Shown here: positions 1 through 64,000 of the stretch, one piece after another
How positions within the stretch are numbered: position 1 is the stretch's first letter
How the letters are laid out: each line of letters opens with the position of its first letter
Origin: Thermus scotoductus DSM 8553
GTDB lineage: Bacteria > Deinococcota > Deinococci > Deinococcales > Thermaceae
DNA: 64,000 nucleotides
Assembly: GCF_000381045.1 (NCBI RefSeq)
Contig: NZ_KB905732.1
Coordinates: 33,966 to 97,965, forward strand
Direction: 5' to 3'
Position numbers and translations under genes: made by a program
Notes under the pieces: model-generated
What the model was told of the DNA's origin: nothing
The model's input: only the letters and a program-made list of their open reading frames with translations
Databases searched by the model: none

Positions 1-697
1 GGGGAAGCCCAGACCCGGTAGGTCCACACCTCCCCGTCCCGCACCACCTCCCAAGCTGACTCCGTCTCCCCGGGAAGCCGCCTTTCCTCCATCCCCTTGA
101 ATACCTCCAGAGCCCACTCCAGCAGTTCCCCCTGGTTGGCCTTCAGAACGAAGAGGTATGCCCCCCTTTTTCCACCACCTTCCCCGCCACCTCCGGGTAC
201 AGGTACCCCGCGTCCCCCACCACCACCTTCCCCTTGAGCCCCTCCGCCCCCAGGCGGTCCAGGAGCTCCAGAAGCGCTTGGTCCTCCCTCCCTTCCACCC
301 GGGCCTGGGCCAGGGTGGTCTTGAGGTGCAGGGCCAGGACCTCCACGAGCCTGACCTGGGGGCTCTTCCCCTTGCCGCTTCCCCGGAGGTGCTTCCCGTC
401 CACCACCAGAACCCCTCCCAGGTCCACCTCGGGGAAGACCTGGAGGAGGGCCGCTTGGAGCTTTTCAGGATCCAGGCGGTGAAGGAGAAGGGTGATGGCG
501 GTGTGGCCTGGGGCCTTGCGCAGGCCCAGGTGGGGCAAGAGGTGAGGGTTGGCCCGGGCGAAACGTTCCACGCCGCGCAGGGAGTCCACGCGGGCGAGAA
601 AGGCCACCAAGATGAGGGCCAACAAGCCCCACAAGGGATACCGCCGGTTGCGGGCCCTGGGGTCGGGGACTTGGGACAAGGCCTCGCGTAGGGTCAT
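1..697 (-). pseudogene. ISAs1-family transposase, frameshifted and cut by window edge
   Basis: DDE transposase of an ISAs1-like insertion sequence. The N-terminal part (about 184 codons from ATG 697, preceded by AGAGGGG) shows the family opening with DPR near residue 13, a VDGKHLRGS segment carrying the first Asp, and GDAGYLYPEV carrying the second. The frame ends at 143 after an A5G6 run (161-171 as C6T5 on the plus strand). Reading one base back, the protein resumes as KGGAYLFVLKANQGELL and stays open to base 1, so the rest of the gene lies outside. Either one G was lost (inactive copy or sequencing error) or the run is a slippage site. The downstream terminal repeat is not in view. Confidence 0.8.
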
Positions 698-736
698 GCC
701 CCCTCTTTACCCCAAGGCCGCATATCGGTCAAGTCT

Positions 737-890
737 GGGAGCTAAGCTCCCTTCGGTCGCATGTAGCTGCAAGGTACGCTGCAAGGTACGCTGCGCGTGA
801 CCGCGTGACCGCTGACCCATGTATCCCCGGTTTGGTCAGCCTGTGTCACGCGGTAGCGTATCTTGAGGGCTATCTTGGAAACCGGGGGAT
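737..890. repeat. Repeat-rich gap between the IS and the cupin gene
   Basis: This gap holds no convincing gene but much short-range symmetry: a palindrome GGGAGCT-A-AGCTCCC (737-751), a 12-bp tandem repeat GCAAGGTACGCT (769-780, 781-792), a tandem GCGTGACC (795-802, 803-810) followed by GCTGACC, whose complement GGTCAGC recurs at 834-840, and an 11-bp closing stem ATCCCCGGTTT (824-834 region) with AAACCGGGGGAT (879-890). TATCTTG occurs twice (859, 871). It could include the IS end, a protein-binding array or a structured RNA. None of these is proven. Confidence 0.5.
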
Positions 891-918
891 TATAGCTCCC
901 CCACACCCCCTCTTTTCT

Positions 919-1290
919 CTAATCCTCCAGCCACTCGGTGGCGTAGGCGTTGGTCTTGGGGATGACGCAGAGGAACTCCACCGGCTCATCCCCCTCGTTC
1001 ACATAGGCATGGGGCGTGTCCGGGGGGATGTAAACCGCCTGCCCAGCCGCCACCTCCCTCACCTCGTCGCCCAGGTAGATCTTCATGCGCCCAGAGAGCA
1101 CGTACTGCTCGTGCTCGATGCTGGGGTGCTTGTGCTTGGGAATCCTTCCCCCCGGCAGGATAGTGAACTTACGGGTGATGAAGTGAGGGGCTCCATCCTC
1201 AGGGCCGATGAGCACCTGGATAAAGGCCTTCTCCCCCCGCTCCACGGGACGGGCCTCCACGCTGGCCCCCTGCTTGACCACGGGCTTCAT
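919..1290 (-). CDS. Small cupin-domain protein
   Basis: A 123-residue single-domain cupin. The metal-binding motif 1 is visible as PKHKHPSIEHEQYVLSG (His, His, Glu), and motif 2 as PPDTPHAYVN (His). Such stand-alone cupins bind a divalent metal and range from sugar isomerases to dioxygenases and sensors; the substrate cannot be read here. ATG 1290 is preferred over ATG 1299: it forms an ATGA overlap with the stop of the phosphoribosyltransferase upstream, and a TACAAT box (1298-1303) ends seven bases before it, allowing a leaderless transcript as well as coupled translation. Confidence 0.85.
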   Translation of the reverse strand: MKPVVKQGASVEARPVERGEKAFIQVLIGPEDGAPHFITRKFTILPGGRIPKHKHPSIEHEQYVLSGRMKIYLGDEVREVAAGQAVYIPPDTPHAYVNEGDEPVEFLCVIPKTNAYATEWLED

Positions 1291-1913
1291 GCCGACCATT
1301 GTAGCAAAAGGCCCTCCACTTCCTCGTCGGTGACCTCACCGAAGTCCATGTAGTAAGCCCCCACGGCGGCGAAGTCCGGTGGGGTGGAGAGCACCACCAC
1401 CTCGGCTTGATCCTTCAGCCTCTCCACCGCCTCCGGGCTGGCCACGGGCACCGCCACCACCACCCGCCGGGGTTTTTCCGAGAGGACCACGGCCAAGGCC
1501 GCCTCCATGGTGGAGCCTGTGGCAATGCCATCGTCCACCAGCACCACATCCCGGCCCGCAAGGGGCACCTTTGGCCTCACCTTCCGGTAGCGCTCGGCCC
1601 GCTTGCGGATCACGTCCTTCTGCCGGGCCGCCTCCCGCTCCAGGTAGCTTTGGTCGGCGTACTGGAAGGCGTAAGGCTTGAGGACCATACCCCCCTTCTC
1701 CCCCACCGCCCCTAAGGCGAACTCGGGGTTTCCCGGAGCCCCGATCTTGCGCACCAGAACCACATCCAGTTCCCCCCCAAGGCCTTTGGCCACCTCGTCC
1801 GCCACCACCACCCCGCCTCGAGGGATGCCCAAAACCACAGGGCGTTCTAGACCCAAGGGCTTCAGGGCTTCCACCAGAAGAGCCCCAGCGTGCCTGCGGT
1901 CGCGGAAGCGCAT
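1287..1913 (-). CDS. Phosphoribosyltransferase-family protein
   Basis: A 208-residue type I phosphoribosyltransferase fold protein. The PRPP-binding loop is seen as VVLVDDGIATGSTMEAAL (about residues 120-137); an N-terminal LGIPRGGVVVADEVA segment and a KIGAPGNPEFALGAV segment are typical of the predicted PRTase family found widely in bacteria beside hydrolases. Substrate unknown. The start is fixed by a strong AAGGAGGT Shine-Dalgarno five bases before ATG 1913; the open frame extends further upstream but without support. It is divergent from the acyl-CoA ligase and overlaps the cupin start by four bases. Confidence 0.85.
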   Translation of the reverse strand: MRFRDRRHAGALLVEALKPLGLERPVVLGIPRGGVVVADEVAKGLGGELDVVLVRKIGAPGNPEFALGAVGEKGGMVLKPYAFQYADQSYLEREAARQKDVIRKRAERYRKVRPKVPLAGRDVVLVDDGIATGSTMEAALAVVLSEKPRRVVVAVPVASPEAVERLKDQAEVVVLSTPPDFAAVGAYYMDFGEVTDEEVEGLLLQWSA

Positions 1914-1951
1914 AGGAAACCTCCTTATCCATGCTACACCGGCCCATGGTC

Positions 1952-1979
1952 TTGAACGCGGTATAAACTTTTTGATAAG
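1952..1979 (+). promoter_or_regulatory. Candidate promoter of the acyl-CoA ligase
   Basis: TTGAAC (1952-1957) and GATAAG (1974-1979) are 16 bases apart, with a 22-base leader to ATG 2002 that contains AAGGAGGT (1989-1996). A TATAAA at 1962 has no matching -35. Confidence 0.4.
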
Positions 1980-2001
1980 CTCGGGGCGAAGGAGGTAAGG
2001 T

Positions 2002-3684
2002 ATGGACCAAGTCAGCGCCAAGCCTTGGCTCGCCCACTATGACCCCGGTGTGCCGCACGAGGTGGAGGTACCCCCCATCCCCCTGTGGCGATTCCTGGAA
2101 GACGCTGCCCAGCGTTACTCGCACCACATCGCCTTAGAGTTCCTGGGGAAAACCCTTACCTATGCGGAGCTATGGGAGAAATCCCGGCGCTTCGCCGAGG
2201 GGCTTAAGGCCCTAGGGGTGAAGCCTGGCGACCGGGTGGCCATCATGCTCCCCAACACCCCCCAGTTCGTCATCGCCTTCTACGGCACCCTTCTAGCGGG
2301 AGGGGTGGGGGTCAACGTGAACCCCCTTTACACCCCCAGGGAGCTAAGGCACCAGCTAAAGGACTCGGGGGCGGAAATCCTGGTCATCCTGGACCACCTC
2401 CTGCCCCGCTTCCTGGAGGTGGAGGGGGAAACCCCAGTGAAGCGCACCGTGGTCACGGGGATCAAGGACTTCCTCCCCTTCCCCAAAAACCTCCTTTACC
2501 CCTTAAAGGCGAAGCGGGACAAGCTACCCCTGGGCTTTCCCAAACGGGAAGGATTCCACGCCTTCCTGGACCTCCTGAAGCATCCCCCCGCCACCCCCCA
2601 TCCCGCTGATCCTGAGGACCTGGCCCTTTTGCAGTACACAGGGGGCACCACAGGCATCTCCAAGGGCGCCATGCTCACCCACCGGAACCTGGTGGCCAAC
2701 GTCCTGCAGATCGACGCCTGGGATTCCACCTCCAAGGACCTGCGGGGGAAGGGGGTGATGCTGGGAGCCCTTCCCTTCTTCCACGTCTACGGCATGACCG
2801 TGGCCATGAACTACGGCATCTACTCCGGTTACAAGATCGTCCTCCTGCCCAGGCCGGAGATCCATGCCATCGTGGAGGCCATTGAAAAGCACCAGGTCAC
2901 CCACTTCCCCGGGGTGCCCACCCTCTACGTGGCCTTCAACAACTTCCCGGGAATCGAGAAACGGAACGTAAAGAGCATCCGCATCTGCCTCTCCGGAGCC
3001 GCTCCCCTGCCGGTGGAAGTGGCCAAGCGCTTTGAGGAGATCACCGGGGCCCGGCTCCTCGAGGGCTACGGCCTCTCCGAGGCAAGCCCCGTGACCCACT
3101 CCAACCCTGTCCAGGGGGAGATCAAAAAGGGCTCCATCGGTATGCCCCTGCCCAGCGTGGACGCCAAGGTGGTGGACGAGGAGGGTCAGGAAGTCCCCAT
3201 CGGAGAGGTGGGCGAACTCGTCGTCAAAGGCCCCAACATCATGAAGGGCTACTGGAACCGCCCCGAGGAAACCCAAAAGGCCCTCAAGGATGGCTGGCTC
3301 TACACCGGCGACATGGCCAAGATGGACGAAGATGGCTACTTCTACATCGTGGACCGCAAAAAGGACATGATCATCGCCGGGGGCTACAACATCTACCCCC
3401 GCGAGGTGGAAGAGGTCCTCTACGCCCACCCCGCCGTTCAGGAAGCCGCCGTGGTGGGCGTCCCCGACCCCTACCGCGGGGAAACCGTGGCCGCCTTCAT
3501 CGTCCTCAAGGAGGAGTACAAGGGGAAGGTCACAGAAAAGGACCTCGAGGCCTTCTGCCGGGAAAACCTGGCCGCCTATAAGGTGCCCCGCATCATCGAG
3601 TTCCGGGACAGCCTGCCCAAAACCAGCGTGGGGAAGATCCTCAGGCGGGAACTCCGCGAGGAGTTTACCAAAAGGCAGCCCTAG
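2002..3684 (+). CDS. fadD: Long-chain acyl-CoA ligase (AMP-forming)
   Basis: Activates fatty acids to acyl-CoA through an acyl-adenylate. The 560-residue protein has the ANL-superfamily landmarks: AMP-binding P-loop YTGGTTGISKGAML near residues 212-225, GYGLSEASP near 354-362, YTGDMAKMDEDGYF near 434 with the ribose-binding Asp, the hinge region VDRKKDMIIAGGYNIYP, and the C-terminal catalytic Lys in KTSVGKILRREL near 540. Length and motifs fit long-chain fatty acyl-CoA synthetases; chain-length preference is not visible. It has its own promoter and strong ribosome binding site and ends two bases before the convergent iscS. Confidence 0.92.
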   Translation: MDQVSAKPWLAHYDPGVPHEVEVPPIPLWRFLEDAAQRYSHHIALEFLGKTLTYAELWEKSRRFAEGLKALGVKPGDRVAIMLPNTPQFVIAFYGTLLAGGVGVNVNPLYTPRELRHQLKDSGAEILVILDHLLPRFLEVEGETPVKRTVVTGIKDFLPFPKNLLYPLKAKRDKLPLGFPKREGFHAFLDLLKHPPATPHPADPEDLALLQYTGGTTGISKGAMLTHRNLVANVLQIDAWDSTSKDLRGKGVMLGALPFFHVYGMTVAMNYGIYSGYKIVLLPRPEIHAIVEAIEKHQVTHFPGVPTLYVAFNNFPGIEKRNVKSIRICLSGAAPLPVEVAKRFEEITGARLLEGYGLSEASPVTHSNPVQGEIKKGSIGMPLPSVDAKVVDEEGQEVPIGEVGELVVKGPNIMKGYWNRPEETQKALKDGWLYTGDMAKMDEDGYFYIVDRKKDMIIAGGYNIYPREVEEVLYAHPAVQEAAVVGVPDPYRGETVAAFIVLKEEYKGKVTEKDLEAFCRENLAAYKVPRIIEFRDSLPKTSVGKILRRELREEFTKRQP

Positions 3685-3686
3685 CT

Positions 3687-4811
3687 TTAGGCCCGCGCCC
3701 GGGCCACCGCCTCCCTGAAGACCTCCACCGCCCGGTCCACCTCGGCCTCCGTGGTGTAGCGTCCCAGGGAGAAGCGCAAGGAGGCCCGGGCCTCCCTCGG
3801 GGAGCGTCCGATGGCCAGGAGGACATGGGAGGGCTCGAGGCTCCCCGCCGAACAGGCCGAGCCCGAGGAAACCGCCACCCCCATGAGGTCCATGGCGAGA
3901 AGCAAGGCCTCCCCATCCGCGCCCTTCACCGTCACGTTGACCAGCTTGGGCAGGCGGCGCTCGGGATGACCGTTGAGCTCCACCCCTTCCACGGAAAGCA
4001 AGCCCGCCTCGAGGCGCTTTCTTGAGGCAAGAAGCCGGGAGGATTCCTCGGGCAAAAGCCTCAGGGCCTTCTCCAAGGCCACCGCCATCCCGTGGGCTAA
4101 AACGGGGCTTTGGGTCCCTCCCCGCCGGCCTCCCTCCTGCTTCCCCGGTACCAAAGGAAAAAGATCCACACCGTGGCGCACCAAAAGGGCCCCGATCCCC
4201 TTGGGCCCATAGAACTTGTGGGCGCTTAGGGAAACCAGGTCCGCCCCCACCTCATCGGTCCGGAAGGGCACCTGGCCGATGGCTTGGACGGCATCCGTGT
4301 GGAAAAGGGCCCCGTGGGCGTGGGCGATCTCGGCCATCTCCCGGATGGGGTAGAGGGTGCCGAGCTCGTTGTTGGCGGCCATGACGCTCACCAGGATGGT
4401 GTCGGGCCTCAGGGCCTCCTCCACCTGCTCCGGGTAAACCAGGCCCAAGCGGTCGGGCTTGAGGCGGGTGACGGCAAAACCCAGGCGCTCAAGGAGCCGC
4501 AAGGCCCCCAGGACCGCGGAGTGCTCCACTTCCGTGCTCACCACATGCCCCTTCCCCTTGGCCAAGGCCACCCCCAACAGGGCCAGGGCATCCGCCTCGG
4601 AACCCGAACCGGTAAAGACCACCTCCCTGGGACGCACCCCCAGGAGGCTTGCGATCCGCTCCCGGGCTCCCTCCAGCACCCTTCTGGCTTCCTGGCCAAA
4701 GCGGTGGATGCTGCTCGGGTTGCCGAAGATTCCCTCCACCTCGCGCATGGCCTGCTGGACCTCGGGGTCCAGGGGCGTGGTGGCCGCGTAGTCCAGATAG
4801 ACCAAAGCCAA
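3687..4811 (-). CDS. iscS: Cysteine desulfurase (NifS/IscS family)
   Basis: PLP enzyme that removes sulfur from cysteine for Fe-S clusters and thiolated tRNA. The N-terminal YLDYAATTPLDPEV, the PLP lysine in SAHKFYGPKG (about residue 198) and the active-site loop SGSACSAGSLEPSH with the persulfide Cys near residue 318 are all present. The TTG at 4811 is chosen because AAGGAGGA sits just before it; the ATG at 4832 has no spaced ribosome binding site. It follows an Rrf2/IscR-like regulator in the same direction, which suggests Fe-S-responsive control. It is the only sulfur donor gene in the window and could feed the TtuA/TtuB pathway encoded further on. Confidence 0.92.
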   Translation of the reverse strand: MALVYLDYAATTPLDPEVQQAMREVEGIFGNPSSIHRFGQEARRVLEGARERIASLLGVRPREVVFTGSGSEADALALLGVALAKGKGHVVSTEVEHSAVLGALRLLERLGFAVTRLKPDRLGLVYPEQVEEALRPDTILVSVMAANNELGTLYPIREMAEIAHAHGALFHTDAVQAIGQVPFRTDEVGADLVSLSAHKFYGPKGIGALLVRHGVDLFPLVPGKQEGGRRGGTQSPVLAHGMAVALEKALRLLPEESSRLLASRKRLEAGLLSVEGVELNGHPERRLPKLVNVTVKGADGEALLLAMDLMGVAVSSGSACSAGSLEPSHVLLAIGRSPREARASLRFSLGRYTTEAEVDRAVEVFREAVARARA

Positions 4812-4838
4812 GGTTTCCTCCTTGCCCTCCATTCCCTT

Positions 4839-4859
4839 TGCCAGGGATAAGCCCTGGCA
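4839..4859 (-). promoter_or_regulatory. Perfect hairpin between rrf2 and iscS
   Basis: TGCCAGGG (4839-4846) and CCCTGGCA (4852-4859) form an 8-bp stem with a 5-base loop, 28 bases upstream of the iscS start. There is no following T-run, so a simple terminator is unlikely. An operator or an mRNA-processing or stability element is possible. Confidence 0.4.
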
Positions 4860-4880
4860 GCCCTTCCTAAGACCCCTTGC

Positions 4881-5327
<447 letters not shown>

Positions 5328-5333
5328 GCCCCC

Positions 5334-5339
5334 AGTATA
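5334..5339 (-). promoter_or_regulatory. -10 box for the Rrf2 regulator (leaderless)
   Basis: TATACT on the minus strand, six bases (GGGGGC) before ATG 5327, places the transcript start at or next to the start codon. It lies just beyond the end of the permease gene, so the regulator and iscS could be transcribed apart from the transporter. Confidence 0.5.
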
Positions 5340-5350
5340 GCGCAAAGGCA

Positions 5351-6157
5351 TTATTTCCTCACCGAAAATACGGTTTTCACGAAGGCCAGGCCAAACAAGA
5401 CCGCCTGCAGAAGCACGATGCTGGCCCCGCTGGGCCAGTCCAGGAGGAAGGAGAGGAAAAGGCCTAAGACCGTGGAAAGGATCGCCAGGAGGAGGGAAAG
5501 AAGGGTGAGCCCGGCAAAGGTGCGGCTCAGGAGCCTGGCCGCCGCCCCGGGGATCACCAAAAAGGCCGCCACCAGGATGATCCCCACCACCTTCACCGCC
5601 AGCACCAGGCTCACGGCAAGGAAGCCGGAAAGGAGGTAGTCGTGAAGGACCACGGGCACCCGGTCGGAAAGGGCCAGTTCCCGGTCCAAGGTGGCGTAGG
5701 CCAAAGGCCCCCAAAGGGGAAGGAGGAAGAGGGCAAAGAGGAGGAGAAGACCCATGGCCCAAAGGTCGCCAGGGCTCACCGCCAAGAGGGAGCCGAAGAG
5801 GTAGCCCATGGCGTCCCCCACGTACCCCCGGGCCTTGGAGAGGAAAACCGCCCCCAGGGCCACGGAGAGGGCGAAGAAGACCCCGATGGCGGTGTCCTCG
5901 GAAAGCTCGGTCTTCTCCTTCACCAGAGTGATGGCCATGGCCACCAAAAAGGTGAAGGGCAGGGCAAACCAAAGGGGCTCCCCCCTTAGGAAAAGCCCCA
6001 AGGCCACCCCGGCGAAGGCGGCGTGGGCCAGGCCGTCCCCCAGGAAGGAAAGCCGCCTTTGCACCACGAAGGGGGAGAGCAATCCGGAAAGAAGGCTCAC
6101 CAAAAGCCCTGCGAGTAGGGCCCTCTGGAAAAAGGGATAACCCAGGGCGTCAAGCAT
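5351..6157 (-). CDS. Metal ABC transporter permease (ZnuB/MntB type)
   Basis: A 268-residue integral membrane subunit of the ABC-3 family for Zn, Mn or Fe. It begins MLDALGYPFFQRALLAGL and has about eight hydrophobic segments, with the family segments LSFLGDGLAHAAFAGVALG (near residues 38-56) and an AFLVIPGAAARLLS stretch in the second half. ATG 6157 is chosen because it overlaps the ATPase stop by eight bases; the longer frame upstream is the ATPase gene in another frame. No solute-binding protein gene is adjacent, so the binding protein must be elsewhere. Metal specificity cannot be told from sequence. Confidence 0.88.
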   Translation of the reverse strand: MLDALGYPFFQRALLAGLLVSLLSGLLSPFVVQRRLSFLGDGLAHAAFAGVALGLFLRGEPLWFALPFTFLVAMAITLVKEKTELSEDTAIGVFFALSVALGAVFLSKARGYVGDAMGYLFGSLLAVSPGDLWAMGLLLLFALFLLPLWGPLAYATLDRELALSDRVPVVLHDYLLSGFLAVSLVLAVKVVGIILVAAFLVIPGAAARLLSRTFAGLTLLSLLLAILSTVLGLFLSFLLDWPSGASIVLLQAVLFGLAFVKTVFSVRK

Positions 6158-6890
6158 GCCCACCCCCCAGATACAGCCCGTGGGCATGGCCCAGGTGTCC
6201 AAAGGCCTGGCGCAGGCACTCCTCGGTGAGGGCCCGCTCCGGTGGCCCAAACCCCACCACCCGGCGGTTGAGAACCAGCACGTGGCTGGCGTGGTGGGCC
6301 GCTTCCCAGTCGTGGGTGATCATGAGGACCGTGGCCCCTGATTCCTCCTGGTAGGCCTCCAGGTACCGGTAGAGGTCCACCTCCCCCACCCGGTCTACCC
6401 CGGTGGCGGGCTCATCCAATAGGAGGATCCTCGGCCGGCGAATGAGGGCCCGGGCCAGGTAGACCCGTTGGAGCTGCCCCCCGGAAAGCCGGCCCAAGGG
6501 GCGGAAGGCCAGCGCCTCCGCCCCCACCCGGCTTAAGGCGGCAAGAGCCTCCTCCTTCTCCCGAGAGGAGAGGCGGAAGGGCCAGCGCCGCCTGAGACCC
6601 GTCACCACCAGTTCCAGGGAAAGCGCCGGGAAGGAGCGGTCAAAGGTCTTGATCTGGGGCACGTAGCCGAACCACAGGGGATCGGTTTCCCTCAAGGAAC
6701 GCCCCAAAACCCGGATCTTGCCCCGGAAGGGAACAAGGCCCAGGATGGCCTTCAAGAGGGTGCTCTTCCCTGCCCCGTTGGGGCCCACGATGGCCACGAA
6801 GGCCCCTTCCGGCACCGCCAGGCTCACCCCTTCCAGGGCCTGGAACTCCCCGAAGCGCACGGATAGGTCCTGGACCTCGAGGGCCAACAC
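6150..6890 (-). CDS. Metal ABC transporter ATP-binding protein (ZnuC type)
   Basis: The 246-residue ATPase partner of the permease. Walker A GPNGAGKST is at residues 36-44, the signature LSGGQLQRVYLARAL and Walker B RILLLDEPATGVD follow, and the switch His is in MITHDWEAA. GTG 6890 is preferred: a TTGACG/TACCGT promoter ends six bases before it and neither the in-frame ATG 6908 nor TTG 6926 has a ribosome binding site. It is the first gene of the transporter-rrf2-iscS run. Confidence 0.88.
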   Translation of the reverse strand: MLALEVQDLSVRFGEFQALEGVSLAVPEGAFVAIVGPNGAGKSTLLKAILGLVPFRGKIRVLGRSLRETDPLWFGYVPQIKTFDRSFPALSLELVVTGLRRRWPFRLSSREKEEALAALSRVGAEALAFRPLGRLSGGQLQRVYLARALIRRPRILLLDEPATGVDRVGEVDLYRYLEAYQEESGATVLMITHDWEAAHHASHVLVLNRRVVGFGPPERALTEECLRQAFGHLGHAHGLYLGGGHA

Positions 6891-6896
6891 ACAATA

Positions 6897-6926
6897 ACGG
6901 TAATCCATTTTCAACAAATGCGTCAA
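6897..6926 (-). promoter_or_regulatory. Promoter of the metal transporter operon
   Basis: On the minus strand TTGACG (6926-6921) is followed after 18 bases by TACCGT (6902-6897), then six bases to GTG 6890. The spacer is unusually AT-rich for this genome and could hold a metal-regulator operator, though no clear Fur/Zur palindrome was identified. Confidence 0.55.
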
Positions 6927-6987
6927 GCCCAGGCATCGGCATCCATCCCTAGGGGTGGTTTACCGGGACCCCCAGGGTGGGGGGGCA

Positions 6988-7773
6988 TCAAAAGCTGTGT
7001 TCCTCCCCTGGGAAAACCCCCTCCCGCACCTCCCGCACGTACTGGGAGAGGGCCTCGTGGAAGAGCTTCCCCCCTTCCAGGTACCGCTTCACGAACCGGG
7101 GCTTGAACTCCCCGTAAAGCCCCACCGCGTCGTGGAAGACCAGAATCTGGGCGTCCGTGTGGGAGCCGGCCCCGATGCCCACGGTGTGGATGGATAGCCT
7201 CTCCGTAATCTCCTTGGCCAGCCCCTTGGGCACCATCTCCAGCACCACCCCGTAAGCCCCCGCCTCCTCGAGGGCCATGGCCCCTTTTAGGATGCGCTCG
7301 GCCTCCTCGGGGTGCCTCCCCTGCAGCCTGTAGCCCCCAAGCTGGCTCGCCGTCTGGGGGGTGAGGCCCACGTGGCCCAGGACCGGCACCCCCGCCCGGC
7401 TGAGCCCGAAGACGATCTCCGCCACCTCCTCCCCACCCTCCAGCTTCACCGCATCCGCCCCACCTTCCTTCAGAAGCCGTTCCGCGGCGAAAAGGGCCCG
7501 ATCCAGGGTGGCATAGGAAAGATAGGGAAGGTCCGCCACCAAAAAGGTGTCCGGGGCCCCCCGCCGGGCCGCCTTGGTGTGGTGGAGCATCTCTTCCAGG
7601 GTGACGGGGACCGTGGAGGGATACCCCAGGACCACCATGCCCAGGGAATCCCCCACCAGGATGGCGTCCACCCCAGCCCGCTCAGCTAGGCGGGCCGTGG
7701 GGTAGTCGTAGGCGGTGAGGTACACCAGCCTTTGGCCCTTGGCGTGACGGAACTCCTTAACCGTCCGGCGCAT
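6988..7773 (-). CDS. panB: 3-methyl-2-oxobutanoate hydroxymethyltransferase
   Basis: First committed step of pantothenate synthesis: adds a hydroxymethyl group from methylene-tetrahydrofolate to 2-oxoisovalerate to give ketopantoate. The 261-residue protein shows the PanB hallmarks LVGDSLGMVVLGYPST near residues 38-53 (Mg-binding Asp), VKLEGG with the second metal ligand region, GHVGLTPQT, and LEMVPKGLAKEIT with the catalytic Glu. ATG 7773 is preceded at seven bases by TAGCCT and fits the family N-terminus. It is transcribed alone, divergent from ruvB. Confidence 0.93.
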   Translation of the reverse strand: MRRTVKEFRHAKGQRLVYLTAYDYPTARLAERAGVDAILVGDSLGMVVLGYPSTVPVTLEEMLHHTKAARRGAPDTFLVADLPYLSYATLDRALFAAERLLKEGGADAVKLEGGEEVAEIVFGLSRAGVPVLGHVGLTPQTASQLGGYRLQGRHPEEAERILKGAMALEEAGAYGVVLEMVPKGLAKEITERLSIHTVGIGAGSHTDAQILVFHDAVGLYGEFKPRFVKRYLEGGKLFHEALSQYVREVREGVFPGEEHSF

Positions 7774-7780
7774 GGGAATA

Positions 7781-7790
7781 AGGCTATCAT
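7781..7790. promoter_or_regulatory. Overlapping divergent -10 boxes of panB and ruvB
   Basis: TAGCCT on the minus strand (7786-7781) lies seven bases before panB, and TATCAT on the plus strand (7785-7790) lies eight bases before the GTG of ruvB. The two boxes overlap by two bases, so the polymerases would compete for one site. No good -35 match was found for either. Confidence 0.4.
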
Positions 7791-7798
7791 GAAAGGGC

Positions 7799-8776
7799 GT
7801 GGAAGTGCACCCGGACCTCGCCCTAAGGCCCAGGACCCTGGACGAGTACATCGGCCAGGAGAGGTTGAAAAAGAAGCTGAGGGTGTACCTCGAGGCGGCC
7901 AAGGCCCGGGGGGAGCCCCTAGAGCACCTCCTCCTCTTCGGGCCCCCGGGCCTGGGCAAGACCACCCTGGCCCACGTGATCGCTTACGAGCTTGGGGTGA
8001 ACCTGCGCGTCACCTCGGGGCCCGCCATAGAGAAACCCGGCGATCTGGCCGCCATCCTGGCCAACTCCCTGGAGGAAGGGGACATCCTCTTCATCGACGA
8101 GATCCACCGGCTAAGCCGCCAGGCGGAGGAGCACCTCTACCCGGCCATGGAGGACTTCAAGATGGACATCGTCATCGGCCAGGGGCCGGCGGCCCGCACC
8201 ATCCGCCTGGAGCTTCCCCGCTTCACCCTGATCGGGGCCACCACCCGCCCGGGCCTCATCACCGCCCCCTTGCGGAGCCGCTTCGGCATCGTGGAGCACC
8301 TGGAGTACTACTCCCTGGAGGAGCTGGCCGAAGGGGTCAGGCGGGATGCGAGGCTTCTAGGGGTGGCCATTACCGAGGAGGCCGCCCTGGAGATCGCCAA
8401 AAGAAGCCGGGGCACCATGCGCGTGGCCAAACGGCTTTTCCGGCGGGTGCGGGACTTTGCCCAGGTGGCAGGGGAGGAAACCATCACCCAGGAAAGGACC
8501 CTGGAAGCCCTAAACGCCTTGGGCCTGGATGAGCTGGGCCTGGAGAAACGGGACCGGGAGATCCTGGAAACCCTGATCCTCCGCTTCGGAGGCGGCCCGG
8601 TGGGCCTGCAGACCCTGGCCACCGCCGTCTCCGAGGATCCAGGTACCCTGGAAGAAGTCCACGAACCTTACCTCATCCAGCAGGGCCTCCTGAAGCGCAC
8701 CCCCCGGGGCCGGGTGGCCACGGAACGGGCCTACCGCCACCTGGGCTATCCCCCTCCCGTGGAACCCCTTCTCTAG
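7799..8776 (+). CDS. ruvB: Holliday junction branch migration helicase RuvB
   Basis: Hexameric AAA+ motor that drives branch migration with RuvA. The 325-residue protein has [18 protein letters not shown] at the N-terminus, Walker [10 protein letters not shown] near 48-56, Walker [12 protein letters not shown] near 97, the sensor and arginine-finger stretch [18 protein letters not shown], and the C-terminal winged helix. GTG 7799 is the start that keeps the full conserved N-terminus and has a -10 box just upstream. Three bases separate it from the next gene; ruvA and ruvC are not in the window. Confidence 0.95.
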
Positions 8777-8779
8777 GCC

Positions 8780-9817
8780 ATGGTACGGGCCACCCTGGAA
8801 GAACTGGACCTGGCGGAACTCCTGAGGGTCCTGGCCGACCACCGCAAAAGCGCCGTGGTGACCTTCCGGGGGCGCCTTTACGGCCGGGTCCATCTCCTAA
8901 AGGGGCGCATCCTCTACGCCCGCACCGAGCCGGGACCCCACCTGGGGGAGTACCTGGTGCGCCTTGGCCACCTTTCCCTGGAGGAAGTTCAGGAGTTGGT
9001 GGAGCGCCAGGGGTGGGAAAACCCTGGCACTCCCTTGGGGGCCCTGGCCCTGGAGCTGGGCCTCATCGGGGAAGAGGAGCTAAGGGAGGCCCTCGAGGCC
9101 CAGGTCCTGGAGGCCCTGGCCACCCTGCTGGGGGAGAAGGAAGGGGAGATCCTGGCCGAGCCCCTCGAGGAGGGAAGCCAGGTGGCCTTGCCGGAAACCC
9201 TGGAAACCAAGGCCACCCTTCTGGAAGCCGCCCGGCGCCTGGACGAGTGGCGCCAGGGCCAGGTGGACCCCGACGAGGTCTTCCACCTGGTGGAGGACCC
9301 CACCCGCCACCCCCTCACCCCCGAGGCCTGGACGGTGTTGGAACTCTTGGACGGGGTGCGCCGGGCGAGAAGCGTGGCCCTGCTATCCGGCCTTCCGGAA
9401 GAGCAGGTTTACCACATCCTCTCTGAGCTGAAAAGCCGGGGGCTGATCCGCCCTTCCACCCTCCTCCTGGAAGACCCCCTGGTCCTGGTGCTGGCGGAAA
9501 GCGGGGTGGTGCGGCGGCTTCTCCTCTACCTCCTGGAGGCCCACCGCTACCGGGTGCAGCTTCCCCTGGACCTGAAGATGGCCCTGCGCCTTCTCAAGGA
9601 AAGGCCCAAGGCCATCATCCTCCAGGGGGAAAGGACCTTAGAAATGGCCCGAAAACTCCGGGCCCACCCCGAGGGCAAGCTGGCCTCCCTGTACGTGGTG
9701 AGCGAAACCCCCCCGGGGCTTCTCTTCCGTCCCCTCAGGGTTTTGCATCTTCCCAAACCCTTAAAGGCCCAGGAGGTGCTTAAGGCCCTGGCCCCCTTAA
9801 GGCGGAGCGGAACCTAG
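8780..9817 (+). CDS. DUF4388 (PATAN-like) domain protein
   Basis: A 345-residue protein with no enzyme motif. Residues 1-50 (LAELLRVLADHRKSAVVTF, then GRVHLLKGRILYA) resemble the DUF4388/PATAN domain found in two-component and gliding-motility regulators. The middle is rich in charged helices, with an LGEYLVRLGHLSLEEV stretch and a winged-helix-like segment near 190-235. Residues from about 240 alternate like a response-regulator receiver but lack its phosphoacceptor set. It follows ruvB by three bases in an apparent operon and shares a CTAG stop with the convergent TPR gene. Probable regulatory or scaffold protein. Confidence 0.6.
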   Translation: MVRATLEELDLAELLRVLADHRKSAVVTFRGRLYGRVHLLKGRILYARTEPGPHLGEYLVRLGHLSLEEVQELVERQGWENPGTPLGALALELGLIGEEELREALEAQVLEALATLLGEKEGEILAEPLEEGSQVALPETLETKATLLEAARRLDEWRQGQVDPDEVFHLVEDPTRHPLTPEAWTVLELLDGVRRARSVALLSGLPEEQVYHILSELKSRGLIRPSTLLLEDPLVLVLAESGVVRRLLLYLLEAHRYRVQLPLDLKMALRLLKERPKAIILQGERTLEMARKLRAHPEGKLASLYVVSETPPGLLFRPLRVLHLPKPLKAQEVLKALAPLRRSGT

Positions 9818-11166
9818 TTGGGCCGCCTCCCCTCCCGCAGGATGGCCTCCGCCCGCTCCCGGTAGGAGAGCAAGGCCTGGCGCCATTCATCGGCGGGATG
9901 GACATGGGGCAGCACCGCCTCCGCACGGGCCAGGATCTCCTCAGGAGAGCGGTAGCCCAGCTGGACCAGAGTGTCCACCACCATCTCCTGGGCCCCCACC
10001 CACTCCCGGCTTCCCTCCTCCGCAAGCTCCGCTGCCTTCCGGTAATGAGCCAAGGCCTCCTCCAGGTGCATGAGATCGTAGGCGATGTGGCCCAGAATCA
10101 GCTCCCCGGCGGCCTCCGCACCCTGGCGCATGGCTCTATGGGCCATTTCCTCCGCCTCCTGGTACCGCCCCTGCCGGTACAAAGCCTCAGCCAGGTCCGC
10201 CAGGGCCTGGGCCCGGTAGGGGTAGCCCTCTTCCCGCAAAAGGGCCTCCAGGTACTCCTCCGCCTCCAGGTAGGCCCCCTGGTCCAAGGCCGCCACCGCC
10301 ATCTCGTGGAGAACGTATCCCTTCTCCACCCCCTCAGCCCTGGCCAGGGCCTCCCGGTAGGCGGCCATACCCTCGGCGTAACGGCCCAGGCGCCAAAGGA
10401 TCTGCCCTTCCAGAAGGGGGGTACCGTAGGCCCGATGGCCGCTTTCCTCCTCGAGCCTTAAGGCCTCCCGCACCTCCTCCAGGGCCCGGTTGGGGTTATC
10501 CAGGAGAAGATGGGACCGGGCCAGGAGGTAGTGGCGGGTGGCGGCGTCCTCCACGGGCTCCTCCCCCACGGCTCCCGAGGCCTCCTCGAGGGCCAGAAGG
10601 GCCCTTTCCCCCTCCCCCGCCTCCAGCCACATGGCGGCAGCATCCAAAAGGAGCCAGTAGCGCTCCAGCCCCAAGGCCAGCTCCGCCCCCCTCTCGTAGG
10701 CCAAAGCGGCCTCCCGGTAACGGCCGAGCCTTTCCAAGGCCCTTCCCTTAAGCCCCTCCGCCCGCCAGGCCAAAAAGGCGGGAAGCCCCTCCTTGAGCGT
10801 CCTCAGAACCTCCTCAAACCGGCCCAGGTAGAAAAGGGCCTGGGCCTGATGGTAGCGGGCCCGGGGGTCCTCCGTGGGAAGGAACAGGGCCAGCACCTCC
10901 CTTTCCCCCCGGCCCTCGAGGGCCAGAAGCTCCCCCAGAAGGGCCCGGTACAGGGGGTCGTACTCCAGCCCCCCAAGCTCATAGGCCTCCTCCAAGGCCC
11001 AGTGGGCCTTCTCCAGCCCCTCCTCCCCGTAGAGGCTGTGCACCTCCGCCAGGAGCAAAAGGGCCTCCCGGGCCTCCCCCTTGGAGCCGAACAGGGCCTT
11101 CCGGGTAAGGCGTTCAATGGCGGTATCGTAATCCCCTTGGTGCAGGGCCTCGAGGACCCCCTTCAT
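9814..11166 (-). CDS. Tetratricopeptide-repeat protein
   Basis: A 450-residue protein made almost entirely of paired amphipathic helices of about 34 residues with TPR signature spacing (for example GRYREAALAYERGAELALG and GRYQEAEEMAHRAMRQG). No signal peptide, membrane segment or catalytic motif is seen, so a cytoplasmic scaffold is likely. ATG 11166 is the start that begins the first repeat (MKGVLEALHQGDYDTA); the earlier in-frame codon has no support. It is divergent from ftsH. Confidence 0.75.
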   Translation of the reverse strand: MKGVLEALHQGDYDTAIERLTRKALFGSKGEAREALLLLAEVHSLYGEEGLEKAHWALEEAYELGGLEYDPLYRALLGELLALEGRGEREVLALFLPTEDPRARYHQAQALFYLGRFEEVLRTLKEGLPAFLAWRAEGLKGRALERLGRYREAALAYERGAELALGLERYWLLLDAAAMWLEAGEGERALLALEEASGAVGEEPVEDAATRHYLLARSHLLLDNPNRALEEVREALRLEEESGHRAYGTPLLEGQILWRLGRYAEGMAAYREALARAEGVEKGYVLHEMAVAALDQGAYLEAEEYLEALLREEGYPYRAQALADLAEALYRQGRYQEAEEMAHRAMRQGAEAAGELILGHIAYDLMHLEEALAHYRKAAELAEEGSREWVGAQEMVVDTLVQLGYRSPEEILARAEAVLPHVHPADEWRQALLSYRERAEAILREGRRPN

Positions 11167-11239
11167 CGCCGCTAGAGGATACCACACCCCTCAGTCCTCT
11201 CACCGCAAAGGCGCTACCATAGGACCAGGGAGGTAGACC

Positions 11240-13093
11240 TTGCCGCAGCGGATCAACCCCTTCACCCTAGTTTTCTTGCTCCTTCTAGGCTATCTGGCCT
11301 ATACCGCCTTCACGGGCCCCCCAGCCCCCACCCTTCCCTACACGGAGTTCCGCAAGCTGGTACGGGAAGGCAAGGTGGCCGAGGTGACCCTGGAGGAAAC
11401 TCGCATCCTGGGCACCTTGAAGGAACCCGAGCGCTTCCCCACCCCGCAGGGGGGAAGCCAGGTGGCCAGGCGCTTCGCCGTGCCCCTGCCCCCGGCCCAG
11501 GTGACCGACCCCGAGCTTCTCCGCTTCCTGGAGGAAAACGGGGTGAGGATCGTCACCAAACCTCCCTCCCTGTGGCCCCAGTTCCTCCTCTACCTCGGCC
11601 CTACCCTGCTCCTCATCCTTTTCTTCTATTTCTTCTTCATGCGGGCCCAGGGCGGGGCCGGGCAGGTGATGCAGTTCGGGCAGAGCCGGGCCAAGCTTTA
11701 CGGGAAGGAAAAGCAGGTGGGCACCACCTTCAAGGACGTGGCCGGCCACGAGGAAGCCAAGCGGGAACTCATGGAGGTGGTGGACTTCCTCAAGAACCCC
11801 AAGAAGTACCTGGAGCTGGGCGCGGAAATCCCCAAAGGAGTTCTCCTGGTGGGCCCTCCCGGAACCGGCAAGACCCTTCTGGCCCGGGCGGTGGCGGGGG
11901 AAGCAGGTGTCCCCTTCTTCTCCGTCTCCGCCAGCGAGTTCATGGAGATGTTCGTGGGCGTGGGGGCAAGCCGGGTGCGAAGCCTCTTTGAGGACGCCCG
12001 ACGGAACGCTCCCAGCATCATCTTCATCGACGAGCTGGACTCCATCGGCCGCAAACGGGGGGCAGGCATCGGGGGTGGCCATGACGAGCGGGAGCAGACC
12101 CTGAACCAGATCCTTTCCGAGATGGACGGCTTTGAAAAGGACACCTCGGTGATCGTCCTGGCCGCCACCAACCGCCCGGACATCCTGGACCCTGCCCTGC
12201 TGCGCCCCGGGCGCTTTGACCGCCAGGTAGTGGTGGGCCTACCCACCCTGGAGGAGCGCCGGGATATCCTCCTGGTGCACATGCGGGGTAAACCCATCGC
12301 CGAGGACGTGGACGCCCTGGAGCTGGCCCACCTCACCCCGGGCTTCTCCGGGGCCGACCTGAAGAACCTGGTCAACGAGGCAGCCCTGCTGGCGGCCCGG
12401 GATGGCGCCAAGAAAATCCGCAAGGAGCACTTTCTGAAGGCCCTGGACAAGATCGTCCTGGGCCTCGAGCGGCCCGCCCTAAAGCTTTCCGAGGAGGAGA
12501 AAAGGGCCGTGGCCTATCACGAGGCGGGGCATGCCGTGGTGGGGGAGGTCCTGCCCCACGCCGACAAGACGGAGAAGGTCTCCATCGTCCCCCGGGGCAT
12601 GGCCTTGGGCGCCCGCTGGAGCAAACCCGAGGAAAGGGTTTTGGTTTCCAAGGACCACCTCATGGACGAACTGGCCGTCCTCATGGCGGGCCGGGTGGCG
12701 GAGGAGCTCTTCACCGGCACTGTAACCACCGGAGCCCAGGACGACTTCAAGCGGGCCACCCAGATCGCCAAACGCATGGTCCTGGACTGGGGTATGGGGG
12801 AGCACTTCAAGAACATCGCCTGGGGTTCGGACTCCGGCCCCATCTTCCTGGGTGAGGAAATCGCCAAGAAGAAGGACCACTCCGAGGAAACCGCCCGCCT
12901 CATCGACCAAGACATCCGCAAGATCCTGGACGAAGCCTACGCCAAGGCCCGCCAGGTCCTCATGGAGCACGCCCCCGCCATGCACAAGATCGCCGAGGAA
13001 CTCCTTAGGGAGGAGACCATCCCCGGGGAGCGGGTGCGGGCCATCCTCAAGGAAGCCCAAGCGGTGCAAAGGGCCTCGGAGGAAAGCGCCTAG
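11240..13093 (+). CDS. ftsH: ATP-dependent zinc metalloprotease FtsH
   Basis: Membrane-anchored AAA+ protease that degrades misfolded membrane and regulatory proteins. Two transmembrane helices (about 8-25 and 112-135) flank a small extracytoplasmic domain. Walker A GPPGTGKT lies near 205-212, Walker [12 protein letters not shown] follows, the second region of homology carries RPGRFDR, and HEAGH at about 427-431 is the zinc site with the third ligand in the [10 protein letters not shown] region. TTG 11240 is chosen because GGGAGGT is correctly spaced and it gives the usual short cytoplasmic N-terminus. Its stop interlocks with that of glpD. Confidence 0.95.
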
Positions 13094-14624
13094 CAAAGGG
13101 CAGGAAGGGCCCTCCTGGCCTCCAGTAGGAGGGCCTGTTTCCTTCCGTCATCCCATCCCAAGAGGGGCGCCATGAGCTCCACCACCCGGGGCGGGGCCCT
13201 CTCCGCCGCCTTTTGGTCCAAGAGGGCCAGGCCAAGCCTTCGGGCCAGTACATCCAAAGGCCTTTGCGCAAGCTCCTCCCTCACCGCCCACACCACCTCC
13301 CCCTCCAGGTACGGAAGCCCGGGGAGAAGGGGCCTATCCCCCAAGGCCGCCACCTCGGGAGCCAGGGTGCCGTAGTGGGTGTAGAGGTGCTCGGCCACCC
13401 CCTCCGGCAGGGGCAGGGGAGGCCTGGGCCCCGCCCCCAGGAGGGGGGTGCGGTGGCTTTCTGAAGGAGGCAGGGAAAGGCCCAGGTCCCGGGCCAGGCG
13501 CTCCACCAGGTCCAAAGCCATGAGGCGGAAGGTGGTCCACTTGCCCCCGGTAAGGGTGTAAAGGCCCTTCTCCTCCACGATGAGGTGGTCCCGCACCAGC
13601 CTCTTGGTCTCCCCCTTTCCCACCAGGGGCCTGAGACCCGCCCAGGCCGCCAAAACCCGGCTGGAAAGGTCCCCCAGGTAGGGGCGGATCTCCTCCAAAA
13701 GGTAGGCCACCTCCTCCTCCCGGGGAAGGGGGCAGGCGGTGGCCTCGGCGGGGAGGTCGGTGGTGCCCAAAAGGGCCCGGCCCTGCCAGGGAAGGAGGAA
13801 GAGCACCCGGCCATCCCGGGTTTTAGGCAGGAGGAGGCCTACCTGTAAGGGGTAGTCCAGGACCAGGTGGGCCCCGCTGGAAGGGGTGAGGAGGGGAGGA
13901 AGTTCTGGGTCCAAAAGCCCGCGCACCCGGTCCGCCTGGGGCCCCGTGGCGTTCACCACCGCCTGGGCCCAGACCTCCACCTCCTTCCCGGTGAGGCGGT
14001 CCTTGACCACCGCACCTTTCACCCTTCCCTCCCGTACCAGGAAGCCCGTGGCCTCGGCGTAGTTGAGGGCCACTGCCCCCCGGCTCAGGGCAGAGAGGAT
14101 GAGGGCTAGGTTTAAGCGGTAGTCGGCGAACTGGCCATCCTGGTAGAGGATGCCCCCCAAGGTGGGAGGGAGGCCGGGGACGAGGGCCTTCACTTCCTGG
14201 GAAGGGACGTAACGGCTCAGGGAAAGGCGCCTTCCCCCCGCCAGCAGGTCGTAGAGCTTGAGGCCAAGCCCGTAGTAGGGGATCTCCAGGGGGCGGAAGA
14301 GGGGGGTGAGGAGGGTTAAGGGCCTGGCCAAGTGGGGGGCGAGCTCCATCACCACCCTCCTCTCCCGGAGGGCGTCCCGCACCAGGCGAAGCTGCCGGGG
14401 ATCCCGCTCTTTAAGGGCCAGCTCCAGGTAGCGCACCCCCCCGTGGAGGAGCTTGGTGGAGCGGCTACTGGTGCCCATGCCGAAGTCCCCCGCCTCCACC
14501 AAGGCGGCCTTTAAACCCCTGAGGGTAGCCTCCCACAACACCCCCGCCCCCGTGGCCCCGCCCCCTAGGATGAGGAGGTCCAGGGGTTTAGTGAGCCCTT
14601 CCCAAAGCTCCTCCCGGCTTGGGG

Positions 14625-14628
<4 letters not shown>
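13090..14628 (-). CDS. glpD: Glycerol-3-phosphate dehydrogenase (FAD)
   Basis: Oxidises glycerol 3-phosphate to dihydroxyacetone phosphate at the membrane, passing electrons to quinone. The 512-residue protein has the FAD-binding GGGATGAGV near residues 22-30, [20 protein letters not shown], and the GLRPLVG / [13 protein letters not shown] segments typical of aerobic GlpD. It is the last gene of the galactoside/glycerol operon, overlaps glpK by four bases (ATGA) and so completes the glycerol to triose-phosphate route. Confidence 0.94.
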
Positions 14629-16114
<1,486 letters not shown>

Positions 16115-16118
<4 letters not shown>

Positions 16119-17185
16119 AAGGCCTCCCTTAGGCTTTTTGCTGCTTCCTCGGGCAGGGCGTCCACCACGAAGGTGCCCGCCCCAAGCTCCGTACCCGCCA
16201 GGAACTTGAGCTTGTCCTTGGCCCTTTTGGGGGGGTAGAACTCCACATGGAAATGAAAGGTGTGTTCCTCCCCCAAGGGGGCGGCGTGGAAAACCATCAC
16301 GTAGGGGAAGGGCTCCCCGAAAAGGGCGTCGTAGCGGGCCACCACCCGGCCCAGAAGCCGGGCGAAGGCGGCCATCTCTTCCTCGGAAAAGGTCCAAAGC
16401 CCTGGGTGGCGCTCCAGAGGAGCCACCCAGACCTCATAGGGATAGCGGGCGAAGGGGGGCACGAAGGCCAAAAACCCCTCCTCCTGGTCCACCCGGTAGG
16501 GCTCCAGGTGGGGAAAAAGCTCCAGGAGCACGGGCCTTTCCCTAAAGGCCTGGCTTTCCCGCTCCAGGATGGGGGGCACAAAGGGGTAGGCGTAGATCTG
16601 CCCGTGGGGATGGTGGAGGGTCACCCCCACCGCCTCCCCCCGGTTCTCGAAGGGCATGACGAACCGGATCCCCTCGAGGGCATACAAGGCCCGGTACCGG
16701 TCCCGCCAAACCCAGGCCAGGAGGAGCCTTTCCTCCTCCGTGAGGGTGGCCAGGCTTCCCACGTGGGCCTGGGTATACACCACCACCTCGCACCGGCCCA
16801 AAGCCCTCTCCGCGGGAACGGGAAGCCCATCCGGGGGAGGGGTGGGCCTTGGCACCAGGGAGGGAAACCGGTTTTCAAAGACCGCCACCCGAAAACGGTC
16901 AAAAGGTATCTCCGTGGGAAAGCCTCCCTCCTGGCTTGGGCAAAGGGGGCAGTGCTCCTTGGGAGGCAAGAAGGTGCGCTCCTGGCGGTGGGCCGCGTAG
17001 ACCACCCACTCCCCCCGCAAGAGGTGGTAGCGGAGGTGCGGGCTTGGGGAGATGGACCCCGCCTCCTCCGGTACGGAGGGCTCCTCGGCCACGGGCAAGA
17101 CCTCCACCTCGAGGGGATGAAGCCCGTAAAGGATCAGCTCCCGCCCGTCCTTCTTGCGATGCACATGCTTATAAAAGGAAGGCAT
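16115..17185 (-). CDS. galT: Galactose-1-phosphate uridylyltransferase
   Basis: Leloir-pathway enzyme that exchanges galactose 1-phosphate with UDP-glucose. The 356-residue protein has the zinc-site Cys79 and Cys82 (CPLC) and the active-site histidine in [12 protein letters not shown] near residue 190, with a C-terminal HFHVEFYPP segment. ATG 17185 is preceded by GGAGGT at eight bases and overlaps the alpha-galactosidase by 17 bases. Neither galK nor galE is in the window. Confidence 0.94.
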
Positions 17186-18617
17186 AGTCCAACACCTCCT
17201 CCCCCACCCGGAAACGGTAGGGGCCAAGGGGCTTTACCTCCTTATCCCGGCTCAGGAAGGCCCAAAGCCTTTCCCTTTCCTCCGGGGAAAGCCAGGAGGG
17301 CGGGTCGGAGGTGGCCTTGAAGCCCGTGATCTCCCCCATGGCCTCCTGCAGGCGCATCTCCTCAAGGGACAGCAACGAGAAACGGCTCCGGAAAAAGGCC
17401 ACGTCCGGGTCCACCTGGACGTTTTCCCGCAGCCAAAGCCGGTGCAGGGTGGTGCGGAGGGCGTTCCTTAGCCCCGGGCCCGTGGGGTCCTGTAGCCAGA
17501 AGGAGCGGTCCTCGTTGTCCCAGTAGGGGGCCACATCCGGACCCACCCTGAGGCCATCGGCAAGCCCCAAGGAGGCCAGGATGGGAGCGCCGCAAAAGAG
17601 AAGGTAGGCCTCCCCTGCCTCCTCGCGGATCCGCTCCATGGCCTTACAGTACCGCACCTCTCCCTCGGCCCCGGGTAAAGCGGCGGCGTAGAGGAAATCC
17701 AGCTTCAGGTAGTCGTACCCCCAGGCCCGCACCTTGCGCACCAAGCCCGCCACATGGTCCAAAACCTCCTCGTTGCCCGAATCCAGGGCGTATAGGGGTT
17801 TCCCCCAGTTGAAGCCCGCGGGGATGGGCCTTCCGTCCCCGTCCCGCAGGATCCACTCGGGATGGGCCCGCACTAGGAGGCTATCCGGCGTCACCAAAAA
17901 GGGAGCCAGCCATAACCCCGCCCTGAAGCCCTTTTCCCGGATCCTCTCCGCCAAAAAGGCCATCCCCCGGGCGAAGCGCTCGTTGGGTTCCCAGTCCCCA
18001 AGGGCCCGCTGCCAGCCGTCGTCGATCTGGAAGACCTCAAAGGGAAGCCCGGCCACTTCCTCCAGCACCTCGAGGAGCAAGGCCTCATGGATCCGGTTGT
18101 AGAAGCTATACCAGGAGCACCACAGCCTGGGAGGCCCTTTGGAAAGCCGCCTGGGAAGGAGCCTGCCATAGGCGGCGAACACCTCCGTTGGCTCCCCGTA
18201 GCCCAGAAACCACTCCCCCTCCCCCTCGGCGTAGCGGCCCAGGAGGAGGTCCTCGCGCCCCAAGACCCGCGCCCCCACGCCCAGGGCCCCCAGGAGGAGC
18301 ACCTTCCCATCTGGCCCCTCGAGAGCCCCTAGGCCGCTTCCCCACCACTCGGAAGCCTCGAGGAGGAAGGGGTCGTCGGCCTGGGGCCTGCGGGCCTCGG
18401 GGAAAAGGGGCTTCGGGGGAAAGTTTAGGTCCACCCAGGTGGTGAGGCTCCAGCTCTGCCAGCCGTGGCGGAAGAAGCGCTTCGAGGCAAGGGGAGCAAA
18501 GACCTGCACCTCCCGGCCCCTCAGGAGGTAACCCCCGGGAACAGGCCCCAAGGCCTCCGCCAGAACCGGCACCTCGAGGCGGCTTTCCCGAAGAGGATCC
18601 GAGAACTCCAGCCGCAT
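17169..18617 (-). CDS. GH36 alpha-galactosidase
   Basis: Hydrolyses alpha-1,6-galactosides such as melibiose and raffinose in the cytoplasm (no signal peptide). The 482-residue protein matches the compact family 36 enzymes of Thermus and Thermotoga: LWCSWYSFYN and VFQIDDGWQ in the barrel, nucleophile Asp in DYLKLDFLY near 304, acid/base Asp in RVGPDVAPYW near 360, and a C-terminal beta domain. GGGAGG precedes ATG 18617. It lies 12 bases after the truncated transporter and feeds galactose to galT and, indirectly, the pathway downstream. Confidence 0.92.
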   Translation of the reverse strand: MRLEFSDPLRESRLEVPVLAEALGPVPGGYLLRGREVQVFAPLASKRFFRHGWQSWSLTTWVDLNFPPKPLFPEARRPQADDPFLLEASEWWGSGLGALEGPDGKVLLLGALGVGARVLGREDLLLGRYAEGEGEWFLGYGEPTEVFAAYGRLLPRRLSKGPPRLWCSWYSFYNRIHEALLLEVLEEVAGLPFEVFQIDDGWQRALGDWEPNERFARGMAFLAERIREKGFRAGLWLAPFLVTPDSLLVRAHPEWILRDGDGRPIPAGFNWGKPLYALDSGNEEVLDHVAGLVRKVRAWGYDYLKLDFLYAAALPGAEGEVRYCKAMERIREEAGEAYLLFCGAPILASLGLADGLRVGPDVAPYWDNEDRSFWLQDPTGPGLRNALRTTLHRLWLRENVQVDPDVAFFRSRFSLLSLEEMRLQEAMGEITGFKATSDPPSWLSPEERERLWAFLSRDKEVKPLGPYRFRVGEEVLDYAFLL

Positions 18618-18629
18618 GCCCCATCCTCC

Positions 18630-19226
18630 CTAGGAGCTCCCTGCCCCCGGCATTCTACCCTTCGCTCCGTAAGGGAAGCGAAAGGCTAGGGCCAGGGCCA
18701 AGAGCGTAGCCAAAAAGGGTGGCCCCGCCATAAGGAAGCGGAAGGCGGCCTCGGGACGCGGGCCCGGCACCTCCCCGCTCACGTAGCCGAAGAGGGGGGT
18801 GAGGAGGGCAAAGGAAAGAGCCTGCAGGGGCCCGGAAAGGCGATTGATGAAGCCGTACACGCTATAGTAAACCCCTTCCCGCCTCCTCCCCGTAACCTCG
18901 GCGTCCCGGTCTATCACCTCCGCCAAAAGGACATCCCCCAGCACCAGAACCCCGCCAAACCCCACCCCGATGAGAAGGCCCACGGGAAGAGCCTCAAGAA
19001 GAGTGCGGGGCAGGAAAAGGAGAAGGGCCCCCAGGGCCAAGAGGAAAATGGCCAGAAGCCAGGCCCCCTTGGGACCCAAGGCCCCTGCCAGCCGGGCCCA
19101 GAGGAAGACCGAGGGCAAAGCGGCCAGGAGCACCGTAGCGAATTGCGCATGGGTCAGGCCCAGGTCATCGTGGTGCAGGAGGAGGACCCGCCGCCCAAGA
19201 AGCCCAAGCCGCTCCAGAAGGTCCAT
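18630..19226 (-). pseudogene. C-terminal half of a GPH-type sugar transporter (MFS)
   Basis: The 198 readable residues cover only about six membrane segments and match the second half of a glycoside-pentoside-hexuronide cation symporter: THAQFATVLLAALPSVFLWARL, then GDVLLAEVIDRDAEVTGRR, the family segment REGVYYSVYGFINRLSGPL and a final helix pair. A full protein has about 12 segments and 440 residues. Only 95 bases separate its start from the ddl stop, so the N-terminal half was deleted, not hidden in another frame. ATG 19226 has a weak purine-rich upstream region. It heads the alpha-galactosidase operon and was probably its galactoside importer. Confidence 0.7.
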
Positions 19227-19272
19227 AAAAACCCCCTTTCCCTTCGGATTCCATCCTAGCGCACCGCCAGGG

Positions 19273-19305
19273 AAAAAAGCAAAAAGGGGCTTGGCCAAGC
19301 CCCTT
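19273..19305 (-). terminator. Rho-independent terminator after ddl
   Basis: A perfect 22-base palindrome (AAGGGGCTTGG at 19284-19294 with CCAAGCCCCTT at 19295-19305) is followed on the minus strand by TTTTT-GC-TTTTTT. It ends the luxS-to-ddl operon just 15 bases past the ddl stop. Confidence 0.85.
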
Positions 19306-19320
19306 GATGAGTTAAGCCCC

Positions 19321-20298
<978 letters not shown>

Positions 20299-20301
<3 letters not shown>

Positions 20302-20877
20302 GCCCTTTTCCCCCAAGCCCTGGGAAAGATCCAGGCCGTTAAAACGGCCCGCGCAGGGAAGAAGCCCCTCCTTCACCCAGCAGAGCACGGCTTCCTTGGC
20401 CGCCTCGAGGACCCGCTCCACCACCGGCCACTCCTCAGGCCGGAAAGGGGAAAGCACGTACTCCGCCCCCAGCTCCCGGGAAGGAGGCTTGCCGATCCCC
20501 AGGCGCAGGCGGTGGAAGGCCTCCGTTCCCAAGGCCTCGGCGATGGAGGCCACCCCGCGGTTTCCCGCGGGGCTACCCCCGGCCTTGAAGCGAAGGCGGC
20601 CAAGGGGCAGGTCCATCTCGTCGTGGACTACCAGAAGGCGCTCCGGGGGAATCTTGTAAAAGCGCATCAGGGGAGCCACCACCTGGCCGCTTAGGTTGTA
20701 GTAGGTGAGGGGCTTGAGGAAGAACCCCTTCTCCCCCTCCACCTCCGCTTCCGCCAGAAGGGCCTCTCCCTTCTGCCGGAACTCAAGCCCCAGCTGGTCC
20801 AAAACCATGAAGCCCAGGTTATGCCGGGTCCTGGCGTACCTTTCCCCCGGGTTTCCCTGGCCCACCACCAGGAACAT
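20299..20877 (-). CDS. pth: Peptidyl-tRNA hydrolase
   Basis: Frees tRNA from prematurely released peptidyl-tRNA. The 192-residue protein begins MFLVVGQGNPGERYARTRHNLGF, with the catalytic His at residue 19, then the VHDEMDLPLGRLRFKAGGS motif with the conserved Asp and the GNRGVASI stretch. ATG 20877 has GCGGAGG upstream. It lies directly behind a terminator-like hairpin after rplY, a gene order (prs, rplY, pth) common in bacteria. Confidence 0.95.
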
Positions 20878-20890
20878 TCCTGCCCTCCGC

Positions 20891-20913
20891 AAAAAGGGGG
20901 CGAAAACGCCCCC
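20891..20913 (-). terminator. Hairpin with T-run between rplY and pth
   Basis: GGGGGCG (20896-20902) and CGCCCCC (20907-20913) form a 7-bp stem with an AAAA/TTTT loop, followed on the minus strand by TTTTT (20895-20891) and then at once by the pth ribosome binding site GCGGAGG. It should lower pth-ddl expression relative to rplY. Confidence 0.75.
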
Positions 20914-20975
20914 CTTCCCTCCGCCAGCGCCCAATCCCCTTTCCAGGGGCCCCGCCCCTCAAGTACAGGGCGGTA

Positions 20976-21596
20976 CTATTCCTCCTCTTCCTTCTTGCCC
21001 TTCTTGATCACCTCGGGCTCAGCGGGCGCCTCGAGGGCCTCCACCGCAAGCTTCTCCACATCCTCAGGAGGCACCACCGCAACAATGGTTTCCTCCGGGG
21101 AAATGGCCAGCTTAACCCCTTCCGGAAGCTTGAGGTCAGCGGCATGGAGGCTATCCCCGATGCCCAGGCCCGAGACATCCACCTCGATGAACTCGGGAAT
21201 ATTCCTTGGGGAAACCCGCACCAGGATGTCCCGGTGCACCTCCTGCAGGACACCTCCTTCCCGCACCCCTTGGGGCGTACCCACAAAGCGCAAGGGAATG
21301 TACATCTCCACGGGCTCGTCGGAGAGCACGTAGAAGTCCACGTGCTCGGGACGGCGCCGGCGCTTGTCCAGGTTCACCTGGCGCACCAGGGTGGGCAGTT
21401 CCTGGCCGTCGGGGAGCTCCAGAACGATCACGTGGTGGATGGAAGCCTGACGGAAAACCTTATCAAACTCCCCAAGTTCCACGTACACCTTCCGGTTCAG
21501 GTGCTTGTTGTAGATGACACCGGGGAGCTTCCCCGCCCGGCGCAAAGCGGCGGGCTTCTCCCCTTCCCGGTACTGGGCCTTCAAACGGTATTCCAT
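20976..21596 (-). CDS. rplY: Ribosomal protein L25, long CTC/TL5 form
   Basis: 5S rRNA-binding ribosomal protein. The 206-residue product opens MEYRLKAQYREGEKPAALRR, keeps the 5S-binding beta-barrel (HHVIVLELPDG, LDKRRRRPEHVDF) and the C-terminal TL5 domain, ending in an acidic/basic tail KKGKKEEEE. This two-domain form is typical of Thermus and related general-stress CTC proteins. It lies 87 bases downstream of prs in the same operon. Confidence 0.95.
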   Translation of the reverse strand: MEYRLKAQYREGEKPAALRRAGKLPGVIYNKHLNRKVYVELGEFDKVFRQASIHHVIVLELPDGQELPTLVRQVNLDKRRRRPEHVDFYVLSDEPVEMYIPLRFVGTPQGVREGGVLQEVHRDILVRVSPRNIPEFIEVDVSGLGIGDSLHAADLKLPEGVKLAISPEETIVAVVPPEDVEKLAVEALEAPAEPEVIKKGKKEEEE

Positions 21597-21683
21597 GTCT
21601 CCTCCTCAACCTCCCAAAAGGCAAAGGCCCCCTAGGGGCACACTATGGGAAAGCTTACCACACCCCCAGGCCCTCCTGCCACC

Positions 21684-22607
21684 TCAGATCAACGCGCTCA
21701 CCGACTGGTTGGTGTGGACGTGCCGGATGGCCTGGGCCAGAAGCTCAGCGGTGGAAAGCACCGTGTACCCCCCATCCCTCAAGGGGATGGTATCGGTGAA
21801 GATCACCTCACGGATGGCGGGATGGGAAAGGTTTTCCCGAGCCTCCCCTACCAGGACCGGATGGGTGGCCATGACCACCATTTCCGGCAAAGCCCCAGCC
21901 AGCAGGAGGGCCTCCACCCCTCGCCTTATGGTTCCCCCCGTGGAAACGATGTCATCGATGATCAAAGGCCTCTTCCCCGCCACCTCCCCGATCACGTAGG
22001 TGACGGAGGTGTCCTTGGGGCCATGGCGGCGCTTGGCCAGCATGGCCAGGGGCAGGCCCAGCCTTTCGGAAAGCCGCCTGGCCTCCTCTGCCCGGCCCGC
22101 ATCCGGGGAAACCACCACGCCGTTCTCCGTATACCCCCTTTCCTGGAGGTAGCGGGCAAAGAGGCGCACCGCCGAGAGGTGGTCCACGGGGATATCAAAA
22201 AACCCCTGGATCTGGGGAGCGTGCAGGTCAATGGCGATCACCCGGTGCACCCCCACGGTTTCCAGGAGATTGGCCACCAGCTTGGCGCTCACGGGCTCGC
22301 GGCCCTGGGTCTGCTTATCCTGACGGGCGTAGCCGAAATAGGGGATGACGGCGTTGATGCGGCCCGCAGAGCTCCGGCGGGCGGCATCCGCCAGCAGGAG
22401 GAGCTCCATCAGGTGGTCGTTCACCGGGGGACTGGTGGGCTGGATGAGGTACACATCATCCCCGCGCACGCTTTCCAAAAGGCGCACCCTCACCTCCCCG
22501 TCGGGGAAGCGGTCCACCACCGCCTTTCCCAAGGGAACCCCCAGGGCTTCCGCCACCCGCCGGGCCAGATCGGGGTGGGCGCTCCCCGTGAAGAGTTTGA
22601 TTTCCAT
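21684..22607 (-). CDS. prs: Ribose-phosphate pyrophosphokinase
   Basis: Makes PRPP from ribose 5-phosphate and ATP for nucleotide, His and Trp synthesis. The 307-residue protein has the ATP loop YFGYARQDKQTQGREPVSA, the metal-binding DLHAPQIQGFFDIPVDHL, the flexible KRRHGP segment, and the PRPP motif LIIDDIVSTGGTI near residue 215. It begins 14 bases after mtnN with GAGGAGGGG as ribosome binding site. Confidence 0.95.
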   Translation of the reverse strand: MEIKLFTGSAHPDLARRVAEALGVPLGKAVVDRFPDGEVRVRLLESVRGDDVYLIQPTSPPVNDHLMELLLLADAARRSSAGRINAVIPYFGYARQDKQTQGREPVSAKLVANLLETVGVHRVIAIDLHAPQIQGFFDIPVDHLSAVRLFARYLQERGYTENGVVVSPDAGRAEEARRLSERLGLPLAMLAKRRHGPKDTSVTYVIGEVAGKRPLIIDDIVSTGGTIRRGVEALLLAGALPEMVVMATHPVLVGEARENLSHPAIREVIFTDTIPLRDGGYTVLSTAELLAQAIRHVHTNQSVSALI

Positions 22608-22621
22608 GGACCCCTCCTCTC

Positions 22622-23287
22622 TCAGTATGCCAAAAGGGCCCGGGCTAGAAGGCCAAGCCGCCTCGAGGCCTCCTGCAAAAAGGCCTGGAAGTCCCTGGCT
22701 GCCTCCTCCCCCGCCCCATCGGTCACGGCCCGGATCAAGGCCATGGGATGCCGGAAACGCCAGGCCACCATGAGGGCCGCGGCCCCTTCCATCTCTACCG
22801 CCTGGGCCCCGTGGAGCCGGGCCAGCCTCCCTGCCTCCTCCCTATCCGCCAGAAACCGGTCCCCCGTGGCCACCACCCCCCGTCGGGCGGGAAAGCCTAA
22901 GGCGGAAGCCGCCACCTCAGCCCGGGCCAGAAGGCCAGGGTCTGAGGGGAAAAAACGCATCCCAAAGGCTGTCTCCCCAGGCTCCCGACCAAAGGGGGTG
23001 AGGTCCACATCCCACTGCACGGCTTTCTCCGCCAAAAGAAGGTCCAAAGCCCTTAAGGAAGGGTCCAAAGCCCCCGCTACCCCCAGGAAGAAGCTCTCCT
23101 TGGGAGCAAAGCGGGTAAGGACATAGGCCACCGCCGAGGCCGCCGCCACCTTCCCTACCCCGGTTTCCGCCACCAAGACCCCGTCGGCCCGGTGGAGGGG
23201 AAAAGGAGCCATAAGGGCCTCCTTGGCCTCCACGGCCTCCCTTAGGGCCAGGGCCTCCTCGGGTTCCGCGGCGAAAAAGGCCGTCAC
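22622..23287 (-). CDS. mtnN: 5'-methylthioadenosine/S-adenosylhomocysteine nucleosidase-like
   Basis: Predicted to cleave adenine from SAH or MTA. The 221-residue protein has the PNP/UDP phosphorylase fold marks: GVGKVAAASAVAYV, FLGVAGALDPSL, the VATGDRFLA segment, VEMEGAAAL with the ribose-binding Met-Glu, and AVTDGAGEEA with the catalytic Asp. It is short and slightly divergent, and futalosine hydrolase is a sister family, but the four-base overlap with luxS argues strongly for the SAH recycling role, since its product S-ribosylhomocysteine is the LuxS substrate. Confidence 0.85.
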   Translation of the reverse strand: MTAFFAAEPEEALALREAVEAKEALMAPFPLHRADGVLVAETGVGKVAAASAVAYVLTRFAPKESFFLGVAGALDPSLRALDLLLAEKAVQWDVDLTPFGREPGETAFGMRFFPSDPGLLARAEVAASALGFPARRGVVATGDRFLADREEAGRLARLHGAQAVEMEGAAALMVAWRFRHPMALIRAVTDGAGEEAARDFQAFLQEASRRLGLLARALLAY

Positions 23288-23751
23288 CTGCCCTCCAGGG
23301 GAATCGTCGCCTGAACCTTGAGGCCTTGCCGCAAAACCTTTTCCGCCCAGGCCCTGGCACCCTCCAGGTCATGGTCCCGGTAGTTGCCGCATTCCCGAAG
23401 GCTGGCCCCGGGGATAGGGCCCTCATGCAAAAGCACATCCCTTAGGGCGCGCTCCAAGGCCACCAAAACCCTCTCCTCCTCCAAAGGGCCTTCCGCCACC
23501 AGGTAAAACCCCGTGCGGCACCCCATGGGGGAAAGGTCAATGACCCCTTCCAGGTGGTCGCGCAGGTAACCCGCCAGGAGGTGCTCCAAGGTGTGCAGGG
23601 CCCCCGTGGGAATGGCCTCCCGGTTGGGCTTTGCCAGGCGCAGGTCGTACTTCTCCACCAGGCCGCTTCCCACCTTTCTCCGTCCCGCCAAGCGCACATA
23701 GGGGGGGTTTACCTTCGTGTGATCCAGGGCAAAGCTTTCCACCTCGGCCAT
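23284..23751 (-). CDS. luxS: S-ribosylhomocysteine lyase LuxS
   Basis: Splits S-ribosylhomocysteine into homocysteine and the autoinducer-2 precursor. The 155-residue protein carries the metal-binding HTLEH (His53, His57), the catalytic MGCRTGFY (Cys78) and [11 protein letters not shown] (Cys121, third metal ligand). ATG 23751 has TAGGAT six bases upstream (leaderless). It is the first gene of luxS-mtnN-prs-rplY-pth-ddl; in this setting methyl-cycle detoxification is at least as likely as signalling. Confidence 0.95.
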
Positions 23752-23757
23752 GGCTTT

Positions 23758-23775
23758 ATCCTACCCTGCTAGACT
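23758..23775. promoter_or_regulatory. Divergent leaderless -10 boxes of luxS and guaA
   Basis: TAGGAT on the minus strand (23763-23758) stands six bases before luxS, and TAGACT on the plus strand (23770-23775) seven bases before guaA. The whole divergent region is only 31 bases, so both -35 regions lie in the opposite gene. Confidence 0.45.
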
Positions 23776-23782
23776 GGCTTCC

Positions 23783-25294
23783 ATGGTCCTGGTCCTGGAC
23801 TTCGGTTCCCAGTACACCCGCCTCATCGCCAGAAGGCTCCGCGAGCTTCGGGTCTTTTCCCTGATCCTGCCGGGGCGGGCGAGCCTGGAGGAAATCCTTA
23901 AGCACAAGCCCCAAGCCCTAATCCTCTCCGGCGGACCCAATAGCGTCTTTGACCCCGATGCCCCCCGCCCCGACCCCCGGGTGTTCACCCTCGGCCTTCC
24001 CACCTTGGGCATCTGCTACGGGATGCAGCTCCTCGCCCAGGAGCTTGGGGGGAGAGTGGAGCGCTCCGGTAGGGCCGAGTACGGCAAGGCCCTCCTCACC
24101 CGCCACGAGGGCTCCCTCTTCCGGGGATTGGAGGGGGAGGTCCAGGTCTGGATGAGCCACGCCGACGCCGTGACCGAGCTTCCCCCGGGGTGGCGGGTGG
24201 TGGCGGAAACCGAGGAAAACCCAGTGGCGGCCATGGAGGCGGAAGACGGCAAGGCCTTCGGGGTCCAGTTCCACCCCGAGGTGGCCCATACCCCCAAGGG
24301 GATGCAGATCCTGGAAAACTTCCTGGAGATCGCTGGGGTAAAACGGGACTGGACTCCGGAGCACGTGCTGGAAAGCCTGGTTAAGGAAGTGCGGGAAAGG
24401 GTGGGCGAGGACCGGGTGCTCCTGGCGGTTTCCGGCGGGGTGGACTCCAGCACCCTGGCCCTCCTCTTGGCCAAGGCCCGGGTGAACCACCTGGCGGTCT
24501 TCGTGGACCACGGCCTCCTGCGCCTGGGGGAACGGGAGGAGGTGGAAGGAGCCCTTAAAGCCCTCGGGGTAAACCTCCGGGTGGTGGACGCCAGGGAGCG
24601 CTTCCTTAAAGCTCTCAAGGGGGTGGAAGACCCCGAGGAAAAGCGCCGGATCATCGGGCGGGAGTTCGTGGAGGTCTTCTCCCTGGTGGCCCGGGAAGCA
24701 GGCCCTTTCCGGTTCCTCGCCCAGGGGACCCTCTACCCCGACGTGATCGAGTCCGCCGGGGAACCGGGAGCGGCCAAGATCAAAAGCCACCACAACGTGG
24801 GCGGTATTCCTGAAGATTTGAAGTTCGAGCTCCTCGAGCCCTTCCGCCTTCTCTTCAAGGATGAGGTGCGGGAACTCGCCCTGCTTCTCGGCCTTCCCGA
24901 CCCTATCCGCCTGCGCCACCCCTTCCCGGGGCCGGGCCTGGCGGTGCGCATCCTGGGGGAGGTCACGGAGGAAAAACTGGACATCCTCCGGCGGGCCGAC
25001 GATATCTTCATAAGCCTTCTAAGGGAGTGGGGGCTTTATTCCCAGGTGGCCCAGGCCCTGGCCGTCCTCACCCCCGTGCGGAGCGTAGGCGTGGCAGGGG
25101 ACGAGCGGAAGTACGGCTACGTTCTGGCCTTAAGGGCCGTGACCACCGAGGACTTCATGACCGCCGACTGGGCCAGGCTGCCCCTGGACTTCCTGGACGA
25201 GGCAGCCCGGCGCATCACCCGCAGGGTGCCGGAGATCGGCCGGGTGGTCTACGACCTCACCTCCAAGCCTCCCGCCACCATAGAATGGGAGTGA
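23783..25294 (+). CDS. guaA: GMP synthase (glutamine-hydrolysing)
   Basis: Converts XMP to GMP with glutamine as amine donor. The 503-residue protein has a class I amidotransferase domain ([14 protein letters not shown], nucleophile Cys78 in GICYGMQ, later a FHPEVAHT His-Glu pair), an ATP pyrophosphatase domain with the PP-loop [11 protein letters not shown] near 217, and the C-terminal dimerisation domain ending [13 protein letters not shown] 23783 is in phase with the family N-terminus; an upstream in-frame ATG overlaps luxS and the -10 box. Confidence 0.96.
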
Positions 25295-25866
25295 TGGGCG
25301 AACCCGCCAAGGCCCTGAAACCCCTTTCCTTGGAAGAGTATCTGGAATGGGAGGCCCGGTCCGAAACCAAGCATGAGCTGGTGGAGGGCCTGCCCTACGC
25401 CATGGCCGGGGCCAGCCGGGCTCACGCCCTTTTAACCACCAACCTGGCCCTTCTCCTGGGCCCCTTAGCCCGTAGGCAGGGATGCCGCCTCTACGTGGCG
25501 GATATGAAGCTCAAGGTGGGGGAAAGGACCGTCTACTACCCGGATCTCATGGTGGTTTGTGCTCCCCCGCCCGAAAACCCCTACTACGAGGAAGCTCCCT
25601 GCCTGGTGGTGGAGGTCCTTTCCCCAAGTACCGAAGGTATAGACCGGCGGGAGAAGCTTTGGCGGTATCTTTCCCTGCCTTCCTTGCAAGGGTATGTATT
25701 GGCGGATATCCAAGAAAGGCGAATAGAGCTTTATCAGAAAAAGGCCACGGGCATCCTCTATCAGGTCTTCACAGAAGGGGAGGTACCCTTGCCCTGCCCC
25801 CAAGGAACCCTCTCCTTGGAGGAGGTCTATAGCGGTATTTCTCTGGAAGCGCCTCAGGAAGACTAG
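25294..25866 (+). CDS. Uma2-family (DUF820) restriction-fold nuclease
   Basis: A 190-residue protein of the PD-(D/E)XK-fold Uma2 family. LSLEEYLEWEARSETKHELVEG is the family opening; the likely metal site is YYPDLMVV plus CLVVEVLSPST, followed by the typical REKLWRYLSL helix. Function in cells is unknown; the family is expanded in cyanobacteria and Deinococcus-Thermus and sometimes tied to mobile DNA. ATG 25294 overlaps the guaA stop (TGATG), so it is translated with guaA. A second Uma2 gene lies at 26.6 kb. Confidence 0.8.
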   Translation: MGEPAKALKPLSLEEYLEWEARSETKHELVEGLPYAMAGASRAHALLTTNLALLLGPLARRQGCRLYVADMKLKVGERTVYYPDLMVVCAPPPENPYYEEAPCLVVEVLSPSTEGIDRREKLWRYLSLPSLQGYVLADIQERRIELYQKKATGILYQVFTEGEVPLPCPQGTLSLEEVYSGISLEAPQED

Positions 25867-25871
25867 CTCAA

Positions 25872-25900
25872 TTGTCAAACTGGAACTCCTGGGCTATCCT
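25872..25900 (+). promoter_or_regulatory. Promoter of the GYD-domain gene
   Basis: TTGTCA (25872-25877) and TATCCT (25895-25900) are 17 bases apart, and AAAGGAGG follows before ATG 25921. It is among the best sigma-70-type matches in the window and begins a new unit after the Uma2 gene. Confidence 0.65.
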
Positions 25901-25920
25901 GAGGGGGAAAGGAGGCCAAG

Positions 25921-26208
25921 ATGCCCACCTTTATCGTTCTCAGCACCCTCACGGATGACGGCGCTGAGACCCTGGTGAAAAACCCCGAGCGCATCAAGGA
26001 AGTGAACCAGGAGCTGGAGCGGGACTTCGGGGTCAAGGTGGTGGCCCAGTACGCGGTTTTGGGGCCCTATGACTTCGTGAACATCGTGGAGGCAGAGGAT
26101 GCCCTGGCGGTGGCCCGGGCCATGCTCCACCTCTCGGCCAGGGGAAGCGTGAGGACCTCCACCCTCGAGGCCATCCCCGTGGCCGACCTCATCGCTAAGC
26201 TCAAGTAG
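25921..26208 (+). CDS. GYD-domain small protein
   Basis: A 95-residue alpha/beta ferredoxin-fold protein. The pattern MPTFIVLSTLTDDGAETL, then VVAQYAVLGPYDFVNIVEAED and the final VRTSTLEAIP match the GYD family (the G-x-Y-D element here is GPYD). Function unknown; relatives oligomerise like AsnC ligand-binding domains. Strong AAAGGAGG, own promoter, and the stop overlaps the start of the VOC gene (TAGTG), so the two are coupled. Confidence 0.8.
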   Translation: MPTFIVLSTLTDDGAETLVKNPERIKEVNQELERDFGVKVVAQYAVLGPYDFVNIVEAEDALAVARAMLHLSARGSVRTSTLEAIPVADLIAKLK

Positions 26209-26588
26209 TGGAGGTTCTGGAAACCGCCGTCTACGCCGAGGATCTGGAGAAGGCCCGGGCCTTTTACGAAGGGGTCCTGGGCCTTCCTTGCTTCCAGTAC
26301 CAGCCCCCGCGCCACGCCTTCTTCCGGGCGGGAAAGGGGGTCTTTCTGGTTTTCAACCCCCATTACACGGCAAAGGAGGAAAACCTTCCTCCCCACGGGG
26401 CCCAAGGAAGCGTCCACGTGGCCTTTAAGGTGGCGGAGGAGGACCTCCCCCTTTGGGCTAAGAAGCTCGAGGAAGCGGGCTTTCCCGTCTGGTGGGCGGA
26501 CTGGCCCCGGGGGAAAAGCCTTTACACCCGCGACCCCGCGGGAAACCTGGTGGAGCTGGCCCCCGCCGCCATCTGGGGCCTAGAATGA
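26208..26588 (+). CDS. VOC (glyoxalase/bleomycin-resistance) family protein
   Basis: A 126-residue two-module vicinal-oxygen-chelate protein. It opens VLETAVYAEDLEKARAFYEGVLGL and ends YTRDPAGNLVELAPA, the usual beta-alpha-beta-beta-beta pairs. Possible metal ligands are a His in GSVHVAFKV and the Glu of VELAP. It could be a lyase, dioxygenase or binding protein. GTG 26208 overlaps the upstream stop. Confidence 0.8.
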   Translation: MEVLETAVYAEDLEKARAFYEGVLGLPCFQYQPPRHAFFRAGKGVFLVFNPHYTAKEENLPPHGAQGSVHVAFKVAEEDLPLWAKKLEEAGFPVWWADWPRGKSLYTRDPAGNLVELAPAAIWGLE

Positions 26589-26592
26589 GGGC

Positions 26593-27114
26593 ATGGCCAC
26601 CCGGTACCGCTTCGGGGTAGAGGAGTTTGAGCGCCTCTTCCAGGGGGTGAAGCACCTCGAGCTCCTCGAGGGGGAGATCTACGAGATGAGCCCGATTGGT
26701 CCTAGGCACGTCTTTGCTGTAGCCCAGTTGGACAAGAGGCTCCAGGCTCTATTGGGAGAGGAGGCGGTCATCGCCGTGCAATCCCCCCTGCGCCTTTCCC
26801 CCGACTCCGAGCCCGAGCCCGACCTTCAGGTGCTGAAGCCCCCCCTAGAACAGTACAGCGAGCGCCTCCCTGAGCCCCAGGACGTTCTCCTCCTCATAGA
26901 GGTGGCCGACACCAGCCTGGACCACGACCACAGGAAGCTCGCCCTGTATGCCAAAGCTGGTATCCCTGAGGTCTGGATCGTGAACCCGGTGGAAAACCTC
27001 CTGGAGGTCTACCGCCACCCCCAAGAGGACCACTACCGCCTTAGGGAGATCCTCTTCCCCGGCGAGGCCAAGGCTCCCCTGGCCTTCCCCCATCGGCCCA
27101 TCCCCTGGTCGTGA
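26593..27114 (+). CDS. Uma2-family (DUF820) nuclease, second copy
   Basis: A 173-residue Uma2 protein, clearly a different lineage from the 25.3 kb copy. It has FEELE-type opening (GVEEFERLFQGVKHLELLEGEIYEM), metal-site candidates EPEPDLQVL and LLLIEVADTSLDHDHRKL, and GIPEVWIVNP typical of the family. It sits in a run of small genes and overlaps rnhA by four bases. Confidence 0.8.
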   Translation: MATRYRFGVEEFERLFQGVKHLELLEGEIYEMSPIGPRHVFAVAQLDKRLQALLGEEAVIAVQSPLRLSPDSEPEPDLQVLKPPLEQYSERLPEPQDVLLLIEVADTSLDHDHRKLALYAKAGIPEVWIVNPVENLLEVYRHPQEDHYRLREILFPGEAKAPLAFPHRPIPWS

Positions 27115-27596
27115 AACAGGTGGAGCTATTCACCGATGGGGCCTGCCTGGGCAACCCCGGCCCTGGCGGGTGGGCGGCGCTTCTGCGCTACGGTAGCCAC
27201 GAACGAATGCTTTCCGGAGGCGAGCCCTGCACCACCAACAACCGCATGGAGCTCACCGCCCTGCTGCAAGGGCTTAGGGCGCTCAAGGAACCCTGTGAAG
27301 TACACCTCTTCTCCGACAGCCAGTACCTGGTAAAGGCCTTAAACGAGTGGCTCCCCGCCTGGGAAAAAAGGGGGATGCGCAGAGCGGACGGCAAGCCCAT
27401 AGAAAACCGCGACCTCTGGGAAGCCCTTATGCCGGAACTCAAACGGCACCGGGTGGTGCCGCACTGGATCCGGGGGCATAACGGCCACCCGGAGAACGAA
27501 CGGGTGGACCGGGAAGCCAGGCGCCAGGCCCAGCGGCAAAAGGCCCTGTCCCAAACCCCTTGTCCCCCTGAGGGGGCTACGCTTTTTCCCCGATAA
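27111..27596 (+). CDS. rnhA: Ribonuclease HI
   Basis: Degrades the RNA strand of RNA-DNA hybrids. The 161-residue protein has the complete active site: Asp9 in FTDGACLGNPGPGG, Glu47 in NNRMEL, Asp69 in FSDSQY and Asp133 in ENERVD, with His123 in the GHNGH loop. The GTG start at 27111 overlaps the Uma2 stop. A CCCCCTGAGGGGG hairpin followed by CTTTTT lies within its last codons and may act as a terminator. Confidence 0.95.
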   Translation: MKQVELFTDGACLGNPGPGGWAALLRYGSHERMLSGGEPCTTNNRMELTALLQGLRALKEPCEVHLFSDSQYLVKALNEWLPAWEKRGMRRADGKPIENRDLWEALMPELKRHRVVPHWIRGHNGHPENERVDREARRQAQRQKALSQTPCPPEGATLFPR

Positions 27597-27608
27597 GCAG
27601 AAAAACGT

Positions 27609-27614
27609 TATACT
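27609..27614 (+). promoter_or_regulatory. -10 box of the carboxyltransferase gene (leaderless)
   Basis: TATACT ends six bases (AAGGCC) before ATG 27621, implying a transcript that begins at the start codon. Confidence 0.55.
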
Positions 27615-27620
27615 AAGGCC

Positions 27621-29303
<1,683 letters not shown>

Positions 29304-29311
29304 GGGAAGCC

Positions 29312-30175
29312 ATGGCCCAAACCGCCATCCGCTATGTGGAATGCCCCCGGGATGCCTGGCAGGGCTTCAGCCGCTTCATCCCCACCGAGGAGAAGGTGGC
29401 CTTCCTAAAGAAACTCCTGGAAGCGGGGTTTCGCCATCTGGACCTCACCAGCTTCGTCTCCCCCAAGTGGGTACCCCAGATGGCGGATGCCGAGGAGGTG
29501 TTAGGAGCCTTACCTCCACCCCAGGGCCGCACCTATCTGGCCATCGTGGCCAACGAAAAGGGCTTGGAAAGGGCCCTTAAGGCCCCAAACCTCACGGCCA
29601 TCGGCTACCCCTTCTCCCTCTCGGAAACCTTCCAGCGGAAGAACACCAATCGCACCCGGCAGGAATCCTGGCCTCTGGTAAAGGCCATGGTGGAGGCCAC
29701 GGAGGGCAGGCTTGGCCTGGTGGTCTACCTTTCCATGGCCTTCGGCAACCCCTACGGGGACCCCTGGAGCGTGGAACGGGTTCTTGAGGACATCGCCAGG
29801 CTGCGGGAACTTGGGGTCAGGGAAATCGCCCTGGCGGACACCTACGGGGTGGCGGAGGCAAGCCGCATCCAGGAGGTGCTAGGGGAGGCTGTGGCCCGCT
29901 TTGGCCCCGAGGGCCTGGGGGCCCACCTGCACGCCCGCCCGGAAGGGGTCTTGGCCAAGGTGGAGGCGGTGCTGGCGGCGGGCATCCTCTGGTTGGAGGG
30001 CACCTTGGCCGGGGTAGGGGGCTGCCCCTTCGCCGGGGATGAGCTGGTGGGAAACCTGCCCACGGAAAAGGTCCTCCCCTACCTGGAAGCCAAAGGCTTC
30101 CACATGGGAATAGACCTAAAAGCCCTCCCCGAGCTGGCAGGGGAAGCCGCCCGGCTTAAGCTTCTATACGGTTAG
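29312..30175 (+). CDS. Hydroxymethylglutaryl-CoA lyase-like
   Basis: Predicted to split HMG-CoA into acetyl-CoA and acetoacetate, the last step of leucine breakdown. The 287-residue TIM-barrel has VECPRDAWQGF at the N-terminus (in place of the common PRDGLQ), TSFVSPKWVPQMAD, ADTYGVA, a HLHAR metal-site His pair, and the active-site loop GVGGCPFAG with the catalytic Cys. It starts eight bases after the carboxyltransferase gene and its stop interlocks with that of the next gene on the other strand. Confidence 0.88.
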   Translation: MAQTAIRYVECPRDAWQGFSRFIPTEEKVAFLKKLLEAGFRHLDLTSFVSPKWVPQMADAEEVLGALPPPQGRTYLAIVANEKGLERALKAPNLTAIGYPFSLSETFQRKNTNRTRQESWPLVKAMVEATEGRLGLVVYLSMAFGNPYGDPWSVERVLEDIARLRELGVREIALADTYGVAEASRIQEVLGEAVARFGPEGLGAHLHARPEGVLAKVEAVLAAGILWLEGTLAGVGGCPFAGDELVGNLPTEKVLPYLEAKGFHMGIDLKALPELAGEAARLKLLYG

Positions 30176-30567
30176 GCGGCCCTTTTCAGGTAGATGCCCG
30201 GGTCGGTGGGGTTGGCGATGGCATTGATCCGCCTCACCAGTTCCTCGGGCGGTAGCTCCAAGAGGGCCGTCATCTCCGCCGGGGACACCACCGCCTCGTA
30301 GAACTTCCTGGCCCCAAGGTCCAGCAACAGGCTAACCAGCTCCGAAAGCGCCTCTTCCCCTCCCTGAAAGGCGGGGCCGAACGCGTCAGGGGTGAGGAGG
30401 TCCTTCTTGCCCCCGTGGATGAGAAGGGCGTACCGGGCCTGGTGCCGGCGGTCCTGCCAGTCGGTGATGAAATAGACCTTGGCCTCAGGAAAGCGCACGC
30501 CCTTAAGGGCTTCCTTGAGGGCCTCGAGGGTAATCCTGGGAGAAGCGCGCAGACCAACGCGTTCCAT
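30172..30567 (-). CDS. Conserved-looking hypothetical protein
   Basis: A 131-residue soluble protein that I do not recognise. It opens with a basic stretch (MERVGLRASPRITLEALKEAL), then alternates strands and helices (AKVYFITDW, ARYALLIHGG) and ends with a helical half rich in Leu and Glu (LSELVSLLLDLGARKFYEA; LLELPPEELVRRINAI). No Cys, signal or membrane segment. Codon use matches its neighbours and TAAGCT lies six bases before its ATG, so it is probably expressed. Confidence 0.65.
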   Translation of the reverse strand: MERVGLRASPRITLEALKEALKGVRFPEAKVYFITDWQDRRHQARYALLIHGGKKDLLTPDAFGPAFQGGEEALSELVSLLLDLGARKFYEAVVSPAEMTALLELPPEELVRRINAIANPTDPGIYLKRAA

Positions 30568-30605
30568 GGGAACAGCTTACAGCCATCCCCCGGGGACAGG
30601 AGTCC

Positions 30606-30995
30606 TCAGCCCAGGAGCTTGCGGGCGTAGATGATCTGCCCCGCATGGTGCTGGGCATGCTCCACCAGGTGGTGGAGGATATGGGCCCTGGGAGCCTTAA
30701 GACCCTGGGTGCCCACCGGAACCTCCTGGCCAAGTTCCTCCTCCCGTAGGCTCTGGAAGGCGGAAAGGAGCCTGGCCCAAACCTCCCGGAAGCGGGCCTC
30801 CACCACCTCCTTGGCCTCGGGCTCCCCCTGGAGCTCCCACTCCCGCCCCTTTTTGGCCCAGTCGGGAAGCTCCTGGGGGAAGGCGTAGGAAAGGAGCCGC
30901 AAGGAGCTTCCGGTGATGTGGCGCACCAGGCCCCCGATGGGGTTCAGCCCCTCCTTGGGCCGCCACCAAAAACCCTCATCGGAGAAGAGCTTACA
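30606..30995 (-). pseudogene. DinB-like protein, 5'-truncated
   Basis: The frame encodes most of a DinB/YfiT four-helix protein: WWRPKEGLNPIGGLVRHITGS (the typical RP...NPIGG...RH stretch with a metal-site His), a middle helix, and HHLVEHAQHHAGQIIYARKLLG with two further His ligands. The first helix (about 25-30 residues) is missing: in frame, a TAG at 30998 closes the upstream side and no ATG, GTG or TTG precedes GTG 30926, which already lies inside the conserved region. The next gene starts divergently at 31005. It is probably a remnant, though a short product from GTG 30926 cannot be excluded. Confidence 0.6.
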
Positions 30996-30997
30996 CT
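30992..30997 (+). promoter_or_regulatory. -10 box for the small membrane protein (leaderless)
   Basis: TACACT ends seven bases (AACCCCT) before ATG 31005. Confidence 0.45.
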
Positions 30998-31004
30998 AAC
31001 CCCT

Positions 31005-31217
31005 ATGGAGGCTTTTGGTCTTCTCATCCTTTCGGGCCTGGCCCTATTACTCGCCTACCGGTTGCGGCAAGCCTCTCCCCAGGCCCGTTGCCCCCGATGC
31101 CACCTGCCCAAAGCCCTGGCGGAGGAGGTGGCCCGGTACCGGCGTCACTGCCCCCAGGTGGCCGTGAGAGCCTGCCCCTTCGACCCCAGAAGGGGTGTCT
31201 ACCGCCTGCGCCGATGA
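31005..31217 (+). CDS. Small membrane protein with Cys cluster
   Basis: A 70-residue protein: one N-terminal membrane helix (LLILSGLALLLAYRL, about 6-20) and a soluble part with four Cys (CPRC near 29-32, then two single Cys near 49 and 57) that could hold zinc. No known family recognised. It has its own leaderless-type promoter and its stop overlaps the ATG of the YkgJ-like gene, so the two Cys-rich proteins are co-expressed. Confidence 0.7.
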   Translation: MEAFGLLILSGLALLLAYRLRQASPQARCPRCHLPKALAEEVARYRRHCPQVAVRACPFDPRRGVYRLRR

Positions 31218-31822
31218 ACCCGGTGGAAGCCCATTGGCTGGCCCTCGAGGCGGACTTGGCCGACTACCTGGCCAAGAAGGGGATTACCCCCTCCTGCCGC
31301 GCGGGATGCTTTGCCTGCTGCCATGGCCTGGTGACCCTTTCCCGCCTGGAAGGGGAAGCCCTTCTTCCCCACCTCAGCGAGGCCCAGTGCTCCAGGCTCC
31401 TTAAGGAAGGCCCTAGGCGGCTTGCCCTTCTCAGGGAAGGCAAGGACGACCCCCACTTCCCAAGCCAGTTCTTTCTAACCCGCACCCCCTGCCCCTTTCT
31501 GGAAGAGGGCCTCTGCGGTGTCTATCCCTGGCGTCCGCTTGCCTGCCGGGGGCTTCTCACCCAAGGCGACCCGAGGCTTTGCGAACCCGAGGCGGGCTTG
31601 CAACGGGGCCATTTCCTTTCCGCTCCCTGGCGCATGGCCCGCCTGCGCATGGAGGCGGTTTGGGAGGAGGAAAAAAGGCGGTACGGCTTCCTGGTCCTGG
31701 GGGAGCTGGCCACCCTTTTGTACCTGCTTCTTTCCGGGTTTCCCGGGGAAAGGAAGGAGGCGGAAACCCTCCTGGAGGCGCTGGGGATCCTCGGGGGGCG
31801 GTGGGGGTTCCAGGTGGTATAA
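31214..31822 (+). CDS. YkgJ-type Cys-cluster protein
   Basis: A 202-residue member of the YkgJ/UPF0153 family. The cluster motif is visible as CRAGCFACCHG near residues 29-39, TPCPFLEEGLCGVYPWRPLACRGL near 94-117, typical of a family thought to bind zinc or an Fe-S centre through eight Cys. Function unknown. ATG 31214 overlaps the stop of the small membrane Cys protein. A hairpin that could end both this and the opposing tRNA transcript follows. Confidence 0.8.
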   Translation: MNPVEAHWLALEADLADYLAKKGITPSCRAGCFACCHGLVTLSRLEGEALLPHLSEAQCSRLLKEGPRRLALLREGKDDPHFPSQFFLTRTPCPFLEEGLCGVYPWRPLACRGLLTQGDPRLCEPEAGLQRGHFLSAPWRMARLRMEAVWEEEKRRYGFLVLGELATLLYLLLSGFPGERKEAETLLEALGILGGRWGFQVV

Positions 31823-31840
31823 AAGCGGCCCTCAGGCCGC
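31821..31840 (-). terminator. Bidirectional hairpin between ykgJ-like gene and tRNA-Ser
   Basis: GCGGCC (31825-31830) and GGCCGC (31835-31840) pair with a 4-base loop. On the minus strand TTTT follows, so it suits the tilS-tadA/tRNA-Ser transcript; on the plus strand only CTTT follows. Confidence 0.6.
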
Positions 31841-31843
31841 CTT

Positions 31844-31935
31844 TGGCGGAGGGGGCGGGATTCGAACCCGCGAGACCCCTTGGGGGGCCTACCGGTTTTC
31901 GAGACCGGCCCGTTCAACCGCTCCGGCACCCCTCC
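31844..31935 (-). tRNA. tRNA-Ser (CGA)
   Basis: A 92-base class II tRNA with encoded CCA. The acceptor stem GGAGGGG/CCCCTCC, anticodon loop CTCGAAA, long variable arm with GCCCCCCAAGGGG, and T-arm GGGTTCGAATCCC are clear. It decodes UCG. Its first 22 bases are also the last codons of the tilS-tadA fusion, whose TGA falls in the D-arm. Confidence 0.95.
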
Positions 31936-33458
31936 CTGAGCCGGGCAAAGAAACCCTTTAGGAGCTTAGCACACTCCCCTTCCAGGACGCCACCCCTGAG
32001 GCCTTCCCCCTGGCCGAACCGGGTCAAGGCCCCTTCCTTCAGGTTCTCCACCCCGTAGACCACCTCCACCCCCGCCTCCCGAAGGGCATGGTGGCACATG
32101 CGACACGGCTCCAGGGTCACGTAAAGCCTTCCTCCCCGGGCCCCCCGGCCCACCTCCCTAAGGAGGAGCATCTCCGCATGGGCCGTAGGATCCCGGGTAG
32201 CCTCCACCTGGTTGTGAGCCCTGTACACCCTTTCCCCCACCACCAAGACCGCCCCCACCGGCACCTCCCCCTCCTGGAAGGCCTGCCTGGCCTCCTCGAG
32301 GGCCAAGGCCATGTACCGCTCCTCCTCGGAAGGGGGATAAAGGCCCAAGACCTCCACCACCCGCTTACCCTCCGCCCTCACCGGCCAAAGGGGCTTGAGC
32401 TCCTTAGGCACCCCTTTCTCCGCCAAAAAGTCCACCAGGCGCTTTCTCCCGTAGGGCATGGCCAGGTAGTCCCCCGGCAAGGGGCGGCGGAACCCGGGGG
32501 GAAGGGGCAGCCGGGGCTCGGGGGGAAGGAGGAAAAGGGTACCTCCCTTGCGCCTGGCCGTGTAGCCGCCGGGCAGGGTGGCCACCTTGCCCCCTAAAGC
32601 CTCCTCCAAAAGGGCGATAAGCCGGGCCTCAGGCCGGAGGTCCAAGGCCTCCAGTATCCAGCGCAAAGCCCTCCGTCTAAGGACCCCGGGAGCCTCCAAA
32701 AGGGGTGCCGCCCGGTAGGCAGGCACGAAGAAGCGGGGATCGGGCAGGAGACGAGCCCTAGCCTCCCTCTCCAGGTGGGCCTCCTCCTCCATCCGCACCT
32801 GGGCAAAGCGGGAAAGCGCCTCCTTGGCCCCGGGGAACCGCTCCTCCACAAGGGGAAGCACCTTAAGCCTCAGGTAGTTGCGATCCCGGGAAAGGTCCTG
32901 GTTGGAGGGATCCTCCCGCCACGCTTCCCCCAGGGCCTTTAGGTACGCCCTTAACTCCTCGCGGCGAAAGGCCAGAAGGGGGCGGACCACAAGCCCCTCC
33001 TTCTCCCGGATGCCCAGACCCCGGGCCGTGCCCTGGAGAAGCTTTAAAAGTACCGTTTCCGCCTGGTCGTCCAGGGTATGGGCGGTGAGGATGGCCTTGG
33101 CCTTCACCTCCCTGGCCACCCGGTGCAGAAAGGCGTAGCGGATCTCCCTGGCCACCGCCTCGAGGTTCTCCCTCCGTTCCCTAGCCACCCTGGCCACCTC
33201 CACCCGCTCGGCGTAGAAGGGATAGCCAAGCCTTTCCGCCAGGGCCTTCACAAAGAGGAGATCCCCCCCGCTTTCCGGGCGCAGAGCGTGGTCCAGATGG
33301 GCCACCACCCCCTCCCGCCCAGCCCGCTTCACCAGGTGGGCCAGGGCCACGGAATCCCCGCCCCCCGAGACCGCCAGCACCAAAGGGCCCCGGGGTGCAA
33401 GCCGGGCCAGGCGCTTCTGGAAAGCCTCCTCCAATTCCTGCGGGAAGCCCTCAGGCAA
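31914..33458 (-). CDS. tilS: TilS-TadA fusion: tRNA-Ile lysidine synthetase + tRNA adenosine deaminase
   Basis: One 514-residue frame joins two tRNA wobble-base enzymes. Residues 1-370 are TilS: PP-loop SGGGDS at 31-36, AHLDHALRPES, and a C-terminal domain with KRLVDFLAEKGVP. Residues from about 378 are TadA: HAEM near 426 (zinc His and proton-shuttle Glu) and PCRMC near 450-454 (zinc Cys pair). TilS makes lysidine-34 in tRNA-Ile(CAU); TadA makes inosine-34 in tRNA-Arg(ACG). TTG 33458 has GGAGGT eight bases upstream and overlaps the preceding gene by eight bases. The last 22 bases overlap tRNA-Ser, and no internal stop or start signal separates the domains. Confidence 0.92.
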   Translation of the reverse strand: MPEGFPQELEEAFQKRLARLAPRGPLVLAVSGGGDSVALAHLVKRAGREGVVAHLDHALRPESGGDLLFVKALAERLGYPFYAERVEVARVARERRENLEAVAREIRYAFLHRVAREVKAKAILTAHTLDDQAETVLLKLLQGTARGLGIREKEGLVVRPLLAFRREELRAYLKALGEAWREDPSNQDLSRDRNYLRLKVLPLVEERFPGAKEALSRFAQVRMEEEAHLEREARARLLPDPRFFVPAYRAAPLLEAPGVLRRRALRWILEALDLRPEARLIALLEEALGGKVATLPGGYTARRKGGTLFLLPPEPRLPLPPGFRRPLPGDYLAMPYGRKRLVDFLAEKGVPKELKPLWPVRAEGKRVVEVLGLYPPSEEERYMALALEEARQAFQEGEVPVGAVLVVGERVYRAHNQVEATRDPTAHAEMLLLREVGRGARGGRLYVTLEPCRMCHHALREAGVEVVYGVENLKEGALTRFGQGEGLRGGVLEGECAKLLKGFFARLREGCRSG

Positions 33459-33843
33459 GCCTGGCCACCTCCGCCTTCAAGGTAGCAAGGCAGCAACGCC
33501 CCCTGGGGTTGCGCTGGTCGCAGGCGCATCGCCTGGCCCTGACCCCCTCCTCCACCTGGGCCACCGGATCCACCCCTTGCCCCAGGGCCTCCACCAATCC
33601 CTCCCGGGTCCAGTCAAAGCAGTAGCAGACGAGGGAGGCTCCCTTGTCGTAGATGGGGAAACGCACCTCCCCCAGGGTGTACACGCCTTCCTCCCCGTAG
33701 TAGACCACCGGGCAGGCGGGATCCTGGCAAAGGTAGTGGGGGCTAGCGGGGTTAAGCCGCATCAGGGCCCTTCCCGTGAGGAAGTTCTTCACCGTCTTCA
33801 AGGGCACCTCGAGGCCTACTCTTCCATTCTGCGGGCAGAGCAT
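33451..33843 (-). CDS. CopZ-N-like Fe-S/zinc protein
   Basis: A 130-residue Cys-rich protein resembling the N-terminal [2Fe-2S]/zinc domain of archaeal-type CopZ metallochaperones but without the heavy-metal HMA domain. Landmarks are VPLKTVKNFL, CQDPACPVVYYG, the FPIYDKGASLVCYCFDWT segment and a C-terminal RCACDQRNPRGRCC. Metal delivery or cluster handling is an inference. ATG 33843 is preceded directly by GGAGGT, too close for use as a normal binding site, so it may be leaderless (GATAAA eight bases upstream). Divergent from the CDGSH gene and overlapping tilS-tadA. Confidence 0.7.
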   Translation of the reverse strand: MLCPQNGRVGLEVPLKTVKNFLTGRALMRLNPASPHYLCQDPACPVVYYGEEGVYTLGEVRFPIYDKGASLVCYCFDWTREGLVEALGQGVDPVAQVEEGVRARRCACDQRNPRGRCCLATLKAEVARLA

Positions 33844-33862
33844 ACCTCCACTTTATCCTCGG

Positions 33863-33868
33863 TATCCT
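33863..33868 (+). promoter_or_regulatory. -10 box of the CDGSH gene (leaderless)
   Basis: TATCCT ends six bases (GAAACC) before ATG 33875; the divergent start of the CopZ-N-like gene is only 31 bases away. Confidence 0.5.
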
Positions 33869-33874
33869 GAAACC

Positions 33875-34084
33875 ATGAAGCTTCGCTTCCGCCAGGATGG
33901 GCCCTACGTGATGGACCTGCCCGAGGGAACCCCCTTCCGGCTCAACGGGGAGGAAAGGCGCCTGGAAAGGGCCAAGCTGGCCCTTTGCCGCTGCGGCCAT
34001 TCCCGGAACAAGCCCTTCTGCGACGGAACCCACAAGGAAGTGGGCTTCCAGGCTGAGGGAGGGGAGATCCAGGTGGAGCCCTAA
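33875..34084 (+). CDS. CDGSH iron-sulfur protein (mitoNEET type)
   Basis: A 69-residue single-domain CDGSH protein. The motif C-x-C-x2-S-x3-P-x-C-D-G-x-H is complete as CRCGHSRNKPFCDGTH (residues 47-62), providing three Cys and one His for a labile [2Fe-2S] cluster. It lacks a membrane anchor, so it is soluble, possibly a redox or cluster-transfer factor. Its divergent partner also looks like a cluster protein, suggesting a joint role. The longer open frame upstream lacks support. Confidence 0.88.
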   Translation: MKLRFRQDGPYVMDLPEGTPFRLNGEERRLERAKLALCRCGHSRNKPFCDGTHKEVGFQAEGGEIQVEP

Positions 34085-34147
34085 AGCCTTTGGGAGGAGG
34101 GACTGGAAGCCCTTCCATAGCGCGGCCTCGAGGGGTAAACTCGGGGC

Positions 34148-35734
34148 ATGTGGTGGAAGGAAACCGTCATCTACCAGATCTACCCGAGGAGCTTTCAGGA
34201 CTCCAACGGGGATGGCATCGGGGACCTGGAGGGCATCCGGCAAAGGCTTCCCTACCTGAAGGACCTGGGGGTAGGGGCCATCTGGCTTTCCCCCTTCTAC
34301 AAAAGCCCCATGAAGGACTTCGGCTACGATGTGGCCGACTATTGCGACGTGGACCCCATCTTCGGCACCCTGGAGGACTTTGACCGCCTTCTAAGGGAAG
34401 CCCACGCCCTGGGCCTCAAGGTCCTCATCGACCTGGTTCCCAACCACACCTCGGACCAGCACCCATGGTTTTTGGAATCCAGAAGCTCCCGGGACAATCC
34501 CAAGCGGGATTGGTACATCTGGAAAGACCCAGGCCCGGATGGCGGCCCTCCCAACAACTGGCAGAGCTTCTTCGGAGGCCCCGCCTGGACCCTGGATGAA
34601 CACACCGGCCAGTACTACCTGCACCAGTTCCTTCCCGAGCAACCCGACCTCAACTGGCGCAACCCCGCGGTGCGGGAAGCCATCTACGAGGCCATGCGCT
34701 TCTGGCTCAGGCGGGGGGTGGATGGCTTTAGGGTGGACGTGCTCTGGCTCCTGGCGGAAGACCTCCTTTTCCGGGACGAGCCCGGCAACCCCGACTGGCG
34801 CCCGGGGATGTGGGACCGGGGCCGGCACCTTCACCTCTTCACCGAGGACCAGCCGGAAACCTACGCCTACGTGCGAGAGATGCGCTACGTTCTGGACGAG
34901 TTCAGCCAGCCTGGGCAAGAGCGGGTCATGGTGGGGGAGATCTACCTTCCCTACCCACAGCTGGTGCGCTACTACCAGGCGGGTTGCCACCTGCCCTTTA
35001 ACTTCCACCTGATCTTCCGCGGCCTCACCGACTGGCGGCCCGAGAACATCGCCCGTATCGTGGAGGAGTACGAAAGCCTCCTCACCCCCTGGGACTGGCC
35101 CAACTGGGTTTTGGGCAACCACGACCAACCCCGGCTGGCCTCGAGGCTAGGAGAAGCCCAGGCCCGGGTGGCGGCCATGCTCCTCTTCACCCTGCGGGGC
35201 ACCCCCACCTGGTACTACGGGGACGAACTGGCCCTGCCCAACGGGGAAATCCCCCCGGATAGGATCCAGGACCCCGCCGCCCTACGGCAGAAAGGGCGCC
35301 TGGGCGAGCACGGCCTCCCTCCAGGCCGGGACCCCGAGCGCACCCCCATGCCCTGGGATACCTCTCCTTACGCGGGTTTCTCCACCGTGGAGCCCTGGCT
35401 TCCCCTAAACCCCGACTGGCCGGTGCGAAACGCGGCCGCCCAGGAGAAGGACCCGAAATCCATGCTCCATCTGGTGAAACACCTCCTCCGCCTTCGCCAG
35501 GATCCCGATCTCCTCCATGGCCGCTACCGCACCCATCAAGCAGCCAACGGCCTCTACGCCTACTTCAGAGGGGAAGGCTTCCTCATCGCCCTAAACTTCA
35601 CGGACCGGGAAAAGGCCCTGGACCTACCCCAGGAGGGCAGGGTGGTCCTCTCCACCCACCTGGACCGGGAGGAGGCCGTGGGCAACACCCTCCGCCTACG
35701 CCCGGACGAGGGAGTGGTAGTCCGGCTAGGCTAG
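34148..35734 (+). CDS. GH13 alpha-glucosidase (oligo-1,6-glucosidase type)
   Basis: Intracellular enzyme releasing glucose from the ends of malto- or isomalto-oligosaccharides. The 528-residue protein has all GH13 regions: DLVPNHTS, GFRVDVLW with the nucleophile Asp, VGEIY with the acid/base Glu, and NHDQPR with the transition-state Asp. Domain B carries the GGPAWTLDEHTGQYYLHQF segment of alpha-glucosidases, and QPDLNWRNPAVRE follows. No signal peptide. TAAACT lies six bases before ATG 34148, with no Shine-Dalgarno: a leaderless start. Confidence 0.93.
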   Translation: MWWKETVIYQIYPRSFQDSNGDGIGDLEGIRQRLPYLKDLGVGAIWLSPFYKSPMKDFGYDVADYCDVDPIFGTLEDFDRLLREAHALGLKVLIDLVPNHTSDQHPWFLESRSSRDNPKRDWYIWKDPGPDGGPPNNWQSFFGGPAWTLDEHTGQYYLHQFLPEQPDLNWRNPAVREAIYEAMRFWLRRGVDGFRVDVLWLLAEDLLFRDEPGNPDWRPGMWDRGRHLHLFTEDQPETYAYVREMRYVLDEFSQPGQERVMVGEIYLPYPQLVRYYQAGCHLPFNFHLIFRGLTDWRPENIARIVEEYESLLTPWDWPNWVLGNHDQPRLASRLGEAQARVAAMLLFTLRGTPTWYYGDELALPNGEIPPDRIQDPAALRQKGRLGEHGLPPGRDPERTPMPWDTSPYAGFSTVEPWLPLNPDWPVRNAAAQEKDPKSMLHLVKHLLRLRQDPDLLHGRYRTHQAANGLYAYFRGEGFLIALNFTDREKALDLPQEGRVVLSTHLDREEAVGNTLRLRPDEGVVVRLG

Positions 35735-35740
35735 AGCGGG

Positions 35741-35917
35741 ATGGGAAAGGATCCCTTTGCCCCCTTAGCCGAGGCCTACGAGGCCTGGTACGAAACTTCC
35801 TTGGGGGCCTTCGCCATCGCTGAGGAGGAAAAGGCCCTGAAGGCCCTCCTCCCTCCTGGGGAAAGCCTCCTCGAGGTGGGAGCGGGAACCGGTTACTGGC
35901 TTAGGCGCCTTCCCTGA
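35741..35917 (+). pseudogene. Methyltransferase N-terminal stub
   Basis: A 58-codon frame starting MGKDPFAPLAEAYEAWYETSL and reaching SAM-binding motif I (LLEVGAGTGYWLRRLP) before TGA at 35915. Class I methyltransferases of this type run to about 200 residues, so everything after motif I is lost. It starts seven bases after the alpha-glucosidase and stops about 55 bases from tRNA-Leu, a likely deletion or recombination junction. Confidence 0.75.
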
Positions 35918-35946
35918 AAAAATAGGGGGCACTGTACCAAAGGCTT

Positions 35947-35973
35947 GGCCAGGCCCCTGGGGCCTGGCCTTTT
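35947..35973 (+). terminator. Strong terminator after alpha-glucosidase unit
   Basis: GGCCAGGCCCC (35947-35957) and GGGGCCTGGCC (35959-35969) form an 11-bp stem followed by TTTT on the plus strand. The T-run touches the encoded CCA of tRNA-Leu on the other strand, and the same hairpin may end the tRNA transcript. Confidence 0.8.
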
Positions 35974-36059
35974 GGTGCCGGGGGCGGGACTCGAACCCGC
36001 ACGTCCTTGCGGACAGCAGATTTTGAGTCTGCCGCGTCTACCGGTTCCGCCACCCCGGC
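35973..36059 (-). tRNA. tRNA-Leu (CAA)
   Basis: An 87-base class II tRNA with encoded CCA: acceptor GCCGGGG/CCCCGGC, anticodon loop CTCAAAA (decodes UUG), long variable arm TGTCCGCAAGGACG and T-arm GGGTTCGAGTCCC. Its first 22 bases are shared with the end of lnt, whose TAG stop lies in the D-arm. Confidence 0.95.
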
Positions 36060-37369
36060 GCGCGCAACCTAAGGATAAGGCCCAAAAGGAAAAGCGTCAA
36101 CGCCACCCCCACCGCCCAGTCCCCATAGCGGACATAGAAGGTGCTTCCTTCCCTCAAGCCATAAGGCGCCAGCAAGTACCCCTCCTGGTGCGGGGGAATC
36201 TGCGCCACCACCCGGCCATAAGGGTCTATGCTGGCGGTGATGCCGTCGTTTCCCGCCCTCAGGAGCCAGCGCCCCGTTTCCACCGCCCGCAAGCGCCCTA
36301 AGGCAAAGTGCTGTCTGCCCCCAAAGGAAGGCCCAAACCAGGCATCGTTGGTGAGGAGAACCAGCACCCTAGCCCCTTCCCGGGCAAGGGTGCGGGCCAC
36401 GGAGGGAAAGACGGACTCATAGCAGATCATGGCCCCATAGGGGCCGAGGGGAATCAGCCGGTCCCCTGGCATCCGGTCCGCCAGCTCCCCCAGGCCAAAG
36501 GCCCGGAAGAAAAACCCGTACACCCCTCCCAGGGTCTCCCGGAAGGGAAAACGCTCCCCGAAAGGCACCAGGCGCACCTTGTCGTAATGGCCCAGGACCC
36601 GCCCCTCCTGGTATAGAACCGCCCGGTTAGGCCCGTAGAGGTTCAGGCCAGTGAGAAGGAACCTGCCTTGAAGCAGGCGCTTCGCTTCCTCAGGGATCTG
36701 CCACACCGCCGTTTCCGGCCAGACCACCAGTCGCGCCTCCGGATACTGGGCCAAACCTTCCCTGGTTAAACGAAGGTAGACCTCCTGATCCAACTCCCCT
36801 TGCACCTTGGCCAGGGGGTTAACGTTCCCCTGAACCAGAAGGGCTCTTTCCGGCCCTGCTTCCGGAGGCAAGGGAAGAAGCCACAGCACCCCCCAGGGCA
36901 AAAGAATCCAGTAGCGCCGTTCCCTAAGGCCCCAGGCCACGAGCAGGGCCAAAAGGGAAAGGAGGTACACTCCACCCCAGGCGGCGAGCACCCGCCCGGG
37001 AGCCTCCACCAGGCTGTAGCCCAGGAAACCCCAGGGGAAGGCCAGATCCCCCTGCTCCGTGAGCCACTCCAGCGCCACCCACCCCCCCACCCGGGCCAGG
37101 GGCGTGGGGGTGAGGGCGAAAAGAAGCCCGAAGGAAAGGGCCTTGAAAAGCACCAGGGGCAGAAAGGGCAGAGCCCCTAAGGGGCCAAAGAGCTGGGTAA
37201 AGCTTTGGGGAAGCCAGATAAGGTGGAGGCCCCAAAACCCCAGGCCCGCCAGGAACCCCGTGCGGAAACCTCCCCCCAGGAGAAAGACCAGAACCAAGGG
37301 GGTGAAAAAGCCCAGGGGGAAGGGGGGCAGGGTGAGGGCCAGGAGGAGGCCCAGGAGGAAAGGCCGCAC
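36038..37369 (-). CDS. lnt: Apolipoprotein N-acyltransferase
   Basis: Adds the third acyl chain to lipoproteins in the inner membrane. The 443-residue protein has about six N-terminal membrane helices, then a nitrilase domain with the catalytic Glu in WPETAVW near 218, a Lys region, and the catalytic Cys in MICYESVFPS near 315, plus NDAWFGPS and a final membrane helix. GTG 37369 directly follows AGGAGG, and TATGTT sits six bases before it. The stop codon falls inside tRNA-Leu, so the C-terminal RAPGWRNR is encoded by tRNA sequence. Confidence 0.92.
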   Translation of the reverse strand: MRPFLLGLLLALTLPPFPLGFFTPLVLVFLLGGGFRTGFLAGLGFWGLHLIWLPQSFTQLFGPLGALPFLPLVLFKALSFGLLFALTPTPLARVGGWVALEWLTEQGDLAFPWGFLGYSLVEAPGRVLAAWGGVYLLSLLALLVAWGLRERRYWILLPWGVLWLLPLPPEAGPERALLVQGNVNPLAKVQGELDQEVYLRLTREGLAQYPEARLVVWPETAVWQIPEEAKRLLQGRFLLTGLNLYGPNRAVLYQEGRVLGHYDKVRLVPFGERFPFRETLGGVYGFFFRAFGLGELADRMPGDRLIPLGPYGAMICYESVFPSVARTLAREGARVLVLLTNDAWFGPSFGGRQHFALGRLRAVETGRWLLRAGNDGITASIDPYGRVVAQIPPHQEGYLLAPYGLREGSTFYVRYGDWAVGVALTLFLLGLILRLRAPGWRNR

Positions 37370-37438
37370 CCTCCTAACATAAAGGGTACGGGCCAGGTTT
37401 TCACGGGATTTTCCCAGGGTCTATGAAAGAATGGACCT

Positions 37439-38143
37439 ATGCGCCTGGGGGTCCTCTCGGACATCCACGCCAACCTCCCCGCCTTGGAAGCGGCCCTCGA
37501 GGCCCTGCGGGATGAAGGCGTGGACGAGGCCCTGGTGCTCGGGGACCTGGTGGGCTACGGCCCCCATCCCAAGCAGGTCATCCGCCGTCTTCTCAAGGAA
37601 GGGCTTCCGGCCATCGCCGGGGCCTGGGACTTAAGGGTAGCCTACCCTCTACCGGGCACCCTGCCCGAAGGCGTGGGCAAGGCCACCCTGGAGTGGACCC
37701 GGTCCCAGCTTGCGGAAAAGGAGCTGGACTATCTCCGCTCCCTGCGTCTATCCCACCGCAAAATCTACGGGGAAAGACGGCTTGTGGCCTTCCACGGCAC
37801 CCCCGGTAACCCCGAAAGCCACCTGGACCTCCTGGGCCCGGCCAACCCGTTTGTGCCGCTTCTGGAACGGTACAGGGCCGCGGTCCTCCTCCTGGGGGGG
37901 CGCCACCTGCCCCTTTCTCGCCGGGTGGGCATGGGTCTTGTAGCCGATCCAGGTAGCGTGGGCCTAAGCCTAAGCGGGGAGCCCGGGGCCGATGCCATGA
38001 TCCTGGACACGGAAACCCTCGAGGTCCGCTTCCTCAAGGTGCCCTACGACCTAGGACCCCTCATCTTTGACCTCAGGGCCTGGGGACTTCCCCCCGTCCT
38101 CGAAAAGGTCTACCGCACGGGGCGCTTCCCCAAGGAGGACTGA
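37439..38143 (+). CDS. Metallophosphoesterase-like protein, degenerate active site
   Basis: A 234-residue calcineurin-fold protein. The first motif is intact (LSDIHANLPALEAAL, Asp and His), and the second (LGDLVGYGP) keeps its Asp, but the third motif, normally GNHD, is AGAWD and the final GHTH is GGRHLP. Loss of the bridging Asn and catalytic His suggests poor or no phosphoesterase activity; a regulatory role is possible. Its last 93 bases are antisense to the end of queG. Promoter TATGAA near 37421 is uncertain. Confidence 0.8.
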   Translation: MRLGVLSDIHANLPALEAALEALRDEGVDEALVLGDLVGYGPHPKQVIRRLLKEGLPAIAGAWDLRVAYPLPGTLPEGVGKATLEWTRSQLAEKELDYLRSLRLSHRKIYGERRLVAFHGTPGNPESHLDLLGPANPFVPLLERYRAAVLLLGGRHLPLSRRVGMGLVADPGSVGLSLSGEPGADAMILDTETLEVRFLKVPYDLGPLIFDLRAWGLPPVLEKVYRTGRFPKED

Positions 38144-39199
38144 GGCCTCGGCCCGAATCCCCTCATCGGGATCCCTTAGAAACCCCTCAATCCCCAAGCC
38201 AGCCAGAAAAAGGGCATGGAGGGCCGTGCGGCGCACCAAGGGATGGGGATCCTTCGCTGCCTCCCGCAGGAGATCCTCCCCCAGGCCCAGGTTGCTCAGG
38301 ACGATGAGGGCATTCCGGGCCATGCGGGTCCTCCCTGGACGGGCGAAGGCGGTATCCCCAAACTTCCGCTGAAAGGCTCTTCCCGAGAGGCGGAAGAACT
38401 CCTCCAGGTTGGGATGGGCCAGCTCGGGCTCCGGCCTAAAGCCCTGCCACACCTTGCCAAACCGCTCCCAGGGACAGACCTCCTGGCAGAGGTCGCACCC
38501 CAAAAGCCAGTCCCCCATTCCCGGCCAGAGGGCCGGGGGAATGAAGTCCTTATGCTCCACGGTAAGGTAGCTCACGCAAACCCGGGCATCCAGGGTGCCG
38601 TCCCCTAAAAGGGCCCCTGTGGGGCAGGAAACCAGGCAACGGGTGCAGCGGCCGCAGCGGCCTGGATTCGGGAAAGGTGCCTCCACCTCCAAGGAGGTGA
38701 GAAGAACGCCGATGAAGGCGTGCACCCCAAACCCCTGGGAAAGAAACATGCCGCTTTTGCCAATCCAGCCCATCCCGGTGAGGGCGGCCAGGGTTCGCTC
38801 GGGGATGGGCCCGTGGTCCACGTACCCCTTGGCCTCTACGCCCAGGCTTCGGGCCAGGCCCTCGAGGGCCCTAACCTCCTCCCCCAGAACCAGATGGTAG
38901 TCCCGGACCCAGGCGTAACGGGCCACCCGGCCCACCCGGATTCCCCCTTTGGGTATTCCGGGGTCGGGGTAGGCGTAGGGGGCGAAGACCACCAGGGCGC
39001 TTCGCGCCCAGGGAAAGCGGTGCTCCAGGTGGAAACGAGCCTCCACGCCCCGCTCCAAATAGGCCATTCCCCCGTGCCGTCCCTCGGCCAGGAAGCGCCG
39101 GAAGCGGCCCTCCGCCTCCTCCGGTATGGCCAGGGGCGCCCAGGCGTAAAGAAGCCCCCGTTCCCGAAGGGCTTCCTCTAGAAGCGGGCGGGCCTCCAC
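38051..39199 (-). CDS. queG: Epoxyqueuosine reductase QueG
   Basis: Cobalamin- and Fe-S-dependent last step of queuosine synthesis at tRNA position 34. The 382-residue protein has GMGWIGKSGMFLS, two ferredoxin-type clusters (CGRCTRCLVSCPTGA and CDLCQEVCPW), and a C-terminal HEAT-like repeat from about 300 (ALIVLSNLGLG, PLVRRTALHALFLAG). GTG 39199 has TAAAGT six bases upstream. The 3' end overlaps the phosphoesterase gene by 93 bases. Confidence 0.93.
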   Translation of the reverse strand: MEARPLLEEALRERGLLYAWAPLAIPEEAEGRFRRFLAEGRHGGMAYLERGVEARFHLEHRFPWARSALVVFAPYAYPDPGIPKGGIRVGRVARYAWVRDYHLVLGEEVRALEGLARSLGVEAKGYVDHGPIPERTLAALTGMGWIGKSGMFLSQGFGVHAFIGVLLTSLEVEAPFPNPGRCGRCTRCLVSCPTGALLGDGTLDARVCVSYLTVEHKDFIPPALWPGMGDWLLGCDLCQEVCPWERFGKVWQGFRPEPELAHPNLEEFFRLSGRAFQRKFGDTAFARPGRTRMARNALIVLSNLGLGEDLLREAAKDPHPLVRRTALHALFLAGLGIEGFLRDPDEGIRAEASVLLGEAPRAVDLFEDGGKSPGPEVKDEGS

Positions 39200-39205
39200 G
39201 GCTTC

Positions 39206-39241
39206 ACTTTAGGGCAAAGGCCGAGGGGAAGCTGGTATAAT
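39206..39241. promoter_or_regulatory. Divergent -10 boxes of queG and hom
   Basis: TAAAGT on the minus strand (39211-39206) is six bases before the queG GTG; a perfect TATAAT on the plus strand (39236-39241) is seven bases before hom ATG 39249. Both transcripts would be leaderless. Confidence 0.6.
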
Positions 39242-39248
39242 CCCCGGC

Positions 39249-40247
39249 ATGGAAGAGGTGAAGATCGCCCTCCTGGGCGGAGGCACCGTGGGTAGCGCCT
39301 TTTACACCCTGGTCCAGGAGCGCCTCGAGGACTTCCATGCCCTGGGCTTCTCCCCTCGGTTTCTGGGGGTACTGGTGCGGGAAAGGACCAAGCCCAGGCC
39401 CATCCCTGACGAACTCCTGCGCACCGAACCCATGGACCTCCTGCAGGCGGACGTGGTGGTGGAAGCCATGGGTGGGGTGGAGGCCCCCCTCAGCTTGGTC
39501 CGCCCCGCCCTGGAAGCGGGTATCCCCCTCATCACCGCCAACAAGGCCCTTCTGGCGGAGGCCTGGGAGGCCTTGCGCCCCTTCGCTGAGGAAGGGCTGA
39601 TCTATCACGAGGCCAGCGTCATGGCCGGCACCCCGGCCCTATCCTTTTTGGAAACCCTCAGGGGAAGCCAGCTTGTAGAGCTCCACGGGATCCTGAACGG
39701 CACCACCCTCTACATCCTGCAGGAGATGGAAAAGAGGCGGACCTATGAGGAAGCCCTCCTCGAGGCCCAGCGTCTGGGCTACGCCGAGGCGGATCCCACC
39801 CTGGACGTGGAGGGCATAGACGCCGCCCACAAGCTCACCCTTTTGGCCAGGCTTCTGGTGGACCCTGCTTTCCCCTTCCCGGAGGTGAAAACCCAGGGCA
39901 TTACCCGCCTCACCCCGGAAATCCTCCAAACCGCCCAAGCCCAAGGAGAAAAAGTACGCCTGGTGGCAAGCCTCTACGGGGAAGGTGGGCGCTGGCGCGC
40001 GGCGGTGGCCCCCAGGCGCCTGCCGCAGGACCACCCTTTAGCCCGGGCCCAGGGCAACATCCTGTGGGTGCGGGCAAGGCCCCTGGGCGAGGTCTTCGTG
40101 ACGGGACCGGGAGCCGGGGGCGGGGCCACGGCCAGCGGCCTCCTCGCCGACCTCTTTCGCTTCCTCTCCGGCCACCTGGGCCACCTGCCCGCCCCGGCCC
40201 CAAAGCCTCCCACGGAAGAGGGAACCCCCTTCCCCGGGGTAGAATAA
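39249..40247 (+). CDS. hom: Homoserine dehydrogenase
   Basis: Reduces aspartate semialdehyde to homoserine. The 332-residue protein has the nucleotide loop LLGGGTVGSAFY, the TANKALLAE Lys segment, YHEASVMAGTPALSFLE, LNGTTLYIL and the catalytic AEADPTLDVEGIDAAHKL. It lacks the C-terminal ACT domain of many homologues, so feedback by threonine, if any, must act otherwise. It is followed at 90 bases by thrC, together giving homoserine to threonine; thrB is not in the window. Confidence 0.94.
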   Translation: MEEVKIALLGGGTVGSAFYTLVQERLEDFHALGFSPRFLGVLVRERTKPRPIPDELLRTEPMDLLQADVVVEAMGGVEAPLSLVRPALEAGIPLITANKALLAEAWEALRPFAEEGLIYHEASVMAGTPALSFLETLRGSQLVELHGILNGTTLYILQEMEKRRTYEEALLEAQRLGYAEADPTLDVEGIDAAHKLTLLARLLVDPAFPFPEVKTQGITRLTPEILQTAQAQGEKVRLVASLYGEGGRWRAAVAPRRLPQDHPLARAQGNILWVRARPLGEVFVTGPGAGGGATASGLLADLFRFLSGHLGHLPAPAPKPPTEEGTPFPGVE

Positions 40248-40251
40248 GGGC

Positions 40252-40305
40252 GTGCCCTTTCTGGACCTTCTCCACCCCATGAGCAAGGCTTTCCGGAACC
40301 CTTGA
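40252..40305 (+). CDS. Possible 17-residue leader peptide before thrC
   Basis: GTG 40252 to TGA 40305 encodes MPFLDLLHPMSKAFRNP if GTG initiates as Met. TAGAAT (40240-40245) stands six bases before the GTG, matching the leaderless pattern of nearby genes, and partly lies in the end of hom. It contains no Thr or Ile codon, so a classical threonine attenuator is not supported. It is small enough to be chance. Confidence 0.3.
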   Translation: MPFLDLLHPMSKAFRNP

Positions 40306-40313
40306 CGGCTTAG

Positions 40314-40337
40314 CCCCCTAGGGGGAAACATATCCCC
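40314..40337 (+). promoter_or_regulatory. Mutually exclusive hairpins before thrC
   Basis: CCCCC (40314-40318), GGGGG (40321-40325) and CCCC (40334-40337) lie in a row; the G-run can pair with either C-run. The second C-run touches the thrC start, and AGGGGG is the only Shine-Dalgarno-like sequence there. This could control thrC translation. Confidence 0.35.
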
Positions 40338-41393
40338 ATGCGGCTTCCCCTCATCGAGCGGTACCGGGCCCACCTTCCCGTGTCTCTCAACACGCCCGTG
40401 ATCTCCCTTTTGGAGGGCTCCACCCCCTTGATGCCCTTAAAAGGCCCTGAGGAAGCCCAAAGACGGGGCATACGCCTCTATGCCAAGTTCGAGGGGCTGA
40501 ACCCCACGGGGAGCTTCAAGGACCGGGGCATGACCCTGGCGGTTTCCAAGGCGGTGGAGGAAGGAGCGAAGGCGGTGGCGGCTGCCAGCACGGGAAACAC
40601 CGCCGCCAGCGCCGCCGCCTACGCCGCCCGTGCGGGGATAAGGGCCATCGTCATCCTGCCCGCGGGCTACGTGGCCCTGGGCAAGGTGGCCCAGAGCCTG
40701 GTCCATGGGGCGCGGATTATCCAAATCGAAGGCAACTTCGACCAGGCCTTGGCCCTTACCAAGGCCCTCACCGAGGCCTATCCCGTGGCCCTGGTGAACT
40801 CCTTGAACCCCTACCGCCTGGAAGGCCAGAAGACCCTGGCCTTCGAGGTGGTGGACGAGCTGGGGGATGCCCCCCAGTACCACGCCCTGCCCGTGGGCAA
40901 CGCCGGTAACATCACCGCCCACTGGATGGGCTACAAGGAATACCACGCCTTGGGCAAGGCGAGCCGCCTCCCCCGGATGCTGGGCTTCCAGGCGGCGGGC
41001 GCCGCTCCCTTGGTCCTGGGGCGGCCCGTGGAGAAGCCGGAAACCCTGGCCACCGCCATCCGCATCGGCAACCCGGCCAGCTGGCAAGGAGCCATGCGGG
41101 CCAAGGAGGAATCCGGCGGGACGATAGAGGCAGTGACAGACGAGGAAATCCTCCTCGCCTACCGCTACCTGGCCCAGGAGGAAGGAATCTTCTGCGAGCC
41201 CGCCTCCGCCGCCGCCATGGCCGGGGTGTGGAAGCTCCTCAGGGAGGATCGGTTGGATCCGGGAAGCACCGTGGTCCTCACCCTCACGGGCCACGGCCTC
41301 AAGGACCCGGCCACCGCGGAAAAGGTGGCCGAGCTTCTACCCCCGGTGCCAGCGAACCTCGAGGCGGTAGCCGAGGCCGCGGGGCTATTGTGA
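40338..41393 (+). CDS. thrC: Threonine synthase
   Basis: PLP enzyme converting O-phosphohomoserine to threonine. The 351-residue protein is very close to the T. thermophilus enzyme as I recall it: PLP Lys61 in NPTGSFKDRGM, ASTGNTAASAAAYAARAG, PVGNAGNITAHWMGY and the terminal LTLTGHGLKDP. It is the compact (class II-like) form without the N-terminal extension of plant and yeast enzymes. Confidence 0.96.
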   Translation: MRLPLIERYRAHLPVSLNTPVISLLEGSTPLMPLKGPEEAQRRGIRLYAKFEGLNPTGSFKDRGMTLAVSKAVEEGAKAVAAASTGNTAASAAAYAARAGIRAIVILPAGYVALGKVAQSLVHGARIIQIEGNFDQALALTKALTEAYPVALVNSLNPYRLEGQKTLAFEVVDELGDAPQYHALPVGNAGNITAHWMGYKEYHALGKASRLPRMLGFQAAGAAPLVLGRPVEKPETLATAIRIGNPASWQGAMRAKEESGGTIEAVTDEEILLAYRYLAQEEGIFCEPASAAAMAGVWKLLREDRLDPGSTVVLTLTGHGLKDPATAEKVAELLPPVPANLEAVAEAAGLL

Positions 41394-41405
41394 TAAGCTT
41401 GGGCC

Positions 41406-41720
41406 ATGTCCGAGGCCAAAGACGCCCGCAGGAAGCCCAAGGAACCCTTCCCCGGAGCCTACTACCTGGCAGGGGCCATCACCATCGCCCTCATGCTTTT
41501 CTTTATGGTCCTGGGAGCCACCCTTCCCCCCGGGATAGCGGGGTTTCTGGTGGCCTTCGTCCTGGGCCTTACCGTAAACCCCAAGTATGTCCCCTTCTTT
41601 CTCGTGGCGGGGGTCTTCTCCGCGGTCATGGGCTTTTTGGGGCAGGAGCCCCAGGTGGCCTGGGGCGGGGTAGCCCTGGCCCTTTCCCAGGTGCTGGTCA
41701 AACGCTTTAACTGGACCTGA
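41406..41720 (+). CDS. Small membrane protein, unknown
   Basis: A 104-residue protein with a charged N-terminus (MSEAKDARRKPKEPFPG) and three hydrophobic helices (about 19-38, 44-58, 64-80). No recognised family. TAAGCT begins right after the thrC stop and ends six bases before ATG 41406, so it may have its own leaderless transcript. Its stop overlaps the next start (TGATG). Confidence 0.7.
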   Translation: MSEAKDARRKPKEPFPGAYYLAGAITIALMLFFMVLGATLPPGIAGFLVAFVLGLTVNPKYVPFFLVAGVFSAVMGFLGQEPQVAWGGVALALSQVLVKRFNWT

Positions 41721-42016
41721 TGAACCCTAACCGCCTATCCCAAAGCCTGGCCCTCCTGGGTGTGGCCGCCTACGCCTACTTCCTCTTCCTGCGCCCCAAC
41801 CAGGAGGGAATGGCCCTGGCCGTGGGCCTCTTCGTGGGCACCATGGGCGTCGCCTATGGGGAGAAGCCCTTTCTTGTGCCCTTCTTTGTGGGGCTTTTCG
41901 CCTTGCTCTTCCTCCTTCAGCTCCTCTTCGGCCACCCCATCCCCTTCCTCACAGGGGGTGCCCTGGGGGCAGGCCTTCCCTATCTGGTCTACCGCTTGCG
42001 CAAGCCCGCCAGGTAG
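41720..42016 (+). CDS. Small membrane protein, unknown
   Basis: A 98-residue protein with four hydrophobic segments almost end to end (SLALLGVAAYAYFLFL, MALAVGLFVGTMGVAY, FFVGLFALLFLLQLLFG, LTGGALGAGLPYLVY). Coupled to the preceding membrane protein by TGATG, suggesting a two-subunit partnership. Its 3' end overlaps the convergent membrane gene by 28 bases. Confidence 0.7.
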   Translation: MNPNRLSQSLALLGVAAYAYFLFLRPNQEGMALAVGLFVGTMGVAYGEKPFLVPFFVGLFALLFLLQLLFGHPIPFLTGGALGAGLPYLVYRLRKPAR

Positions 42017-42327
42017 AGGAGGGCTCCAAGGAGCATTCCCTCTCCCAGGGCCGGCAGGTAAAGGAGGAGTTCCCGGACGTCCAAGCGCAGGTAGAGGAGG
42101 AGGGGCCAAGGGGTGAGGGCCCAGGCCAATCCCGGCCTGCCGTACCCTGCCGCCAGGAAGATTCCTACACCCAGGCCCCTCAGGTAGGCCAGCCACCCCG
42201 AGCCCAGCTCGTTTTGATACACAAACCAGATGAGATTGACCCAGACCCCCAAGGCCCAGAGGGGAAGGCGGTTCTGCCAGCGAAAGGCCACGAAGAGGAG
42301 GAGCAAAAACCCGAGCACCTCAAGCAC
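41989..42327 (-). CDS. Small membrane protein, unknown
   Basis: A 112-residue protein with about four hydrophobic segments (VLGFLLLLFVAF, LWALGVWVNLIWFVY, GLGVGIFLAAGY, LTPWPLLLYLRL). GTG 42327 is chosen because GGAGGT precedes it by five bases and it overlaps the kinase stop by eight; ATG 42348 lacks a binding site. Function unknown; linked to the 2-phosphoglycerate kinase gene by overlap. Confidence 0.65.
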   Translation of the reverse strand: MLEVLGFLLLLFVAFRWQNRLPLWALGVWVNLIWFVYQNELGSGWLAYLRGLGVGIFLAAGYGRPGLAWALTPWPLLLYLRLDVRELLLYLPALGEGMLLGALLYLAGLRKR

Positions 42328-43753
42328 GGGCCACCTCCCGGGAGCCATGGGCCTCGAGGTAGGCCACCAGGACCTCCAAGGCCTTCTCCACTGCCTCATC
42401 CAGATCCTCGCCAGGGATAACGGGAATCCCCTCCTCCTGGGCCCAGCGGAGGAGGTGCTCCTGGATGAGGCGGATCTCGGCGAAGTGGGTGAGGTATTTC
42501 TCCTGCGGCCGGGCGCGGGCCGTCTCCCGGTCCCTAAGGAGAAAGCGGTCCCGGTGAAGCTTCTCGTCCTGAAGCACCACCAGCATGGGTACAGTGAGGA
42601 CCCGCTCCCGGTAAGGATGGTCCAGGTAACGGGGGACCACGTGAACCCCTTCCAGAACGATGGAGGTCCCCTCGAGGGCGCTTCGCTCCTGAATAGCCCG
42701 CAAACCCACCGCCACTCGGGCCACCTGGTCCAAAAAGCCCCGCATCACCCGCACCTCATGGCTTTCCTCCCCGCTCAGGTCCAGCAGAAGGGCTCTCCAG
42801 GCCTCAAAGGTGGAAAGGTGTAAGGTGGGAAGGAGGTCCTGGGAAAGGGAGGCCCGGAAGACCTCCCGCACGGCATCGGAGGGAACGATGTGGGTGATGC
42901 CCAAGCGGTAGGCCAGGGCCGAGGCCAGCACGCTCTTCCCCACCCCGGTTACCCCACCGATGAGGATGTGCACCGGGCGGGCGCTTCGCCTCAGGCTTCT
43001 AAGGAGCAGGTACCGCCTGGCCACCTCCTCCCCCGCCTCCTTTAGAAGGGCCTGGTACACCCTTTCCCGAAGCTCATTCCGCCGGATCACCCTCCGCCCC
43101 TCCTGGCGCAGGGCCTTTTCCATCTCCCGGGCCAGCCGGTACGCCCGCTCAGGGGAGAACCCAATGCCCATCAGGGACTGGGCCAGGATACCTTTGGAGA
43201 AAGGCATCCGGGGTTCGCCGCTTTCCTCCTCCACGAAAAGCTCCCCGGCGAAGGCCTGGCGCTGGAGGTAGCGCCTGCGAGCCCCCTTCCCCAGGGCCCG
43301 GCCCACCACCTGGGCCACCATCTCCTCCAGGCGGCGGGCGGAGATCTGCCTGACCCCTTCTTGCCTGAGATGCCCTTCCACTTCCTTGGCCAGGTCGTGG
43401 GCTTCCTTCAAGGAAAAACCCGCCTCCTCGAGGCTCCTCGCCAGAAGCCCTTTGGAAAAGGGACGGCGCTTCCTCCCCTGGAGCACCAGGATCTCCTCAA
43501 AGGGAAGGGTCTGCCTGGAAAGGCTATCCGCCACCTCCTCCCCCAGGGCCCGGGCCACCTCCTCCAAGAAAACCCGGCGCAAGACCCGAGGGGGCACGGC
43601 CAGCTGCCCCTCCGCCTTCAACCTCTCCTCCACGGTGTGGGCCACGGCTTGGGCGGCCTCGAGGGGCACCCCCAAGGGCAAAAGCGCCTCCACCAGAAGC
43701 CCCTTGGAAAGAGGCCACCTTCCTCTGCGCAGGCGAACAAAAACCTCAGCCAT
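42320..43753 (-). CDS. 2-phosphoglycerate kinase-like protein with three ATP-cone repeats
   Basis: The C-terminal part (from about 258) is a P-loop kinase: HILIGGVTGVGKSVLASALA with Walker A near 263-273, IVPSDAVREVFRAS, IVLEGVHVVPRYL and the RFLLRDRETARARP segment, as in archaeal 2-phosphoglycerate kinases, which make 2,3-bisphosphoglycerate on the way to the thermoprotectant cyclic form. The N-terminal 255 residues contain three repeats with the ATP-cone look (WPLSKGLLVEALLPLG near 13, RPFSKGLLARSLEEAG near 95, MPFSKGILAQSLMGIG near 182). Known family members carry one. At 477 residues it is correspondingly long. TATGAT lies eight bases before ATG 43753. Confidence 0.8.
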   Translation of the reverse strand: MAEVFVRLRRGRWPLSKGLLVEALLPLGVPLEAAQAVAHTVEERLKAEGQLAVPPRVLRRVFLEEVARALGEEVADSLSRQTLPFEEILVLQGRKRRPFSKGLLARSLEEAGFSLKEAHDLAKEVEGHLRQEGVRQISARRLEEMVAQVVGRALGKGARRRYLQRQAFAGELFVEEESGEPRMPFSKGILAQSLMGIGFSPERAYRLAREMEKALRQEGRRVIRRNELRERVYQALLKEAGEEVARRYLLLRSLRRSARPVHILIGGVTGVGKSVLASALAYRLGITHIVPSDAVREVFRASLSQDLLPTLHLSTFEAWRALLLDLSGEESHEVRVMRGFLDQVARVAVGLRAIQERSALEGTSIVLEGVHVVPRYLDHPYRERVLTVPMLVVLQDEKLHRDRFLLRDRETARARPQEKYLTHFAEIRLIQEHLLRWAQEEGIPVIPGEDLDEAVEKALEVLVAYLEAHGSREVARA

Positions 43754-43794
43754 TCTCTGGCATCATAGCACTTTACTCATGAGAATGGCCTTTC

Positions 43795-43824
43795 TTGACA
43801 GGCCTTTTCCCCGCGTGCTACCAT
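43795..43824 (+). promoter_or_regulatory. Promoter of the tRNA-Cys/tRNA-Val unit
   Basis: A perfect TTGACA (43795-43800), 18-base spacer and TACCAT (43819-43824) place the start a few bases before tRNA-Cys at 43837. Confidence 0.75.
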
Positions 43825-43836
43825 ACCTTACGGCTT

Positions 43837-43911
<75 letters not shown>

Positions 43912-43917
43912 AAGCAT

Positions 43918-43994
43918 GGGCGCGTAGCTCAGGTGGCCAGAGCACTACCTTGACACGGTAGGGGTCGGTGGTTCAAGTCCACTCGCGCCCACCA
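43918..43994 (+). tRNA. tRNA-Val (GAC)
   Basis: A 77-base tRNA with encoded CCA: acceptor GGGCGCG/CGCGCCC, anticodon loop TTGACAC, T-arm GTGGTTCAAGTCCAC. Second gene of the pair, followed by a terminator. Confidence 0.96.
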
Positions 43995-43998
43995 AGAA

Positions 43999-44025
43999 CC
44001 CCCGGGGCTGGCCCCGGGGGATTTT
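43999..44025 (+). terminator. Terminator of the tRNA pair
   Basis: CCCCCGGGG (43999-44007) and CCCCGGGGG (44012-44020) form a 9-bp stem with loop CTGG, followed by ATTTTC. The convergent ttuA stop is two bases further on. Confidence 0.85.
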
Positions 44026-44026
44026 C

Positions 44027-44992
44027 TCATCCCAGGCGCGCCACCGGCGCCAGGGGGTGGAACTCGGCCTCCTCCGGGAGAAGGCGCCGCTTCTTGGCCC
44101 GGCGGTACACCCCATCCCACATGCGGCAGAAGGAACACACCGCCCCCGTGGTGGGGTAGCCGCAGCGCTCGCACTCCCGCAGCTGCACCTCCTCGGCCGC
44201 CTGCAGGCGGGGCTGGATCCTATCCAGAAACCCCTCCAGGAAGCGCAGCTTGGCCCCGGGCATCTCCCGCTCCACCAGGTTTAGGGCCTCCTTGTAAAGG
44301 AGGCTCTTGGCCCCCTTGGCGTTGGGGCACTCCTCGTGCAGGTAGCGGATCCCCCTTAGGAGGGTGTAGGAGAGGACCTCCCGCTCGCTGAAGCGGAAGA
44401 AGGGCTTGACCCGGGCGGCCAGGCCCGGCTTTTCGGGAAGCACCGGCCCCTGGCGGACCAGGGCGTCCTCCTGGGGGTTCATGAGGTTGCCGAAGAGGAC
44501 CGCCGCCTCGTCGTCCAGGTTGTGGCCGGTGGCCACCACCCTAAAGCCCCCCTCCACCGCCACCTGGTTGATGATGTACCGCTTGGAAAGGCCGCAGGCG
44601 GAACAGGCCACGCGCCCCGAAAGCTCCGCCAGCTCCGGAACGCCAAAGCCATAGGCCTGGCGCAGGTCCACCACCCAAAGCTCGAGGCCCCGGTCCTGGG
44701 CAAAGCTTTGCGTAACCTCAAGGCTCCTTTCCGAGTAAGCCCCGATTCCGAGCTGCAGGTGAAGCCCCACCGCCTCATAGCCGAGCCGCCAAAGCACATC
44801 CCAAAGGGCCAGGGAATCCTTACCCCCGGAAACCGCCACCAAAACCCGCTCGCCCGGTTGAAGCATCCTGTGGCGGCGGATGGCCCGCTCGGTTTCCTTG
44901 ACAAACCACTCCAGGTAGTGCGCCTTGCACAGGGAAAAGCCCCTGCCCCGAAGCTCCACCTGGGCCTTCTCGCCGCAAACCTTACACACCAT
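44027..44992 (-). CDS. ttuA: tRNA 5-methyluridine-54 2-sulfurtransferase TtuA
   Basis: Makes 2-thioribothymidine-54, a tRNA change that raises thermal stability. The 321-residue protein matches T. thermophilus TtuA in length and key sites: N-terminal zinc finger Cys3 and Cys6 with Cys22 and His25, PP-loop SGGKDS at 55-60, cluster ligands Cys130, Cys133 and Cys222, and a C-terminal zinc finger (CERCGYP, CSFC). Sulfur comes from the TtuB thiocarboxylate. ATG 44992 overlaps the ttuB frame by 11 bases. Confidence 0.96.
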   Translation of the reverse strand: MVCKVCGEKAQVELRGRGFSLCKAHYLEWFVKETERAIRRHRMLQPGERVLVAVSGGKDSLALWDVLWRLGYEAVGLHLQLGIGAYSERSLEVTQSFAQDRGLELWVVDLRQAYGFGVPELAELSGRVACSACGLSKRYIINQVAVEGGFRVVATGHNLDDEAAVLFGNLMNPQEDALVRQGPVLPEKPGLAARVKPFFRFSEREVLSYTLLRGIRYLHEECPNAKGAKSLLYKEALNLVEREMPGAKLRFLEGFLDRIQPRLQAAEEVQLRECERCGYPTTGAVCSFCRMWDGVYRRAKKRRLLPEEAEFHPLAPVARLG

Positions 44993-45203
44993 GGCCGCTT
45001 TCACCCCACCCCCCGGAGATGGCGGAGAGGACCTCGAGGGTCTCCCCTTCCCCCACCCTCTCATCCAGGGTGAGGAGCTCCTCCCCCCGGATCACCACCA
45101 CCGTTTCCGGGTTCAAGCCCAGCTCCAGGAGGATCTCCTTTAGGGGCCTATCCCCTTTTACCTCCACCTCCTTGCGCTCGGGAAGGCGCAACACCAGCTT
45201 CAT
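44982..45203 (-). CDS. ttuB: Ubiquitin-like sulfur carrier TtuB with C-terminal extension
   Basis: Beta-grasp sulfur carrier and protein modifier. The sequence tracks T. thermophilus TtuB (LVLRLPERKEVEVKG, LGLNPETVVVIRGEELLTL, LEVLSAISGG), which as I recall ends at the functional Gly-Gly at about residue 65. Here the frame continues through a G6 run for eight more residues (WGESGHGV) before TAA, so a free Gly-Gly terminus needs processing or a frame change: one extra G would give SGGVG and stop. TACACT lies six bases before ATG 45203, within the end of acuC. Confidence 0.88.
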   Translation of the reverse strand: MKLVLRLPERKEVEVKGDRPLKEILLELGLNPETVVVIRGEELLTLDERVGEGETLEVLSAISGGWGESGHGV

Positions 45204-45207
45204 CCCG

Positions 45208-46335
45208 CTAGTGTACCAGGTGGGGGCGCACCAACTCCGTGAGCCTTTCCAGGGTAAGGCGGTTCCGCTTCTCTATCTCCTGCCTCCTGGGAATCTCCGG
45301 GTAAGGCGCCTCGGGATCGTGGAGGGTGGGGGTAAGGGGTTGGCCGAGCCTTGCCTCCCACTCTCGAAGCCACCCCTCCGGCAGGCGCTCGGGAAGAGGA
45401 AGGCCATGGAAGACGAGGTAGAGAAGGGCCCAGACCCGCACGGTGGCGTCCAGGCTGTACCCGCCCCCCAAGGTGAGGAGGATCCTTCCCCCGGCGTAGG
45501 CCTCGGCGTACTCCAGCACCAGGCGGAAGAGGCGCTCGTAGGCCCGGGTGGTGAGGAGAAGGTCGGCCAGGGGGTCCAAGAAGTGGGCATCGGCCCCTGC
45601 CTGCACCACCAGCACATCCGGGCGGAAGGCCCCAAGAGCCCAGGGCACCAGGGCCTCAAAGACCTCCAGGTAACTCTCGTCCTCGGTGAAGGGCTCCAGG
45701 GGCAGGTTGAGCTTCCTCCCCACCCCCTCTCCCCGCCCGATCTCGTGCACGTGCCCGGTACCGGGGAAAAGGTAGCGGCCAGACTCGTGCAGGCTTATGG
45801 TCAGGACTTCCTTTTCCTCATAGTGGATCCACTGCACCCCATCCCCGTGGTGGACGTCTATGTCCAGGTAGGCTACCCGTAGCCCCGAGCGCACCAGGTG
45901 CCGGATGGCCACGGATAGATCGTTGTACACGCAAAAGCCGCTGGAGCGGTCGTACTGGGCGTGATGTAGACCCCCGCCCAGCTGGAGCACCCGCTTCTCC
46001 CCCGCCAGGATCCGCCGGGCTCCCTCCAGGGTGCCCCCCACCAGGATCCTGGCCGCCCGGTCCATGCCGGGAAAGACCGGGGTGTCCCCCGTGCCCAAGC
46101 CGTAATGCTCCAAATCGGGCACCCCCTCCCCCCGGCTTGCCGCCTCCACCCGCTTCACCAAGCGCTCGGAATGCACGGAAAGCACGTCCTCCCGGGTGGC
46201 CTCTCCTGGAACCAGGGGTTCACGCCATACCCCCAGGGCTTGAAGAAGGGAGGTGAGCATCTCCAGGCGCACCGGGCTGAAGGGGTGGCTAGGACCGAAG
46301 TTGTACAGGCGGTACTCGTCCCGGTAGATCACCAT
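45208..46335 (-). CDS. acuC: Histone-deacetylase-family protein AcuC
   Basis: Zinc-dependent deacetylase, expected to act on acetyl-CoA synthetase or other acetylated proteins. The 375-residue protein has GPSHPFSPVRLEML, the catalytic GGLHHA His pair, AYLDIDVHHGDGVQ with zinc Asp and His, QAGADAH with the second zinc Asp, and GGGYSLDA near the C-terminus. It overlaps acuB by seven bases, the same pairing as acuB-acuC of Bacillus. Confidence 0.92.
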   Translation of the reverse strand: MVIYRDEYRLYNFGPSHPFSPVRLEMLTSLLQALGVWREPLVPGEATREDVLSVHSERLVKRVEAASRGEGVPDLEHYGLGTGDTPVFPGMDRAARILVGGTLEGARRILAGEKRVLQLGGGLHHAQYDRSSGFCVYNDLSVAIRHLVRSGLRVAYLDIDVHHGDGVQWIHYEEKEVLTISLHESGRYLFPGTGHVHEIGRGEGVGRKLNLPLEPFTEDESYLEVFEALVPWALGAFRPDVLVVQAGADAHFLDPLADLLLTTRAYERLFRLVLEYAEAYAGGRILLTLGGGYSLDATVRVWALLYLVFHGLPLPERLPEGWLREWEARLGQPLTPTLHDPEAPYPEIPRRQEIEKRNRLTLERLTELVRPHLVH

Positions 46336-46955
46336 GGCTTCTTGGGGGGCCAGAGCACCTCAAACCCCTCCTGGCGTAGCCCCTCCGCAAGAAGGTGGGT
46401 TTCCAGGGTGTTCACCCGGACCACGGCCCGCACAAAGGCCTCCTCCTCCGGGTAGGAGAGGAGGGAGTGGATGTTCACCCCCCGCTTTGCCAGAAACCCC
46501 GTAAGCCGGAAGAGCTCCCCCACGCGGTCGGGGAGGCGCACCTCGAGGCGGCCCGAGGGCTCCGTAACCCCGGTGAGCTTAAGGAGCGCGTCCAGAAGGT
46601 CAATCCCCGTGACGATCCCCACCAAAGCGCCATCCTCCAGCACGGGCAGGCAGCCGATCTTCCTTTCCCGCATCACCCGGGCGGCCTCCTCCACGGGATC
46701 CAGGGGATGGGCGGTGACCACCTCCCGGGTCATCACCTCCCCCACCTGGGCGCACCCAGGGCAAGGCCCCTTGGGGTTTAGGTGGCTGGTGGCCAGGCGG
46801 ATATCCCGGTCGGTGATGATCCCCACCAGCCTTCCCTCCTCCATCACCGGCAGGTGACGGATGCCCTTCTCCAAAAGGAGGCGGTTGGCCTCCTCGAGGG
46901 TCACCCCGGGCCCCACCGTGATCACGGGGAAGCGCATCACGTCCTGGACCAACAT
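46329..46955 (-). CDS. acuB: CBS-pair and ACT domain protein AcuB
   Basis: A 208-residue regulatory protein: two CBS motifs (VMRFPVITVGPGVTLEEANRLL near 6-27; VMTREVVTAHPLDPVEEAA near 74-92) and a C-terminal ACT-like domain from about 135 (LEVRLPDRVGELFRLTGFLA). An insert with CPGC lies between the CBS motifs. CBS pairs usually bind adenine nucleotides, so AcuB may tie AcuC activity to energy state. Leaderless start: TATACT six bases before ATG 46955. Confidence 0.9.
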   Translation of the reverse strand: MLVQDVMRFPVITVGPGVTLEEANRLLLEKGIRHLPVMEEGRLVGIITDRDIRLATSHLNPKGPCPGCAQVGEVMTREVVTAHPLDPVEEAARVMRERKIGCLPVLEDGALVGIVTGIDLLDALLKLTGVTEPSGRLEVRLPDRVGELFRLTGFLAKRGVNIHSLLSYPEEEAFVRAVVRVNTLETHLLAEGLRQEGFEVLWPPKKPW

Positions 46956-46988
46956 GAAAAAAGTATACCCCGGCGGGATCCGCCGGGG
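46956..46988 (-). terminator. Transporter-operon terminator doubling as acuB promoter
   Basis: CCCCGGCGG (46968-46976) and CCGCCGGGG (46980-46988) form a 9-bp stem. The following minus-strand TATACTTTTTTC is both the T-rich tail of this terminator and the -10 box (TATACT, 46967-46962) of acuB, six bases before its ATG. Confidence 0.7.
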
Positions 46989-47003
46989 CCTTCTCCCTAA
47001 AAC

Positions 47004-47987
47004 CTACAAGATGTCGTCCCGGATGCAGGCCTTATAGTGGCCGGGGGCCACCTCCTTAAGCTCCGGCACCACCTGAGCGCACTCGGGGAGGGCGTAGCGG
47101 CAGCGGGTGCGGAAAACGCACCCCGAGGGCGGGTTGATGGGCGAGGGGATATCCCCCTGCAGCACGATCCTCTCCCGCTTCACCGTGGGGTCGGGGATGG
47201 GCACCGCCGAGAGCAGGGCCTCGGTGTAGGGGTGCTTGGGATTGCGGTAAAGCTCCTTCGAGGAGGCAACCTCCATCACCTTGCCCAGGTACATCACCGC
47301 CACCCGGTCGGAGATGTACTCCACCACCGCCAGGTCGTGGGCGATGAAGAGGAGGGTCAGGCCCAGCTCCTCCTTAAGGTCCTGGAGAAGGTTCACCACC
47401 TGGGCCTGGATGGATACATCCAAAGCGGAAACCGGCTCGTCCGCCACGATGAAGTCCGGGGCCACCGCAAGGGCGCGGGCGATGCCGATCCTTTGCCTCT
47501 GGCCGCCCGAGAACTCATGGGGGTAGCGGCGCATGTGGTCCGGGGAAAGCCCCACCAGCTTAAGAAGCTCCGCCACCCTTTCCGTGCGTTCCTGGGGCGT
47601 CTTGCCGATCCCGTGGATGATGAGGGGCTCGGCGATGATGTCCCCCACGGTCATGCGGGGGTTCAAGGAGCTGAAGGGATCCTGGAAGATGATCTGCATC
47701 CGGCGGCGGTAGGGGCGGAGTTTGTCCTTGGGCAGGTCCGTGATGTCCTGTCCGTCGAAGAGGATGCGCCCCCCCGTGGGCTCGATGAGGCGGAGCAGGG
47801 TCCGGCCCACCGTGGTCTTGCCGCTTCCCGACTCCCCCACCAGGCCCAGGACCTCCCCCTTCTTGATGGCAAAGGAAACCCCGTCCACCGCCTTGACGCT
47901 TCCCACCACCCGGGAGAGGATCCCGCCGCGGATGGGGAAGTGCTTCTTCAGGTCCCGGATTTCCAGGAGGACATGGTTGCCGTTCAT
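47004..47987 (-). CDS. Peptide ABC transporter ATP-binding protein (OppF/DppF type)
   Basis: Second ATPase of the peptide importer. The 327-residue protein has Walker [28 protein letters not shown], signature [15 protein letters not shown], Walker [13 protein letters not shown] and the C-terminal oligopeptide-transporter domain with Cys residues ([15 protein letters not shown]) that in relatives bind an Fe-S cluster. ATG 47987 overlaps the first ATPase (ATGA). Last gene of the operon. Confidence 0.93.
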
Positions 47988-49003
47988 GCCCGCACCTCCC
48001 GGATCTCCCGCCAGCGCACGCACCGCACCTGGCGGCCGTCACCCGTGTCCTCCAGGGGTGGCACCTCCCGGTCGCAAAGGCCCTCCACGTAGTGCTTGCA
48101 CCGGGGGTGGAAGGCGCACCCTGGGGGCAGGTACAGGGGGTTCGGCACGTTTCCGGGGATGGCCTCGAGGCGCTCCCTCCGCTCCGCCGCCAGGTCCAGC
48201 CGGGGCACGGAGTGCAGAAGCCCCCGGGTGTAAGGGTGGAGGGGATCCTTGAAAAGCGGCACCACGTCCGCCTGCTCCACCACCCGCCCCGCATACATCA
48301 CCACCACCCGGTCCGCCATCTCCGCCACCACCCCAAGGTTGTGGGTGATGAAGAGGATCGCCATCCCCAGCTCCTCCTGCAGCCTCTTCATCAGCTCCAA
48401 AATCTGCGCCTGGATGGTGACGTCCAAGGCCGTGGTGGGCTCGTCGGCGATGAGCAGCGAGGGATTGCAGGAAAGGGCCATGGCGATCATCACCCTTTGC
48501 CGCATTCCCCCGGACATCTGATGGGGGTAGTTGGCAAGCCGCTTCTTGGGCTCGGGAATCCCCACCAGGTCCAGCATGTGGGCGGCCAGCTCCATGGCCT
48601 CCTTCCGGCTTTTCCCCTGGTGGAGCATGATGGCCTCGGCGATCTGGTCCCCCACCGTGTACACGGGGTTTAAGGAGGTCATGGGCTCCTGGAAGATCAT
48701 GGCGATGTCGTTGCCCCTGATCCTCCGCATCTCCGCCTCGGAAAGCCGCGTGAGGTCCTTCACCTGCCCGTCCTTCCCCCGAAAGAGGACCTGACCCCCC
48801 ACGATCCGGCCGGGAGGCGTGGGAATCAGGCGCATGATGGCCAAAGAGGTCACGCTCTTGCCCGACCCCGACTCCCCCACCACCGCCAGGGTTTCCCCTT
48901 TGTCCACATGGAAGGAAACCCCGTCCACCGCCTTCACCACTCCGTCATCGGTGAAGAAGTGGACTTTAAGGTCTCTCACCTCCAGTAACCGCTTTTCATC
49001 CAT
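47984..49003 (-). CDS. Peptide ABC transporter ATP-binding protein (OppD/DppD type)
   Basis: First ATPase of the importer, 339 residues: Walker [28 protein letters not shown], signature [15 protein letters not shown], Walker [13 protein letters not shown] and the C-terminal [16 protein letters not shown] Cys motif. ATG 49003 has AAAGGAG upstream. A 71-base gap to the permease contains TTGACC and TATAAC but poorly spaced. Confidence 0.93.
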
Positions 49004-49074
49004 GCGTACTCCTTTGAGCACCGCCGTCTAAACACCTCATCCGTTATACGCCATACCGGGTCAAAAGAGAAGGC

Positions 49075-50433
49075 CTAGGCCTTCCGCCTGGGATCCAAGG
49101 CATCCCGCAGGCCATCGCCCAGGAAGTTCCAGGACAGCACGGAAAGGAAGATGAAGAACCCGGGCCACAGCACCCAGGGCCGGTCGGTGAAGGAGGCAAA
49201 CCCCCCCTGCTGGGCCGATTGCAGGAGAAGCCCCCAGCTGGTGTAGGGCTCCGTGACCCCAAGCCCCAGGAAGGAAAGCCCGCTTTCCCCCAGGATGAAG
49301 CCGGGTATGGTCAGGGAGAGGCTCACGATCACATAGCTGGCAGTGGCAGGCAGGATGTGGCGGGCGATGATGCGCCCATCCGAAGCCCCCAAGGCCCTGG
49401 CCGCCTGCACGTAGTCCATCTCCCGCACGGAGAGGACGATCCCCCGCACCACCCGGGCCAATCCCCCCCAGCCGATGAAGCCCAAAAGCCCCACCACCAG
49501 GTAAAAGGTGATGAGCGGATCAATGTTGGTGGGAAACACCGCCCGCAAGGAGATGAGGAGGAAAAGGCTGGGAATGGCGGCAATGATCTCCACGGTGCGC
49601 ATGATGAGGTCGTCAGGATCGAGCTTCAAAGGCTCCCGGAAAACCTTCCAAAGGATAAGAAGGGCTCCCCCAAAACCCAGGAGCAGGACGACCCCATCCA
49701 CCGCCAGGGAAAAGACACCCTTGCCAGGGCTGAGCCGCACAAAGGACCAGGCCAAGAAAAGAACGCCAGCGGCCACTGCCAGCCAGAGAAGAAGGCCCAC
49801 AAGCCCCAGCACCCCGCTCCAGCCGCGCCAGGCTCGAGGGGGGAGGGAAAGGGCAAAGGGCCGCCCCGAAAAGTAGCCGGCGATGCCCCCCAGCAAGAGC
49901 CCCAGGGCGAAGGAAACCAAAGCGGAAAGGATACCGATGGTAAGGGATACCTGCCCCCCGTAGACGATCCGGCTGAAGAGGTCCCGGCCAAAGTTATCCG
50001 TACCCATAAGGAAGATGCGCCCCGGGGGATCCACCCCAATGAGCCTTAGGTCGGAGCGGAACACCTTGAAGACGGTGTAGGGCTGGTCGGGGGTTCGCAC
50101 GAAAAAGCGCAGGTAGAACTTGCCCTGGGATGGATCCTCCTCGTAACGGGGCTGGAGGGTTACCGGATCAATGCTGCGTTTGGTGGCGTAGACAAAAGGC
50201 CGACTGAGCCTTCCCGTTTCGGGGTCCACAAAGTGGATTCGGGTGGGCGGGTGGTTCCCCTTGGGGGGATAGAGCTCATAGTAGTTGGGATCGTAGGGGC
50301 TGAAAAACCCGGCGAAGGCGGCCATCAGGTAAAGCACCAGAAGAATGCGCCCGCCCCAGACCGCCAGGCGGTGCTTGCGAAACTGGCGCAAAACCAGCTG
50401 GGTGCGGGCGGTAGAAGACGAAAGGCGTTCCAC
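49075..50433 (-). CDS. Peptide ABC transporter permease (DppC type) with extra helices
   Basis: Membrane subunit of 452 residues, about 150 longer than usual. It has the OppC N-terminal domain with an enlarged periplasmic loop (about 55-140), then GTDNFGRDLFSRIVYGG, and the EAA loop ARALGASDGRIIARHILP. Between GYFSG (about 192) and DDLIMRTVEII (about 276) an insert of roughly 75 residues with two hydrophobic helices (GLVGLLLWLAVAAGVLFLA; VDGVVLLLGFGGALLIL) interrupts the conserved core. GTG 50433 follows AGGGGTGA. Confidence 0.88.
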   Translation of the reverse strand: MERLSSSTARTQLVLRQFRKHRLAVWGGRILLVLYLMAAFAGFFSPYDPNYYELYPPKGNHPPTRIHFVDPETGRLSRPFVYATKRSIDPVTLQPRYEEDPSQGKFYLRFFVRTPDQPYTVFKVFRSDLRLIGVDPPGRIFLMGTDNFGRDLFSRIVYGGQVSLTIGILSALVSFALGLLLGGIAGYFSGRPFALSLPPRAWRGWSGVLGLVGLLLWLAVAAGVLFLAWSFVRLSPGKGVFSLAVDGVVLLLGFGGALLILWKVFREPLKLDPDDLIMRTVEIIAAIPSLFLLISLRAVFPTNIDPLITFYLVVGLLGFIGWGGLARVVRGIVLSVREMDYVQAARALGASDGRIIARHILPATASYVIVSLSLTIPGFILGESGLSFLGLGVTEPYTSWGLLLQSAQQGGFASFTDRPWVLWPGFFIFLSVLSWNFLGDGLRDALDPRRKA

Positions 50434-50442
50434 AGATCACCC

Positions 50443-51426
50443 CTATTCGTAGCGGATCCTGGGGTCCACCCAGGCCAGGAGGAGATCGGAGATGAGGTTG
50501 CCGATCATCAAGAGGACCAGGCTCACCGTGAGAAAACCGGCGATCACGTAAAGGTCCTGGTTGGCGATGGCGTCCAGGAAAAAGGGGGTAATACCCGGCC
50601 AGGCCATAACCACCTCCACGAACCCCGCTCCCGAGATCAGGCTGGGAAGAAGCCCGCCCAAGGTGGCCACAAAGGGAATCACCGCGTTGCGAAAGGCATG
50701 CTTGTAGAGGACCACCCGCTCGGCCAAGCCCTTGGCCCGGGCGGTTCGGATATAGTCCTGCCCCAAGACCTCCAGCATCTGTCCCCGCATGAGGCGGGAA
50801 AGCCCGGCGATATCGTTGGCGGTGGCCACCAGCACAGGCACCACCGCATGCCAGGCGATGTCCAGGATCTGGCGCAAGGGCGGCATCTGCTCAAAGCCGC
50901 TGCTGGTCATGCCGGAAACCGGAAAGATAAGGGTACCCGTGCGGAACTTGATCTGGAGAAGCACGTAGATGGCGATGAGCGCCAGGAAAAAGCTGGGCAC
51001 GGAAAGCCCGATATACGCCAGAAAGGAAAGGATCCTGTCCCCCAAGGAGTACTGGCGCACCGCCCCATAGACGCCGATGGGAATGGCCACCAGGTACAGA
51101 AGAAGGGTGGAGGGGATGACGATTACCATGGAGTTCACCACTCGAGGCCAGATCACCTCCAGAACCGGCGCTTGGAAAGCGAAGGAGTAGCCCAGGTTGA
51201 GGTGGAGGAGGTTATTCATCCAGAGGAGGTACTGCTCGTAGATGGGCCGGTCCAGGCCGAACTGGGCCCTAAGGCGGGCGATGGTCTCCGGGGTTACCTT
51301 GGGATCCAGCTCCAGCTGGGTCAGGTAATCCCCCGGGGCCAGCTGGATGATGAGGAAGGCCAGGAAGGTAGCCCCGAAGAAGGTGGGGATCAGGTACAGG
51401 ATTCGGCGAAGGATATATGCGGTCAT
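50443..51426 (-). CDS. Peptide ABC transporter permease (DppB type)
   Basis: A 327-residue membrane subunit with about six helices. Landmarks are the N-terminal AYILRRILYLIPTFFG, LGLDRPIYEQYL-like FGLDRPIYEQYLLW, and the EAA loop RTARAKGLAERVVLYKHAFRNAVIP. It lies between the binding-protein gene and the second permease, ten bases from the latter. Confidence 0.93.
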   Translation of the reverse strand: MTAYILRRILYLIPTFFGATFLAFLIIQLAPGDYLTQLELDPKVTPETIARLRAQFGLDRPIYEQYLLWMNNLLHLNLGYSFAFQAPVLEVIWPRVVNSMVIVIPSTLLLYLVAIPIGVYGAVRQYSLGDRILSFLAYIGLSVPSFFLALIAIYVLLQIKFRTGTLIFPVSGMTSSGFEQMPPLRQILDIAWHAVVPVLVATANDIAGLSRLMRGQMLEVLGQDYIRTARAKGLAERVVLYKHAFRNAVIPFVATLGGLLPSLISGAGFVEVVMAWPGITPFFLDAIANQDLYVIAGFLTVSLVLLMIGNLISDLLLAWVDPRIRYE

Positions 51427-51436
51427 GGCTTCCCAA

Positions 51437-51470
51437 AGTATCCCCGGGGCCGATAGACCCCGGGGATACT
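51437..51470 (-). promoter_or_regulatory. 13-bp hairpin between binding protein and permease
   Basis: AGTATCCCCGGGG (51437-51449) and CCCCGGGGATACT (51458-51470) pair perfectly around an 8-base loop, 11 bases past the binding-protein stop. Only TTT follows on the minus strand. Such elements protect or partly terminate the message so the binding protein is made in excess. Confidence 0.7.
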
Positions 51471-51481
51471 CTACAGCTAGC

Positions 51482-53233
51482 TCACTTCTTGATGAAGGTC
51501 AGCTCCAGCTCCCGCTGGCCCCAGATGCTGCTGATGATGGCATCGGGGTGCTCCCCACCCAGACGGTTGTTCCAGGCGGGGTGGTAGTTGGGCCCGGCGA
51601 TGTAGATGACGGGAAGGAGCTGGGCCTCAATCTCCTGCATGCGGTAGCCGATCTCCACCCGCTTCTTGAAGTCCAGCTCGGTGCGGCCACGGGAGTAAAG
51701 GGCATCCAGCTGGGTTTCCCTGGGGTCCAGGCACTGGCCCGACTTGTTCCACATGTGCAGGTTGCCCTTGCAGGGCACCACGTTGGGGCCAAAGGGCCAG
51801 TCTAGGCTCCCGCCGGAGAGGCCGATGATGATGGCGTCAAAAGGCCGGTCGGGGCCAGAGGAGAGGAGCTGGCCCACCAGGGTGTTGAAGTCTATGGCCT
51901 GGAAGTTGACCTTGACCCCCACCTTCTTGGCCTCGTCCACGAAGATCTTGGCGATCTGCTCCCGCTGGTTGTTGCCGGCGTTGGTGGCGAGGTTAAACTC
52001 TAAGCGGCGTCCCTGACGGTCCACCAGGAAGCCGTCCTTGTCCTTTTTGGTGAAGCCCAGCTCGGCCAAAAGCTTCGCCGCCTGCTTGGGGTTGTACTCG
52101 TACTTGGGCACCTTGGGGTTCACCCACTGGGTGAGGACCGGGTAGACGCTGCTGTACATGGGGGTGCCCAGGCCACCGTAGACGATGTCAATCACCGCCT
52201 GGCGGTTCACCAGGTGGCTCATGGCCCGGCGGAACTTATCCGAGCGGAAGAGGCTTTGCTTGAAGGGGTCCGAGGCCTTATTCCAGTTGAAGACCATGAA
52301 CTGGCTCGAGGCCACGGGGGAGGCGTTGACCTTGAGGGTGGCGTCCAGGCGGCCCTGCTGGATGGCCTGGCGCACCTGGGAAATGTGGTCTACGGTAGCG
52401 GGGGCAAAGAGGTCAATGTTGCCTGCCAGGAACTCCGCCAGCTGGGCGTTCACGTCCTTGACGATCTTGATCTCGTAGCGGTCCAGGTAGGGCAAGGGGT
52501 TTCCGGCCTCGTCCTTGTTCCACTCCCCGAAGGCCGGGTTGCGCTTCAGGACCAGGCGCTCACCCGGGCGGTAGCTCTCAATGAGCCAGGGCCCGCCGGA
52601 GACGATGTTCTCCGGCTTCTCGTTCAGGGTCCACATCTTCTTGATGCCCTCGGCCCCTTCCTTCTGGTAGACGGGCCCGAAGATGTGGGCCGGCCACGGC
52701 GCAAAGCTGGCCACGGCAAAGGCGTCCGCATCGGTCTTGGGGTAGATGAAGCGGATGGTGTAGTCGTCAATCTTGCGCAGGGTGATAGGCTTGCCGTCAA
52801 TAAAGAAGGTATCGTAGAGGTTGGACCCCACCGCCTTATCCGTGTGGATGCGCCAGGTCATGATCCAGTCGTCGGCAGTGATGGGCTTGCCGTCGGACCA
52901 CTTCATCCCCCGGCGGATCTTGAAGGTGATCTCCAGCTTGTTGGGGCTGATGGTCCAGGACTCCGCCATGTAGGGAATCCAATCCCCGGTGGTGGGGTCG
53001 CGCCTCACGAGGCCGCGATCCCCGGAAATGAGGTCAGGGACGCTGTCCGCCTCGGCGGTGATAAAGGGGTTAAAGGTACGGTAGTCGGAAATAACCGCTG
53101 CCCGCAGCGTACCGCCCCGCTTCACCTCAGAGGGCTTGGCCACCGTCCACTTCTGGGGCCAGACAAAGGTTTGGGCGCTGGCCACGCCGGCCAGCGCGAT
53201 AAGGCCTGCCATCCACACCAGGGCTCTTCTCAT
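51482..53233 (-). CDS. Peptide ABC transporter substrate-binding protein
   Basis: Periplasmic binding protein of 583 residues (family 5). The signal peptide MRRALVWMAGLIALAGVASA is followed by QTF, a signal peptidase I type site with no lipobox Cys. The mature protein has GGTLRAAVISDYRTFNPF, WSDGKPITADDWIMTWRI and RRAMSHLVNRQAVID typical of peptide/nickel binding proteins. It heads the operon and has the best promoter on this strand. The ligand is not predictable. Confidence 0.93.
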   Translation of the reverse strand: MRRALVWMAGLIALAGVASAQTFVWPQKWTVAKPSEVKRGGTLRAAVISDYRTFNPFITAEADSVPDLISGDRGLVRRDPTTGDWIPYMAESWTISPNKLEITFKIRRGMKWSDGKPITADDWIMTWRIHTDKAVGSNLYDTFFIDGKPITLRKIDDYTIRFIYPKTDADAFAVASFAPWPAHIFGPVYQKEGAEGIKKMWTLNEKPENIVSGGPWLIESYRPGERLVLKRNPAFGEWNKDEAGNPLPYLDRYEIKIVKDVNAQLAEFLAGNIDLFAPATVDHISQVRQAIQQGRLDATLKVNASPVASSQFMVFNWNKASDPFKQSLFRSDKFRRAMSHLVNRQAVIDIVYGGLGTPMYSSVYPVLTQWVNPKVPKYEYNPKQAAKLLAELGFTKKDKDGFLVDRQGRRLEFNLATNAGNNQREQIAKIFVDEAKKVGVKVNFQAIDFNTLVGQLLSSGPDRPFDAIIIGLSGGSLDWPFGPNVVPCKGNLHMWNKSGQCLDPRETQLDALYSRGRTELDFKKRVEIGYRMQEIEAQLLPVIYIAGPNYHPAWNNRLGGEHPDAIISSIWGQRELELTFIKK

Positions 53234-53263
53234 ATTCTCGCCTCCCCTTGCCTTACGGCGCTA

Positions 53264-53293
53264 AGGCTACACGTTCCGTTTAGCCCCTGTCAA
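53264..53293 (-). promoter_or_regulatory. Promoter of the peptide transporter operon
   Basis: On the minus strand a perfect TTGACA (53293-53288), 18-base spacer and TAGCCT (53269-53264), then GGGGAGG before ATG 53233. A divergent TTGACC at 53300-53305 may serve the dehydrogenase gene. Confidence 0.7.
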
Positions 53294-53349
53294 GCACGCT
53301 TGACCGGCGGGGGGGTTCGTGAAAAAATCCCCTGCATAAGGAGGCGGCC

Positions 53350-54381
53350 ATGAAAGCGGTGGTCATGGAGGCGAGAGGCGGCCCGGAGGTGCTCAAGGTG
53401 GCGGAGGTGCCTACACCCGAGCCAGGGCCCAAGGAGGTGCGCTTACGGGTGAAGGCAGCGGCCCTCAACCACCTGGACGTCTGGGTGCGCAAGGGGGTGG
53501 CGAGCCCCAAGCTTCCCCTCCCCCACGTGCTGGGCGCGGACGCCAGCGGGGTGGTGGACGCGGTGGGCCCCGGGGTCACGGCCTTCGCGCCGGGGGACGA
53601 GGTGGTGGTGAACCCCGGCCTTTCCTGCGGCCACTGCGAGCGGTGCCTGGCGGGGGAAGATAACCTCTGCCCCAAATACGAGATACTGGGCGAACACCGC
53701 TTTGGAGCTTACGCCGAGTACCTGGTGGTACCCGAGGTGAACCTCCTCAAGAAGCCACCAAACCTTTCCTTTGAAGAGGCCGCTGCCATCCCCCTGACCT
53801 TCCTCACCGCCTGGCAGATGGTGGTGGACAAACTCCAGGTGCGCCCCGGGGAGGACGTCCTGGTGATGGCCGCAGGAAGCGGGGTCAGCGTGGCCGCCAT
53901 CCAGATCGCCAAGCTCTTCGGGGCCAGGGTTATCGCCACCGCAGGCTCGGAGGAAAAGCTCAGGAAGGCCAAGGAGCTGGGAGCCGATGAAACCGTGAAC
54001 TACACCCACCCCGACTGGCCCAAGGAGGTGCGCCGCCTAACCGGCGGGAAGGGCGCCGACAAGGTGGTGGACCACACCGGGGCCCTTTACTTTGAGGGGG
54101 TGATCCGGGCCACGGCCAATGGGGGCAGGATTGCCATCGCCGGGGCTTCCTCGGGATACGAGGGCACCCTTCCCTTCGCCCATGTGTTCTTCCGGCAACT
54201 TTCCATCCTAGGCTCCACCATGGGCTCCAAAAGCCGTCTTTTCCCCATCCTGCGCTTTGTGGAACAGGGAAGGCTAAAGCCCGTGGTGGGGCAGGTCCTT
54301 TCCTTGGAGGAGGCTGCGGAGGGACACCGCCTCCTGGAGGAGCGGCGCGTCTTTGGAAAAGTGGTGCTACGGGTGGACTAG
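53350..54381 (+). CDS. Zinc-type MDR alcohol dehydrogenase / quinone reductase family
   Basis: A 343-residue medium-chain dehydrogenase. The structural zinc lobe is present (NPGLSCGHCERCLAGEDNLC, four Cys), and the NAD(P) loop is GSGVSVAAIQIAK. At the catalytic zinc site the first ligand position is Asn-His (LNHLDVW) where zinc enzymes have Cys, and a GADASGVV segment replaces the usual GHE. It therefore resembles the quinone-reductase-like branch that keeps structural zinc only. AAGGAGG precedes ATG 53350. Substrate unknown. Confidence 0.85.
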   Translation: MKAVVMEARGGPEVLKVAEVPTPEPGPKEVRLRVKAAALNHLDVWVRKGVASPKLPLPHVLGADASGVVDAVGPGVTAFAPGDEVVVNPGLSCGHCERCLAGEDNLCPKYEILGEHRFGAYAEYLVVPEVNLLKKPPNLSFEEAAAIPLTFLTAWQMVVDKLQVRPGEDVLVMAAGSGVSVAAIQIAKLFGARVIATAGSEEKLRKAKELGADETVNYTHPDWPKEVRRLTGGKGADKVVDHTGALYFEGVIRATANGGRIAIAGASSGYEGTLPFAHVFFRQLSILGSTMGSKSRLFPILRFVEQGRLKPVVGQVLSLEEAAEGHRLLEERRVFGKVVLRVD

Positions 54382-54533
54382 TCTTCTCCAGGCGGGAGAA
54401 AGATCCCACCTTCGTGGTAAACTGGCGGACCATAGGGCGAAGATTATGGGATGGGATCAAGACCTTTGTCCCTAACCGGAAGTCGCCGCCCATAGGGTTT
54501 CCTTAAGGGTAGAATGCAGGGCGAGGTGAGGCC

Positions 54534-55541
54534 ATGGAGCACACCGACGTGATCATCATTGGTGCGGGCCCCGCTGGGCTTTTTGCGGGTTTTTACGTGG
54601 GCATGCGAGGGCTTTCCTTCCGCTTCATCGACCCCTTGCCCGAGCCAGGGGGACAGCTTTCCGCTTTGTATCCGGAGAAATACATCTACGACGTGGCGGG
54701 CTTTCCCAAGGTGTATGCCAAGGACCTAGTGAAGGGCTTGGTGGAGCAGGTGGCTCCCTTCAACCCCATTTACAGCCTGGGGGAGCGGGCGGAAACCCTG
54801 GAGAGAGAAGGGGACCACTTCAAGGTGACCACCTCCTCCGGGAACACCTACACCGCAAAGGCGGTAATCATTGCCGCCGGAGTGGGTGCCTTTGAGCCCA
54901 GGCGCCTGGGTGCCCCGGGGGAAAAGGAGCTGGAGGGCAAGGGCGTTTACTATGCGGTGAAGACCAAGGCCGAGTTCCAGGGCAAGCGGGTCCTCATCGT
55001 GGGAGGTGGGGATAGCGCCGTGGACTGGGCCCTGAACCTTCTGGGCACCGCTAAGGAGATCACCCTGATCCACAGGAGGCCCCAGTTCCGGGCCCACGAG
55101 GCCAGCGTGAAGGAGCTTTTCAAAGCCCATGAGGAAGGGCGCCTTACCGTGCTCACCCCCTACGAGGTCCGGCGGATTGAAGGGGATACCCAGGTGCGCA
55201 AGGCGGTGATCTTCCACAACGGAACCCAGGAGGAAAAGGAGCTAGAGGTGGACGCTGTGCTGATCCTGGCGGGCTACCTCACCAAGCTGGGGCCCCTGGC
55301 CAACTGGGGGCTGGAGCTGGAAAAGAACAAGATCAAGGTGGACACCACCATGGCCACCAGCATCCCCGGGGTCTACGCCTGCGGCGACATCGTCACCTAC
55401 CCGGGGAAGCTTCCCCTAATCGTGCTGGGTTTCGGCGAAGCCGCCATCGCCGCCAACCACGCCGCCGCCTACGCCAACCCCGCCCTCAAGGTGAACCCCG
55501 GGCACTCCTCGGAAAAGGCCGAGGAGAAAGCACCGGCCTGA
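54534..55541 (+). CDS. Ferredoxin-NADP reductase, thioredoxin-reductase type
   Basis: A 335-residue FAD enzyme: [10 protein letters not shown] at 10-19 for [15 protein letters not shown] near 155 for NADPH, and [10 protein letters not shown] near 285. It has the TrxR fold but no redox CxxC, which is the mark of the FNR2 family that moves electrons between NADPH and ferredoxin. The 150-base upstream gap contains two copies of CATAGGG and a TAGAAT box but no sure promoter. Transcribed alone. Confidence 0.9.
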
Positions 55542-55562
55542 GATTCCTCTCCGCTACTCACG

Positions 55563-55583
55563 GGCCCCGAGTAGCCCGGGGCC
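55563..55583 (+). terminator. Weak terminator after ferredoxin reductase
   Basis: GGCCCCG (55563-55569) and CGGGGCC (55577-55583) pair around a 7-base loop, followed by TGGCTTTG with only a short T-run. A TAAGAT box for the NYN gene follows at 55595. Confidence 0.45.
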
Positions 55584-55608
55584 TGGCTTTGTCCTAAGAT
55601 GGGAGCAT

Positions 55609-56157
55609 ATGCGGGTTGCCCTTTTCATTGACGGATCCTACATGTACCTTGCCACCAAGCGCCTGGGCTGGAACGTGGACCACCGCCGGGTGCTCACCCA
55701 GTTCGCCACCCCGGAGCAGCTTTACAACGCCTTCTACTACGTGCCCATCACCGATCCCGAGGACGAGCGTCAGCAGCGCTTCATAGATGCCCTGGTCTTT
55801 ATGGGCTACACGGTCCGGAGCCGCTTGGTCCGGGGAGAAGCCCGGTTTGAGGCCATGATGGCCACGGACCTCCTCACCACCGCCCCCCGCTGGGACCGGG
55901 CCATCGTGGCCAGCGGTTCGGGAGAACTGGCCCACACCTTCAGCGCCCTAAGGGCCATGGGGAAGGAAATCCACCTCCTTGGCGTGCACGAGCTGGCGGA
56001 CCTCGAGCTCCGCAACCAGGCGGACCGCTTCCTGAACCTCCCCGAGTGGCGGGAGGTGCTGGAGAGAACCCTGGGGGGCCGCCGCATCTACGCGGGCTAC
56101 CCCGTGGAGGCCACGGTGGAGGTGCCCCCCGCCCCGGTGGAAGACGCCCAGTCCTGA
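55609..56157 (+). CDS. NYN-domain (LabA/DUF88) putative RNase
   Basis: A 182-residue PIN-like NYN protein. ALFIDGSYMYLATK carries the first catalytic Asp, DALVFMGYTV and MATDLLTTAPRWDRAIVASGSGELAHTFSAL the remaining acidic site; in active relatives the last part reads SGDGDF, here SGSGEL, so one acidic residue is replaced by Ser. The family includes endoribonucleases and regulators. TAAGAT and GGGAGC precede ATG 55609. The muramidase-like gene starts three bases later. Confidence 0.82.
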   Translation: MRVALFIDGSYMYLATKRLGWNVDHRRVLTQFATPEQLYNAFYYVPITDPEDERQQRFIDALVFMGYTVRSRLVRGEARFEAMMATDLLTTAPRWDRAIVASGSGELAHTFSALRAMGKEIHLLGVHELADLELRNQADRFLNLPEWREVLERTLGGRRIYAGYPVEATVEVPPAPVEDAQS

Positions 56158-56160
56158 CCT

Positions 56161-57180
56161 ATGCCCCCGGGCCCCTGGCTGGTGCTGCTGGCAGCGGGCC
56201 TTTTCTACCTGGCCCTTCCCATCCCCCCTACCCTACCCCCCTCCCCAAGCCTCAGGGATCTTCTCCCCTACCCAAGGGAAGAGCGGGAGGCTTGGGTGAG
56301 CCTCCACCTGAGCTTGAAGGCCAGCCTGCACCTGCTTTTAGGGGAGAAAGTGGCCCGGGCCTACGACCGCCTCTTGCGCCTCGAGCTCAAAAACCAGCGC
56401 TCCGGCAAGCGCGCCGCATACCCCGAAGCCAAAAGCGCCCTCCTGGCGGCCAAGCGCTGGGTGGAGGCCATCGGCCAGGCCAAGCGGGGCCAGAAGGTGA
56501 GCCTCGAGGGCCTACCCACCGCCCCCCACCACGTACTTCCCTACGCCCGGGAGATCCGCGCCGCCGCCTCCGCCCTCGGCATTCCTTATGGGGTGCTGGC
56601 CGCCATTGTGGATAACGAGCAGTACGGGGGGGACAAGGCCTTGGGGCTTTCCCGGGGGGTGCGGGAAGCGGCGGACGGCTTAGCCCAAGGTCTGGCCGAG
56701 GTCCAAGGCCACGCCCCTTTGAGCCGCACCCTGGGCCCGGCCCAGATGAGCTGGGAGGATGCCCTCAAGCAACAGGACCGCCTGCGACTCTTCGGGGCCT
56801 GGGATCCAGCAAGACCCTTCCCCAAGACCGAGGCCGAGGCCAGGAAGGCCCTCGAGGATCCCTACCTCAACCTCCTCTTCACCGCAAGCCGGCTTAGAGG
56901 CTACTTCAACGCCCTCCTCGGCCTCCCCCCACGGGATACCCGCCTTCTGGATGACCCCTGGCTCTACTACCTGGGCCCCGCCTGGCACAACCATCCCCTA
57001 CGGGCCCAGAACCTGGAGACCTGGGAGGATAGCTTCCACGGCTTTTTCAAAGGCCTCCTCTACCAGGTGGTCCTGGAAGGACGCTGGCACCTGGAAGGCC
57101 GCACCCTCCTGCCCCTTAAAGCCTGGGGGCCTGGGGCACAGGACCCAGCTCCCTCCTCCGTCCCCGCCCTAACGCCCTAG
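56161..57180 (+). CDS. Membrane-anchored muramidase-like protein
   Basis: A 339-residue protein with an N-terminal membrane anchor (LVLLAAGLFYLALPI, about 6-20). The region 150-215 resembles lysozyme/lytic transglycosylase folds: IPYGVLAAIVDNEQYGG places a Glu where the catalytic Glu sits, and TLGPAQMSWEDAL resembles the family G-x-M-Q step. The C-terminal half has Trp-rich segments (DDPWLYYLGPAWHNH). Cell-wall cleavage is an inference. Three bases after the NYN gene; stop interlocked (CTAG) with the next gene. Confidence 0.6.
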   Translation: MPPGPWLVLLAAGLFYLALPIPPTLPPSPSLRDLLPYPREEREAWVSLHLSLKASLHLLLGEKVARAYDRLLRLELKNQRSGKRAAYPEAKSALLAAKRWVEAIGQAKRGQKVSLEGLPTAPHHVLPYAREIRAAASALGIPYGVLAAIVDNEQYGGDKALGLSRGVREAADGLAQGLAEVQGHAPLSRTLGPAQMSWEDALKQQDRLRLFGAWDPARPFPKTEAEARKALEDPYLNLLFTASRLRGYFNALLGLPPRDTRLLDDPWLYYLGPAWHNHPLRAQNLETWEDSFHGFFKGLLYQVVLEGRWHLEGRTLLPLKAWGPGAQDPAPSSVPALTP

Positions 57181-57701
57181 ATCCGTTCCATCCAGGGAAG
57201 GGGCTCCCCGGGGGGTAAAACAGGCCAGCGCCCCTCTTTCATGTGGCGGAAAATGGCCTCCACCGCTTTTTCTGCTTCCTCCACCCAAGCCTTGGGGTAA
57301 AGGAAGCGCTTGGCCAAAAACTCCTCCCGGTCGAAGACCTGGCAGGTATGGTCGGCCTGGCAACGCACGTCCAGCTCGAGGTCGTACTGGCGAAAACCCC
57401 TTCCCGTCCACTCTGCCGGGGTTTGCACGTTCCAGTAATACTCCAGCACCCGGCCCTCCCTCACATCCGGCCCCCCGGAGTACCAGGCCCCGGGGAAGAA
57501 GGCCACATAGGCATCGTGGTCCAGGACCACCGCCTTCCCCTTGGCCACGTGGTGAAAGGTCCCGCCCTGTGGCAAAAGGGTCAGGACGCCTTCAGGTGTC
57601 ACCTCCACCACCCAGGCTTCCCAGAAGTAGTGGAGCACATCCCCGGGAAACTTCCAAAACTCCACCCGAACGCGATCCCCAGGGGCAAGCGGCCAATCCA
57701 T
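57177..57701 (-). CDS. DUF402-family protein (nucleotide phosphatase-like)
   Basis: A 174-residue single-domain protein. VLHYFWEAWVVEVTPEGVLTL and YYWNVQTPAEWTGRGFRQYDLELDV match DUF402, whose known members (Ntdp, FomD) hydrolyse nucleotide phosphates with divalent metal held by Asp and Glu. The Asp/Glu set YDLELDV and VFDREEF is retained. Physiological substrate unknown. No clear promoter seen. Confidence 0.78.
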   Translation of the reverse strand: MDWPLAPGDRVRVEFWKFPGDVLHYFWEAWVVEVTPEGVLTLLPQGGTFHHVAKGKAVVLDHDAYVAFFPGAWYSGGPDVREGRVLEYYWNVQTPAEWTGRGFRQYDLELDVRCQADHTCQVFDREEFLAKRFLYPKAWVEEAEKAVEAIFRHMKEGRWPVLPPGEPLPWMERI

Positions 57702-57773
57702 ATCCCCACCGGCCCGGCCTTCAGCCAGATGACGCCCCAGCTCACCTGGGGTCCAGGGCTGGGCAAAGCCGGT

Positions 57774-57965
57774 CTACTTCTTGGTGCTGATGCCCAGGAC
57801 CTTATAGAGGGCGCAGAAGCCGGTGACCGCCGTGAAGAGGAGGACCACCCCCACGATCCCCAGGATCCAGTTCCAGGGGGATGCCGACTGGAAAGCGAAG
57901 TAGAAGAGGACCAGGGCCAGAATAAAGCGAATCACCCTATCGGTGGTGCTCTCGTTTACGGTCAT
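57774..57965 (-). CDS. DUF2892 (YgaP-like) small membrane protein
   Basis: A 63-residue protein with two membrane helices (RVIRFILALVLFYFAF and WILGIVGVVLLFTAVTGFCALYKVLG) and the TVNESTTDRVIR opening typical of the DUF2892 inner-membrane family, which in other bacteria is fused to or sits beside rhodanese domains. ATG 57965 has GAGGTG six bases upstream, better than GTG 57974. TATACT at 57991-57986 may be its -10 box. Confidence 0.82.
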   Translation of the reverse strand: MTVNESTTDRVIRFILALVLFYFAFQSASPWNWILGIVGVVLLFTAVTGFCALYKVLGISTKK

Positions 57966-58045
57966 AGGCTTCACCTCTAAATGGAAGTATACACCCTAAA
58001 GCGCGGTCCCTTGTCCTGCCTTGTGCTACAATGCTTTTCTGGCGT

Positions 58046-58122
58046 GGGCCGTTAGCTCAATCGGTCAGAGCGGCCGGCTCATAACCGGTTGGTTGCAGGT
58101 TCAAGTCCTGCACGGCCCACCA
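58046..58122 (+). tRNA. tRNA with CAU anticodon, probably tRNA-Ile2
   Basis: A 77-base tRNA with encoded CCA: acceptor GGGCCGT/ACGGCCC, D-arm TTAGCTCAATCGGTCAGAGC, anticodon loop CTCATAA, T-arm GCAGGTTCAAGTCCTGC. CAU reads Met unless C34 becomes lysidine. The TTGG-TTGC variable-to-T-stem region and the C4-G69, C5-G68 acceptor pairs resemble the TilS substrate tRNA-Ile2, not elongator tRNA-Met. TACAAT at 58027-58032 is a likely -10 box. Confidence 0.9.
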
Positions 58123-58140
58123 GCGCCCTATCTGCAAGAG

Positions 58141-58163
58141 TCCCGCCTCCTCAAGAGGCGGGA
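58141..58163 (+). terminator. Hairpin after the CAU tRNA
   Basis: TCCCGCCTC (58141-58149) and GAGGCGGGA (58155-58163) form a 9-bp stem with loop CTCAA. The tail AACGTGTTTG lacks a proper T-run. Confidence 0.5.
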
Positions 58164-58204
58164 AACGTGTTTGTACCAGCCCCTTCCTCTGGCAGAATCT
58201 AGCT

Positions 58205-58534
58205 ATGGAGGCCCTGCAAGCCTTTCAAATCCTGGATCTGCGCATCGGCCGCATCTTGAAGGCCGAACCCCACGAGAAAGCCCGCAAACCCAGCTACAAG
58301 CTCTGGATCGACCTCGGGCCCTTAGGGGTCAAACAGAGTTCCGCCCAGATTACCGAGCTTTACCGCCCCGAGGACCTGGTGGGCCGCCTGGTGGTGTGCG
58401 CGGTGAACCTGGGAACCCGCTCCATCGCAGGCTTTCCCTCCGAGGTGCTGGTCCTGGGGGCTAAGGATGCCGAGGGCCGGGTGGTCCTCCTCACCACAGA
58501 GCGGGAGGTACCCCTGGGGGAAAGGGTCTTCTAG
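58205..58534 (+). CDS. csaA: CsaA-like tRNA-binding protein
   Basis: A 109-residue EMAP/Myf-type OB-fold protein: LDLRIGRILKAEPHEKARKPSYKL, FSSAQIT-like KQSSAQITELY, VVCAVNLGTRSIAGFPSEVLVLG. This is the full length of CsaA, a dimeric tRNA-binding protein suggested to help protein export or folding. It follows the CAU tRNA gene by about 80 bases. CAGAAT lies six bases before its ATG. Stop interlocked (CTAG) with the SIS gene. Confidence 0.9.
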   Translation: MEALQAFQILDLRIGRILKAEPHEKARKPSYKLWIDLGPLGVKQSSAQITELYRPEDLVGRLVVCAVNLGTRSIAGFPSEVLVLGAKDAEGRVVLLTTEREVPLGERVF

Positions 58535-59562
58535 CGGGTCCGGGTCACCTTGGTGAGGTGCCGGGGCCGGTCCGGATCCAGGCCCCGGGCCCGGGATAGA
58601 GCCTCCGCCTTGGGATAGAAGGCCTGGGCCAGGAAAAGAGGGGTGATCTCGGGCACGGAGGCCACGGGAAGCGCCAGGGGAGAATCCGCCAGGGCCAAGG
58701 CATCGGGTTCCGGGGAGAGAACGAGAAGATGAGCCCCTTTCGCCTTTAACCCCTCGAGGGTGGAAAGCAGGGCCTCCAAGGCCTCATCCTTTTGCACCAA
58801 GGCCAGCACCGGAAAGCCAGCCTCCAAAAGGGCCTGGGGACCGTGGAGGAACTCCGCCGCCGAAAACCCCTCCGCATGAAGCCCCGCCACCTCCTTCAGC
58901 TTCAAGGCCGCCTCGAGGGCCACGGGGTACGTGAACCCCCGCCCCAGGACGAAAAGGTTTTCCGCATCTTCCAGGTAATCCAGCTCCCCCGAGGCCTCCA
59001 AGGCCCGGTGCAAGGCCTCGGGTAAGGCGGGAAGGACCTGGCGCAGGCGGCTTTCCTCCACCAGCTGGGCCAGGAGGTGGAGGGTGGCGGCCAGCATGGC
59101 GAGGAAGCTCTTGGTGGCGGCCACCGCCTTCTCCTCCCCGGCATGGAGGGGAAGGACCACCTCCGCCATCCGGGCAAGAGGGCTCTCCTCCCGGTTCACC
59201 AGGGCCACGGTGAGGGCTCCCTGGGAGCGGTAGGCGCTTACCACCTCCAAAAGGTCGGGGCTTTCCCCGCTTTGGCTAAAGGCGAGAAGAAGGGAGGGAA
59301 AAGGCACCCTGGGCCTAGCCCGGTAAAGGGTGAGGACGGAAGGGGCCAAGGAGAGAACCGGCCACTCCAATCGGGCCTCGAGGAGGTACTTGGCAAAAAG
59401 GGCCGCGTGGTCGGAACTCCCCCGGGCCACGGTAAGGGTGAGGGCCGGGGGGCGCTTCCTCAGGAAGCGGGCCAAGCTCCTCACCTCGCCCTCGTTCTCC
59501 CTAAGGAGGCGCTCTATGACCTTGGGGGCTTCCTCCGCCTCGGTACGCATCCAAGAGGCCAT
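58531..59562 (-). CDS. SIS-domain protein, GlmS-isomerase type
   Basis: A 343-residue protein with two sugar isomerase domains and no glutaminase domain: [69 protein letters not shown] and a C-terminal LTKVTRTR. It resembles GlmS-like glucosamine-6-phosphate deaminases/isomerases. TATAGT six bases before ATG 59562 fixes a leaderless start. It probably works in amino-sugar catabolism or supply. Confidence 0.85.
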
Positions 59563-59568
59563 AGGTTC

Positions 59569-59630
59569 ACTATAGGGCACGGGAAGCCCCCTCCTGCCAC
59601 CTGGTCCTTCCCAGAAGGTAGTGGTATACT
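59569..59630. promoter_or_regulatory. Divergent leaderless promoters of the SIS gene and uvrA
   Basis: TATAGT on the minus strand (59574-59569) is six bases before the SIS ATG; TATACT on the plus strand (59625-59630) is seven bases before uvrA ATG 59638. Neither has a convincing -35. Confidence 0.55.
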
Positions 59631-59637
59631 TCCACGG

Positions 59638-62492
<2,855 letters not shown>

Positions 62493-62496
<4 letters not shown>

Positions 62497-63131
62497 GCCT
62501 TGGCTTTGGCGGATTTCCTGGAAACCTGGGTGGGCTGGCTTCGGGCCAGAATCCCTTCCAGGGCCAAGGACAGGGATTTCTCTACCTCCTCCCCGAAATC
62601 CCGGTTAGGGGTATAGGCCGCCCAGCGCAAGGCGGCGAGGAAGTAAAGGTCAGCCAAGGTGCGGCCCATCCGCTCCAGGGAAAGGTCCTGCCGCACCACC
62701 CCCTTTTCCCGCAAGGGCTTCAGGACCTCGGCGATCAAGTCCCCCAAAGGCAGGGCCAGGAAGGCGGCCTTGGCCCGGACCGGATCGGGGTTTAAAAGCT
62801 CGTAGAGAAGGGGCAAAAGAAGGTCCTTCTCCGCCTGGGTGAAGCCCGCAAGGCGCTGGAAGAGATAGCGCAAAAGGGCCAGGGGATCCTCCTTCTGGGC
62901 CAGGCGCCGCCTTACCTCCTCTCTGAGGTCCGCAAGAAGCAGGCTCCCGTACTCCAGGAGCACGGCTTCCTTATAGGGGTAGTAGTTGAAGAAGGTACCC
63001 CGGGACACGTGGGCGGCCTTGGCGATATCGGTGGCGGTGGTTTCCCGGAAACCCTGCTGGCGGAAAAGGGCCATGGCCGCCTGGAAGATGCGCTCCCGGC
63101 GCCGCTTTTTCTGATACTCCCTCACGGTCAT
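62493..63131 (-). CDS. TetR-family regulator
   Basis: A 212-residue repressor. The N-terminal helix-turn-helix is clear ([42 protein letters not shown], written here in part), followed by an all-helical ligand domain and a Lys/Ser-rich tail. TACACT lies six bases before ATG 63131 inside the palindrome GGTAGTGTACTACC, so it probably represses itself. The ligand and other targets are unknown; a DJ-1-like gene lies upstream on the same strand. Confidence 0.9.
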
Positions 63132-63134
63132 GGG

Positions 63135-63148
63135 GGTAGTGTACTACC
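63135..63148. promoter_or_regulatory. Candidate TetR operator
   Basis: A perfect 14-bp palindrome GGTAGTGTACTACC covers the -10 box (63143-63138 on the minus strand) of the TetR gene. Confidence 0.5.
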
Positions 63149-63156
63149 GTATAAAC

Positions 63157-63651
63157 TTAAAGCTCAATCGCTTTTTGCGCCCAATCCTCTAAAGCCTTAA
63201 GCAGGGATAACCCCCCCAGGGTGGTATAGACCTTGGCCTCCCGGTGGAAGGAACCATCCGCCACCTGGTAGCCCTGCTTGGTCAAGGCCTGGGCCACCTC
63301 CCCCGGGGCCACCACCCGGGTAGGAAGCCGGCCCGCCTCCGCCAGGAAGAGGTGGGCGTTGAATCCCAAAAACACCGCCTCCACCCCCTCCCAGATCTCC
63401 TGCAAAAAGGCCAGGTAGGCAGGATCCTGGGCCATCCGGCCTGGCCTTTTGGCCCCGGGGATGAGGAGGGCTTTGGGCGGGGGGGCCGCGGGAAAGGCGT
63501 AGGTGGGGGTCCAGACGGAACCCGCCAGGGCCGGGGTTCCCTTGCGGCCCTTGGCCACGGTGTAAGCAGGGTATTCCAGGCGCCGGGCTGCCTCGAGGGC
63601 TAGGGCCGCCTCCAGCTCGGAGAACTCGGGGAGGAGCAAGATGGCTAGCAC
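63157..63651 (-). CDS. DJ-1/PfpI-like protein lacking the nucleophile Cys
   Basis: A 164-residue flavodoxin-like protein with the DJ-1/PfpI outline: MLAILLLPEFSELEAALALE, PPPKALLIPGAKRPGRMAQ, and an FLGFNAHLFLAEAGRL segment where active members have the nucleophile elbow with Cys followed by His or Thr. Here the Cys position is Phe/Asn, so glyoxalase or protease activity is unlikely. GTG 63651 is preceded at eight bases by CATAAT, which overlaps the stop of the gene before it. Confidence 0.7.
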   Translation of the reverse strand: MLAILLLPEFSELEAALALEAARRLEYPAYTVAKGRKGTPALAGSVWTPTYAFPAAPPPKALLIPGAKRPGRMAQDPAYLAFLQEIWEGVEAVFLGFNAHLFLAEAGRLPTRVVAPGEVAQALTKQGYQVADGSFHREAKVYTTLGGLSLLKALEDWAQKAIEL

Positions 63652-63660
63652 TTTAGACCA

Positions 63661-64000
63661 TTATGGCAGAAGCCGGTAGAGGAGAAGGGCCGCCTCCCCC
63701 CGGGTCACGGGATCGGTGCCTGCCAGCTTATCCTCTCCCAGAGCCTGCAAGAGCTGGTTGAGGAGGGCCCGCCTTAAAGGCCTTTGCAGTTCCCCCCGGT
63801 AGAGCTCCCGGGCTTTCAGGACCACCCTTAGGCGCTCCTCAGGCCCTTTTGCCCGGTAGTAGTGCTCCAGGTTGGCCAAAAAATCCCCCAGGAGAATGGG
63901 TTCAGAAAGGCCCAAGGAGCCTTTTAAATAGTAGGGTCCGGCGAAGAGCCCGCGCCTCAGGAGGGCCACCGCCTCCCGGTACCCTGGCCTTTCCGCCTCC
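63661..64000 (-). CDS. Unidentified protein, 3' part only
   Basis: The frame is open to the window edge, so the start is missing. The visible 112 residues are helical and charged (RPGYREAVALLRRGLFAGPYY, LKARELYRGELQRPLRRALL) and end GTDPVTRGEAALLLYRLLP, which resembles the TRAEA helix of S-layer homology domains. That likeness is short and may be chance. Confidence 0.5.
   Translation of the reverse strand, partial: EAERPGYREAVALLRRGLFAGPYYLKGSLGLSEPILLGDFLANLEHYYRAKGPEERLRVVLKARELYRGELQRPLRRALLNQLLQALGEDKLAGTDPVTRGEAALLLYRLLP

Follow-up and report, generated by a model that had tools for sequence, protein, structure and literature searches.

A gene for a probable bifunctional wobble-34 enzyme, TilS-TadA, that in Thermus ends inside a tRNA-Ser(CGA) gene

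Does a reading frame that joins TilS and TadA, two enzymes acting on position 34 of tRNA, encode a single working protein, and what follows from the fact that in Thermus the same frame runs into a tRNA gene? The question arose from a preliminary description of a 64,000-nucleotide stretch of DNA from Thermus scotoductus DSM 8553 (the whole of this stretch is called the window here). We consider it highly probable that the product is a bifunctional wobble-34 enzyme whose gene, in Thermus, is nested with that of tRNA-Ser(CGA). The features of the gene and of its immediate upstream neighbour are as follows.

31914..33458, minus strand: tilS-tadA fusion gene, 514 codons, TTG start and TGA stop (profile matches and relatives)
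32334..33458, minus strand: TilS part, residues 1-375, with PP-loop catalytic domain, CTD1 and CTD2 (TIGR02432, PF01171 and alignment of the AlphaFold2 model to 1ni5 and 3a2k)
31929..32333, minus strand: TadA part, residues 376-510, with HAE and PCxxC zinc-deaminase motifs (PF00383 and alignment of the AlphaFold2 model to 7cph)
33451..33843, minus strand: upstream gene for a zf_CopZ domain protein of 130 residues, with an 8-nucleotide overlap with the start of tilS-tadA

In the reading of the window ORFs, the frame is single and unbroken from the TTG at 33458 to the TGA at 31916-31914 on the minus strand, a strand that the preliminary description had left unstated. At the TTG start the Shine-Dalgarno match is strong (-14.3 kcal/mol), and the closest relatives have the same TTG. 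The zf_CopZ domain gene and tilS-tadA probably form one operon.

Both parts of the protein are recognised by profiles. The TilS part matches TIGR02432 (157.8 bits, cut-off 93.6) and PF01171 (149.5 bits, cut-off 27), the profile matches lying at residues 26-202, and the TadA part matches PF00383 over residues 377-468 (78 bits, cut-off 25). Against NF008113, a profile of E. coli-type TadA that appears tuned to such proteins, it scores below the cut-off (80.8 bits over residues 378-509, cut-off 150), which speaks against the assignment. Sequence matches of the fusion in the PDB are first to TilS (3a2k, 1wy5 and 1ni5) and then to TadA (1wwr, 7cph and 2b3j). The preliminary description had stated that all catalytic motifs are present and this was borne out: in an alignment of 48 relatives, the TilS residues S31-G-G-x-D35-S36 (that is, S31, G32, G33, D35 and S36) and H127/D131 are invariant, as are the TadA residues H427/E429 and C452/C455.

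An AlphaFold2 model of the fusion, calculated as a single chain with the alignment of 48 relatives, has a mean pLDDT of 93.0 and a pTM of 0.80. The part matched by TilS structures extends to residue 375 and that matched by TadA structures begins near residue 376, so that there is almost no linker between the two parts. 3a2k and 1ni5 cover the catalytic domain, CTD1 and CTD2 (residues 8/9-375, Z 25, with an rmsd of 6.3 A over this multi-domain chain), while B. subtilis TadA (7cph) aligns over 135 residues with a Z of 22.2, 1.6 A and 42% identity. When deaminases are ranked against the model, TadA is highest (Z 20-22) and guanosine deaminases, cytosine deaminases and RibD are lower (17-19). The C-terminus is disordered in the model, with a pLDDT below 50 for residues 512-514 and a mean of 44 for the last block.

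The fusion is not a peculiarity of one strain. Of 111 genomes in a phylum-wide search, 99 had a match (83 of the 85 of good quality), and every family seen was among them. Both parts lie in one frame in 69 of the 70 loci read, and these 69 cover each of the five families encountered in the order; one of these loci (L060) carries a motif variant missed by the script pattern and was accepted as fused from the alignment. Because all the relatives searched fell in the same order, the fusion is at least order-wide. From this mapping of sequences across the order, the fusion is ancient, and the continuous frame, the two profile matches above cut-off and the 69 fused loci together uphold the original description of a 514-residue fused protein. 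Chance is excluded as the origin of a frame kept in so many loci.

The exception is genome G021 (locus L055), in which the frame is broken at the junction within a C-rich run and the TadA frame continues behind the break. This genome is only 87% complete and the break is probably an assembly indel; a recent natural split would also be possible. Conversely, the broken frame might be taken as a sign that the single frame is the error, produced by an assembly that joined two genes. This has a negligible chance of being correct: the loci that carry the fusion come from many independent assemblies, which rules out an artefact as its source, and the incompleteness of G021 and the position of its break point instead to an error in that genome.

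According to the preliminary description, the genes for TilS and TadA lie side by side in some bacteria. Among the best 80 of 589 loci from a named genome collection, both domains occur only in two, from Thermus and Meiothermus; TilS alone was found in 71 and TadA alone in seven, within 1.5-kb flanks. The 78 loci outside the phylum therefore gave no neighbours within these flanks, although rarer cases may exist elsewhere.

What might the two parts do together? The substrates of both appear to be present in the genome. The tRNA scan found one gene for tRNA-Arg(ACG), the TadA substrate, and also one for tRNA-Arg(CCG). There are two CAU tRNAs, one of which lies in the window:

58046..58122, plus strand: CAU tRNA, called Met(CAU) by ARAGORN, with acceptor stem GGGCCGT including C4 and C5

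C4 and C5 of the acceptor stem are determinants for TilS, and to judge from its sequence this tRNA is probably tRNA-Ile2, the TilS substrate, and not a tRNA-Met. Neither tRNA-fMet nor tRNA-Ile(GAT) was found among the 44 distinct tRNA genes of the genome, probably due to assembly gaps. No second TilS or TadA was found in the genome. The only other deaminase match (G000:C2:105585-106010) is RibD and was ruled out as a second TadA.

The TilS part would convert C34 of tRNA-Ile2(CAU) to lysidine and the TadA part would convert A34 of tRNA-Arg(ACG) to inosine. An earlier suggestion was that the fusion could couple AUA and CGN decoding or share tRNA handling. Coupling on one tRNA is impossible: no single tRNA carries both C34 and A34, and the same molecule can therefore not be modified twice by the fusion. 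Coupling may take the remaining forms of co-production or shared tRNA binding. Codon use in 38 window ORFs (27.8 CGC against 1.35 AUA per 1000 codons) shows that CGC is common and AUA rare, and demand for the two products therefore differs about 20-fold by this measure. The rarity of AUA could also be read as a sign that the TilS part is no longer active, or active only within narrower limits, and is kept for a role in tRNA handling for TadA. We consider this very improbable: its P-loop and active-site residues are invariant in the 48 relatives, and the genome has a tRNA-Ile2-like gene and yielded no second TilS.

The most straightforward interpretation is that one polypeptide carries two enzymes that act independently of each other and are probably made in a fixed ratio. 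Like free TadA, the fusion would dimerise via its TadA part, beside which the C-terminal domains of TilS would be packed. We infer that both activities are retained, that the protein dimerises and that it is not cleaved.

The preliminary description had named an internal start producing TadA alone as evidence that would speak against the fusion. There is one candidate for such a start.

32310..32327, minus strand: candidate internal TadA start, GAGGAGG at 8 nucleotides before ATG-383

Its anti-Shine-Dalgarno energy is -11.6 kcal/mol here, and values of -9 kcal/mol or lower occur at this ATG in 23 of 24 Thermus genes compared with 12% of window ATGs. ATG-383 also lies near the start of a free TadA in the structure alignment. 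Two products can thus be envisaged, the full-length fusion and a free TadA that pairs with the TadA of the fusion and shifts the balance from lysidine synthetase towards deaminase; the higher inosine demand expected from codon use would fit. However, GAGGAGG is what a GC-rich genome would be expected to use for the amino acids EEER, and Met-383 is conserved for protein reasons. The motif is absent in one locus (L048) and weak in most other genera, all of which keep the fusion. In addition, there is no extra synonymous constraint at codons 376-384 of the Thermus genes (difference 0.07 against a mean of 0.18). The strong Shine-Dalgarno match would allow separate production of TadA, but we regard a second product as unlikely. 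The same comparison of Thermus genes gave raised synonymous conservation over 30 codons inside tilS (codons 102-131, window 33155-33066, minus strand; p about 0.006 for the maximum), for which no cause was found.

The highest synonymous constraint lies elsewhere, at codons 506-514 and 500-514 (the peak was reached in none of 2000 permutations). This is the end of the gene, which it shares with a tRNA, a feature that the preliminary description did not mention.

31844..31936, minus strand: tRNA-Ser(CGA) gene (ARAGORN), with mature G1 probably at 31935
31914..31935, minus strand: overlap of tilS-tadA and tRNA-Ser(CGA), comprising the third base of codon 508, codons 509-514 and the UGA stop

Taking G1 at 31935, the last 22 nucleotides of tilS-tadA are nucleotides 1-22 of tRNA-Ser(CGA), and the UGA stop codon belongs to its D-loop, GGUUGAA. 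Codons 508-514 are invariant in all 24 Thermus-group genes, and the tRNA gene covers the codons for residues 512-514, which are disordered in the model. The tRNA scan found only this one gene for tRNA-Ser(CGA) in the genome. In folds of the tRNA and of the tRNA plus leader, the cloverleaf is not the minimum free energy structure.

All Thermus genomes in which the frame is intact have the overlap, and it is found again in two further groups. An adjacent tRNA-Ser(CGA) was found in 49 loci, of which 32 have the 22-nucleotide overlap (24 Thermus including G073, together with G075, G052 and six members of genus g18) and one an overlap of 47 nucleotides. In the latter, Thermus G004 (L054), the frame does not end at the D-loop UGA but continues for 47 nucleotides into the tRNA, as far as a TAG. 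In 15 loci the tRNA does not overlap and lies 3-167 nucleotides downstream. The tRNA is also next door in the frameshifted G021. It is not adjacent in 21 of the 70 loci read, from families f2, f3 and f5. Mapped on the protein tree, the overlap requires three changes, or two at the minimum, and all loci with the tRNA adjacent lie on one side of a branch. The overlap is either ancestral with losses or was gained more than once. As to other tRNAs, three of the 44 distinct genes of the genome (Glu-CTC, Thr-TGT and Val-GAC) have an open frame of at least 100 codons running into their 5' end. Two of these frames cross upstream tRNA genes of a cluster, and we think that all three are spurious.

How, then, is the tRNA expressed? 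Comparison of relatives revealed a putative promoter inside tadA, and a hairpin lies behind the tRNA.

31963..31971, minus strand: extended -10 TGCTAAGCT of the putative tRNA-Ser promoter inside tadA, codons 496-499, conserved in sequence and spacing
31987..31992, minus strand: candidate -35, TGGCGT, 18 nucleotides upstream of the -10 hexamer; weak, and TGGACG in relatives
31821..31844, minus strand: terminator-like hairpin immediately behind the 3' end of the tRNA, 10 bp, -16 kcal/mol

The distance from TGCTAAGCT to G1 is 27 nucleotides in the Thermus genomes other than G004, where it is 23. In relatives the -10 is TGCTAAACT, TGCTATGCT, TGCTAGACT or TGCTAAAGT, with TGGACG 18 nucleotides upstream. 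In several genomes of genus g16 that have no overlap, the same -10 element lies between the end of the gene and the tRNA and is accompanied by GTGACA or GTGACT at 17 nucleotides. The pattern TGnTAnnnT occurs upstream of 14 of the 44 tRNA genes of the genome compared with 0.9% of random 70-nucleotide segments. Codon choice was examined in a set of 24 genes (23 Thermus and G075). GGT-489, in the candidate -35, is fixed in all of them (GGT is 4% of Gly codons), as are TGT-496 (10% of Cys) and GCT-497 (6% of Ala), and codon 500 is CTA or TTA in 22 of the 24 (together 5% of Leu). A scan for consensus sigma-70 promoters gave no match because it demands 9 of 12 positions; the extended -10 came from the comparison. 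On these patterns of conservation, a promoter for tRNA-Ser(CGA) is likely to lie within codons 489-500 of tadA, and most of the tRNA should come from it. The hairpin, which the terminator pattern scan did not detect, would probably end both the tilS-tadA and the tRNA transcripts. A putative CxxCxxCC metal-chelating protein is encoded on the plus strand at 31214-31822, convergent to the tRNA, and its end abuts the hairpin, which may serve as terminator for both sides.

A long transcript that covers both genes would meet one of two fates, full translation or cutting by RNase P. Since the stop and the tRNA share bases, RNase P cleavage at G1 would leave a message without a stop codon, and a ribosome at the UGA would keep the 5' half of the tRNA from folding. 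It is conceivable that this is a switch between mutually exclusive fates, in which the long transcript serves either as mRNA for the two wobble-modifying enzymes or as tRNA, thereby balancing the supply of tRNA and modifiers: translation to the UGA would unfold the tRNA and block RNase P, while RNase P would produce a non-stop mRNA. The position of the stop codon inside the tRNA, the retention of the overlap throughout Thermus and its recurrence in two other lineages are consistent with this. Yet with what appears to be a promoter inside tadA, the tRNA could be supplied independently of the long transcript; moreover, the overlap can be accounted for by genome compaction and is missing in close relatives. 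We therefore think such a switch improbable. The conflict may instead be harmless, as the tRNA seems to have its own promoter.

We found no description or functional study of the TilS-TadA fusion in the literature searched, nor, in a search made largely without subscription journals, any description of the overlap of coding sequence and tRNA seen here. The fusion itself is likely to be known, though little studied, and is probably already annotated: the Deinococcus radiodurans annotation 'MesJ / cytosine deaminase-related protein' presumably refers to the same fusion. It brings together two enzymes whose functions are usually considered separately, and its order-wide occurrence offers a natural way to ask whether fusion of two wobble-34 enzymes alters either activity. 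The Thermus locus is a conserved, compact case in which coding sequence, tRNA promoter, tRNA 5' half and stop codon fall on the same bases. The conflict between translation and RNase P is directly testable in this genetically tractable genus. There is also a practical aspect, in that gene callers that forbid overlap of coding sequences with tRNAs would place the end of tilS-tadA wrongly.

TilS proteins with both CTD1 and CTD2 are classed as type I (PMC12514573), for example those of G. kaustophilus (3a2k) and E. coli (1ni5). The Thermus protein shares with these the PP-loop motif, the catalytic residues, both C-terminal domains and the fold over residues 8-375, but TadA follows directly after CTD2. 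Compared with TadA of B. subtilis (7cph), A. aeolicus (1wwr) and S. aureus (2b3j), the HAE and PCxxC site is the same and the fold agrees to 1.6-1.7 A with 38-42% identity; unlike these free enzymes, it is attached to TilS, and in Thermus a tRNA gene supplies the codons for its last residues. The TilS/HprT fusion of Listeria, of which we found no mention in the literature searched, also has another enzyme behind TilS, but the partner there is an enzyme of purine salvage and not a tRNA enzyme. Bacterial mRNA-tRNA operons likewise place a protein gene and a tRNA in one transcript processed by RNase P. The Thermus arrangement differs from these in that the stop codon lies inside the tRNA, and cleavage would destroy the message.
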